From a virus: a DNA stretch of 38,345 nucleotides. Under the pieces are notes generated by a model. The model made no database searches and was not told the origin of the DNA. It worked only from the letters and a program-made list of their open reading frames with translations. Position numbers and translations under genes: made by a program. How positions within the stretch are numbered: the first letter of the stretch is position 1; each line of letters starts with the position of its first letter. Shown piece by piece: positions 1-38,345 of this stretch. The stretch covers positions 1 to 38,345 of the IMG/VR virus record IMGVR_UViG_3300042319_000714; one strand, given 5' to 3'.

Positions 1-127
1 AGACTCGGCCTCTTCTTTGGTTTCTCACCCGGCATAAGGCGCAAAGCTAAAGGGGAACTCTCCCCAGTGGTTGAGTTGCTTCCGGGGCTTCATCGAGAGG
101 TGCTTCACTCCGGCCAGGGTCATCCTG
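1..127. repeat. Left copy of 127-bp terminal direct repeat (contig closure)
   Basis: Bases 1-127 are identical to 38219-38345. The repeat cuts through the 3' part of the glycosyltransferase gene and the first codons of the small-terminase candidate, and has no boundary signal of its own. Its length of exactly 127 matches a widely used maximum assembly k-mer. I therefore read it as the overlap left when a circular (or circularly permuted) genome was assembled, giving 38,218 unique bp. Confidence 0.95.
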
Positions 128-843
128 ACTGCGGCAGCGTAATCCTCACTGAGATACTCGAGTTTGCCTGGCATGGATTCCATGGCCAGTGGCATCCACA
201 GGGTCGGGAAGCGTTCGACGCGCACATCCTCGCACCAGTCGATCCTGTATGGGCTCTGCACTCCTGACCCTTCCAGCGCATCAAGTGTCGCCAGAAGGCA
301 TTTACGGGGGATTGCGAGGCATCCCGATGCGAACATGGTGATGGGCACCAGCTCCGCTGCGCACTCAGCGTCATTCACCTGATGCTTGAGGGCCTGCAGG
401 TGCTCCGCCTTGGGACGCAGGGCCGGCCTGGCGGGCAGTGAGCGGCATGAGTAGGGGATGCAGACGGTTGCCTGGTGTTCATGGGCCAGCTCGGCCATGC
501 GGATGACGTCGGCCGCGGTGAACTCAATGTCGTGGTCCAGTTGAATCCAAACGTCCTTGCCGCTGTCGAGGAACCACTTGGTCGCACGGCAACGGCTGCG
601 GGATATCAGGGCATCCTCCCGGATCGTGCGCAGATCGGTCTGCCTGTCTGAACGGGCGAACGTGGCCGTCAGGTCTACCCAGGACATCATGCAGGCTGCG
701 CTGATGCCGCCGTAGGCGTACAGCGAGACATGGATGGACGGCCTGGTGCCTGCCTGGGTTACTGCTTGGACCTTGCTGGTCGGCTGCGGTGCGTAAATGA
801 ATGGATCTTCCATCTGCGGGGATTCTGCCTTTGTTGTGGTCAT
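25..843 (-). CDS. GT-A fold glycosyltransferase
   Basis: 272-aa protein resembling small phage-encoded GT-A (family 2-like) glycosyltransferases, which use nucleotide sugars. An Arg/Ser-rich helix (around residues 75-95, DALISRSRCRATKWFL) precedes a DxD-type metal/nucleotide site (QLDHDIEF, Asp103 and Asp105). Near the C-terminus LSEDY fits the acidic acceptor-side motif of such enzymes. No signal peptide or membrane segment is seen. The start overlaps the upstream HTH gene's stop by 4 nt (ATGA), and its end overlaps the start of the small-terminase candidate across the circle junction, so it is the last gene of the early block. The substrate is unknown: virion protein, modified DNA or host glycan are all possible. 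The fold is fairly sure, the role is not. Confidence 0.7.
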   Translation of the reverse strand: MTTTKAESPQMEDPFIYAPQPTSKVQAVTQAGTRPSIHVSLYAYGGISAACMMSWVDLTATFARSDRQTDLRTIREDALISRSRCRATKWFLDSGKDVWIQLDHDIEFTAADVIRMAELAHEHQATVCIPYSCRSLPARPALRPKAEHLQALKHQVNDAECAAELVPITMFASGCLAIPRKCLLATLDALEGSGVQSPYRIDWCEDVRVERFPTLWMPLAMESMPGKLEYLSEDYAAAVRMTLAGVKHLSMKPRKQLNHWGEFPFSFAPYAG

Positions 844-1166
844 GGTTCAATGTCCTTCCGTTGGCTTGCGAGGTAGAGTTCGTGGCCCTTGGTGATGAGA
901 TAGACCACGCTGCCTCGGGGCACCTGGCAGGCCGTGGCAACATCGTTCAGCGACAGGCCGCGGTCACGCAGGTCGTAGGCCTTGCGTGCCATGTCCGGTG
1001 TGTGGCGCTGCTCGGTGACTTCCGGCTCATCCTGCATGACCGGGGCTGGCGTGCCGTCCTCCTTGAACGCCATGTCCTTGGGGTACGACAGCCAGCCACG
1101 CTGCACACCTAACTTCACAAGGTGCGGTGCCTCCATCAATAGTTTCGTTGTGTTTGTTACTATCAT
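840..1166 (-). CDS. Small HTH DNA-binding protein (GWxSxP + HTH)
   Basis: 108 aa. The N-terminal third carries the short motif GWLSYP. A linker rich in Glu, Pro and Gln follows, then a predicted helix-turn-helix at about residues 60-95 (LNDVATACQVPRGSVVYLI). The same two-part layout recurs in the 75-aa protein at 10241-10468, so the two look paralogous. The start ATG at 1166 overlaps the stop of the zinc protein (ATGA) and the end overlaps the glycosyltransferase start by 4 nt, so it is translationally coupled on both sides. Probably a small phage regulator; target unknown. Confidence 0.65.
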   Translation of the reverse strand: MIVTNTTKLLMEAPHLVKLGVQRGWLSYPKDMAFKEDGTPAPVMQDEPEVTEQRHTPDMARKAYDLRDRGLSLNDVATACQVPRGSVVYLITKGHELYLASQRKDIEP

Positions 1167-1570
1167 AACAGTGATATGTCTAATGGTGTTGCGGGCAAGT
1201 GCTGCCTACCCTTGCCGCTTTTATCTCCTATAAGCTGAAATATGCGTTGTCTATGTGCCTTGCCACTGGGACCGGGGTGGATAACGCAACCAAACCTCCC
1301 GTCTGCCTGGACAACGAGGTGATTACGCTGCTTGTCCCCACCTACCTCGGCACAGGCTGGGCATTGCCCGACCAATTTCGAGCCAATTTTGCGTAGGCCT
1401 ACCACTGTCAAGCGGTGTCTAGTGTTTGGGACGGGAGGGACGGCATTTCCCAACTCCATTCCTACCCTGGAGCAGCCTATACCCCCTTTTACACTTCTAG
1501 CACCGAGTTGAGAAGTGCCGTCCCCCGTCCCAACCGCTTGACAACACTTGACAGATCCAGTGCTTTTCAT
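1163..1570 (-). CDS. CHC2-type primase-like zinc-finger protein (start uncertain)
   Basis: The open frame encodes 135 aa, but only the last 80 look protein-like. They hold a zinc site of the primase CHC2 kind: Cys70-x2-Cys73 (GQCPACAE), then GRFGC with Cys95-x2-His98, then a short helix (HRQRIFQLIG). Free-standing proteins of this type normally have only about a dozen residues before the first Cys pair. That fits a GTG start at 1405 (80 aa) or TTG at 1411, both just downstream of a long inverted repeat. The ATG at 1570 would give ATGA coupling to the helicase stop, but its extra 55 residues are encoded by the inverted repeat and look non-protein. It lies next to the PrimPol-helicase and probably helps primer synthesis or ssDNA recognition. 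Confidence 0.6.
   Translation of the reverse strand: MKSTGSVKCCQAVGTGDGTSQLGARSVKGGIGCSRVGMELGNAVPPVPNTRHRLTVVGLRKIGSKLVGQCPACAEVGGDKQRNHLVVQADGRFGCVIHPGPSGKAHRQRIFQLIGDKSGKGRQHLPATPLDISLL
1406..1553. repeat. Long imperfect inverted repeat (about 50-bp arms)
   Basis: The left arm (1406-1456) and the reverse complement of the right arm (1505-1553) match at about 42 of 49 aligned positions with one 2-nt indel, separated by about 48 bp. Both arms begin TGTCAAG and contain TTGGGACGGG and GGACGGCA. Each outer end carries two copies of a CnCTTGACA-like unit spaced 10 bp apart (for example CGCTTGACAACACTTGACAG on the plus strand). RNA from the minus strand would form a very long hairpin between the helicase stop and the zinc protein. 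It could be an attenuator, an operator cluster or a small mobile remnant; I see no target-site duplication. Confidence 0.85.
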
Positions 1571-3537
1571 GCGGTCAAGGTTACTTTCATGTAGCCTCGG
1601 GACTGTTGTTGCTGACCGTCGCTACGGTGAATGTGGTTCGACGGGATGGCCTGGTGTATCTCCAGCATCAGTTCAGCGGCACGTTTCTGGAAACGCTTCT
1701 CCGGTTCAGGCCCCCATTCCTTGTTGTTACACATCGTCATGTAAGCACTATACAGTTCCTCGGTTGTGATACAATCCGACGACATGCTGCTACCCCGAAC
1801 ATGGTTAACAATAAAGTATCTAACACTGTCGCTTTCGCTCAACAGATTATCAATCATCCCGCGCTGCCTCTCGGTCACCGGGAACGGCCTGCCGGCCTGC
1901 ATGACCCGGCACAGATCCTCCGCGCCCTCCAGGAACCAGTTCAATATCCCGCTGCCTTCCCGCTCAATCATCACGTCGTGATAGTTGGGGATTACCTTCT
2001 CCGGCTTGGGCTGGCTGAAGTCCAGCAGCAGCAACCGTCTCGACCACGCTCCCAAATCTCCCTGCACGTTGACCTTCAGCCTACTATTGGCCGTCACGAT
2101 GACATTCCAGTCGCCGACCACGGCCTTGGCCCCGCTCTTGCCCTTGAACTCCACGCTCAGCCTATCGCCGCCCGTCAGAGCCTTGAGCTGCTGGCTCTCC
2201 TCGCAGGACAGAAAGTCCGGCGGCACGTCGCTACCGATCAAGAGTGTCCTATCGTGGAAGTTGGCCAGCTCGAACCTGCTGCCCAGGTGCGCGGTCCTCA
2301 GCTCGCTACAGTTCTCGTCGCCCACCAACCTCCGCACCAGCCCGGCCACCGTGCTCTTCCCGCCGCCGCCGGTCCCCGTCAGCAACAGAATCACCTGCGG
2401 CCTGTTCCTCTGGAGCAGCGCCAGGCCGCCCCATCTCTGCAGCAGCATCTGGTCATCCTCCTCGGGCAGCGCATGATCCAGGAAGGCCTGCCACATCTCG
2501 CTGCTTGCCCCCTGGACATACCGCACCGGCGTCTGATTCCTCGACATCCACTCCGGCCCGAAGCCATGCATCTCGTAGGGTGCAGCCCGTAGATCCACCA
2601 TGACATTGGAGCAGTGCACCACGCTGTCCGGCCTGGAGAACGGATTGCGCTCCACCTGCAGCCTCCCGATGAGATCCACAACTTGATCCGCGAAGCTCGC
2701 TGTGAGCCTCGTCAGCAGCGCCGGCAGCCGCGGGTCCTCCGTCGAGGCCACCTGATCCAACAGAACGCGCCTGGCGGTCTCCAGGGCCTTCTGCGCCATC
2801 TCCTCGCGGCTCATGCTCATCCAGATCCCCCGGTCATCCTTGTACCAGTAGTGCATCCCGGTTACCGCATCGAAGAGGAACCGTTCCTTGTGCGCCATGT
2901 AGGCCGCGAAGAAGGGAGCCTGCAGATTGCCCGTGCCGCTCCGGCCGAACGTCCAGGGCACGCCATGCTGCCGGATCAACTGCGCGATCTCATCCCGACT
3001 GCCCGGAGCCGGCCAGCCCTCGGGCCACCGGATCTGGCTGAACTCCAGCGCCACCGGCGGCCTGTCCACCAGCACGCTGTACTCGCACCCGCTCGGGTGC
3101 ACGCCCTTCACCGTGCTCAGGTTCCCCGTACTCCGCCACTCATACAATGGCTTGCCCAGCAACCGATCACCCACCTGAACCATCTCGGTCGTGCTCCGCT
3201 CCGCGCACGGCCCCGGGTACTTGCCCGTGATCCTCACGCCAATCTGTGCGCCCCTTTTCCCCTTCCACCTTGCCGACCCCTGCAGCACCGGGTTGACCCT
3301 CAGGAACGCCTCCAGGCTGCCCTCATCGTCGAAGTCTATCGCGCACAGCCCACCGGAGAACTCCCCGAGCCTTACTGCCACGTTCCCATGCTCGAGCATG
3401 ACCCGGTACACGTCCCGCTTGGTACTTTCCATGGTCTCCTGGGTGTACTTGACCATCGGAATCTTGGTCCCCGGGCTCTGCGGTACCAGGAACAGCGGCG
3501 TGCCCAGCCAGCCCTCAATCTCTTGCGTCGTCATCAT
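1567..3537 (-). CDS. PrimPol (AEP) - SF3 helicase replication protein
   Basis: 656 aa, likely the central replication initiator. The N-terminus (about 10-220) is a bifunctional primase-polymerase: the metal-binding DFD motif sits at residues 68-70 after GGLCAI. A D5-like linker follows. The C-terminal half is a superfamily 3 helicase: Walker A GTGGGGKST (Lys394), Walker B LLIGSD, sensor motif NVIVTANS, and an arginine-finger region (WSRRLLLLDF). The last 80 residues look like a winged helix (TTEELYSAYM). It starts at a double ATG at 3537 overlapping the methyltransferase stop and is long enough to be intact. No other DNA polymerase is visible in the genome, so it probably primes, unwinds and recruits the host replicase. 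Confidence 0.9.
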   Translation of the reverse strand: MMTTQEIEGWLGTPLFLVPQSPGTKIPMVKYTQETMESTKRDVYRVMLEHGNVAVRLGEFSGGLCAIDFDDEGSLEAFLRVNPVLQGSARWKGKRGAQIGVRITGKYPGPCAERSTTEMVQVGDRLLGKPLYEWRSTGNLSTVKGVHPSGCEYSVLVDRPPVALEFSQIRWPEGWPAPGSRDEIAQLIRQHGVPWTFGRSGTGNLQAPFFAAYMAHKERFLFDAVTGMHYWYKDDRGIWMSMSREEMAQKALETARRVLLDQVASTEDPRLPALLTRLTASFADQVVDLIGRLQVERNPFSRPDSVVHCSNVMVDLRAAPYEMHGFGPEWMSRNQTPVRYVQGASSEMWQAFLDHALPEEDDQMLLQRWGGLALLQRNRPQVILLLTGTGGGGKSTVAGLVRRLVGDENCSELRTAHLGSRFELANFHDRTLLIGSDVPPDFLSCEESQQLKALTGGDRLSVEFKGKSGAKAVVGDWNVIVTANSRLKVNVQGDLGAWSRRLLLLDFSQPKPEKVIPNYHDVMIEREGSGILNWFLEGAEDLCRVMQAGRPFPVTERQRGMIDNLLSESDSVRYFIVNHVRGSSMSSDCITTEELYSAYMTMCNNKEWGPEPEKRFQKRAAELMLEIHQAIPSNHIHRSDGQQQQSRGYMKVTLTA

Positions 3538-4811
3538 AGTAATTCTTTGATCAGCACCCGGAAGGCCCGCTCTGCGGTGGCTGGAACGACTCCGTTGCCG
3601 AGGAGTCGCAGCTCATCCGTTCTATTGTCACAGGTGACGCACAGCTCGGCATAGTCCATCCCACTGGGAGGTTCATTAAAGTTTCCACCCAGCGGGCATT
3701 TAATCTGCCTACAGCCTGCACCTTCATCTGGCTGTGCAGCGTGTCCGGCTTCCCGTTGTGCGCTCCCGAGTCCATCTCGGCCCTCGGTGTCGCCCAGTTC
3801 TTCACCTGCTGGTCCAGCTTGTCGATCATGCTGCCGTCCTTCTGCCGGTGCGCTCCGGTCGATACGGTGGCTGTCTGCCAGTTCTGCACCATCTCCACCT
3901 GTTGGTTGATCGTCTGCGATTGCAGTACCATCCTGCCATCCGGTGTCTTGCGGTACGCTCTCTGTCCCGGCTTCGCTGGCTGTCCATCCTTGGTGTAGAG
4001 CGTCTCCACTCTCGCTCCCGCCTCGTTGGCTTGCGGTGTGCGCCAATCCACCCACAACCCTTGGCGGCTCCCATCCGTACTGCTGCTCGCCGGGACGGCT
4101 GGGCCATGCACTGCAACTACTCCCGCCAGTTTCGACTTCGCTGCCACCTTCTCCATGTCCACGTTCTCCCCAGTGTCCTTGTGGTCCCTGGCCGCAGGCG
4201 TTGGCCATGACTTCACTACCACCGTCGTCAGACTCTCCTGACTGCCCTTCATGCCTCTGGAACGATCCTGAAAGCCCTGCCGCACTTCTGAAGCCACTGG
4301 AGACGGCCAAGATAAACACCCGCTTTCGCTGGTGCGGCGCTCCGCATTCAGACGCGCTGAATATGCCCCACGTCGTTCTGTAACCCATTCCTGCCAGGTC
4401 TTCGATGACGTCGGACAGCCCCAGGCTGATATGTCCTTCGACGTTCTCAAAGAAACAGGTCCGGGGTCTGAGAAGTCGAATGCCATCTGCAATCCACGGC
4501 CACAGGTGCCGCGGGTCTTGCTTTCCTTTGCGCAATCCTGCGTGGCTAAATCCCTGGCAAGGGTATCCGCCAGTGAGGATGTCCACTCGGTCGCGAAACG
4601 CTCCCCAAGGGAAGGTCTTAAGATTCGGCCAGATAGGTGCTGGGTCCATGAGTCCCGCTTCCATTTTCGCAACCAGATTGCTGATGGCGAAGGCTTCGAT
4701 CTCACAAAGAGCGACTGTGCGCAGACTTGGGATTGCTCGTTTGAGTCCAAGTTCAATGCCTCCGTATCCAGCGCAGAGGCCAAGGTGTGTAACTGCTTTG
4801 GAAGTATCCAT
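3534..4811 (-). CDS. dcm: DNA (cytosine-5) methyltransferase
   Basis: 425 aa from ATG 4811, preceded by AGGAGG in the end of the helicase gene. C5-MTase motifs appear in order: motif I LCAGYGGIELG (SAM binding), motif IV GGYPCQGFSHAG with nucleophile Cys85, motif VI FFENVEGH, motif VIII QRKRVFILA, and a C-terminal motif X-like LRLLGNGVVPATAERAF. Between VIII and X the target-recognition region is long, hydrophilic and carries repeated LADS/LGDT-like units. It methylates cytosine in phage and possibly host DNA, most simply as protection from restriction; no cognate endonuclease is visible. A second open frame overlaps almost all of it (next entry). The stop overlaps the PrimPol start (ATGA). 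Confidence 0.92.
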   Translation of the reverse strand: MDTSKAVTHLGLCAGYGGIELGLKRAIPSLRTVALCEIEAFAISNLVAKMEAGLMDPAPIWPNLKTFPWGAFRDRVDILTGGYPCQGFSHAGLRKGKQDPRHLWPWIADGIRLLRPRTCFFENVEGHISLGLSDVIEDLAGMGYRTTWGIFSASECGAPHQRKRVFILAVSSGFRSAAGLSGSFQRHEGQSGESDDGGSEVMANACGQGPQGHWGERGHGEGGSEVETGGSSCSAWPSRPGEQQYGWEPPRVVGGLAHTASQRGGSESGDALHQGWTASEAGTESVPQDTGWQDGTAIADDQPTGGDGAELADSHRIDRSAPAEGRQHDRQAGPAGEELGDTEGRDGLGSAQREAGHAAQPDEGAGCRQIKCPLGGNFNEPPSGMDYAELCVTCDNRTDELRLLGNGVVPATAERAFRVLIKELL

Positions 4812-4816
4812 GTCAT
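3551..4816 (-). CDS. Overlapping second-frame protein with W-x-T-P repeats (methyltransferase-associated)
   Basis: 421-aa frame lying inside the methyltransferase gene, on the same strand and shifted. Its ATG at 4816 is 5 nt upstream of the methyltransferase ATG, overlaps the Pif1 stop (ATGA) and lies 5 nt after AGGAGG, so its Shine-Dalgarno spacing is better than its partner's. It carries VTERRGAYSARLNAE, repeated SWPSPVAS, SWPTPAARD, DWRTPQA and NWATPRAE units, and LNARWVETLMNLPVGWT near the end. As I remember them, these are hallmarks of phage proteins annotated as methyltransferases or as proteins encoded beside Dcm. The W-P-T-P units are the shifted reading of the partner's LAD-type repeats, so conservation of one frame could mimic the other. 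No catalytic site is visible. Translation is plausible but unproven. Confidence 0.5.
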   Translation of the reverse strand: MTWILPKQLHTLASALDTEALNLDSNEQSQVCAQSLFVRSKPSPSAIWLRKWKRDSWTQHLSGRILRPSLGERFATEWTSSLADTLARDLATQDCAKESKTRGTCGRGLQMAFDFSDPGPVSLRTSKDISAWGCPTSSKTWQEWVTERRGAYSARLNAERRTSESGCLSWPSPVASEVRQGFQDRSRGMKGSQESLTTVVVKSWPTPAARDHKDTGENVDMEKVAAKSKLAGVVAVHGPAVPASSSTDGSRQGLWVDWRTPQANEAGARVETLYTKDGQPAKPGQRAYRKTPDGRMVLQSQTINQQVEMVQNWQTATVSTGAHRQKDGSMIDKLDQQVKNWATPRAEMDSGAHNGKPDTLHSQMKVQAVGRLNARWVETLMNLPVGWTMPSCASPVTIERMSCDSSATESFQPPQSGPSGC

Positions 4817-6078
4817 TCCGCCCTCCTCTCAAATGCCAACGCCTCCTCGCTGATGAACCAGCCCTTCGGCCACTCGGTCAGGTAAATCCCGCCCAGTGTC
4901 CGCACCCGGCTCAGTGCCACGTAGGCCTGCCCAGGCTCCCGGGCCGCCCGTATATCAATCCTTGCGGCATCCAGAGTCAGTCCCTGCGCCCGGTGTATGG
5001 TCATCGCGTAGGCCAATCGGAGCGGGTATTGTTGGACGGTCACCCCCAGACTCTCAAAGAACCATTTGCGCCGACCCAGTGAAATCTTCTCACCGCGGCT
5101 CTCGACCACGATATCCCCACCCCGAAACTCCACCACCCGGCCCACCTGCCCATTGTAGAAGCCCTGCTCCGCATCGTTCGCGGTAAACATCACGGCAGCC
5201 CCGGGCTTCAACTGCAGCACCCGCGGCGTGCTCATGTTCTTGGTGGCGAACTCCACCGCCTGATCCACGCCCCTGACCTCGGAGTCAAACACAGCAATCG
5301 GGCCATCAATAGAACTCAGCCGATAATTATTCCACTTATCCACCTGCACGTTGTGCGTCATCAGCCGGGTAATGTGCTCCGGCGGGTTCATCCTGAGCGC
5401 ACTCCGCAGCAGTTGGTTGTCCCGCGGCTTCATCCTGCCCACCCGGAACCCGCTCAGCATCTCGATGAACGGCAGGTCATTCTGCCTCCGCACCTTCTCG
5501 AGTTTGATCGTCTTGAAGTCGGCCTCCTCCCAAGCCTGACTCAGGAACGCCCAGTCGTAGGCCTTGCTCTGGTCGGTCCTGACCGGCGGCAACTGCAGGA
5601 AGTCGCCCAGGAAGATAACCTGTAACCCGCCGAAGGGCCTGCTGTCTTCTCTGATCCGCTTCACCCAGTAGTTCAAGAAGTCCAAGTGCCTACCTGCCAT
5701 CATGCTGATCTCGTCGACCACCAGCACCTCGGTGCTCCGCACCCGCTTGCGGGCTCCATGAATCGAAGGCTGCTCCTCCAGCCGCTCGGCAGCCTGCAGG
5801 AAGTCCTCGCCATCCTGCGGCCCCAACTGCATCCCGCACCATCTGTGCACGGTGGTCCCGCCCACGTTCAGCGCGGCAATGCCTGTCGGGGCTGTGATGG
5901 CCACATCCCGGACTCCTTCCACCCTGCTCAGGAACTCCCGCAGGAGCGTGGACTTGCCGGTGCCCGCCTGCCCTGTGAGGAAGACGTTACCAAACGATTT
6001 TACCCAGACCATGAAACGGTCCTCGGGCGTCGGATCGAAGTCGTCCTCGATCACATGGACAGACGGGCTTGTAGTCAT
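4813..6078 (-). CDS. Pif1/RecD2-type SF1B DNA helicase
   Basis: 421 aa from ATG 6078 (MTTSPSV), 4 nt after the exonuclease stop; the frame is open further upstream but that part is Arg/Ser-rich shadow of the exonuclease gene. Walker A GQAGTGKST with Lys42, Walker B LVVDEISMM, then GDFLQLPPV, and C-terminal motifs AYAMTIHRAQGLTLD and YVALSRVRTLGGIYL are diagnostic of Pif1-like 5'-3' helicases. It is compact, with no extra domain. Located between the exonuclease and the methyltransferase in the replication block, it probably unwinds forks or recombination intermediates. Its last codons carry the Shine-Dalgarno used by the methyltransferase locus. Confidence 0.9.
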   Translation of the reverse strand: MTTSPSVHVIEDDFDPTPEDRFMVWVKSFGNVFLTGQAGTGKSTLLREFLSRVEGVRDVAITAPTGIAALNVGGTTVHRWCGMQLGPQDGEDFLQAAERLEEQPSIHGARKRVRSTEVLVVDEISMMAGRHLDFLNYWVKRIREDSRPFGGLQVIFLGDFLQLPPVRTDQSKAYDWAFLSQAWEEADFKTIKLEKVRRQNDLPFIEMLSGFRVGRMKPRDNQLLRSALRMNPPEHITRLMTHNVQVDKWNNYRLSSIDGPIAVFDSEVRGVDQAVEFATKNMSTPRVLQLKPGAAVMFTANDAEQGFYNGQVGRVVEFRGGDIVVESRGEKISLGRRKWFFESLGVTVQQYPLRLAYAMTIHRAQGLTLDAARIDIRAAREPGQAYVALSRVRTLGGIYLTEWPKGWFISEEALAFERRAE

Positions 6079-6082
6079 CGGA

Positions 6083-6745
6083 TCAGTAGGTCGGGATAAG
6101 GATGTCCGAGACCTTCTGCGTGAGTTCCACGTCGCGCAGGCAGTAGGCAATGGCAGCCTCGCGGTCGGTCTTGAAGAGCTCGTGGAAGTGCGCCCCGTTG
6201 CCGGCCTTGTCGCCCAGCCCGAGGTGTCTGGAGATCGCAGCAAGACTGCCGTGCGCCCGGCTGTCGCCTAGCTGCCACACCTCGCGCAGATCCACGATCA
6301 GGTCGGTCCAATACCTGCCATTGCGCATCCAATAGGGCACGGTGATCCGGTGCTTCCAGGACCGCTTGAACAGGAACGGCAGGTCAAAGGGCTTCACATT
6401 GAATCCGATCAACTGCGGCTTGCGCTCGAAGCTGTCTAGCAGCGACCAGAACTGCAGCAGCATGGCCTTCTCGCCATCCGTATCGGCGCAGAACACCGCG
6501 GGCTGCTCATGCTCGACACGGTATCCGATGGCCAGCACCTGGCCGCTCAGGGCATCCAGTGCTGCGTTCTTGATGTAGTCGCTGACGTGGTTCTCCTCGG
6601 CCCGCTGGATCTTCTCCGCGATGATGTCCGGGTTCTTGATGTTGCCCAGCTTGACCGCAGCAGGGTCAAACGGTGGGATGACCAGCTCCGCAATGGGGAG
6701 CGGTCCTGTCTCGATGTCGAAGTAAATACGTGGGTTTGCTGGCAT
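6083..6745 (-). CDS. DnaQ-like 3'-5' exonuclease
   Basis: 220 aa with the three exonuclease motifs of the DEDD/RNase H-like fold: ExoI YFDIETGPLP at residues 8-17, ExoII LIGFNVKPFDLPFL in the middle, and ExoIII YCLRDVELTQKV near the C-terminus. This resembles the stand-alone PolB-type proofreading exonucleases found in phages without their own family A or B polymerase. The ATG at 6745 has no clear Shine-Dalgarno and follows a 100-bp gap with a stable hairpin, so expression may depend on that leader. It is followed after 4 nt by the Pif1-like helicase, suggesting a shared repair or replication role. Confidence 0.85.
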   Translation of the reverse strand: MPANPRIYFDIETGPLPIAELVIPPFDPAAVKLGNIKNPDIIAEKIQRAEENHVSDYIKNAALDALSGQVLAIGYRVEHEQPAVFCADTDGEKAMLLQFWSLLDSFERKPQLIGFNVKPFDLPFLFKRSWKHRITVPYWMRNGRYWTDLIVDLREVWQLGDSRAHGSLAAISRHLGLGDKAGNGAHFHELFKTDREAAIAYCLRDVELTQKVSDILIPTY

Positions 6746-6817
6746 AATGCTAAAACGGTTTGGATTGGTAGTTGTGCGTTTGTCAGCGGATGCGCACCCC
6801 CCGCTTGTCCATGAGTC

Positions 6818-6840
6818 CCCAGCAGCAACGGGCTGCCGGG
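6818..6840 (-). other. Stable hairpin in the gap before the exonuclease
   Basis: On the minus strand a 9-bp stem (CCCGGCAGC pairing with GCTGCTGGG, one G-U pair) closes a 5-nt loop. It lies in the 102-bp space (6746-6847) between the HTH protein stop and the exonuclease start. No U-tract follows, so it is not a standard intrinsic terminator; it may shape the leader or slow transcription. No gene is visible in this gap. Confidence 0.5.
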
Positions 6841-6847
6841 AAAGTTG

Positions 6848-7249
6848 TCAGATCTGCTTCCCGCAGTGCGGGCACAGCTTGGGTTCTTTGGGCCGCTTCA
6901 GGAGCACCGGCACGGCCAGCCACTCGCAGATCTCCGAGTAGGACTTCCATCCGAAGCCTGTGACGGCATTGGGATGCAGGTGCCCGGACGTATACAGGCT
7001 CAGGGCCTCGCTCTTATCCTTCACCGCCATCCGGTCCAGGATATTGAAGGTGCGCGTGGTGAAGGGCCAGCCCCACTGCGCCTGGATCTCGGCCTTGATC
7101 TTGGCCGCCTGCGAGATCTGGCTGATGCGCTGCTTGGTCAGGCCCATGACCTCGCCGATCTGTGTGATGGACTTGCCCTCGGCCCTCATCTGCATGACCT
7201 CGGGGATGAGGTGGGCCACCTTGGTGTACTTCTTCTTGGTCGGGTTCAT
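6848..7249 (-). CDS. HTH + RNAP alpha-CTD-like + zinc-ribbon protein
   Basis: 133 aa. Residues 12-50 form a sigma-region-4-like helix-turn-helix (SITQIGEVMGLTKQRISQIS). The middle (about 65-112, with TRTFNILDRM, LHPNAVTGFGWKSYSEICEWL) resembles the helix-hairpin-helix of the RNA polymerase alpha C-terminal domain. The end is a short zinc-ribbon half site (KLCPHCGKQI). Start ATG 7249 lies 3 nt after the SSB-like stop. The combination suggests a DNA-binding protein, possibly one that touches the host transcription machinery at phage promoters. The domain calls come from motif reading only. Confidence 0.6.
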   Translation of the reverse strand: MNPTKKKYTKVAHLIPEVMQMRAEGKSITQIGEVMGLTKQRISQISQAAKIKAEIQAQWGWPFTTRTFNILDRMAVKDKSEALSLYTSGHLHPNAVTGFGWKSYSEICEWLAVPVLLKRPKEPKLCPHCGKQI

Positions 7250-7252
7250 GGC

Positions 7253-8035
7253 TCAGTAGGGGAGGTCGTCCTGCTCCACTTTAACCTGGGCTTCCTCGTC
7301 AGCCTTGAACTTGGCCTGGTACCACACCAGGCCGTTGATCAGGCGCTTGTCGTCCGCGCTCTGCTTGACCTCGGCCCGGGCCTTGGGCAGCCAGTGCTCG
7401 ATCAGGCTCGTGATGCTCTCCTCGGTCAGCTCCCGGAGCTCGATGCCCTTGTGCTTGCCGACATGGACCTTGACCTTGGACGCATCGTCCGCCGGAGGCT
7501 GTCCACCGCCCGAGGTCTTGCGGAAGCTCGAGTCGCCTGTTGCCGGCGCTGCCTTGCCCTCGGCTCCATCCTTCGCAGGCCGGTCCTGCAGCCGCACCCA
7601 CAGCCCGCTGGGTGCCAATGCCTCGCCGCTCTTATGCGCCATGATCAGCTTGATGTTCGCGTAGGTCTTGCTTCCGTCCGCGCTCTGCTCGTGCCCGATG
7701 ACCAGGCTGGCCGGCCGCCCGATGAGGCTCTCCAGATCCAGACTCTTGTTCTCCTGGTCGGTCAGCTTCCGGCCGAACCAGTCCTTGAGGAACTTGGTCA
7801 GCGCCGCCTTCTCATGCAGGCTGGGCACCATGGGCTTGGTGAACACCACCCAGGGCTGCACCGGGTCCCTGCTGTCGTCCTGCAGTTCGATCTCGAACGC
7901 GAACTTGAACTTCTGCTTCACGCCGTACTCGGTCTCGTACTCCTTCAACGGAGTCACGTCCACGCACACGGCCTTGCCGGTGTACTCCGGGCACGGCGCG
8001 AAGTCCTTCTTACCGCCTGTTGCACTGATAATCAT
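7253..8035 (-). CDS. Single-stranded DNA-binding-like (OB-fold) protein
   Basis: 260 aa from ATG 8035 (MIISATGGKKDF); upstream in-frame codons are the shadow of the preceding gene and its CAA repeat. The N-terminal about 130 residues (EYTGKAVCVDVTPL, FKFAFEIELQDD, SLHEKAALTKFLKDWFGRKL, ASLVIGHEQ) look like the OB-fold ssDNA-binding proteins that phages encode beside recombinases and replication genes. The C-terminal half is Gly/Pro-rich, then charged and helical, and ends in the acidic tail EQDDLPY, typical of SSB tails that recruit partners. Position among PrimPol, exonuclease and RuvC supports the role. A recombination mediator is the alternative. Confidence 0.6.
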   Translation of the reverse strand: MIISATGGKKDFAPCPEYTGKAVCVDVTPLKEYETEYGVKQKFKFAFEIELQDDSRDPVQPWVVFTKPMVPSLHEKAALTKFLKDWFGRKLTDQENKSLDLESLIGRPASLVIGHEQSADGSKTYANIKLIMAHKSGEALAPSGLWVRLQDRPAKDGAEGKAAPATGDSSFRKTSGGGQPPADDASKVKVHVGKHKGIELRELTEESITSLIEHWLPKARAEVKQSADDKRLINGLVWYQAKFKADEEAQVKVEQDDLPY

Positions 8036-8040
8036 ACGTC

Positions 8041-8259
8041 TTACTTTATGTTGTTGTTGTTGTTGTGTTGAATCGAGGCCTGCTTTTCGACCTCGGAAAG
8101 TTGCTGGGCCATGCGCTGGTACTTCGCCCAGTAGTCGGGCCATGCGTTCTTAATCTTGGCCAGGTTCTCCGGGTCGGCCACCATCACCGCGGCACCCAGC
8201 TTGCGAACGAATGACCCGCCGTACTCGATCATCGTCCTGGCCACGTCGAAGTCTCTCAC
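8041..8259 (-). CDS. Small conserved phage protein with poly-Asn tail
   Basis: 72 aa from GTG 8259, which overlaps the previous stop (GTGA). The core GGSFVRKLGAAVMVADPENL followed by DYWAKY resembles a widespread small phage protein of unknown function, as I recall it. The C-terminus is a run of five Asn encoded by five AAC triplets. It is the last gene in the chain of 4-nt overlaps and sits 5 nt upstream of the SSB-like start. Soluble, no cysteine. Confidence 0.7.
   Translation of the reverse strand: MRDFDVARTMIEYGGSFVRKLGAAVMVADPENLAKIKNAWPDYWAKYQRMAQQLSEVEKQASIQHNNNNNIK
8050..8064 (-). repeat. (AAC)5 triplet repeat upstream of the SSB-like gene
   Basis: Five GTT units on the plus strand (AAC/CAA on the coding strand) end 15 bp before the SSB-like ATG. 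They encode the Asn tail of the preceding protein. A CAA/AAC-rich stretch leaves mRNA unstructured before a start codon, which may favour initiation; triplet slippage could also vary the tail length. Confidence 0.8.
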
Positions 8260-8405
8260 TTGGAGCCTTTCCCGCGCTTCCTGGTAAAGAAGCTAGCGAA
8301 CTCGATCTTGATCTTACGGGCAGCCCGGTAGGCCTCACCGGCGTCCCGCTTGGTCAGGTGGTAAGGGCCGGTGCCCTCCCGTTGGATCTGTTGAGCTGTT
8401 TTCAT
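8256..8405 (-). CDS. Small basic hypothetical protein
   Basis: 49 aa from ATG 8405 (MKTAQQIQREGTG), which overlaps the stop of the upstream gene by 4 nt; its own stop overlaps the next GTG. Rich in Lys and Arg, with a helical middle (RDAGEAYRAARKI) and a basic C-terminus (TRKRGKGSK), so nucleic-acid contact is possible. I do not recognise a family. Support comes from the coupled overlaps on both sides. Confidence 0.6.
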   Translation of the reverse strand: MKTAQQIQREGTGPYHLTKRDAGEAYRAARKIKIEFASFFTRKRGKGSK

Positions 8406-8593
8406 TGCAGGATAAAGTCGAAGTTGTTCTGCCAGGTGTCGCACAGCCTGTTGTAGGTGTCGTTCTTGATGCGCCAGGTTCGCGGGTCCCGGGTTGTCCC
8501 ACTGTGCCGGCACTTAATCCTCACGTCGATGTGCTGTATGGCCGTGTTCCGCAGGTGATGGTCGGGCGGCAGTTCGTGCAGTTTGGTGATCAT
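8402..8593 (-). CDS. Small hypothetical protein
   Basis: 63 aa from ATG 8593, linked to both neighbours by 4-nt overlaps. Contains several His and Arg (HELPPDHHLRNTA, RIKCRHSGTTRDPRTW) and aromatic residues in the C-terminal half (CDTWQNNFDFIL). Only two cysteines, not arranged as a zinc site. Family not recognised; function unknown. Confidence 0.6.
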   Translation of the reverse strand: MITKLHELPPDHHLRNTAIQHIDVRIKCRHSGTTRDPRTWRIKNDTYNRLCDTWQNNFDFILQ

Positions 8594-8763
8594 GGTTTCA
8601 ACGCCTCAAAGGCGATCTGAGATTCGGTCGAGCGGTTGCCGCGATAGTCTTGGTTGGCGATCCTGCGGAGCGCAGCCTCCAGGTCCGCGATCCTGGCACG
8701 GGCTTCCTCCAGCTCTTTGTAGGTTTTCACTGCGTCAATGGTTCTCATTTCTTCGATGGTCAT
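8590..8763 (-). CDS. Small coiled-coil protein
   Basis: 57 aa from ATG 8763 (MTIEEMRTIDAV), overlapping the upstream stop by 4 nt. The centre is a heptad-like helix (YKELEEARARIADLEAALRR) predicted to form a coiled coil; the tail is polar. It belongs by type, though not clearly by sequence, to the array of small coiled-coil genes between 8590 and 9874. Function unknown; possibly an oligomerising accessory factor. Confidence 0.6.
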   Translation of the reverse strand: MTIEEMRTIDAVKTYKELEEARARIADLEAALRRIANQDYRGNRSTESQIAFEALKP

Positions 8764-8984
8764 GGTTTCAGATCCCTGCATTGCTTGATGGCGTCGTCGA
8801 TGGCTTTACGCATCATCGGCCATTCCTCTGGGTTGATGCTGACTTTACCATGGCCATCAGCAGATTGACTTACCTCGACGTACTCACCGCCGCCTTCATC
8901 GACGATCTCAATGTCGGTGCATTCCATGGAAAGCATATGGTCGTCGGTAGGTGACAGCACCCATTTGATCGGTCGCAGTTTCAT
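8760..8984 (-). CDS. Small acidic hypothetical protein
   Basis: 74 aa from ATG 8984 (MKLRPIKWVLSP), with an ATGA overlap upstream. Predicted beta-rich N-terminus with acidic loops (CTDIEIVDEGGGEYVEVS) and a helical end (EEWPMMRKAIDDAIKQCRDL). No family recognised. Kept as a gene because it is flanked by exact 4-nt overlaps in the same operon. Confidence 0.6.
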   Translation of the reverse strand: MKLRPIKWVLSPTDDHMLSMECTDIEIVDEGGGEYVEVSQSADGHGKVSINPEEWPMMRKAIDDAIKQCRDLKP

Positions 8985-9196
8985 CTTCCCTCCAACCATT
9001 TCTCCAAGTCATGGATTTCATCGATCTTGGCTTCGAGTTCTTTGATGCGTTTATTCGCTCCAGCCAGTTGCCTCTCTAGCTGACGGGCGAAGCCAGCCTT
9101 CACGAAGTGCTGGAACGCCACGGTGACAACCGGCTGTCGGTCTGTGCGCGGTGTTTTGCTGACGACCTTTTTGTTGGCGTTAACAAGATGGCTCAC
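8981..9196 (-). CDS. TPRTD/coiled-coil small protein (array copy 1)
   Basis: 71 aa from GTG 9196, preceded by a strong AAGGAGGTGA Shine-Dalgarno and overlapping the previous stop by 4 nt. The N-terminal SKTPRTDR is followed by an ARQLERQLAGANKRIKELEAK coiled coil. This is a pattern common to small phage proteins and is shared with the genes at 9381-9626 and 9623-9874, so they look like tandem paralogues. Function unknown. Confidence 0.65.
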   Translation of the reverse strand: MSHLVNANKKVVSKTPRTDRQPVVTVAFQHFVKAGFARQLERQLAGANKRIKELEAKIDEIHDLEKWLEGR

Positions 9197-9384
9197 AACT
9201 TCACCTCCTTCTCATTCCACAGCAACAAGTCAGCGCGGAGAGCGTCGTTCTCCTGCTCCAGTTGTTTCACCCGATCCTCCAGCTTGCGGACATCGATTGC
9301 GATTGCGCGGAGTTCGCGTCGGTCGTCCCACCAAATGGGAATCGGTTTTTCGGCGATATTCAGGATTCGTTCTTCAATGCTCAC
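9193..9384 (-). CDS. Small coiled-coil protein
   Basis: 63 aa from GTG 9384 with a GTGA overlap upstream. N-terminal segment SIEERILNIAEKPIPIWWDD, then a clear leucine-rich coiled coil (VRKLEDRVKQLEQENDAL) and an acidic/basic tail that carries the Shine-Dalgarno of the next gene. Same size and style as its neighbours but lacking the TPRTD motif. Function unknown. Confidence 0.6.
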   Translation of the reverse strand: MSIEERILNIAEKPIPIWWDDRRELRAIAIDVRKLEDRVKQLEQENDALRADLLLWNEKEVKL

Positions 9385-9626
9385 GGCTTGGCCTCCTTGG
9401 CTTTGAACCAGTTCTCGGATGCGCTACGGCAAGCCCGACAAGGCCCACCGCATCCACACCCACATCCCAGTCGTTCTTCGACTGCATCCCCCGCTGCCTC
9501 CAACCGTTTGATCCGACGGTTTGCCGCGTTGAGTTCGCACTCAAGTTTTGAACACTCGCTGGCTACCGCTACTGCTGGATCATGTTCGTCCAACCTAGCT
9601 CTGTCTGTCCTCGGTGTATCGCTCAC
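9381..9626 (-). CDS. TPRTD/coiled-coil small protein with Cys-rich insert (array copy 2)
   Basis: 81 aa from GTG 9626 (SDTPRTDRARLDE). An ECELNAANRRIKRLEAAGD helix, then a cysteine cluster (GCGCGCGGPCRAC), then ENWFKAKEAKP. The first and last parts match copy 3, and the cysteine cluster is unique to this copy and could bind metal. In-frame codons upstream of the GTG belong to the previous gene's region. Coupled by GTGA to the gene before it. Function unknown. Confidence 0.65.
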   Translation of the reverse strand: MSDTPRTDRARLDEHDPAVAVASECSKLECELNAANRRIKRLEAAGDAVEERLGCGCGCGGPCRACRSASENWFKAKEAKP

Positions 9627-9874
9627 AGCTTGGCCTCCTTGGCTTCTGTCCAAATTCTAACTCTGGCCGCATATTCAAAGGGGTAGATTGCTTCATCCCC
9701 CGCTGCCTCCAGCCGCTTGATGCGGTCTTTTAACCGCAGGTTCTCCTCATCCAACAATTGCTGCTGCCGGATGATTGTATTGGCTTCGTTGAGTTCGCGT
9801 TCGAGCCTCCTGCACAGCAGCCCCAACTCGGCTACGTTGTGAGGTGTTGAGTCTGATATCGGTGTATCGCTCAC
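9623..9874 (-). CDS. TPRTD-like coiled-coil small protein (array copy 3)
   Basis: 83 aa from GTG 9874 (SDTPISDSTPHN), overlapping the upstream stop by 4 nt. LCRRLERELNEAN and DRIKRLEAAGDEA form a long coiled coil, and the C-terminus WTEAKEAKL mirrors the FKAKEAKP end of copy 2. This shared order argues for tandem duplication and divergence. Function unknown. Confidence 0.65.
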   Translation of the reverse strand: MSDTPISDSTPHNVAELGLLCRRLERELNEANTIIRQQQLLDEENLRLKDRIKRLEAAGDEAIYPFEYAARVRIWTEAKEAKL

Positions 9875-10089
9875 TTGCCATCCCTCGCTTTGAGCATCGC
9901 GTCAGCGATGAGGTATGCCATTGCTGCGGAGTTATCCATGTTTTCATACCATCCCACTTCGTTGATTGCCTTCGCCGCGAAGTAGTCGCGCATTGAAATA
10001 CCATGGTAATTGATTGCTGGAGTAATTCCGTCCCATTGCGTTGTATGTGGAAACGCCGGTCCTCCGTCGTTGATTGGTTGGTTGCTCAT
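9871..10089 (-). CDS. Conserved phage protein of the DGGPAFP...RDYFAAKA type
   Basis: 72 aa from ATG 10089, ATGA overlap upstream. N-terminal NDGGPAFPHTTQ, then GISMRDYFAAKAINEVGW, then AMAYLIADAMLKAR. This signature recurs in small hypothetical proteins of many phages and prophages, as I recall. No function is established. Soluble, no metal site. Placement in the early accessory chain is usual for this family. Confidence 0.75.
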   Translation of the reverse strand: MSNQPINDGGPAFPHTTQWDGITPAINYHGISMRDYFAAKAINEVGWYENMDNSAAMAYLIADAMLKARDGK

Positions 10090-10244
10090 TTGGTTTCCTT
10101 TCCTTCCAAGTACTCACTGACCGCTTCATCTGCTACGTATTGCAGTTTGTAGCCTTTGCGCTTTGCGTATTCCTTCAATCTCCGATGCGTGTCGTCTGAC
10201 ACGACGAACATCTTGGCAACGGGACGTTTGGGTTTGGGTTTCAT
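10086..10244 (-). CDS. Ribbon-helix-helix-like small DNA-binding protein
   Basis: 52 aa from ATG 10244 (MKPKPKRPVAKM), overlapping the upstream stop by 4 nt; longer in-frame extensions are the shadow of the HTH gene. A short beta strand (KMFVVSDDTHRRLKEYAKRK) and a second helix (YVADEAVSEYLEG) match the strand-helix-helix layout of MetJ/Arc-type repressors. A 45-aa protein at 10917-11054 has the same layout (paralogue). Probably an early regulator. Confidence 0.65.
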   Translation of the reverse strand: MKPKPKRPVAKMFVVSDDTHRRLKEYAKRKGYKLQYVADEAVSEYLEGKETK

Positions 10245-10468
10245 CGCCTGTGCTCCTTGATAATCTGGGCCACGAACCTGCGCTTGCAGCCGATGGCCCG
10301 GGCCACGGTGTCGGTGTCGGCACCGTTGTCCCACAGCCGGTAGGCCAGCTCGCTGTCGAAGGCCTCGACCGGCTGCGCCCAGTTCCTCGACAGTTCCCTG
10401 GCCTTCGGCTCCGGGAATGAGATCCAGCCCGCGGCCACGGCGCTGGTGATGGTCTTCTTGGTGATCAC
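10241..10468 (-). CDS. Small HTH protein (GWxSxP + HTH)
   Basis: 75 aa from GTG 10468 (ITKKTITSAVAAGWISFP), overlapping the RuvC stop by 4 nt. A C-terminal helix-turn-helix (ADTDTVARAIGCKRRFVAQI) follows. It shares the GWxSxP box and HTH order with the 108-aa protein at 840-1166. Upstream in-frame codons overlap RuvC and are not protein-like. Likely DNA-binding; target unknown. Confidence 0.65.
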   Translation of the reverse strand: MITKKTITSAVAAGWISFPEPKARELSRNWAQPVEAFDSELAYRLWDNGADTDTVARAIGCKRRFVAQIIKEHRR

Positions 10469-10920
10469 TTGAGGCCCTCCGCAATCATAGCGTGCTCGAG
10501 GATCAGCACAGCGTCCGCGGTCTTCAGCGTAATCGTCAGCCTCGGCTGCCGCTGCTGCGCGATCTGCTTTAGGTGAGCCTTCCACCGGTCGCCGTGCGTG
10601 GCCTTGGTGCCTGCCTGGATGGTCTTCTGCCAGGTCTGCGGCGGCACCTCGATCACCCGGGTCTTAGTGCTTGCGATCAGTCCGTGCAGGAATCCCACAT
10701 TGCGCCCGAAGTTGAACATGGCAGACCCGGGAGCGCCCTTGCCGCCCACATAGCCGCCCACCTTCTCGATGTAGACCACGTCGGACACACCCAGCCTGTC
10801 CAGCACCAGGTCGCGCACATCGGCGTCGGTGGCAGGCATGGCGTCCAGCGTCACACCGCTGGGGCCGTAGTGCGCCAGGCCGCCGGACAGGCCCGGGTCA
10901 ATGGCTAAGATCCGTTTCAC
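10465..10920 (-). CDS. ruvC: RuvC-like Holliday junction resolvase
   Basis: 151 aa from GTG 10920. RNase H-fold signatures: first acidic motif RILAIDPGLSGGLA, central VVYIEKVGGYVGGKG with Glu, NFGRNVGFLHGLIA, and C-terminal KTADAVLILEHA carrying the last acidic residue. This matches phage RuvC-type endonucleases, which resolve branched DNA before packaging. Length is normal and all expected acidic residues are present. Overlaps the 45-aa gene upstream and the HTH gene downstream by 4 nt each. Confidence 0.88.
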   Translation of the reverse strand: MKRILAIDPGLSGGLAHYGPSGVTLDAMPATDADVRDLVLDRLGVSDVVYIEKVGGYVGGKGAPGSAMFNFGRNVGFLHGLIASTKTRVIEVPPQTWQKTIQAGTKATHGDRWKAHLKQIAQQRQPRLTITLKTADAVLILEHAMIAEGLK

Positions 10921-11054
10921 TTCGATGCCTTTCGGAGCCAGGCCTGAATCGCCTTGTCGGCCACGGCCTGCAGTTTGAGGCCGGCGGCGAGGCAGTAGTC
11001 GCGCAGGGCCTTGTGGGTGGTGGGTGTCACGTTGATGGTTTTCGGTTTGGTCAT
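10917..11054 (-). CDS. 45-aa ribbon-helix-helix-like protein
   Basis: Short gene from ATG 11054 (MTKPKTINVTPTTHKAL), ending TGA at 10917-10919. It overlaps the lysozyme stop (ATGA) and the RuvC GTG start (GTGA). Strand (TINVTPTTHKALRDYCLAAG) plus helix (QAVADKAIQAWLRK) matches the protein at 10086-10244 in layout and in the KLQ-VAD stretch, so the two are paralogues. Probably a small DNA-binding regulator. Confidence 0.7.
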   Translation of the reverse strand: MTKPKTINVTPTTHKALRDYCLAAGLKLQAVADKAIQAWLRKASK

Positions 11055-11383
11055 TTCAGTTGCTTCTTAACCTTGGCCCAGTAGGCCTCGGTGGCAGATT
11101 TGCGGTCCCCGGTCGGACCCCCATTCCAACGGCGGGCCAACTGCTCGGTGGTGGCTCCGCGGCCGTAGTGCTTCAGGTAGGCCTCGCACACAGCCCGGGC
11201 CGCCACCCGGTTGGTCATCTCGGAGTGCCGGTAGTGGCTCCCGGTGATCCGGTTGACGTCTAGGACAACGGCCTTGTGGATCTGGAGGCAGCCAATGGCC
11301 CGGCCTTGGTCACCGATGGCCTGATCGTTGCCGCTGCTTTCGACGATGATGAGTGCGCTGATGAGGTTGGAGATGGTTGGCAT
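11051..11383 (-). CDS. Lysozyme-like / lytic transglycosylase (endolysin candidate)
   Basis: 110 aa. The N-terminal ALIIVESSGNDQAIGDQGRA has the catalytic Glu of SLT-type transglycosylases (Glu followed by SSGN), then IGCLQIHKAVVLDVN and a C-terminal LARRWNGGPTGDR, which fits the NGG-type motif of the lysozyme fold. No signal peptide, so a holin or other export route would be needed. Oddly it heads the early/replication gene chain instead of sitting with the holin-like genes near 28.3 kb. It could also act in virion entry, but its position argues for cytoplasmic expression. Confidence 0.75.
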   Translation of the reverse strand: MPTISNLISALIIVESSGNDQAIGDQGRAIGCLQIHKAVVLDVNRITGSHYRHSEMTNRVAARAVCEAYLKHYGRGATTEQLARRWNGGPTGDRKSATEAYWAKVKKQLK

Positions 11384-11577
11384 TTGATTTTAGTAAAATC
11401 CATGTTGGTGTTAATCAGAAACATTGCCGCTTTAAATTTAAACGTAATTCCATGTTTATCACAGTATCGCTTTGTTTTAGACTTAGCTTTGTCGGGATGT
11501 GTAGCACACACTATAAAAAGCTGGCCTTTTCCATATACCTCAAAGACCCATTTTCCTCTGCTTGGAACCCAATACAT
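11260..11577 (-). CDS. Hypothetical protein in an A+T-rich islet, C-terminus overlaps lysozyme gene
   Basis: 105-aa frame. The first about 64 residues (MYWVPSRGKWVFEVYGKG, KAKSKTKRYCDKHGITFKF) look like a small basic beta-alpha domain, loosely like AP2/ERF-type DNA-binding folds, and are written in A+T-rich codons unlike the neighbours. The last about 40 residues are Ser/Thr-rich shadow of the lysozyme start and may not be original. No good Shine-Dalgarno. Possibly a recently acquired gene whose end ran into the lysozyme. Moderate doubt that it is expressed. Confidence 0.4.
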   Translation of the reverse strand: MYWVPSRGKWVFEVYGKGQLFIVCATHPDKAKSKTKRYCDKHGITFKFKAAMFLINTNMDFTKIKCQPSPTSSAHSSSSKAAATIRPSVTKAGPLAASRSTRPLS

Positions 11578-11655
11578 AAATGATGTTTGGCTGTGCGCGT
11601 TGGCCAGTCGCGCCCCTGGTTGGGTGGTATTGGCCCCACCCGGGCCTAAAGTGTG

Positions 11656-11901
11656 TCAGTCAATGTAACCGCCGCTTGCTTGGTAGTTCTTGCTACGTTC
11701 CTGCTGCTTCGCTGTCTGGTAAGTTCCGCCGGACGTTTCCCAAAGCTGATTCAGGCAAGCCAGTTGTTGTTCAGCAAGTTCAGACGACTTTCCTTCTGAC
11801 TTTCTACGAGTGATCCGCTCTTGAAGCATATCAACCGCGGCGCTGATTGATCCGCTGTTGTCGATCAGTTCATTCGCTGCCGTTAGAATCGCGTTGCTCA
11901 T
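11656..11901 (-). CDS. Hypothetical protein, first gene of the early block
   Basis: 81 aa from ATG 11901. Helical: LTAANELIDNSG, SAAVDMLQERITRR, SELAEQQLACLNQLWE, with a polar Gly/Ser tail. Not recognised. It is the first gene after the 130-bp leader with the shared 16-mer and palindrome, so it is likely the first protein made from that block. It is followed by a 78-bp gap (11578-11655) with two short GC hairpins and no gene. Confidence 0.55.
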   Translation of the reverse strand: MSNAILTAANELIDNSGSISAAVDMLQERITRRKSEGKSSELAEQQLACLNQLWETSGGTYQTAKQQERSKNYQASGGYID

Positions 11902-12032
11902 GGTGTTTTGCGTTGGACTTGATTGGACCGACGGCCGTCAAGTTGCCACAGAGGCAGACATGAGTCTACAGAGAAAACCATTTTTCTGTAGATTTTGAAG
12001 AAAACCCAATGTTTGCAGGGGTCAAACAGGGG
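11902..12032 (-). promoter_or_regulatory. Leader of the early block: palindrome plus shared 16-bp element
   Basis: Gene-free 131 bp. It contains (i) a hairpin/palindrome TCTACAGA (11965-11972) ... TCTGTAGA (11985-11992) that extends through AAAA/TTTT to a 3-nt loop with one bulged G; (ii) the 16-mer CAATGTTTGCAGGGGT at 12007-12022, also present at 37492-37507 in the terminase leader; (iii) two copies of CAGGGGTCA at 12016 and 12027, spaced 11 bp. I find no convincing -35/-10 pair. Likely a phage-regulated promoter/operator region. Confidence 0.55.
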
Positions 12033-12206
12033 TCACTCGGGGCAGAACTTGGCCTCGAACTCGGCCCTCGAGCGCACGTAGATCGTGCCGTTGTCGATGC
12101 GGCGGTAGACCACCACGGGCCACCGCAGCTCGCCCAAACGCAGCTCCGCTGTATCGGCCAGTATTTCGACCACTATCGCCCGGTTTGTCCGGTTGCGGTA
12201 GGTCAC
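12033..12206 (-). CDS. 57-aa conserved-type small protein
   Basis: GTG at 12206 overlaps the upstream stop (GTGA) and the frame ends TGA at 12033-12035. Sequence MTYRNRTNRAIVVEILAD, later VVVYRRIDNGTIYVRSRAEF and a short end EAKFCPE. The middle-to-end pattern (VVYRR, YVRSRAEFE-KF) resembles short phage proteins often found after structural genes. Beta-rich, soluble; function unknown. Last gene of the late block. Confidence 0.7.
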   Translation of the reverse strand: MTYRNRTNRAIVVEILADTAELRLGELRWPVVVYRRIDNGTIYVRSRAEFEAKFCPE

Positions 12207-12463
12207 GGCCAGGCGGTGTAGACCACAGTGCCCTGGCCGTTGGCGTCGACCAGCTCGGCAGCGTTCACGCCCTTCAGCTTGGCCAGTGCGGCCAGGAGCT
12301 GCGTGTCGTTGGTGGCATTGGCGATGCAGGTCGACACGATGTCCGCGTCGTCGTAGGAGGCCGATAGGTTCTCCCTGGTGCGGTCGCGCCAGACGCGCAC
12401 CACTCGACCGTTGGAGAGGTTCACGCGCCGCATTGATTCGACGCAGGGGAAGGTGTGCTTCAT
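12203..12463 (-). CDS. Hypothetical protein following the tail fibre
   Basis: 86 aa from ATG 12463 (MKHTFPCVESMRRVNLSN). Contains VVRVWRDRTRENLSASYDDA and a helical C-terminal half (LLAALAKLKGVNAAELVD). Starts 12 nt after the tail fibre stop and is coupled by GTGA to the next gene. Family not recognised; probably a late accessory protein. Confidence 0.6.
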   Translation of the reverse strand: MKHTFPCVESMRRVNLSNGRVVRVWRDRTRENLSASYDDADIVSTCIANATNDTQLLAALAKLKGVNAAELVDANGQGTVVYTAWP

Positions 12464-12475
12464 GGGGCCTTCAGA

Positions 12476-15106
12476 CTATGTCAACGTGACAGATTTCCAA
12501 GTTGTTCCGTTGTGAATGTGCAGGGTGTTGCTGTTGGTGTTGAAGAACATAGGCACATTGGTCCCACTCACGTTGGTCGGCGTGCCCGATGGATTGCTGG
12601 ATGCTGCCGGGATGTAGACAAACCCGTCGATCATCGAGCTGCCGCCAATCGGCCCAATAAAGTCACCGCCGGACTGGCGGTAGCTCGCCCCCTTGATCAA
12701 CTTGCCGGTGGCACCATCGAACAGAACGAAGTCGCCATCCGTCGCGCTGCCGGGTCCCACCACGTCGCCGGTGCCAGTGCCTGTGGCTGCAATGGTGATC
12801 GTGCCGGAGCCGTTGGTGATGGTGATGTTTGCGCCCGCGGTGAGCTTTGCCCGCGCAAGCGTGCTCCCGATGCTCTTTCCGATGAGCAAGTCGCCGTCGC
12901 TGAAGACGTTGGACTGGCCTGTGCCGCCGTTGATCACGCCTAGTGTCCCGCTGACAGCAGATCCGCCCAGGGCAATCTGGGGTAGGTCGATGGCCTGGAT
13001 GTCGGACATGACCACGTTGGTGCCATTGCCGCGCAGATATCTGCCGTTGGTCTGCGAGCCGGCCAGTGCATCTATTGCGCTCTGGGCCGTGATGCTGGCG
13101 GTGCCGCCCTTGGAGATCGGCAGCACATTGCTCGTGCCGCTGTTCAGGTCGACCGTGTCCCAGATAGCCGCGGAGCCGGTGCTGGTCAGTACCTTGTACT
13201 GCGTACCCACCGAGGTGAGGCCTGTACCGCCATTGGCGATTGCCAGAGTACCGGTCATCGTCACTGAGCCCGAGGTAGTGATCGGGCCCCCGGTGAATGA
13301 CATCCCGGTAGTCCCGCCGCTCACACCCACTGAGGACACGCTCGCGCCCGCAGTGATGCCGTCGAGCTTAGTGGCCTGTGCCGAGGTCATGTAGCCGTTC
13401 TGCGTGGTCGTAGCCGCCACCTGGCTGATCACCGGGGTGGTGCTGCCGGTAGCCACCGAGATATTGGCACCGCCCGAGGCCGACACGTTGGTCACGGTGC
13501 CGGCGTTGGCGGTGTACCCAGCCGGGTTGCTGTCGGGGTAGGCCCCGAGGCTGGTCAGGGCTCCGGCAGCCGTGGTCGCTCCGGTACCACCGTTGGCCAC
13601 ATCCAGCGTGCCGGCCAGCGTCAGCGTGCCTGTGGTGGTCACAGGGCCGCCCGAGAAGGTCAGGCCTGTCGTGCCGCCAGAAGCGTCGACCGACGTCACC
13701 GAGCCGGCAGCAGTCGACGACAGCGTGGTGCCAGACATCGACAGGCCGGTGCCTAGGCTGATCTCCTGGGCGACCCCAGCACCGGCGCCGGCGCCGCGGC
13801 CGAGTAGTCTTGAGGCCGCCGAGATGTCTTGGATCTTGGCGTAGGTCACCGCGCTGGTGGCGATTGTCTGGGCCGTACCACCGGCAGCCTTGGTGACGTC
13901 CCCGGTGAAGGCGCTGGTCTGGATGCCGCCGGAGCCTGTGAACTCCACACCGCCGCCGACGGTCAATTCCTCAACAACGCCCGTCCCCGAGGTATCGCGG
14001 CCCAGGATCTTGTCGGTGGCAATCTGCTGCACCTTGGCGAAGGTCACCGCATTGTTGGCAATGGTCGCAGCGAAGGACCCCGTGCCAGACCCGGTGACAT
14101 CCCCGGTCAGCGTGATCGTCTGGTCGCCGGTGTTGCTGCCCGACAGGTTGCTGCCGGTAACCGTGCCCGAGGCAGCCACCGAGGTCGGGGTGATGGCACC
14201 CAATGCTACGGTCAGGTTGGGCGTGCTGGTCGCATTGGTGACCGTGCCGCTCACGCCGTTGGCATTGGTGAACCCGAAGGACGTCACCGTGCCGGTGTTC
14301 GACGTGTAGCCATTCGGATTCGACGCAGGGTAGGCCCCCAGGCTTGTCAAGGCAGCCGCCTCGGTGGTTGCACCAGTTCCGCCTGCCGACACGGCTACAA
14401 CCCCTCCCAGCGTGATTGTGCCGCTGCTGGTGATCGGGCCGCCCGAGGTCGTCAGGCCTGTCAGGCCTCCAGAGACGTTGACACTGGTCACACCGCCGCC
14501 GGTGGGGCCAGCGGGTCCGGCAGGGCCGGTGGGGCCAGCAGGCCCTTGCGGACCCTGCAGACCGCCGGCACCGAGGGGCTTGGTGGCTCCGGTGTCGAGC
14601 CGGGTGATCTCGCAGACCGTGTAAATCTCATCAACCCCGGTGATCGAGGAGTCGGTGCCAAGGTGCGATGCGCCGTCGCTGGTGATGTAGTACTCCAGCC
14701 GGTACACCGTGTCCTTGTGCGGCGTGATGCGCACGTTGGTGTGCAGGTACTGGCTCTCCTGGTTGGTGACGTCGTCCGAGGCGCTGTATCCGATCACCAC
14801 GCTGTTGGTGACGTCATACACCCGCATCCGTGTCTCCCGGGTATGGTGGAACGGGCTGATCACCCGGATCTGGTAGGCACCGGCAGCTAACTTGAACTCG
14901 CTATTGGCCAGGTCGAGGATCAGGCCGCTCGGATCGCTGGCTACGGTGTTCAGGTCGCGTGTCGTCCACGTCGTTGCCACGCCATTGCCGCCCGGTGTGC
15001 CCGAGGCCTTGCGGTCCTCAATGAGCGCGATCTTCTGCGTCAGGCTGTCGACGTCCTTACGCAGCTTGTTGATCAGGATCGTGCTGGTCTGTGAATCGTA
15101 GCTCAT
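12476..15106 (-). CDS. Tail fibre/appendage protein with collagen-like segment and beta repeats
   Basis: 876 aa. A coiled coil (residues 8-32, INKLRKDVDSLTQKIALIED) leads to a beta-sandwich-like domain (40-175). A collagen-like Gly-x-y stretch follows (about 179-203, GPAGPTGPAGPAGPTG), then several hundred residues of degenerate repeats built on GGTGATT, LTSLGAYP and SGGPITTSG, and a tip (750-876) with GDFVLFDGATGKLIKG and LHIHNGTTWKSVTL. Trimeric assembly via coiled coil and collagen is typical of host-binding fibres. It overlaps the polyvalent protein stop (ATGA). The repeats are recombination-prone and may let the tip be swapped. Confidence 0.85.
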   Translation of the reverse strand: MSYDSQTSTILINKLRKDVDSLTQKIALIEDRKASGTPGGNGVATTWTTRDLNTVASDPSGLILDLANSEFKLAAGAYQIRVISPFHHTRETRMRVYDVTNSVVIGYSASDDVTNQESQYLHTNVRITPHKDTVYRLEYYITSDGASHLGTDSSITGVDEIYTVCEITRLDTGATKPLGAGGLQGPQGPAGPTGPAGPAGPTGGGVTSVNVSGGLTGLTTSGGPITSSGTITLGGVVAVSAGGTGATTEAAALTSLGAYPASNPNGYTSNTGTVTSFGFTNANGVSGTVTNATSTPNLTVALGAITPTSVAASGTVTGSNLSGSNTGDQTITLTGDVTGSGTGSFAATIANNAVTFAKVQQIATDKILGRDTSGTGVVEELTVGGGVEFTGSGGIQTSAFTGDVTKAAGGTAQTIATSAVTYAKIQDISAASRLLGRGAGAGAGVAQEISLGTGLSMSGTTLSSTAAGSVTSVDASGGTTGLTFSGGPVTTTGTLTLAGTLDVANGGTGATTAAGALTSLGAYPDSNPAGYTANAGTVTNVSASGGANISVATGSTTPVISQVAATTTQNGYMTSAQATKLDGITAGASVSSVGVSGGTTGMSFTGGPITTSGSVTMTGTLAIANGGTGLTSVGTQYKVLTSTGSAAIWDTVDLNSGTSNVLPISKGGTASITAQSAIDALAGSQTNGRYLRGNGTNVVMSDIQAIDLPQIALGGSAVSGTLGVINGGTGQSNVFSDGDLLIGKSIGSTLARAKLTAGANITITNGSGTITIAATGTGTGDVVGPGSATDGDFVLFDGATGKLIKGASYRQSGGDFIGPIGGSSMIDGFVYIPAASSNPSGTPTNVSGTNVPMFFNTNSNTLHIHNGTTWKSVTLT

Positions 15107-18100
15107 TGCTTGGACTTCTTTCGGATAATGCGTTGGGCCTCGTCAAGGCTGGCCGCGATGCCGATCAGGCTGCCGGCGGGGCCGTAGAGGCGGAGACTGC
15201 CCTTGGCCTTGCCCGGGATGGCTCGGTAGCCGCCGGGGAAGGAGTAGGCACCGGGCATGGCTGAGTCGGGGGAGGGCATCATTCGCACGTCGCTTGAAGC
15301 AGGACCAAGGTCGACCGCATCTGCGAGTAAAGGCTCGCCATCAGACCCAAGCCCGACAAGCCATCCAGCCACGTAGCGCTTCTCGCCGGGGTTAAACATT
15401 TCGTAGGTGCCAACATCGGATTGAGGCTCACCAACAATTCGCAGCACCGACACTCCTCGCTCCATTCTGTCTTCAGCGAAGTTCTTACTGCGGCCCTCAG
15501 TTGGTAACTTACCGATGCGCTCAGCCATTACCCAGCGAGGCGGTTCAGCGCCTTCTCTGCCCATCTCAAAGGCAGCAGTTCTTGCCATGTCGTAGCCTAC
15601 ATAGTCCGGCACGTCATAGTATTGAGGATCTTGGCTTCTCGTCTTTACGCCGTCTCTGTAGGCAGCATCCAGTGACCTGCGAGGCTTTGGAAGCATCTGC
15701 AGTGCTTTGGTGTCCTGATCAGAAGCCGGCATGAAGCGGATATCCTCCGAGGTAGCCTTGAAGCGCTGCGAAAGCGGGATGACGTTGCCGGCGTCGTCCT
15801 TGGTGATCGCATCAACCAGTTTGACCTGGCTTGAATCTGCGACGTAGTAGATACGCTCGTTGCCGGGTAATTCGACAATGCCAGCCTTGGTAGGTTGATT
15901 TTCCGCACTGAACCCAGACATCACTTGCCCAAGCGTTTGCGGTGTAGCTTGGAATACGGGAGCACCTTCAGGAATGCGTAGGAAAACCCGCTTCACTTCG
16001 GGCACGGCCTTTGTCGAGGTCATCACCTTGGCCGCCTCAATAAAGCTGTCGGACAACCTTTTGTTGATAGGCTTCAGGTCTTTGGCGTGACCACGCAGTT
16101 CCTTGATGAACCCAGGAACATCGTCAATGGAACCCCAGTCGAACTCAGGCAGCATCCCGTCATCGACCGAGCTGTAGCCCTTGGACGAGAAGTACTCCTG
16201 AGCAGCCACATCCTCGTCGAACATACGCATGGCGTCGTTGGCAACGCGCAGGCCTGCATCCAATCGCACAGCCTCGTCACCTAGGCGCTTGGAGTAGCCT
16301 TCAGCAGCCTTCTTGTCGGTGGTGAACGAGAACGCTTGGCGGGACACACCCGAGGTCTCGCCACGCATCCGCTTGTCGAATACGTTGAACCCGCCTGTAG
16401 GTGTGCCGTGGTAGACAGGACCAATGGTATACCCAGCCGCCTTCGCCGCCTCATCGACCATCCGCTGCGCGGTGGCCGTGTCGCCAGAGTTCACTGCCTC
16501 CAGATAGTCACTATCTGAAGGCATGAACCTTACATCCCCCGCTTGTCGAACCGCCCCGCCTTCGCCTTGGCCTTCTTGGCCACGCTCAATGCGATTGCGA
16601 CCGCCTGCTTCTGCGGTTTGCCGGACTTCATCTCCCGGGACACGTTGCTGCTGATCGACTTCTGGCTGTAGCCTTGCTTGAGTGGCATCTGCTTTCCTTT
16701 CTGCTTGGGTTTGGGTGTCGTAGATTCCGATGAGCTTTCCATCGGGACCGTAGAGCTTGTGCTTGGCACCGCTGATGATGCGGTAGCCCTCATCGGAGTT
16801 GATGATCGACTTGTCGCCGATGGTCTCGGCGGGCATCCAGCGATTCTTTGAGAGCTGGTAGGCTTCCTCGGAGAACTTCGCTTTGAAGTCCATCGGAGAC
16901 ATCGAGCCAACGCGATCCAGCCGGAAGCTGCGAACGAACTTGCTTCCAGTCTTTTCGCCAGCACCAACAAAGTCGCCAAGGAACTTTGCCTTCTCGACTC
17001 CGAATATCTCAGCGGAACGACGGGCACCTTCTTTTTGGTCGAGGTTGGTAAAGTACCTCGCCAGATCGGTCATAAACCCATCGGTATTGTTCCACAGGCC
17101 ACCGATGCTGCCATCCTTCTTGAGCAGCTTGCTGAGTTCGTTTCGGACCTTGGTGATGTCGATGGCCCTGACCACCGGATTGTCAGCCTTTGTGATCCAA
17201 AAGCTGTACGGAGAAAACTCCCGTTCGCTGACTTTGATTCCGCTGCTGTATTTGGGCGAATCCTTACCAGTGAGCCTATTCCTCACTCGGCGAAGTGCGG
17301 CGAAGTAGGTGACGAACAGGCTGTTTCCATTCTCCATTGCCAGATTGACGGCCCGGATCTTGTCCTTCATCCGGGAGCTGATCGTCTGCGATTGCTCGAT
17401 GGCACTGAGCTGCTCGGGGCTGAATCGACCAGTGATTTCACCGTCGACAAGTCTGGCTCCAGGAATCTTCTCGGTGATGGATCGCAACGAGGTCAGATCC
17501 TTGTCGTCGCGTGCTCGGATCTCTTCGCTGGAAAGGTTCCTGATGCTGCCATCGGGCATCTGCTCGGCCAATCCGAGGTCAACCAGCTCCTTAGCCGCCA
17601 ACGGGTTTGAAACGTCTTCCGGCTTCAGCACGCGGCCACCGCGGCTGTCATCGAGCATGATCTTCTCGTCCAGCTTGCGACGGGCACGCACCAGGTCACG
17701 CAACATGGCGTTCACCTGGGGAGATGCCTGCTTCAGATCAGGGAACAGCACCGAGTCAGTCGGCTTCACGCCGAAGGTGCGCTCAATCGAAGCAGCAGCG
17801 TTTGCGATGGCCTTGCTGGCGTTCTGCGTCAGTGCGGCATCCAAAAGCTGTCTGGTGAGGCCTGAGAAGCCTTTCAGCATTGCGTCCGGCTTCTGACCAG
17901 CAATCAGTGCTGCGAAGTGTTCAGCAGCCAGCTCCGAGGCAATGTAGTCGGCCTTCTTGTTGATCGTGTCGAACTGGGCAAGTTCTGCTGCACGCTGCGG
18001 ACTGCCTGCGGCCAGCTTGTCGCGGTACTCGTTGAAACGGGCCTCAATCTCGGCGTCATTGAAAGCGCCCTCGGCCAGCTTGCGGATGGTGTCGCCTTCC

Positions 18101-19659
18101 TGAATCCAGCGTCCGACAAGAGCGCTCTTGATCTCAGTTGCACCGCCTGCGAGCTGCTCGCTCTTTTCGAGAGCGTGGAACAGCTCATGGCCCAGCGTGT
18201 AGAGGGGGCTGTCGCCTTTGCCTTTGCCGAGGATGTCGGCATTGATGACAATGGTCGGGCGGTCTCCAATCTCAACCTGAACACCACGGGCACGGCCTTT
18301 GTACTGATCAACGAAGTCAGTGTCTGAAAGGTACTTTACGTCAACATCGCCAAACCGACCTTTGACCAGTCCTTCAACGTCCATCAGCGCCGATGCGGTA
18401 TCGACGCCGTGTTGGTCTCTGACACGCTCAAACAGCGCCTTGGTCGTCGGATCCTGCTGGGCGTCGATGAATCGTCCTAGGTCGCCGGCACGGGCTTCCT
18501 TAGCGGCAGCGCCTGTGAGCTTCTGGTAGGCACGGCCACCGATAGCACCGGCAGCACCTTGAGCAGCACCAGATCCGAGTCCAGCAGCAGCGCCTTCCTC
18601 GCCACCGGAAAGGTAGCCGAGGCCGGTTCCCAATACGGCACCCTCTAGTCCGCCAGCAGTGCCTCGCAGAGCAGCGTCCACCGCGGCATCGCCTCCGTAC
18701 TGACCGATCACACCCAGCATCCGCTGGCGCAGGTTAGCTCCCGGGGCAGCACCGATGGCTTCCAAAGGGCCGATGCGCGAAGGCTGGGTCATCAGGTTCT
18801 CGCCAGCAGCCGTAATGGCCTCTCCGACCTCGCGTGCGGTACGGATACCGGCAGGAATGGCAGCCGCGGTGGCCAGCTCCGGGGCAATGCCCAAGGCTCC
18901 GGCAACACCGGCTGTTGAAGCAGCGGTTCGAAGCGCTTCTGGCGTCATTCCAATGGCTTCCGCTGTCATGCGCTCGGCAGCGCCTGCAACACGCTCTAGG
19001 GGCCTTGCAACGCCAGCAACAGCACGCCCGGTTAGCTGAGCGCCTTTACCGACTGCACGGGTGGCCAGCTTGCCTGCACCGATTATCTCGCCGATACCAG
19101 GAAGAGCCAGTGTCGGGTCAAGGATCATGGACACGCCCTGGACAAACTCCGGGTTGGTGAACTCAGGTTGGATTGCCAGAAAGTCCTGACCGCTTTCAAG
19201 TCGTGCGGATCTGTTGGCAAAGTCTCGCGCCTCGAGGAACTGTTCGTACCGTGACTGCGCAGTGCCACTACCTGCAACAAGGTCCTTGAACTTGAAGAGT
19301 GGCGACGACGGGTCTTGAGACTGTGCGATCAGGCCGTAGAGCTGCCGGGTGCCTTGAGCCGCGCCCTCGATGTAGTTGAGCGGGTTGATTACGGCACCTT
19401 GGGCTCCCTCGGAGATCGCGCCACCGATCATGTTGGCTGCAGCATCCACCGACTGCGCGATGGTGTTGATCCAGTCGGTCTGCTTGGTCTTGGCGTACTC
19501 CTCGTACTTCAGGTAGTCTGCCTGCGTTGGCGTAAAGGCAGGGTCCTGCATTGCCAGCGAGATATCCTCGCCGGTCAATGGCGCATCCAGCAGGCTCTCG
19601 ACGCTGTCTGCTGGTTCAGGCCCGAGCAACGAGTCGATGTCCGCTTGGGATAGGGTCAT
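15103..19659 (-). CDS. Giant internal virion polyvalent protein (metalloprotease + ADP-ribosyltransferase-like)
   Basis: 1518 aa, the largest protein. Polar N-terminus; Gly/Ala-rich hydrophobic segments between about 180 and 400 that could cross a membrane; a zinc-metalloprotease HExxH at His491-Glu492-His495 (LGHELFHALE); long helical regions; a linker; then an ART-like domain beginning PVYHGTPTGGFNVF (Tyr1083) with FSFTTDKKAAEGY. The motif D-[VI]-R-[FM]-M-P recurs at Met1046, Met1310 and Met1461 between modules. A LYGPxGxLIGI module occurs twice (about 965-985 and near the C-terminus). Such polyvalent proteins are packaged and ejected with the DNA to modify host targets. A 52-aa gene is nested at residues about 991-1043. 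ATGA overlaps on both sides. Confidence 0.8.
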   Translation of the reverse strand: MTLSQADIDSLLGPEPADSVESLLDAPLTGEDISLAMQDPAFTPTQADYLKYEEYAKTKQTDWINTIAQSVDAAANMIGGAISEGAQGAVINPLNYIEGAAQGTRQLYGLIAQSQDPSSPLFKFKDLVAGSGTAQSRYEQFLEARDFANRSARLESGQDFLAIQPEFTNPEFVQGVSMILDPTLALPGIGEIIGAGKLATRAVGKGAQLTGRAVAGVARPLERVAGAAERMTAEAIGMTPEALRTAASTAGVAGALGIAPELATAAAIPAGIRTAREVGEAITAAGENLMTQPSRIGPLEAIGAAPGANLRQRMLGVIGQYGGDAAVDAALRGTAGGLEGAVLGTGLGYLSGGEEGAAAGLGSGAAQGAAGAIGGRAYQKLTGAAAKEARAGDLGRFIDAQQDPTTKALFERVRDQHGVDTASALMDVEGLVKGRFGDVDVKYLSDTDFVDQYKGRARGVQVEIGDRPTIVINADILGKGKGDSPLYTLGHELFHALEKSEQLAGGATEIKSALVGRWIQEGDTIRKLAEGAFNDAEIEARFNEYRDKLAAGSPQRAAELAQFDTINKKADYIASELAAEHFAALIAGQKPDAMLKGFSGLTRQLLDAALTQNASKAIANAAASIERTFGVKPTDSVLFPDLKQASPQVNAMLRDLVRARRKLDEKIMLDDSRGGRVLKPEDVSNPLAAKELVDLGLAEQMPDGSIRNLSSEEIRARDDKDLTSLRSITEKIPGARLVDGEITGRFSPEQLSAIEQSQTISSRMKDKIRAVNLAMENGNSLFVTYFAALRRVRNRLTGKDSPKYSSGIKVSEREFSPYSFWITKADNPVVRAIDITKVRNELSKLLKKDGSIGGLWNNTDGFMTDLARYFTNLDQKEGARRSAEIFGVEKAKFLGDFVGAGEKTGSKFVRSFRLDRVGSMSPMDFKAKFSEEAYQLSKNRWMPAETIGDKSIINSDEGYRIISGAKHKLYGPDGKLIGIYDTQTQAERKADATQARLQPEVDQQQRVPGDEVRQTAEAGGRNRIERGQEGQGEGGAVRQAGDVRFMPSDSDYLEAVNSGDTATAQRMVDEAAKAAGYTIGPVYHGTPTGGFNVFDKRMRGETSGVSRQAFSFTTDKKAAEGYSKRLGDEAVRLDAGLRVANDAMRMFDEDVAAQEYFSSKGYSSVDDGMLPEFDWGSIDDVPGFIKELRGHAKDLKPINKRLSDSFIEAAKVMTSTKAVPEVKRVFLRIPEGAPVFQATPQTLGQVMSGFSAENQPTKAGIVELPGNERIYYVADSSQVKLVDAITKDDAGNVIPLSQRFKATSEDIRFMPASDQDTKALQMLPKPRRSLDAAYRDGVKTRSQDPQYYDVPDYVGYDMARTAAFEMGREGAEPPRWVMAERIGKLPTEGRSKNFAEDRMERGVSVLRIVGEPQSDVGTYEMFNPGEKRYVAGWLVGLGSDGEPLLADAVDLGPASSDVRMMPSPDSAMPGAYSFPGGYRAIPGKAKGSLRLYGPAGSLIGIAASLDEAQRIIRKKSKQ
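16530..16688 (-). CDS. Nested 52-aa small conserved-type protein (MPLKxG...KPQKQAVAIAL)
   Basis: Lies wholly inside the polyvalent protein gene, same strand, different frame. ATG 16688 is preceded at good distance by AAGGA and the frame ends TAA at 16530-16532. The sequence (MPLKQGYSQKSISSNVS, then EMKSGKPQKQAVAIALSVAK, basic tail KAKAGRFDKRGM) matches, from memory, a small family found as stand-alone genes in many phages. The host frame here is low-complexity linker (Gln, Gly, Arg, Glu-rich), which suggests that the linker is tolerated and the small gene is what selection keeps. Function of the family is unknown; its basic character suggests nucleic-acid or capsid association. Confidence 0.7.
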   Translation of the reverse strand: MPLKQGYSQKSISSNVSREMKSGKPQKQAVAIALSVAKKAKAKAGRFDKRGM

Positions 19660-21473
19660 TGGAGAGATTTAAGTTCTTGAGCGGCTTGTTGGCGGGTGAT
19701 CGCGCCAGAGTTCATCCGAGCGCGAATTGAAGCAGCACGGGGATCAGAAGCGAGCGAAGAGCGTGATTGTGCAGCTTGAGGAGTTAAAGCCTGCAGTCCG
19801 AGGCTCTGTGCGCGGGTTGTGATACCATTGGTCGCACGCGACAGCAGGCCTTCCAGCGATTTCATGTTCGACGATGGTAGGCTGAAAATATCGGTCGGGT
19901 TGCGGACAATGCTCTCCAGCAGCTTGCGATCCGGTTCTGAGACCGTGCCAGCACCTAAGATATCCAATCGCAGTGCGCCCTGAACGCTGCGAGCAAGCTG
20001 GTCGGCTTCGGCCTTGATTTTTGGACTTTGCTGCATGGCCTTGCCCATGCCGGCAATCTCAAACAGCCGTGTAATATCACGGCGCGAATCAAGCACGGTT
20101 TTATACTGCTCGCGGAAAAGTTTGGCTTCTTCAGCAGAAGGCGCAGTACCTTGAAACTCAGGGAAGTCGATGGTGAGTCCCTTGATCTTAAGCATATCGT
20201 CAATGTTCGTTTCCTTTCTTGGAACGAACTGCTCCTTGCCTCCGAAACGAACCACAGATCCCAGGTCACGCACCTGCTCGACAGTGGTAGGTTGAAACGT
20301 TCCGGTGGCCTCCATCACGCTCCTGATGGCCTCCGGGTTGATCGGAGCACCTAGGCGCTGGAACACGTCGACAGCCTGCTTGAAGCGGTCCTGGTAGTTG
20401 ACCGGCTGGGTCTCGGTAACCGTGCGCTGAATGGGCTGCGACTCGAAAGCCGGGACCTCACGCTGCGGGATGGGCGCAATGCCAACAGGACGAGCAGCTT
20501 GCTGCTGTTGCAAAACCTGCCTGTCACGCAAAGGAACACGCTGCGTGCTGACTGGGGGTTGAGGAACCGGCGCAGCCGTTAGGGGTTGATCGGCAATCGG
20601 AATCCGTTGAGGAATCCTGGTAACTGGTCGTCCAAGGCCCTGCGCAAAAGCAGCAACATCAGGCTGTTGCTGTTGGCCTCCCATCACTTGCTGCACCTGA
20701 TAGAACGGGGTGTAGGGCTGCTGCTCCGCGGGAATGTTCAGGCTGCTGCTGATGATTGCCGGAGGTGCGGGCACCGTGACTTCCTGCGTGGCCGGAAGCT
20801 GGGCAACCTGAGTCATTGCCTGCTCATTCAACCGACGTCGAGATTCGGTTTCTTGATCACGCAACGCAGCCCTGAACGTGATCATCTGTTCCGGAGTAAG
20901 CCTGCCGCCGTATCTCGCAATCATCTCCTGCGTGACATTGGCGAAAGGCATGGTCGGAGCCTGTCCCGGCTGCATAGCCGCAACAGCACCAATTGCCTCA
21001 GACAACATTGGGGCACCCTCTGCCTCGCGCTGGGCCTTACCCAACTGCAACGCACCGAGCGCCAACTGCTGACGAGTCGCCTCATCAGTAAGCTCCCTCG
21101 CACGCTGCTTGTCGGCCCGATCCAAGAAGAACTCGGCATTCATCAGCGCCGCCTTCTTTTGCGGAAGGCTCATCGTCGAGAACTTGCCAACGTCGGCCAA
21201 GAGTTTTGACTCGGGACTACGCTCGTCCATCACATTGCCGGTCCTAGCAACGGTATCAATATACGGCCTCAACTGCTCGTATCTAGCCTGCACAAACTCA
21301 CTCTCAGCCTTATTCTGGCCATAGCGCTGCAGCGACTCGCCAATGGCATTGCCGATCTGCTGGATGCCCTGGCCGATGTTGCGCCCGGCCTGCGAGTAGG
21401 CCTCGATGTAGCCGGAAGGCACGGCGGAAGGTCCTCCGCCCTGGTAGCCTGCTGAGTAGCTGTAAGTCGCCAT
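19656..21473 (-). CDS. Internal virion / structural protein, Gln-Pro-rich
   Basis: 605 aa from ATG 21473. The N-terminus has a Gly/Tyr-rich start and a helix (NIGQGIQQIGNAIGESLQRY). A helical region (60-210) follows, then a Pro/Gln-rich linker (about 220-350, with GGQQQQPD and QVLQQQQAARP), then a helical C-terminal domain (FREQYKTVLDSRRDI, GALRLDILGAGTVSEPD). This resembles ejection or internal virion proteins of short-tailed phages, although no family is certain. Overlaps the polyvalent protein start by 4 nt; together with the 283-aa protein it forms an internal-protein trio. Confidence 0.6.
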   Translation of the reverse strand: MATYSYSAGYQGGGPSAVPSGYIEAYSQAGRNIGQGIQQIGNAIGESLQRYGQNKAESEFVQARYEQLRPYIDTVARTGNVMDERSPESKLLADVGKFSTMSLPQKKAALMNAEFFLDRADKQRARELTDEATRQQLALGALQLGKAQREAEGAPMLSEAIGAVAAMQPGQAPTMPFANVTQEMIARYGGRLTPEQMITFRAALRDQETESRRRLNEQAMTQVAQLPATQEVTVPAPPAIISSSLNIPAEQQPYTPFYQVQQVMGGQQQQPDVAAFAQGLGRPVTRIPQRIPIADQPLTAAPVPQPPVSTQRVPLRDRQVLQQQQAARPVGIAPIPQREVPAFESQPIQRTVTETQPVNYQDRFKQAVDVFQRLGAPINPEAIRSVMEATGTFQPTTVEQVRDLGSVVRFGGKEQFVPRKETNIDDMLKIKGLTIDFPEFQGTAPSAEEAKLFREQYKTVLDSRRDITRLFEIAGMGKAMQQSPKIKAEADQLARSVQGALRLDILGAGTVSEPDRKLLESIVRNPTDIFSLPSSNMKSLEGLLSRATNGITTRAQSLGLQALTPQAAQSRSSLASDPRAASIRARMNSGAITRQQAAQELKSLQ

Positions 21474-21476
21474 AGA

Positions 21477-22328
21477 TTAGCCTCCGAAGAGTTTGCCGAA
21501 ACCGCCAGCAGAGCCAGCACCACTGAACAATCCACCACCGATGCTTCCTAAAGCACCGAGGCCGCCACCGATCAGGCCGGATGTAGCGGATGCACCGGCA
21601 GCCCGGGCAGCGCCAATGGCCTGCTGGTTGCCTGCGTAGATGTTGGATGCGTAGGCGCTCTCCGGGTTGAAGAGCTGGCCCGGGTTGAAGCCCGAGGCCT
21701 GGCCTACGAATCCCTGAGATCCTGCAAAGGCCTGAGAAGGCCGTCCCAAGACCTGCTGGAACACGTCTCCATACACGCCCTGACCGGCCTGCAGTGCGCC
21801 CATGGCCTGCTGCTGGCGCTGCTGTTGGAGGCCGGCACCGATCATCTGGGAGCGCAGGGCTTCCTGCAGCGCGGCATTGGGTCCCTGGGCCATACCACGG
21901 GCCGAAGAGGCTACGCGGGCCTGCTGCTGCGCCATCCGCTGCTGCTCCGGGGTTAGCCGGGAGCCGGCAAGGAGATTGGAGGTCGCGTTCTGGGCAAGGA
22001 TGTCGGCAATGCGGGTCTGCTCCGGGGCAAAGCCTTGGATGGCAGCACGGGCTTGAGGCCCGAGCTTGGCAATATCAGCAATGTCGCCAGCCCGGGAAGA
22101 TGCACGGCTGGCAGCCTCGGTGCGCCCCATTGCTGGCGCAATCTGCTCTTCGTACAGACGCAGCAGCTCAGGAGTTGCCTGCTTGAGCATATCAATGGTC
22201 AGCGCCTGATACTTGGGCGCGAACTGTGCCTCCGCGGCATACTTCTCCGGTGCCAAATCAATTTGGTTTCGGAGTGTTTCCCGGGTTTCCTGGGCGTAGT
22301 TGCGTGCTGGAGGTGCTTCGACTGTCAT
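21477..22328 (-). CDS. Internal virion protein with glycine-zipper tail
   Basis: 283 aa from ATG 22328, ATGA overlap upstream. Helical and Gln/Ala-rich (RLTPEQQRMAQQQARVAS, GLQQQRQQQAMGALQAGQG), ending in a Gly-rich hydrophobic C-terminus (SGLIGGGLGALGSIGGGLF) able to insert in membranes. Similar proteins lie beside the nozzle gene in podovirus-like genomes and may build the conduit through the cell envelope. No enzymatic motif. Confidence 0.6.
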   Translation of the reverse strand: MTVEAPPARNYAQETRETLRNQIDLAPEKYAAEAQFAPKYQALTIDMLKQATPELLRLYEEQIAPAMGRTEAASRASSRAGDIADIAKLGPQARAAIQGFAPEQTRIADILAQNATSNLLAGSRLTPEQQRMAQQQARVASSARGMAQGPNAALQEALRSQMIGAGLQQQRQQQAMGALQAGQGVYGDVFQQVLGRPSQAFAGSQGFVGQASGFNPGQLFNPESAYASNIYAGNQQAIGAARAAGASATSGLIGGGLGALGSIGGGLFSGAGSAGGFGKLFGG

Positions 22329-22729
22329 ATCATTTTGGAGGCCACCCGGTAGATCGGCATCGAGCCTTTCTTGTAGGTGGTCAGTTTGCCGTTGCGATAG
22401 CCGATAGCCGGGAGGATTGCAGCCTCCGGTCGGTCATGGAAGAACTTAGCCGCCACCGCCATGGCGAATACCGCGCAATCCGCGGCGAATTGATGCCAGT
22501 ACCAGTGGTCGCCATTGGGGTCGGAATGCTGCCACTCCCAGGCCTTAGGCTCTGGACCCGTCTGACGCCAGCCTACCAGCACGGCAACCACCTGCTCGTC
22601 CTGGGTGGCGATCTTGAGCGTGCCCTGCTCCGCATGGAACATGACGTAGTCCTCGACGGCCTCACGGGTCCAGCCCTTGAAGCTGTCCGGGAGCTTGTGC
22701 AGTAGGTAGTCTGTGATCTGGGGGATCAT
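22325..22729 (-). CDS. Conserved tail-region protein, possible GNAT-like fold
   Basis: 134 aa from ATG 22729 (MIPQITDYLLHKL), 2 nt after the previous stop. Contains EDYVMFHAEQGTLKIATQDE, a beta-strand AVLVGWRQTG, then WYWHQFAADCAVFAMAVA and ILPAIGYRNGKLTTYKKG. The order strand-strand-helix-strand and the position among tail genes recall the GNAT-like proteins some short-tailed phages carry there, but no acetyl-CoA motif is clear. Real gene; function open. Confidence 0.55.
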   Translation of the reverse strand: MIPQITDYLLHKLPDSFKGWTREAVEDYVMFHAEQGTLKIATQDEQVVAVLVGWRQTGPEPKAWEWQHSDPNGDHWYWHQFAADCAVFAMAVAAKFFHDRPEAAILPAIGYRNGKLTTYKKGSMPIYRVASKMI

Positions 22730-22731
22730 TC

Positions 22732-23130
22732 TCAGTCTTGAGGCTGCACTCGAGTCTGGAAAACATACACCTCGCACTGCTGGCCAGCGCCAGTGACAGT
22801 GTCGAACGCCCGAGCGGCGATATAGATGAACGTGTAGGAATTTGCGTTTGGAAACACTGAATTCACCGTGAATGGTGCTGTGTAGGTCGAGAAGTCTGAG
22901 GTGTTTTGAATTTCTCGGATATACGCGAGCACCGGAGTCAAAAGGAACTTGATCGTCGTCGTCGGAGGGACAGGCCTGCCGTAGAGATCAGAGATTGTGA
23001 TCAGTGATACAGCAGGGTTGATGATGACATTTAGGCTCTCGGGATCGAGCGTTGAGCTGTCGGAATAGATGATCGGAAACGTGGTTCCCGTAGGAACCGG
23101 CGCTCCTTCATTGAACCAGGCAGCGTGCAT
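22732..23130 (-). CDS. Structural protein, beta-rich
   Basis: 132 aa; the start ATG overlaps the previous stop by 1 nt (TGATG). Beta-rich with many Thr, Val, Phe and Tyr (PTGTTFPIIYSDSSTL, VPPTTTIKFLLTPVLAYI, YTFIYIAARAFDTVTG). No signal peptide. Probably a virion accessory protein associated with the nozzle or fibre complex; family not recognised. Confidence 0.55.
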   Translation of the reverse strand: MHAAWFNEGAPVPTGTTFPIIYSDSSTLDPESLNVIINPAVSLITISDLYGRPVPPTTTIKFLLTPVLAYIREIQNTSDFSTYTAPFTVNSVFPNANSYTFIYIAARAFDTVTGAGQQCEVYVFQTRVQPQD

Positions 23131-23858
23131 CAGGCGTTGAAGTTGGCGATTTGCTTGCCGTAGACGTTGGACCCGATGCAGGTGAAGACAAACAGGTCGG
23201 CCTTGTTGGCACCAGTTGTCAGTGTCGGGGTGCTGCCGGCCTGAAACTGCATCGTCTTACCGCCCGAAGCCGAGAAGGTTGCGGTCAGTAAGCCGCCGGC
23301 GTTCTGCTTCACCTTCACCAGCACGGTCTTGCCCTCGTCGTTGGCTCCGAAGGTCAGCGTGACAGCCACGTTGCCGGTAGGCGTCAGATCCCAAGTCAGG
23401 CTTGTGCCGACATTAACGGTCGGCGTGGTCGAGCTGCTGGCCTGTGGTGCGGTTGAGAGCTTGGCCGAGGTGACCGAGTTGTCCTTCAGGCGGATCGTGG
23501 TGCCGCTGGTCTCAATCGTTGTCTCGTCGGGCACCAACGAAAGCAGGGTCTTGGCCTGGGCTGCCGTCAGGTCGACCGGAGTCGCGCTGCTGCCGGTGTT
23601 GTTGCCCTTGATGGTGTTGGCCGCCATCGTCGCCAGCTTGGCGTTGGTGACAGCGTTGTCGGCCAGTTTGGAGGTGATCACCGCCAGATTCTGAATGGCA
23701 TCAGAATTCACTGAGTTGGCACCGATGGTCAGCGTGCCGCCGTCGATGGTGCCCGTAATGTTAACCGTGGGTGTGCCAAGGAGGTTGAGCGTCGAGGCCG
23801 ACAGTGTGGTTGTCGGGCTGATCGTGGTGCCTGGGGTGACGTTTACGAAGAGTGGCAT
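23130..23858 (-). CDS. Fibre-like structural protein
   Basis: 242 aa. An N-terminal Thr-rich strand region ([18 protein letters not shown]), then helical-beta repeats of the type [19 protein letters not shown], common in phage fibres, then a C-terminal beta domain ([38 protein letters not shown]). It lies just after the nozzle-like gene. Probably a fibre or decoration that attaches to the tail. Starts at ATG 23858, 6 nt after the previous stop. Confidence 0.65.
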
Positions 23859-23864
23859 GGTGGT

Positions 23865-26690
23865 TTAGACGTCGTTCTTGCCGTAGAGTCGGAATGCAAT
23901 GCCGATGACCTTGGCGCTGTAGATATCGAGGGAGCCCTGGTCGGTGGTGATCAGGGGCTGCACAGAGGCCGAGTGCTTGCGCAGGCGGGCCTTGTGGCTG
24001 AAGAACTGGTGCAGGCCGGCCTTCCAGCCGTTGTTTCCGCAGCGGAACTGGGTGGTCACCGAGTAGTCCTCGCGGTACGGGGCCAGGAAGTTGTCGGCGG
24101 TGTTGTTGGTGTTGTAGGTGCCGCTGCCGTAGGTGTAGTAAGCCGTGCGATCCTTGGTCTGGTCGGTGGCAACCGTGTAGAACTCATTTACGCCGTCGAA
24201 CTGCGCAGTGATGGAATAGCGGGTGTTCCAGTTGCCCAGCTCGAACTGGATGTCGGTCCACTGCTTGTGGTCGACGTTGTCCTCCCCGGTGTAGCCGCGG
24301 AAGCGAACCTCGGTGCTGATCTGGGTCAGCACGCCAGTGCGGTCGGCGTCCACAAGACCGAGCGTGTCGAACTGGTGGATTAATCCGCTCTCATCGGCCC
24401 AGCACAGCGTGTCGGTGCCTGCAACGATGACTCTGGACCAGTACTTCGGAACGAGTAGCGAGCCCTCCCAGTAGCCTTCCCAGGCCTTGTTCAGGAAGTT
24501 GTAGACCAGCGTGCGTTGGTTGGTGCCGTCACCGCCCTCGACCGGCACGCTTAGGATGTATCGGTTCGAGAAGTAGGTCCCGCAGGCGTTGCTCCAGAAG
24601 GCCTGGTCGATGTCGTCGACGATGTTCTGGATCTGGTCGGACAATGGCACCACCACCGATTGGCTGATGCCAAACTCGGTCTGGCGCAGGCTAATGATGC
24701 CGCGCTGGGACAGGAAGATGACGTCGGAGCCTGTGCCTGCGATAGAGGCCTGAGACACGCAGCCGAACTCCCGGGTGATCTCGGTCAGCCGGGTGGTCGA
24801 CAGGTCGCCGTAGAGGTTCTCCACGGCCAGCACCGAGCGTTCCTTGAAGACCAATAGCGTGGTCATGTTGAACGGGTACAGGGCCACCACCCGGTCATTG
24901 CTGCCGGTGTTGAGCTTGAACTCGTTCAGGATAGGCGAGTAGTGCAGCGGGTCCAGCACATCGGAGACGGCCAGGTAATCGTTACCGTAGAGCAGCAGCA
25001 GGCGGTTCTGGAAGTACAGGCCCTCGCGACCCGGGGGCACCGAGGAACCGGAAGCACTCGAGCGCTTGATACTGCCGGTGATGTTGGAAGTGGTAATGTC
25101 CACCAGGGTCGAAGGCATGGCCACCGTGGCAGTGGGGGTCGTTGAATAGACGCCCGCATTGACTATGGTGACTGCGCTGACGATTCCGTTGGTGACTGTT
25201 GCAGTCAGGCTTGCGGCCACACTGGATGTTCCAGAGACCGTGATCACCGGGGCCGAGAGGTAGCCGGAACCCTGATTGAGGATGACAACGTCGGTAATGG
25301 AGATATTGGGCGACGTGCCGGTGGTCGTGATCTGAATGATTGCTCGGTTGGCGTCGTTTAGCGAGTCGGTCTCCTCGGTCGTACCTGAGAACAGGCGCAG
25401 CGTGTTGTTGTCGACCGGATAGGTGTAGTAGATCTTGTTGGTGACGTTGGCCCCACCGTTTTCAATGTTGGTCAGCGTGACCTGATCGCCCGGGATGAAG
25501 TTGTGGTTAAAGACCGCAATGGTGTCCGCAGTAGCGTCGGAACTATTGATCGACAGCGTGGAGGGGATGCGGTTGAAACCGGCGTCGAGCGCAGACGGGT
25601 TGGTTGCCGTGCTCTGCATCAGGATCGGCATCCCGTCGTTCAGGTTGTTGACGATGTCTTGAGCCAGGTCGTAGCCGGTCGTGTTGCTGGCCAGCTCAAT
25701 GTAGTAGCGGGCGTTGTTCTCTGGGTTCAGTGGCAACGAGTTGGTCTTGGCCCGAGCATCAGCAAGAGTCAGGTGCAACGAGATCTCCTGATTGACCACA
25801 TTGACGTAGAGCTGGAAGCCTTGACCAGACCCGGGTGACGCATTCCAGAGTGGAGCAGCATTGCCAACTTGGCCGACGTTCACGATGTCTCCGGTGGCCA
25901 GATCGGGCACCACATTCAGTGTGATCTCGGTGGATGCCTCTTGGGAGAGAAGGAAACTGTTTTCACACAGGATTGCATCGTTGCCTTCGGTGTCGATGGA
26001 GTCGTAGACGATGCCGGTAACGCTGTCGAAGTAGTATCGGGCGTTGCCCGGGCGCAGCATGACCACGCCATTGGTGGCCTGGATGAGTCGCACCGGCAGG
26101 TAGATGTCGTGCCCGTTCATGGACACTTCCACGGGCGACTGGTTGGGCCGGATGCACCAGACCTTGCCCTGGCCACCGTCAGAGGTCCGGGCCTCGTTGA
26201 CTGCCACCAGAAGTGCATTGGCCCCGGTGTCCGGGTCGCGGTAGGGCAGGACGCCGAGGATGTCCTCGAAGGGAGCGGTTGAGGCGTAGAACTGCACCGT
26301 CTTGTTTGCAGGCGACGGCGCGAAGCTAAATGCCGCAGTACTGAAGGTCGCGTTGGTGTTGTCGTCCAGCGTACAGAGCGTGCCGTTGGAAAAGATCTGG
26401 GTGTTGGCGTCCACGTCGCAAACCACCTGCGAGTTTGCCGGGATCTGAGTGCCGGAGACAGGAACACCGACCGATGATCCAGATGTGAGCGTGACGATGC
26501 GTGATCCGCTCGACCAGCGGCCGCCCCACTTGGGCTGCACAATGCCCCAGCGGTTCTTGATGACCTGATCCTCGAAGCGTCGGTTGACGGCGTTGGAAAC
26601 GTAGGAGGCCGGGATCAGCGCAGGGTCAATGCGCGATACCACTCCAACGAATCCATCGTCGATTGCACCGATTTGAGGCAGGTCAGGCAT
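23865..26690 (-). CDS. Tail nozzle-like (tail tubular protein B-type) protein
   Basis: 941 aa. The N-terminus (PQIGAIDDGFVGVVSRIDP, RFEDQVIKNRWGIVQPKWGG) and middle (GREGLYFQNRLLLLYGNDYL, VVALYPFNMTTLLVFKERSV, GSDVIFLSQRGIISLRQTEF) follow the pattern of long beta-propeller-like nozzle or stabilisation proteins of short-tailed phages. The C-terminal third (WKAGLHQFFSHKARLRKH) is also structural. Directly downstream of the gateway-like protein, as in podoviruses. An inserted beta domain (about 370-560) makes it longer than classical nozzles. Confidence 0.6.
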   Translation of the reverse strand: MPDLPQIGAIDDGFVGVVSRIDPALIPASYVSNAVNRRFEDQVIKNRWGIVQPKWGGRWSSGSRIVTLTSGSSVGVPVSGTQIPANSQVVCDVDANTQIFSNGTLCTLDDNTNATFSTAAFSFAPSPANKTVQFYASTAPFEDILGVLPYRDPDTGANALLVAVNEARTSDGGQGKVWCIRPNQSPVEVSMNGHDIYLPVRLIQATNGVVMLRPGNARYYFDSVTGIVYDSIDTEGNDAILCENSFLLSQEASTEITLNVVPDLATGDIVNVGQVGNAAPLWNASPGSGQGFQLYVNVVNQEISLHLTLADARAKTNSLPLNPENNARYYIELASNTTGYDLAQDIVNNLNDGMPILMQSTATNPSALDAGFNRIPSTLSINSSDATADTIAVFNHNFIPGDQVTLTNIENGGANVTNKIYYTYPVDNNTLRLFSGTTEETDSLNDANRAIIQITTTGTSPNISITDVVILNQGSGYLSAPVITVSGTSSVAASLTATVTNGIVSAVTIVNAGVYSTTPTATVAMPSTLVDITTSNITGSIKRSSASGSSVPPGREGLYFQNRLLLLYGNDYLAVSDVLDPLHYSPILNEFKLNTGSNDRVVALYPFNMTTLLVFKERSVLAVENLYGDLSTTRLTEITREFGCVSQASIAGTGSDVIFLSQRGIISLRQTEFGISQSVVVPLSDQIQNIVDDIDQAFWSNACGTYFSNRYILSVPVEGGDGTNQRTLVYNFLNKAWEGYWEGSLLVPKYWSRVIVAGTDTLCWADESGLIHQFDTLGLVDADRTGVLTQISTEVRFRGYTGEDNVDHKQWTDIQFELGNWNTRYSITAQFDGVNEFYTVATDQTKDRTAYYTYGSGTYNTNNTADNFLAPYREDYSVTTQFRCGNNGWKAGLHQFFSHKARLRKHSASVQPLITTDQGSLDIYSAKVIGIAFRLYGKNDV

Positions 26691-26691
26691 A

Positions 26692-27621
26692 TCACCGGGA
26701 CGGTACGATTATCTGCCGGACATATTTCTCCTGGAGCGCCACCTTGTCGATCTCCTTGGTCAGTTCAATTTCTCCTAACTCAAGGAACTGGTTGCCCAGG
26801 TCGATCTTGCCGTCGACCCGGAGCATCTGGCCGGCTGCCTTGAGTGCGCAGATCTCGCAGAAGCGGTAGGGGAAGGCGTAGGCGGTGGCCTCGGCGGAGC
26901 TAGACAGGAGCGGTGGGGTCTTGCGGAATTCCAGCCAGACGTAGGGGAGGTCGTTCCCAACCAGCACACCGTCATCGGTGAACGTGTACGTGACCTCCTG
27001 CTGACGCCAGGTGACACGAGGGTCGGCTGGCCAGACCGAGAAAGTCTCACCGATGGGGACAGCCCGGGTTGTGCCGTCGGGGTTGTTGGTCTGCGAGATA
27101 TTGCGCAGGAACTTGTTCAGGATTCCCCAGTAGGCTGTGTTGGTCGGGACGGTGCCGGACGGTGCAATGGCATAGAGCTGATAGTGCTCCTGCGTCACCG
27201 GATACAACACGATCTGACCGATGGTGTAGGAGGTGGTGCTGTCCCAGTCGCCGTCATTGTTACCGTAGGAAGGCTGTGCCTCGGACCAGTAGATTGAGTT
27301 GAGCGTGCCGTTGGGGCCGCTAGTGGTCGGGCTCTGGCCGGCACCCGGCGTGATGTTGACCCACTGGTAATACTTCTCCTCGACCGGGAAGTAGACCACG
27401 TCCCCGGCGTTGTAGGTGTTTTGGTAGGAGTAAGTGGGCGCAAAGAACTCCTGCTGATACACCGTCTGCTCGGGCCAATCAAAGCACTCCCAGGCGCTCC
27501 GCAGTGACATGGAGATGAACGTGCGGAAGAAGTTGGACTCCTCGGTCGTTAGGGTGGAGAAAACGCGCCCAGTGAGCTCACAGGCGCGTTGCAGCACGTA
27601 GTCGTAGGTGACGGTTCTCAT
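26692..27621 (-). CDS. Tail gateway-like (tail tubular protein A-type) protein
   Basis: 309 aa. Helical N-terminus (DYVLQRACELTGRVFSTL, LRSAWECFDWPEQTV) and helical C-terminus (FRYRFCEICALKAAGQML-like segment, FLELGEIELTKEID). Between them lies a beta-rich insert with two carbohydrate-binding-like W/Y units (VYFPVEEKYYQWV, TIGQIVLYPVTQEHYQLY). Helical ends with this size and a position before the nozzle fit a gateway/adaptor that binds the portal. Family call is inference from layout. Confidence 0.55.
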   Translation of the reverse strand: MRTVTYDYVLQRACELTGRVFSTLTTEESNFFRTFISMSLRSAWECFDWPEQTVYQQEFFAPTYSYQNTYNAGDVVYFPVEEKYYQWVNITPGAGQSPTTSGPNGTLNSIYWSEAQPSYGNNDGDWDSTTSYTIGQIVLYPVTQEHYQLYAIAPSGTVPTNTAYWGILNKFLRNISQTNNPDGTTRAVPIGETFSVWPADPRVTWRQQEVTYTFTDDGVLVGNDLPYVWLEFRKTPPLLSSSAEATAYAFPYRFCEICALKAAGQMLRVDGKIDLGNQFLELGEIELTKEIDKVALQEKYVRQIIVPSR

Positions 27622-27870
27622 TTATTTCCACGCTGCGCACGACCAATACTTGGCCGACAGTTTTGATCCAGGATTGTCGCAGCCGTGACGGGCACGGAAC
27701 GACTTCTTGTGCTCGGGCAAATGAGCTTTGATCGTCATGTCCGGATCGCCGAAGCGAACCAAGGCAACCTTGTCGCCTTCCTTGGCGAGGACAGCGAACT
27801 TCTTCGACTCGCCGGGAGTGCGCTTGGGCTTGTTGTAGCCCGAGAACTTGTTGCCCTTGTAGTTGATCAT
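27622..27870 (-). CDS. DUF6321-like phage protein
   Basis: 82 aa from ATG 27870. NKPKRTPGESKKFAVLA, then KVALVRFGDPDMTIKAHLPE, then KKSFRARHGCDNPGS and KLSAKYWSCAAWK. This order, with RFG, FRARH and the final AxYW, matches as I recall a small protein family (DUF6321) frequent in aquatic phages. Function unknown. Cys residues could bind metal. Ends adjacent to the gateway start and overlaps the lipoprotein stop. Confidence 0.75.
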   Translation of the reverse strand: MINYKGNKFSGYNKPKRTPGESKKFAVLAKEGDKVALVRFGDPDMTIKAHLPEHKKSFRARHGCDNPGSKLSAKYWSCAAWK

Positions 27871-28085
27871 TTTGGCAGTGCGTACCAGCCGGCAGGCAGC
27901 GTCACCGTGGACGGCCCCACCAGCTTCTTGTTTGAATCGAATCCGTACACGCTGGCCTTCACCGGCTTGGCCAGCATCACCGGATCACCGGAAGGGACCA
28001 GGACCACCCGTGTCATCTGGCAACCCAGGCAGTCCAGCAATGCGATCAGCCAGATCGTTCTTGAGAGCCTCGGGAGCTTTTCCAT
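27867..28085 (-). CDS. Small lipoprotein candidate (o-spanin-like position)
   Basis: 72 aa from ATG 28085. A basic start (MEKLPRLSR) is followed by a hydrophobic stretch (TIWLIALLDCLGC) with Cys at a lipobox-like place, then a beta-rich exported-looking domain ending STVTLPAGWYALPK. That ending recurs in small phage proteins. It overlaps in another frame the 57-aa gene at 27985-28158, and the two follow a holin-like gene, as Rz1/Rz pairs do. Lipidation and lysis role are inferred. Confidence 0.55.
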   Translation of the reverse strand: MEKLPRLSRTIWLIALLDCLGCQMTRVVLVPSGDPVMLAKPVKASVYGFDSNKKLVGPSTVTLPAGWYALPK

Positions 28086-28158
28086 GTTGGATGTCGGTGG
28101 GTGGTGTTTCTCGCAACCAGTCGAGCAGAGCCTTGAGGATCTGGTAGATCCAGTTCAC
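27985..28158 (-). CDS. 57-aa protein overlapping the lipoprotein gene (i-spanin-like position)
   Basis: GTG at 28158 overlaps the holin-like stop (GTGA); ends TGA at 27985-27987. Starts with an amphipathic/hydrophobic helix (MNWIYQILKALLDWLRE), then a polar region (EALKNDLADRIAGLPG) and a Gly/Pro-rich end. The last 101 nt also encode the lipoprotein in another frame. Small proteins starting with such a W-rich helix often follow holins in phage genomes. It is short for an inner-membrane spanin, so that role is tentative. Confidence 0.55.
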   Translation of the reverse strand: MNWIYQILKALLDWLRETPPTDIQHGKAPEALKNDLADRIAGLPGLPDDTGGPGPFR

Positions 28159-28337
28159 TCGGGCTTTTTCTCGGCGTCCTTGGCCCAGATGAGGCCAATT
28201 CCAACGGTCACTTGAGCGATGGTGGCGGTCAGATCGACGTTGGTGCTAGGATCGCCATCGAACACGGATTTGAGAGCACTTCCAATAGCAACGAGAATGA
28301 CGCCAACGCCAGCGAGTGTAGTTTTGATGTTTTTCAT
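28155..28337 (-). CDS. Holin-like small membrane protein
   Basis: 60 aa from ATG 28337. Two hydrophobic stretches (LAGVGVILVAIGSALKSVF at 8-26; ATIAQVTVGIGLIWAKD at 39-55) flank an acidic loop with DGDPSTN, ending in a charged tail AEKKPE. Size, topology and neighbourhood suit a holin or pinholin; the similar small membrane gene just upstream could be its partner. ATGA coupling upstream. Confidence 0.6.
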   Translation of the reverse strand: MKNIKTTLAGVGVILVAIGSALKSVFDGDPSTNVDLTATIAQVTVGIGLIWAKDAEKKPE

Positions 28338-28507
28338 TTCTTCAGGGCTTTGTAGAGGGCAACGCAGGCGGCGGCAAGGCCAACCAAGGCGGAGAGGAAT
28401 CGAATCCCGTCCGTGAGCTGGGGGAGCATCGACGCTGCGGTCGCAGTCGCCGCGGTTCCGAGCGAAAGGGCTAGGCCGTTCGTTCCGCCTTGGTTGGAAG
28501 CGTCCAT
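28334..28507 (-). CDS. Small membrane protein, second holin candidate
   Basis: 57 aa from ATG 28507 (MDASNQGGTNGLALS). A weakly hydrophobic Ala/Thr segment (TAATATAASMLPQL) and a strong membrane segment (FLSALVGLAAACVALYKAL), then a Lys-Lys end. Adjacent to another holin-like gene; two-gene holin/antiholin pairs are common, but roles cannot be told from sequence. Longer in-frame starts are less likely because they overlap the upstream gene. Confidence 0.55.
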   Translation of the reverse strand: MDASNQGGTNGLALSLGTAATATAASMLPQLTDGIRFLSALVGLAAACVALYKALKK

Positions 28508-28508
28508 G

Positions 28509-28667
28509 TTACTCGGGCTTGGATTGTGAATATGCGGCCGCTGTTTCAAGGAGTTCCACCAGAGGAAGGCCGACCTTCATGTTGGTCACGTTGCCGGCCT
28601 TCATTCCAATGACAAGCAGCTCATAAAGTTGGTTGAACTGCTGGGGTGTGAGTTCGATCTTGATCAT
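28509..28667 (-). CDS. Small hypothetical protein
   Basis: 52 aa from ATG 28667 (MIKIELTPQQFNQLYELL), overlapping the upstream stop by 4 nt. Mostly helical, ending AAAYSQSKPE. The pattern IELTPQQ...LYELL resembles small phage proteins found near fibre genes, but I know no function. Stops 1 nt before the next ATG. Confidence 0.6.
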   Translation of the reverse strand: MIKIELTPQQFNQLYELLVIGMKAGNVTNMKVGLPLVELLETAAAYSQSKPE

Positions 28668-29038
28668 GCGGCGAGATTTTTGACGACGGGGGCCTCGGGC
28701 GCAACAACAACCGGCTCGGGAACCGGCGGCACCCACGGCAGCGGAGGAGCGATGACCGGCGGGTTGATCTGGTTCTCGATTTGCGCGGTGACGTTCGCTT
28801 CGATGGCCTTCTGATCGACGCCGTTTGCGAAGCACCAATCCAGCACCTGCTGCTCGGTCAAATCCTCGTAAGGCGTGAACGATTCGCTGGGCGGAGCGAA
28901 CGACGCGCTGCCGTAGCAGGTGCCGCTGTATTGATCCTGCGAGCCGTTGCACCTCCAGTCGGCGGTGATGACGACATCGGTGAGAGTGCCTTCGGTCGGT
29001 TTGACCAACAGGCGTTCGATGATCCAAGAGATGTTCAT
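28664..29038 (-). CDS. DUF7936-like phage protein
   Basis: 124 aa from ATG 29038. NISWIIERLLVKPTEGTLTD, then WRCNGSQDQYSGTCYGSASF, then FTPYEDLTEQQVLDWCFANG, INPPVIAPPLPW, and a Pro/Val-rich tail. This exact order is, as I recall, the hallmark of a family common in aquatic phages and placed after a fibre gene (DUF7936). Function unknown, perhaps fibre-associated. Confidence 0.75.
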   Translation of the reverse strand: MNISWIIERLLVKPTEGTLTDVVITADWRCNGSQDQYSGTCYGSASFAPPSESFTPYEDLTEQQVLDWCFANGVDQKAIEANVTAQIENQINPPVIAPPLPWVPPVPEPVVVAPEAPVVKNLAA

Positions 29039-29039
29039 A

Positions 29040-30206
29040 TTAGGCGTTCTTCAGAGCGTTGACTTCAGCGGCCAGTTCCTGAATGGCTTTCACAAGCACA
29101 GGAATGAGGTCTTGGCGAACGGACTTGTAGGGAGCTTCGCCTTCGGGGGCAGGGTCTTTCCACTCGTCGATGAGGTTCGGGAACACCTGCTCAAACTCTT
29201 GAGCAATGAAACCCCTGTCGCCCTTGATGTCCTTACCCTTACCAGCTTTCCAGTCAAACTTGCGCGGCTTCAGAGCGAGAATCGCACCGAGTCCAACGTC
29301 GATATCCTGCACGTTCTCCTTCAGTCGAGCATCGGAGATTGCAGAGATTGTTCCGTTCGTTGCCGACACAGTTCCGCTGTAGCTGACGTAAAACTTGAAC
29401 GCAGCATCAGTGGTCGAATAGAGCAAGTATGAGTAGACATTGGAAGCATTTGAGCTTCCGACAGTTGAAACATACGGAGCAGTTGAACTGTAAACGCTCT
29501 TGATTCCGATTCCGCTGTTTGAACCTGTATCCGTCGTCCCCACCAACAGATTCCCGCTCGCGTCGAGCGTCATCGCTTGGGTCCAAGCACCAGTTCCACC
29601 ATTGATAGCAGCACCAGCAGAACCGGATGAAGCGATGTTCCAAATGTGGTTTCCGTTACCTGAAAGTTGATATTGTGCAATACCAAACGAGGTTGTGACT
29701 TTGTATCTCCAATTAACGCCGTCGAAATAGCAGTTGCGATTCAACGCCATGCTTGAAGAACCGGACACGATTCCAGTGTCAAACTCCAAAGCTTTGTAAG
29801 TAACCCAAGACGCACTCGGCGTAACCCCCACGCCGACGTTGCCGGAGGAGTCTACACGATAACGCTCAGTGCCTCCTGTAGTAACAGCAAACGTGTCTGC
29901 CGCAGGATAGTAGATGCCAGTGTTTACGTCTCCGGTCGTTGTAAGAGCGGGAAGCAGCGCGGTGCCAGCAGCAAACGTGGATACACCAGTCACACCCAGC
30001 GTCGTCCCCACCGTAGCCGCGCCGGTGATGGTGGCGGAGGCGAGGGTGGCGGTGCCGCCAGCTCCGAGGATCTGGTTGCTGGTGATCTTCTTCGTGGTGC
30101 CCGATGCAGCCATGGACGTATCCGAGATGTCCACAATCGGCAGCACGTCCGCTGCCGGATCAACCGTAGTGATGGCCGCCAAGGCCGTGATTTTCGTGTC
30201 TGCCAT
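29040..30206 (-). CDS. Tail fibre/spike with S74 self-cleaving chaperone domain
   Basis: 388 aa. N-terminus MADTKITALAAITTVDPAAD is a typical fibre start; repeats with GGTERYRVDSSGNVGVG and MTLDASGNLLVGTTD follow. The C-terminal about 100 residues are an intramolecular chaperone of the peptidase S74 type: SDARLKENV with Ser291 and Lys296 as the expected dyad, then RGFIAQEFEQVFPNLI and a coiled-coil end (VLVKAIQELAAEVNALK). Such domains drive trimer folding and then cleave themselves off before the Ser. Confidence 0.9.
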   Translation of the reverse strand: MADTKITALAAITTVDPAADVLPIVDISDTSMAASGTTKKITSNQILGAGGTATLASATITGAATVGTTLGVTGVSTFAAGTALLPALTTTGDVNTGIYYPAADTFAVTTGGTERYRVDSSGNVGVGVTPSASWVTYKALEFDTGIVSGSSSMALNRNCYFDGVNWRYKVTTSFGIAQYQLSGNGNHIWNIASSGSAGAAINGGTGAWTQAMTLDASGNLLVGTTDTGSNSGIGIKSVYSSTAPYVSTVGSSNASNVYSYLLYSTTDAAFKFYVSYSGTVSATNGTISAISDARLKENVQDIDVGLGAILALKPRKFDWKAGKGKDIKGDRGFIAQEFEQVFPNLIDEWKDPAPEGEAPYKSVRQDLIPVLVKAIQELAAEVNALKNA

Positions 30207-30209
30207 AAG

Positions 30210-30446
30210 TTAGTTAGCTTGAATGATGAGTTTGCCTGTGTCCTCTTGGAGCAGGAAGTCCCCGTTCTCCAAGTCTAAAGAGTCGAAGGTGCCGAAGGTG
30301 ATGACGATCTTGTCGCCATCCTCAAGGAAGACAAAGAAGTCGTCCTCCTGGAGCAGGTCGCGCCGGATGATAGGCAGGTCAGCGCCGCCGCCAACCCCAC
30401 CGAGGGCTTGCTGCACGCCGAGTCCTAGGCCTAGTCCGAGACGCAT
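30210..30446 (-). CDS. Small head/tail accessory protein
   Basis: 78 aa from ATG 30446. Starts with a Gly-Leu-rich segment (MRLGLGLGLGVQQALGG), then repeated beta hairpins with the word LLQED at two places (RDLLQEDDFFVFLEDGD; NGDFLLQEDTGKLIIQ), an internal duplication. Small Gly-Leu start proteins with a beta repeat are common before fibre genes. Probably structural. Sits 3 nt before the S74 fibre start. Confidence 0.6.
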   Translation of the reverse strand: MRLGLGLGLGVQQALGGVGGGADLPIIRRDLLQEDDFFVFLEDGDKIVITFGTFDSLDLENGDFLLQEDTGKLIIQAN

Positions 30447-30447
30447 T

Positions 30448-30702
30448 TTAGACCCACTTGCGGTTGTAGGCGATGATCGCCCCGGAGGATACAGCCACCG
30501 AGGTGAAGACGCCCGAGATCGAGTCGCCGGCCTGAATCGTCACGCCGGAAGGGAAGTTGGTGATGTTGGAAGTGACGGCACCGAGGATGGACGTGGCGAC
30601 GGCATGGATCTCCATGTAGTTGCCGGTCACAGTGCCCGCGGAGGCGTCGATGTACCGGCCACCGAATTCGCCGGCCAGTTGGCGGTTTGATCCGACATTC
30701 AT
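30448..30702 (-). CDS. Beta-rich virion protein
   Basis: 84 aa from ATG 30702, ATGA overlap upstream. Beta-strand pattern (TVTGNYMEIHAVATSIL, TSNITNFPSGVTIQAG, ISGVFTSVAVSSGAIIAYN) without signal peptide or catalytic site. Size and place right after the head gene suggest a decoration or head-completion protein. Family not recognised. Confidence 0.55.
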   Translation of the reverse strand: MNVGSNRQLAGEFGGRYIDASAGTVTGNYMEIHAVATSILGAVTSNITNFPSGVTIQAGDSISGVFTSVAVSSGAIIAYNRKWV

Positions 30703-31082
30703 AGGGTGAACTTCTGACTACTGCGTTTTGTGCCACCGCTCCATCCAACCTGCAAGCGTGTAGCCCCGCAGCGCACTCGCACCTCGGGGTTATCCCGCTC
30801 AACCTCTTTCAAAAATTGGGAATCCTTCCAGCAGTCGTACCCATACTTGGTGCCCCAGGCATGGTAGAGAGTGGGGTCGATCCGCATCCGCAGGCGACCG
30901 ATGCCGTCGACGGCGCGGACCTCGCGCTGCGAGTCCTGGGCGATGCGCTTCTGATCAATGCCGGCCTTGACCCAGTCCTTCTGGATGCCGGATTGGAACT
31001 CCTTGATGACGGCGCGGCGCAGTTCGCCGGGCATATCGTCGAGAGCGTTGGCGATGACGGAGGATGCGGAATTGTGGGCCAT
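30699..31082 (-). CDS. Conserved head-region phage protein
   Basis: 127 aa from ATG 31082. Helical N-terminus (ANALDDMPGELRRAVIKE), then MRIDPTLYHAWGTKYGYDCW and QFLKEVERDNPEVRVRCGA. The segment YxAWGxKxGYxCWxDxxF followed by DNPEVRV is known to me from many podovirus-like genomes directly after the capsid gene. Function unproven. Its start lies just beyond a hairpin terminator, so its expression may be lowered relative to capsid. Confidence 0.65.
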   Translation of the reverse strand: MAHNSASSVIANALDDMPGELRRAVIKEFQSGIQKDWVKAGIDQKRIAQDSQREVRAVDGIGRLRMRIDPTLYHAWGTKYGYDCWKDSQFLKEVERDNPEVRVRCGATRLQVGWSGGTKRSSQKFTL

Positions 31083-31123
31083 GAGAAAAGGAAAGAGGGG
31101 GAGGCCCGGGATGGACCTCCCCC
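31083..31123 (-). terminator. Intrinsic terminator after the major capsid gene
   Basis: Read on the minus strand: 8-bp perfect stem GGGGGAGG ... CCTCCCCC (31123-31116 with 31104-31097), 11-nt loop, followed by the pyrimidine tail TCTTTCCTTTTCTC (31096-31083). It lies between the capsid stop (31137) and the next ATG (31082). A leaky terminator or stabilising 3' hairpin at this place lets capsid be made in excess. Confidence 0.8.
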
Positions 31124-31136
31124 GTTGAAACTAAGA

Positions 31137-32198
31137 CTAGCTCGCGCCGTTGAACATACCAAAGCCGCTCGGGTTCTTCACCACGAGACCGGCAATGGCC
31201 TCAACGAGGCGGGCAGGGCCGCCGCCGGCGTCGGGCAGATCCTTGACCTGGGGCAGCTTGGCGTAGCGAACCTCGACCATGTCCATCGGGATCACGTAGC
31301 CCTTGAAGGCCTGGGCGGACAGCGAGGTGCTGTTCTTGCCACCGACAAAGGTCGACGGGTGCAGGATCAAGCGACCGAAGTCTCCCTCGAAGATGTCGAT
31401 AGACGCCTTGAAGGTGTCGGCCGACAGGTCTTGATTGAAGGTGCGGACGCTGGTGGCAGCGATGCTGTTGGCATTGGCAACCTGAATGGCACCCGAGGCC
31501 GTGAGGTTGGTGAACGCACGCTTGAGCGTGGTGCCCAGGATACAATCGTAGTCGCGGAAGGTGCCGGTGGCGCTGTAGATAGCGGTCAGCACGTTCTGGG
31601 CGGTCGCCTCGGTGAATGAAGCGGAGGCCGTGGTGTCGACAGCGCCGGAGGCCGGCAGGAAGGGCGAACCCGAAGCGCACGCGCCGATGTTGGAAGCGTT
31701 GGTGCTGGTCAACCAGTTGCCGAGGGAGCCGGTCAGGTAGGCATTGGTCGAACCGTTGTCGGCCTGGGCGGCCTGGTTGGTGCACATGAAGGTCGACTCC
31801 ATGTCGCGCTTGATCTCAACAAGCTTCTTGGCAATGCCGTTGGCAAGCTCGTCGGTCACACCGGCAACGTCCTGAGTTTCGGCGATGAAACCGATGCGCA
31901 GGTCGCGGCGGAAGGCCTGGCCGTAGTTGTTCAGACGGGTCCGGTTGACCACCGGGTTGGAGGCACTGGCAACGGTCACATCAGTACCGTCGACAACGCC
32001 GGCAAGCACGGGAGCACCGTAATTGTCGACCTGCCAACTGAACTGCATATTGCCGATGTCACGGCCCTTCGGGGCCATGGACACGAACGGGGTCGACTTG
32101 GCGTCGACGATGGCGATGTAGTCCGCCAGATCTTCACGAGCGGACGAGGTGGAAGCGAGCGGCACAGAGCCGCCCTGGTTGGGCTGAAGTAGGGGCAT
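31137..32198 (-). CDS. Major capsid protein (HK97 fold, SU10/DUF5309-like)
   Basis: 353 aa from ATG 32198. N-terminal REDLADYIAIVDAKSTPFVS with DRGxx-type continuation (GRDIGNMQFSWQVDNYG), then RRDLRIGFIAETQDVAGV, a helix (KKLVEIKRDMESTFMC), GTTLKRAFTNL and a C-terminal beta domain (LILHPSTFVGGKN, IPMDMVEVRYAKL). This arrangement fits the SU10 MCP family. Position after scaffold and before a terminator supports the call. No protease gene is apparent, so the scaffold is likely removed without a dedicated protease. Confidence 0.85.
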   Translation of the reverse strand: MPLLQPNQGGSVPLASTSSAREDLADYIAIVDAKSTPFVSMAPKGRDIGNMQFSWQVDNYGAPVLAGVVDGTDVTVASASNPVVNRTRLNNYGQAFRRDLRIGFIAETQDVAGVTDELANGIAKKLVEIKRDMESTFMCTNQAAQADNGSTNAYLTGSLGNWLTSTNASNIGACASGSPFLPASGAVDTTASASFTEATAQNVLTAIYSATGTFRDYDCILGTTLKRAFTNLTASGAIQVANANSIAATSVRTFNQDLSADTFKASIDIFEGDFGRLILHPSTFVGGKNSTSLSAQAFKGYVIPMDMVEVRYAKLPQVKDLPDAGGGPARLVEAIAGLVVKNPSGFGMFNGAS

Positions 32199-32201
32199 GG
32201 T

Positions 32202-33212
32202 TTAGAGCATCCTTTTGAGTACTTGGGCTAATTCGGTGGTCGTCCCGGACTTTCGGAACTGCGACTTGGCGTTGTCCAGGCCGACCTTGGCCGCATCCTT
32301 CTTTGCAGGGATTGCGGTCGGTCGACCGGGCTGACTGGGTGCCTTGGCCAGTGGGCGGGTGGCAGATGGCTTGCCCTTGGCGGACTCCTTCTCCAGGCGC
32401 AGCTTGCGCCCGGCAATGAAGTCACCGACCAGCACTTGGTACTCCGGCAGTGAGGCAATCTGCGGCAGTTGCCGCAGGACGGCCTGCGCCTCGGTGTACT
32501 CGGTAGCTGAACGGTCTTTCCACCATGGGTAGAGCGTCTCGGCGATGGGCTTGATCTGCTGGTAGTTCTGCAGGAAGCGGGCGCGGTTTGGTATGTGCAG
32601 GTCGATGGCGTCTTCTACACGCCGCTTGATCTGCTTCACGTCCTCCGCGCTGTACTCCTTGCCCTCTACTTCGCAGCCGTCGATGTTGTCCTCGCACCAC
32701 CGCTTCAGATTCCGGGCCTTGCTCCACTCATCGTTGAGCTTCGACACTTCCCAGACATCGGCAAACGGGTCTGCAGCGGACTGCACCGCGGTCGGCCTGT
32801 CGTTGGTCTGCTCCAGCTTGGTCTTGGTGTCGTTGAGCTCCCGCTCGAGCGCCTCGGCTTTCTCCAGCGCCTCTTTCTTCTGGCGCGTGAGCTTGTCGAT
32901 GCGTTTGCGGTAGCCCAGCGAATCCTCGTCGCTGTTCTCTTCGGTCTCGGAAAGAACATCCTGCTCAGGCGACTCGGCCTGGGCGTCCGTTTGTTCTGCG
33001 GTCGGCTCCGCATCCTCGGCCTGATCGTCCACGGAAGTGGCTTCCGGCTCCGGCACTTGTCGCTCGACGGCTGATGCCTTCTCTTCCTCCCCGCTGAATC
33101 GTGTCTTCAGTAGCTTCGCCAACGCCGATTCGTCGAACTGCATCGGGTTGATTGGGGGCTGTGCCGTGTTTTGGGCAGGTTTCGCTTCCTGTGTATTCGT
33201 CGGGATGTCCAT
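32202..33212 (-). CDS. Scaffolding protein
   Basis: 336 aa from ATG 33212. Disordered acidic N-terminus (Glu/Asp/Gln-rich, 45-95), a long coiled coil (about 100-150, KRIDKLTRQKKEALEKAEAL, ERELNDTKTKLEQ), helical middle (DVKQIKRRVEDAIDLHI) and a basic C-terminal capsid-binding helix (KSQFRKSGTTTELAQVLKRM). This is the classic scaffold layout, and it lies directly upstream of the major capsid gene with a 3-nt gap. It should guide procapsid assembly and exit on DNA packaging. Confidence 0.8.
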   Translation of the reverse strand: MDIPTNTQEAKPAQNTAQPPINPMQFDESALAKLLKTRFSGEEEKASAVERQVPEPEATSVDDQAEDAEPTAEQTDAQAESPEQDVLSETEENSDEDSLGYRKRIDKLTRQKKEALEKAEALERELNDTKTKLEQTNDRPTAVQSAADPFADVWEVSKLNDEWSKARNLKRWCEDNIDGCEVEGKEYSAEDVKQIKRRVEDAIDLHIPNRARFLQNYQQIKPIAETLYPWWKDRSATEYTEAQAVLRQLPQIASLPEYQVLVGDFIAGRKLRLEKESAKGKPSATRPLAKAPSQPGRPTAIPAKKDAAKVGLDNAKSQFRKSGTTTELAQVLKRML

Positions 33213-33291
33213 GCTTTTAGACCCTGCAAGCCGGGTATGCTGCGCCAGGGTTGTTTAAGGCCAACCAAGAAGCCGTTGTTTGAGTGAGAGC

Positions 33292-33534
33292 CTAGAACTG
33301 ACCGGAAGTCAATCCCCTCCCATTTCTTAACGCACTGATTTGTGCGATGAGATCCTTGATCGCGGCTGCCCGGCCTGAGTTGTAGGCACGGTCCTCCGCG
33401 GAAAGTGATGGGAGGAGGGCGTTGAGCACCTCGTCCCGCAGCGTGTCGTCGATGAGTTGGCCCATGGCCTTGAGCACCGGGTGCTCCTCGGACACGGAGA
33501 GGGCCTCCGAGAGTTGTTCGTCGGTCAGTTTCAT
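33292..33534 (-). CDS. Small head-region protein
   Basis: 80 aa from ATG 33534, overlapping the portal stop by 4 nt. Helical and acidic (LTDEQLSEALSVSEEHPVLK, IDDTLRDEVLNALL, IKDLIAQISALRN). Small helical genes between portal and scaffold are common in podovirus-like genomes, but their role is not clear. A 79-bp gap (33213-33291) with no gene separates it from scaffold. Confidence 0.65.
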   Translation of the reverse strand: MKLTDEQLSEALSVSEEHPVLKAMGQLIDDTLRDEVLNALLPSLSAEDRAYNSGRAAAIKDLIAQISALRNGRGLTSGQF

Positions 33535-35618
33535 TGGACTCCAAGGCGGCCGGTGATGGCGTTCTGCTGCTGTTGGACGCTGAACTGCAGGTTCTCAATG
33601 TACTTCTGCAGGTTGGCCTGAAAGAGCGGGTCCTGCTGGAGCTGGGCCTTATATTTCGGGTTGGATTGCAGGACCTGTTGGCTGAATTGCAGGCGCATGG
33701 GTGCGGTGGGGTCGTTCTCCCGGAGCTGGGGAGGATTGCCGAGCGACATGAGCGCGATCTCGTCGTTGGTCTCGTTGAACATCTTCTGCGCGGCCGGTCC
33801 CTGCTGCATGACCAGCTCGCTCGCGAGGTTGGGGTCGATGGCCCGGAGGGCGACACTGATGAGCTTGGCGCGGTCGATGACGCCGGCGGTGTCGAGGGGC
33901 AGAACGAGGGTGCTGATGGCCTTGAGCTTCTCGGTCACGAGGTCGGTGGACAGCTCGCGGATGTCGAATTTGAGCATCACGTCGAAGTCCTGAATGTCGG
34001 GAGGCAGCGGGGTGGCCGAGGCTGTGATGCGCTGGATCTCGGCGGGGCCGACGTACTGGAGCGTGAGGGATAGGACCTGGCGGAAGGCCTCGGTCCAGCC
34101 GTGCAGCCAGTTGTTGATCAGGCGCTGCTGGCGCATCTGGGTGATGACCGGCGGGACCTTCTCGGTCGGGCGGCCGAAGTAGCGGTCGGTCTGGGCCTCG
34201 ATGGCCGCAATTAGTTGGAAGGCAACACCGGGCTCGCGGGCGGGCGGTGCCAGGAAGCCGATCTCGCCGCGGCGAAGGACAGGGATCTGGATGGCGGGGC
34301 CGATCTTCAGGTTGCCGCCGCGGGTTTTGGGGACCTCGATGGGCGGGAGCGTGGCGAGGGACGTGTAGTCGAAGATGGAGTCGCGCTGGGCCTTGACCTC
34401 GTGCTGCCAAGTGGAACAGACCTCGGGCACGCCGCGGCTCTCGGTGATCTGGCGGTGGATGAGCTCGGAGCGCCAGATAACAAAAGGATACTGGCCGTGC
34501 GTGTAGTCCAGTAGGTCGAAGTAGCCCCACTTGTCGCCGACCTGGGGGCTGAAGACGGTGTAGAACACGCCCGGGATACCGTCGGAGTCGATTGACTTTT
34601 GGTAGGCGTAGACCACTTCAATCAGGTTTTCGCGGTCGAGGATGGAGTTCTCGGCAAGGCCGACGGCTGCGTAGGTGTAGGCGGAGTAGTCCGAGAAACG
34701 GCCCATCGTGTTGATGGCTTCCTGCGCCCACTCGGCGTCCCAGTCCTCGGTCTCGACCTTGTTCAGGAGTTGGGCCTCGGTCATGTAGTAGCGGCGGAAG
34801 ACAACCCGGGCGGACTGGATGTCGGTGGTCTCGGGCGGGAAGACCAGCTCGTCGTAGGGTGCCAGAGCAGCGACCATGGGCTTATTGCTGACCATGGTGG
34901 GGATGGGGAAGTCGCACTCGCCCTCGGTGCGCAGGTCGCGGATGGCCTTGAGCGCCCGGCGCTTGCGCAGGTTGGGGAAGGCAGCGAGCAGGAGTTCCGC
35001 GGATTGGTCGTCGGCCTCGGGGTTGGCGATGAGATTGGGCAGGTCGGCCAGGATGGAGCCCTCGGGCGACTGGGCTGCCAAGGCCATGATCTGGTCCATG
35101 GTCAGGTACTGCTCCTTCTGACCCATCTCCTGCTGCCAGGTGACGTGGACGCCGGCCCAGCCGTAGGTCCAGAGGTACTGCGAGAGCAATTCGACCTCAC
35201 GGGTCAGGTCGTTGTACATCCGGGAGTTGACCGTCCAGTCCATCAGGTTGTGCGCGGTGACCGCCTGGTCGAGCTGGCTGATGTTGGTGGGCGACACGCG
35301 GAGCATCGAGCGCCAGAAGGAGGTGGAACAGAGGTCGACGAGGCCGTTGATCACCTCGTCGGCCAGCGGGATGCGCGTGTCGGAGGCACCGTCCCATGGG
35401 AAGGCCGGCTTGTTGCGGTTGGCATCGTTGTTCTTCTTGCCGTCGTCGGTCTGCCCAGGCCAGCGGCAGTAGCGCACGTTCTCGGCATTCTCGACCCGGG
35501 CGAAGACGCCGTAGTCGGTGGCCGAGCGCCGCAGCTCCTCGGTCAATGCCGGTACATTGGGCTCGTCGCCGACCCGTGCCATCACGTCGGTCGCCGTCTT
35601 GTATGAATCGCCTTGCAT
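33531..35618 (-). CDS. Portal protein
   Basis: About 695 aa from ATG 35618 (MQGDSYKTATDVMARVG); a TTG further upstream (35654) is open but Arg-rich and overlaps the terminase stop. Typical portal segments: FPWDGASDTRIPLADEVING, WTYGWAGVHVTWQQEMG, AYQKSIDSDGIPGVFYTVF, GQYPFVIWRSELIHRQITES, YTSLATLPPIEVPKTRGG, and a Gln-rich C-terminal helix (QYIENLQFSVQQQQNA-like end). Length suits large podovirus-type portals with a C-terminal barrel. Forms the DNA entry vertex and holds the terminase and tail. Confidence 0.85.
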   Translation of the reverse strand: MQGDSYKTATDVMARVGDEPNVPALTEELRRSATDYGVFARVENAENVRYCRWPGQTDDGKKNNDANRNKPAFPWDGASDTRIPLADEVINGLVDLCSTSFWRSMLRVSPTNISQLDQAVTAHNLMDWTVNSRMYNDLTREVELLSQYLWTYGWAGVHVTWQQEMGQKEQYLTMDQIMALAAQSPEGSILADLPNLIANPEADDQSAELLLAAFPNLRKRRALKAIRDLRTEGECDFPIPTMVSNKPMVAALAPYDELVFPPETTDIQSARVVFRRYYMTEAQLLNKVETEDWDAEWAQEAINTMGRFSDYSAYTYAAVGLAENSILDRENLIEVVYAYQKSIDSDGIPGVFYTVFSPQVGDKWGYFDLLDYTHGQYPFVIWRSELIHRQITESRGVPEVCSTWQHEVKAQRDSIFDYTSLATLPPIEVPKTRGGNLKIGPAIQIPVLRRGEIGFLAPPAREPGVAFQLIAAIEAQTDRYFGRPTEKVPPVITQMRQQRLINNWLHGWTEAFRQVLSLTLQYVGPAEIQRITASATPLPPDIQDFDVMLKFDIRELSTDLVTEKLKAISTLVLPLDTAGVIDRAKLISVALRAIDPNLASELVMQQGPAAQKMFNETNDEIALMSLGNPPQLRENDPTAPMRLQFSQQVLQSNPKYKAQLQQDPLFQANLQKYIENLQFSVQQQQNAITGRLGVQ

Positions 35619-35629
35619 ATCGTGTTGCT

Positions 35630-37336
35630 TTAGTATCCGCCGCCGCCGCGACAATCAAAGCCCCCGCGGCCTACGAACGCAAGACTTGAGACCAAAAGCA
35701 TCCCCAGGCAGTCGATGGGATCTTTAGTGCAGCCCTTCTGCCCGTCGCGGCCGGTGTGCTCGGAGAGTGCGTAGGTAAGGTTGGTGCAGGTGTCGGTGAT
35801 GTAGAGCGAGGGCTCGTTGAGCGCGGTGAGGGGCTGGGTGGCGTCGTAGGAGAGGAGCGAGTTGATGGCACTGGTGCGCTGGTCGACGGGCACGCCGGGT
35901 GCGGGAATGAAGGCCATGCCATCGTCGGTGGGGTCGTCGGATTCGGCCAGGAGGTCGATAAGGGTCGTGCCGCCGGCCTCGGAGAGCGCGGGAGAACCTC
36001 CGGCCTTGGGGTCGATCAGGCGCATAACGGGCTCGCCGTAGCCGAGTTCTGACTCGATCTGGCGGAAGAGTTTGCGGTACTCGGAGATGGAACGGCCGGC
36101 GTCTAGGGTTTGGGCGGGACCGAACTTGCCGTCGGGCTTTTCGGAGGGCAGCGCCCACTCGCCGTAGTTGCTGAAGTCCGGGAATTCGCGGACAACGATG
36201 CGTTTGCCGTCTTCGTACACTAGGAGCCACAGGCAGAACCAATTGCGGGCTCCGGCAGGGTCGCAGACCATGTACAGGGTGCCTCCGGGTGGCACCTTGG
36301 AGGCCGGGATGCAGTGGATATCGGGGCGGAAACGGGCGAAGGCCTTGCCGATGTTGTCCGAGGCCCAGCCGTAGGCCCGGGTCAGGATCTGGCCCATGGG
36401 CGAGGTGACCAGCTTGGACTTCATCTCGTCGAAGGGGTTGTACGGGTTGTCTTCCGAGAAGAAGAACACGGTGCGCCGGTTGGTCTGGGGCTGCACCATG
36501 GTGCGGGCGGACTTACCCATGGGCCAGGTGGGCAGGGCCTGCTTGCCTTTGATGAGCTCGGCGTCGTCAAAGCGGGTGATTGCGGAGCCGGCGGTGAACT
36601 CCTTGTAGACACTGGCGACGCCTTCGAGGGGAGTCTGGGTCACGAGGAGCTTGCCGCGGCGGGTGATCAGGCGGTAGCGCAGTGTGTCCACCCAGGATTG
36701 GGGCACGAGCTCGTCGCACCAGATCATGTCGGCCTCGCGGCCCTCAATGGTGTTCTCGCTCTGCGTGTAGTTCAGGAAGTCGCAGCGGGAGCCGTTGGGT
36801 AGGATGAATGAGCCGTCGGTGAAGCCATTTTTGCGGCTGTAGTTCAGGTAGTGGATACGGCCCTTCTTGGTGGCCCGAAGTGCGACGGGCAGGTAGTTGT
36901 AGATCGCGGGCTGTTGCACGGTGACCGAGGTGGCGTGGGAGGTGTGGCAGCAGAGAACCGATGCGTTCTCCTTCTCGAGGAGGGTTTGAACCACGCGGCG
37001 GGCGGCCCAGAGGGTTTTACCGGCGCGGTTGCCGCCGGAGATTAAGAGCTCCTGGGTGAGCAAATACTCGGTGTTGGCGATCTCCCAGTGGTCCGGGATG
37101 TAGCCGTAGGTGTAGGGGTCGGCCTTCTCGAGCAGCACGAGCTGGGTGCGCTTCTGCTTGAGCTCGAGGGCGCGGGGGTGCGAGGCGTCGACCTTGGGGA
37201 TGACGGGGTGCTGCGGTTGCTCGTTCCACCAAGCGGTGTTGCAGGCCTCGGTGCAGAAGCGTTTCTGCTTGGGGCCTTCGCGCTGCTTGATAATCTCGAA
37301 GGGCTTGGAGCAGGTGAGGCAGAGTGGTTGGCTCAT
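35630..37336 (-). CDS. terL: Terminase large subunit with N-terminal zinc finger
   Basis: 568 aa. N-terminal Cys cluster LCLTCSKPFE ... RFCTEACNTAWW (residues 5-37) looks like a zinc finger, unusual in terminases. ATPase domain: Walker A GGNRAGKT (Lys107) and Walker B MIWCDE (Asp208-Glu209), then a coupling motif (VTQTPLEG). Nuclease domain: YMVCDPAGARNWFCLWLLV (first Asp) and RLIDPKAGGSPAL (later Asp). Start ATG 37336 follows a leader of about 300 bp. It cuts concatemers and pumps DNA into the procapsid with the small subunit encoded upstream. Confidence 0.92.
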   Translation of the reverse strand: MSQPLCLTCSKPFEIIKQREGPKQKRFCTEACNTAWWNEQPQHPVIPKVDASHPRALELKQKRTQLVLLEKADPYTYGYIPDHWEIANTEYLLTQELLISGGNRAGKTLWAARRVVQTLLEKENASVLCCHTSHATSVTVQQPAIYNYLPVALRATKKGRIHYLNYSRKNGFTDGSFILPNGSRCDFLNYTQSENTIEGREADMIWCDELVPQSWVDTLRYRLITRRGKLLVTQTPLEGVASVYKEFTAGSAITRFDDAELIKGKQALPTWPMGKSARTMVQPQTNRRTVFFFSEDNPYNPFDEMKSKLVTSPMGQILTRAYGWASDNIGKAFARFRPDIHCIPASKVPPGGTLYMVCDPAGARNWFCLWLLVYEDGKRIVVREFPDFSNYGEWALPSEKPDGKFGPAQTLDAGRSISEYRKLFRQIESELGYGEPVMRLIDPKAGGSPALSEAGGTTLIDLLAESDDPTDDGMAFIPAPGVPVDQRTSAINSLLSYDATQPLTALNEPSLYITDTCTNLTYALSEHTGRDGQKGCTKDPIDCLGMLLVSSLAFVGRGGFDCRGGGGY

Positions 37337-37632
37337 TTATCAATATTTTTCGTTTTAGAGAACCCGTCGACTTTTACCGTCGCCGCGGATTGCCCGACCC
37401 CCTCCCCCGGGGGCCCGGGCGGCCTGGTGTCTGCCTTGTGTAACGGGGTAGGACACTGGGTCTGCCGAGTGGGGCAAAAGTGCGTTTCGATCAATGTTTG
37501 CAGGGGTTTGCTGCGTGTTTGCGTTGCGAAGTGAATATAACTGCTATTGTGCAAGAAAACGCTGAAACAGGCCTGAAGTCGTGGTTTTCGATGACGCTTC
37601 CGCGGTAGGGGTAGGACATTTTGGGCCACTAC
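37337..37632 (-). promoter_or_regulatory. Leader of the late block (between small and large terminase)
   Basis: 296 bp without a convincing gene. It holds the 16-mer CAATGTTTGCAGGGGT (37492-37507) shared with the early leader; three GTTTGC words at 37496, 37506 and 37517, spaced 10 and 11 bp; GGGGTAGGACA twice (37445-37455 and 37608-37618); and a G+C-rich imperfect inverted repeat at 37392-37420. A GTG-started 98-codon frame (37333-37629) ends with an ATGA overlap on the terminase, but its product is Pro/Thr/Arg-rich and not protein-like. Likely a late promoter and/or packaging recognition region. A TATATT word near 37540 has no fitting -35. Confidence 0.5.
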
Positions 37633-38253
37633 CTAAACCAGGTCGGGCGTCTGCTCGTCGTTCACGGGGGTTACATTGCGCTCTTTCAGGTCCTTCATGA
37701 GGTCGCGGTGGCTGACACTGGCTGTCATGGCTAGGTGAATTGAGGTAGGCTGACCCTTAATAACAGAAAGTTTGTCGGTTAGCACAGCGACCGCTACGGG
37801 TAAGCCCCTATCATCTATCAAGTTAATAGAGGATTCAGCTAGTCGCTTGGTGCCCTTCCAGATTGCAACCTCCAAAAACCCGGTCACGTCTTTCCGCCAG
37901 TCCTCCTCGTTTTCTGGATAGTCTACCGGGACCTTAACTCCTCGGATCAGCTTAAACGTAGTGGTGGGGCCAAGTCCGGTCTCTTCCGCAATCTTATCAA
38001 TCGACTTGTTCTCCAGGATACCAGCGACGACAGCGTCTGCTTTCTCTTGGGTCAGCTTGTTGTTGAAGTGTTGGCCGGGGTGGTGTGTTTTGACGTACCC
38101 AAGCTCTTTGACTGCGTTGAAGACCTTCTCCTGCGTTGCCTGGGGGATCTCGGTGTTACCTGACAGCACTCGCTGCGTGTACAGGTAATTGACTCCAGCG
38201 GCCTTGGCGACGTCCTCGAGACTCGGCCTCTTCTTTGGTTTCTCACCCGGCAT
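37633..38253 (-). CDS. terS: Small terminase subunit candidate with LacI-type HTH
   Basis: 206 aa from ATG 38253 (a TTG three codons earlier is possible). Residues about 10-50 are a LacI-family headpiece: SLEDVAKAAGVNYLYTQRVL, then EIPQATQEKVFNAVKELGYV. A second HTH follows (KSIDKIAEETGLGPTTTFKL). The C-terminal part (LPVAVAVLTDKLSVIKGQPT) resembles, from memory, the helical end of phage small-terminase/HTH proteins. It sits directly before the leader and terL, the usual place for terS. No LacI sugar-binding domain is present. It could be a regulator instead, or do both jobs by binding repeats in the leader. Its start overlaps the glycosyltransferase end across the circle junction. Confidence 0.6.
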   Translation of the reverse strand: MPGEKPKKRPSLEDVAKAAGVNYLYTQRVLSGNTEIPQATQEKVFNAVKELGYVKTHHPGQHFNNKLTQEKADAVVAGILENKSIDKIAEETGLGPTTTFKLIRGVKVPVDYPENEEDWRKDVTGFLEVAIWKGTKRLAESSINLIDDRGLPVAVAVLTDKLSVIKGQPTSIHLAMTASVSHRDLMKDLKERNVTPVNDEQTPDLV

Positions 38254-38345
38254 AAGGCGCAAAGCTAAAGGGGAACTCTCCCCAGTGGTTGAGTTGCTTC
38301 CGGGGCTTCATCGAGAGGTGCTTCACTCCGGCCAGGGTCATCCTG
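38219..38345. repeat. Right copy of the 127-bp terminal direct repeat
   Basis: Identical to 1-127. On the minus strand 38243-38345 repeats the last 103 nt of the glycosyltransferase gene, which is therefore not a second gene. The overlap joins the glycosyltransferase end to the small-terminase start at the circle junction. Confidence 0.95.

Follow-up and report, generated by a model that had tools for sequence, protein, structure and literature searches.

The window, a virus record of 38,345 bases, carries a gene for a 1518-aa polyvalent-type protein, within which a small phrog_2423 gene is nested, complete and in another frame. The best explanation, which we consider likely, is that a virion-type phrog_2423 neighbour was overrun by the polyvalent gene, that the small gene was kept and is separately translated, and that the cassette which it forms serves as a joint for the modules of the long protein.

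The nested gene (16530..16688, minus strand) starts with an ATG at 16688-16686 and stops with a TAA at 16532-16530, in a frame that differs from that of the 1518-aa ORF. The first-pass annotation, which gave no strand, had described a 52-codon frame with ATG and TAA inside the long gene, a Shine-Dalgarno-like element at a suitable distance, and a product from a small family carried elsewhere as a separate gene. All three were confirmed on the minus strand, with an AGGA at 16698-16695, six bases 5' of the ATG, a phrog_2423 profile match (E 3.4e-19, residues 1-44 of the small protein against 1-44 of 52), and tblastn matches of the small protein in 347 phage records. The small frame is mechanically open farther upstream, up to a GTG at 17027 (165 aa); all 23 aligned phrog_2423 members begin at the MPL... 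methionine, and the columns MPL, G6, S8, N15, G23, PQKQA and AIA are invariant over 23 sequences (the small protein and separate members). The 52-aa product is very basic (pI 10.9, charge about +10) and is predicted to form two helices (pLDDT 83.6, pTM 0.60). It scored 12.9 bits against Pfam DUF6496 (PF20106), below the gathering cut-off of 24, and no mention of DUF6496 was found in the literature covered, which mostly excludes subscription journals. Comparison of the structure model returned nothing at E <=0.001 among the best 50 of 102 matches; the top ones among these 50, beginning at E 2.3e-3, were for the most part phage proteins that are uncharacterised. A prohead serine protease at E 0.089 is a hint only. 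Among solved structures, sequence relatives of the small protein were not found at E up to 5. A chance ORF was ruled out by the phrog_2423 match and by selection in the small frame, and an assembly error by the presence of 58 distinct cassettes in many samples.

The host gene (15103..19659, minus strand) lies in a block of virion genes, with a tail-fibre-like gene adjoining and an amidase/internal-virion-like gene in the same block. Genes for head-tail-adaptor-like, scaffold-like, major head and tail-fibre-like proteins are followed by a gene with amidase, baseplate and internal-virion-protein matches, by the 1518-aa ORF and by another tail-fibre-like gene, an order that would suggest a podovirus-like genome. 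T7-like phages have an ejected protein at the corresponding genome place. Directly before the small gene stands a domain that we call RLYG-like (16690..16791, bounds by eye), and a second, terminal copy, also placed by eye, lies at 15106..15243 with no small gene behind it. The bases of the small gene are read by the long frame as a linker (residues 992-1043, 16531..16686), followed by an exchangeable C-terminal module (residues 1044-1518, 15106..16530) that contains an ART-PolyVal-like stretch (16237-16416), all on the minus strand. The 52 linker residues include Q 9, G 9, E 6 and R 7, against 2.3, 5.4, 3.4 and 3.6 expected from the whole 1518-aa protein, and RFMP comes directly behind; the low-complexity Gln/Gly/Glu/Arg linker just before RFMP, as first annotated, is thus borne out. 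The ART-PolyVal-like stretch scored 25.4 bits against PF18760, below the Pfam cut-off of 31.2, and PF18760 matched four of ten modules of nested relatives, only that of L126 above the cut-off (120.5). RFMP or RMMP recurs near module boundaries of the polyvalent protein (residues 1044, 1308 and 1459), with RFQP in the outgroups, and this motif could be a processing or docking site. The N-terminal half of the long protein also carries HELFHALE at 18163-18282 (minus strand), HExxH metallopeptidase-like by eye; Pfam Peptidase_M91 gave only 12.4 bits on the long protein (cut-off 25). No tblastn match to the long protein at 1e-5 was found in isolate phage records, and no relative of the upstream host domain was found in genome contigs.

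Polyvalent proteins of phages have been described as injected along with the DNA (Iyer et al. 2017, PMC5512222). Like those presented in the available text of that paper, the window protein is large (1518 aa) and multidomain, with an ART-PolyVal-like segment and modules that are exchangeable among relatives, and it is encoded in a virion gene block. Unlike them, its linker is supplied by a nested gene; the words 'overlap' and 'linker' have 0 occurrences in the main text of PMC5512222 as available.

The usual setting of phrog_2423 genes is outside any long ORF of another frame; in the window the gene is nested, as it is in the other cassettes. At least 576 of 600 IMG/VR stretches were matched by the small protein, and the best 80 IMG/VR loci comprised 8 nested and 72 non-nested ones by our length criterion. 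The neighbours of separate phrog_2423 genes vary: a P22-type coat gene stands upstream in one case, the gene lies between head genes in Pbunavirus (Ab28 gp35 is labelled 'virion protein' in its record), and K1-5 gp48 stands behind the tailspike gene and overlaps its neighbour by 23 nt only. The member of the Pbunavirus SCUT-S1 is S1_022/ORF22 (phrog_2423 E 1.3e-28), a protein of 7.46 kDa that appears with 7 peptides and 77% coverage in the mass spectrometry of purified particles, according to Table 1 in the available text of the SCUT-S1 paper (PMC6521218). The same table also contains helicase, holin and exonuclease, so that carry-over is possible and the presence of ORF22 is no proof of a structural role. 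SCUT-S1 is a distant phage, and by analogy with it the small protein of the window phage may be located in the virion. Weak profile matches (E 0.022 and 0.0083) connect the phrog_2423 family with the N-terminus of the head maturation protease profile. The window gene has the same start and core residues as the separate genes (Ab28 gp35, SCUT-S1 ORF22 and K1-5 gp48) and a similar length, and in both settings the protein is small and often encoded beside virion genes. In contrast to these three, the window gene is wholly within another gene, and most nested copies end in a GRFDKRGM-type tail, unlike the separate genes. In one cassette (L194, from 4515) the tail of the small gene is shortened in frame, with the RGM-stop and the host frame both kept. 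In Tunturiibacter phage Tunturi_3 (L003 5778-6446), an annotated 223-aa ORF in another frame covers a phrog_2423 gene that is itself unannotated, which is another overlap or a mis-call.

The nested arrangement was found in all of the 41 loci retrieved by a search with nothing but the upstream host domain: in 41/41 an intact small ORF occupied the corresponding place, beginning 2 bases behind that domain, and in every locus the host frame was open for at least 291 codons behind that domain or to the end of the available DNA. With all searches combined, nesting was found in 58 distinct cassettes including the window (58 when counted with flanks, 56 by cassette alone), with ATG in 58/58 and stops TAA in 31, TGA in 14 and TAG in 13. 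The upstream part was of the window's type (D-type) in 42/58 and of another type (Y-type, about 30-36% identical to the window) in 15/58. Openness of the host frame was one criterion in choosing the loci of this larger set, and a search for ATG placed 7 of its 58 starts, so that openness and ATG are not independent in it and the 41 loci are the fair test; we know of none that had the small gene in this position and was excluded because the host frame contained a stop. When 21 nested records were searched whole, 20 had one copy of the small gene and one, a chimeric-looking 44-kb contig, had two. The partnership is not obligatory, since a related record (L233/G024) has no small gene anywhere. 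Neither was a small gene present within the available stretches of L223 and L224, at three other, low-identity copies of the domain (L111 and L115, both 27.8%, and L012, 26.9%, host stop 6 codons on) or at the internal domain copy of L044; the stretches of L190, L195, L231 and L234 end too early. A linker kept with the small frame broken, or a lack of any family match, had been named beforehand as evidence against a gene, and neither appeared in the loci examined.

When the small gene was recoded at random with synonymous codons, an open host frame remained in an average of only 13% of trials. The host-equivalent frame was open in 17/72 non-nested relatives and in 12/26 of those with a G+C of at least 0.52, and the nested cassettes have a G+C of 0.57-0.64 (53 cassettes). 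Therefore, nested cassettes needed little to become open, and chance has a real share in their openness. The third frame was never open (0/53 nested, 0/72 others).

Selection was then compared between the frames: all single-base departures that the consensus allows were classed by what they do in each frame and scored as seen or unseen, the counts being kinds of change and not independent events. This codon-level check in relatives, which the first-pass annotation had proposed, favoured the small frame. Among the 56 unique cassettes, 49/89 changes that are silent in the small frame and alter the host were seen, versus 14/114 that alter the small frame and are silent in the host (Fisher p 5e-11); changes altering both frames amounted to 31/210, and those silent in the small frame but making a host stop to 0/11. 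For D-type cassettes alone, the silent-small, silent-host and host-stop classes gave 40/85, 11/114 and 0/11. The 170 codons just upstream, used as a control in 39 D-type loci, had the reverse pattern (88/357 vs 220/292), which indicates that the selected frame switches at the cassette. Where a codon was altered twice, each change was scored as if alone, so the control shows 6/30 'host stops' despite its open frame; such scoring would raise, not lower, the 0/11 count, and 11 are few cases. Inside the cassette, the small frame is the one under protein-level selection, and the host amino acids are nearly free, the only evident constraint being the absence of a stop. Both frames of the nested pair are thus open and selected, the host frame for its amino acids upstream of the cassette and within it for openness only.

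The AGGA (16695..16698, minus strand), a candidate Shine-Dalgarno element, falls within five codons before the ATG that read GAA AGG AAA GCA GAT in 42/42 D-type loci. Three of these are minority codons in the window genes (AGG 54/441 Arg, GAA 90/398 Glu, AAA 48/292 Lys). Silent variation was present in 12/16 of codons -24 to -9 by our count; codons -12 to -10 and -8 are likewise without silent change in D-type loci, so the five-codon block is not unique. A conserved ribosome-binding site would produce an invariant block of this kind, although other causes could do so too. The Y-type loci have an A-rich, non-consensus stretch before the ATG, with AAA GCA GAA AAA identical in 15/15, and AGGA, GGAG or AAGG was absent before the ATG in 15/58 cassettes, all of Y-type.

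Behind the cassette, the long proteins of relatives diverge. Host modules change at the TAA of the small gene (16530..16532, minus strand) or within the RFMP codons just behind it, and 14 clusters of C-terminal modules were found among the nested loci, 7 of them behind both upstream types (D and Y); clustering used the first 120 aa and demanded a nearly equal offset, by which displaced relatives may have been split among clusters. The host residue before the change point is Val in 58/58, its last two bases and the next base forming TAA, TAG or TGA. The next codon is AGG, the commonest, in 32/58, which read RFM, RYM or similar before diverging, and another codon in 26/58, which depart at once, so that the modules change at the stop codon of the small gene or within a few codons behind it. 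The far C-terminal ends of the long proteins are alike. In six D/Y pairs chosen for a common cluster, DNA identity rises from 0.34-0.60 upstream of the cassette to 0.82-0.97 within; downstream, five pairs stay at 0.77-1.00, and L129/L095 drops to 0.42-0.54 beyond 45 bases. The cassette appears to be a fixed joint between the N-terminal part and shuffled C-terminal modules. The 44-kb contig (IMGVR_UViG_3300044984_001713) carries its two nested cassettes 38.6 kb apart (L235 1-638; L236 4628-5265); its two ends agree at 92% as far as the stop codon of the small gene, beyond which their modules differ, and it may be a mixed population or a chimera of two relatives. With a conserved sequence in constant phase to the long frame, recombination between different phages inside the small gene would always give an in-frame joint of any N-terminal part with any C-terminal module, and this hinge would be kept intact by selection for the small protein. 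We tentatively suggest that the nested gene may be such a dual-coding recombination hinge, a homologous frame-keeping adapter for the shuffling of another protein, and we hold this with some reserve.

The origin of the arrangement was traced in 46 further loci (many on contigs already seen, L195 being left out of the table), of which 24 were nested, 1 was cut off inside the cassette and 15, on 11 contigs, were not nested; in the remaining 6 the small gene was unseen or the stretch too short, one being a whole record without a small gene. On these 11 contigs, the outgroups, 1-21 nt separate the stop codon of the polyvalent gene from the start of the small gene behind it. The polyvalent protein ends in an RLYG-like domain with the small gene next in 9 of these 11, L043 is arranged likewise, and in L219 a stop comes within 6 codons of the upstream domain and the small gene follows. 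The outgroups, on which the direction of the event rests, are only 23-37% identical to the window upstream. As the order of domain and small gene is common to both states, the nested state differs by a missing stop and by the modules behind. The small gene was probably the former downstream neighbour, and the long frame grew through it. The first-pass annotation had suggested that a gene was captured by, or moved into, a tolerant linker and that the long frame reads through it; the read-through stands, whereas insertion into a pre-existing linker is disfavoured by the outgroup order. Its suggestion that relatives might place the gene elsewhere and lack this linker was also borne out, as in more distant ones the small gene comes after the long gene and a different linker occupies this position.

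Under this preferred explanation, the long frame would have lost its stop and would run through the small gene in the other frame into further modules, reading the small-gene bases as the Gln/Gly/Arg-rich linker. The small gene would keep its own ATG, candidate ribosome-binding site and stop and be translated separately by internal initiation. One transcript would then bear both frames, with ribosomes from the long start making the polyvalent protein and others, at the small ATG, the basic two-helix protein, which is presumably expressed in the window phage. The likeliest role that we see for the small protein, though a tentative one, would be to help to place the polyvalent protein or the DNA in the head, a suggestion drawn from the detection of the family in particles and its location near head genes. 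Being inside the host gene, the small gene would be inseparable from its partner.

A move of the small gene into a pre-existing linker, for example by recombination between terminal and internal RLYG-like copies, seems to us unlikely but deserves some weight. Polyvalent proteins do hold internal and terminal copies of the domain; in L044 a linker that lacks the small gene comes after an internal copy, the small gene standing behind the terminal one, and in the window it is the terminal copy that has no small gene behind it (one match in the whole record). However, the junction of domain and small gene is the same in both states, stop loss plus added modules would seem to take fewer steps, and 20 of the 21 nested records searched whole have one copy, two being present only in the chimeric-looking contig.

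We regard as improbable a +1 ribosomal frameshift just before the small frame, by which a shortened polyvalent protein would end in the small domain and the small frame would not be translated alone. The small frame does lie at +1 relative to the host frame and in 58/58 has no stop in at least the 5 codons before its start, an A run (GAAAAAG) closely precedes the ATG of Y-type loci, and the weak matches place the domain in larger proteins, so that fusion is tolerated; but the ATG is kept in 58/58 and family members start there, D and Y types share no single motif before it (by eye), and the invariant D-type codons fit a ribosome-binding site. Similarly small is the chance of three genes in a row, with the downstream module starting at the Met of RFMP behind the small stop and the long frame not being one protein. 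An in-frame ATG does lie 2 codons past the junction in 32/58 cassettes and 4 codons past it in 8, and extra internal starts on top of the fusion are possible. Against separate genes, no host-frame stop occurs across the cassette in any of the 41 loci found by the upstream domain, and in 17/58 the first in-frame ATG (GTG and TTG uncounted) is at least 16 codons past the junction or absent within 80, lying behind residues common to the module cluster. That the small ORF is no gene but a conserved by-product of a constrained low-complexity linker is very improbable: the long frame is open and the linker compositionally biased, as such a by-product would have it, but the family match and separate relatives speak against this, and it is contradicted by selection in the small frame with a nearly free host amino-acid sequence.

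Fully nested same-strand phage genes include Rz1 in Rz and E in D of phiX174. Like these, the window's small gene is a complete gene inside another, in a different frame and with its own start; unlike them, it belongs to a widespread family, and the novel sequence is the linker of the long frame. Genes that adjoin are known to come to overlap when the stop codon between them is lost (PMC2268670), and the same route of origin is proposed here; compared with the cases in the available text of that paper, the overrun gene of the window is swallowed whole, has more modules behind it and is kept across many module exchanges. The arrangement is undescribed in the titles and abstract beginnings on polyvalent proteins and on nested or overlapping phage genes, among the matches listed, in a coverage that mostly excludes subscription journals. 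The usual account of nested genes in viruses is that a new protein arose within an older gene, and in the beginnings of abstracts on overlapping genes the nested protein is normally the new one in overprinting. Here, a gene of a widespread family has apparently been grown over by the one next to it, which makes the linker, and not the small protein, the newcomer. Gene callers that forbid long overlaps would lose this small gene. Further, our results suggest that one stretch of DNA may link a virion-type protein with a modular effector and also set the site at which the modules of that effector are exchanged.
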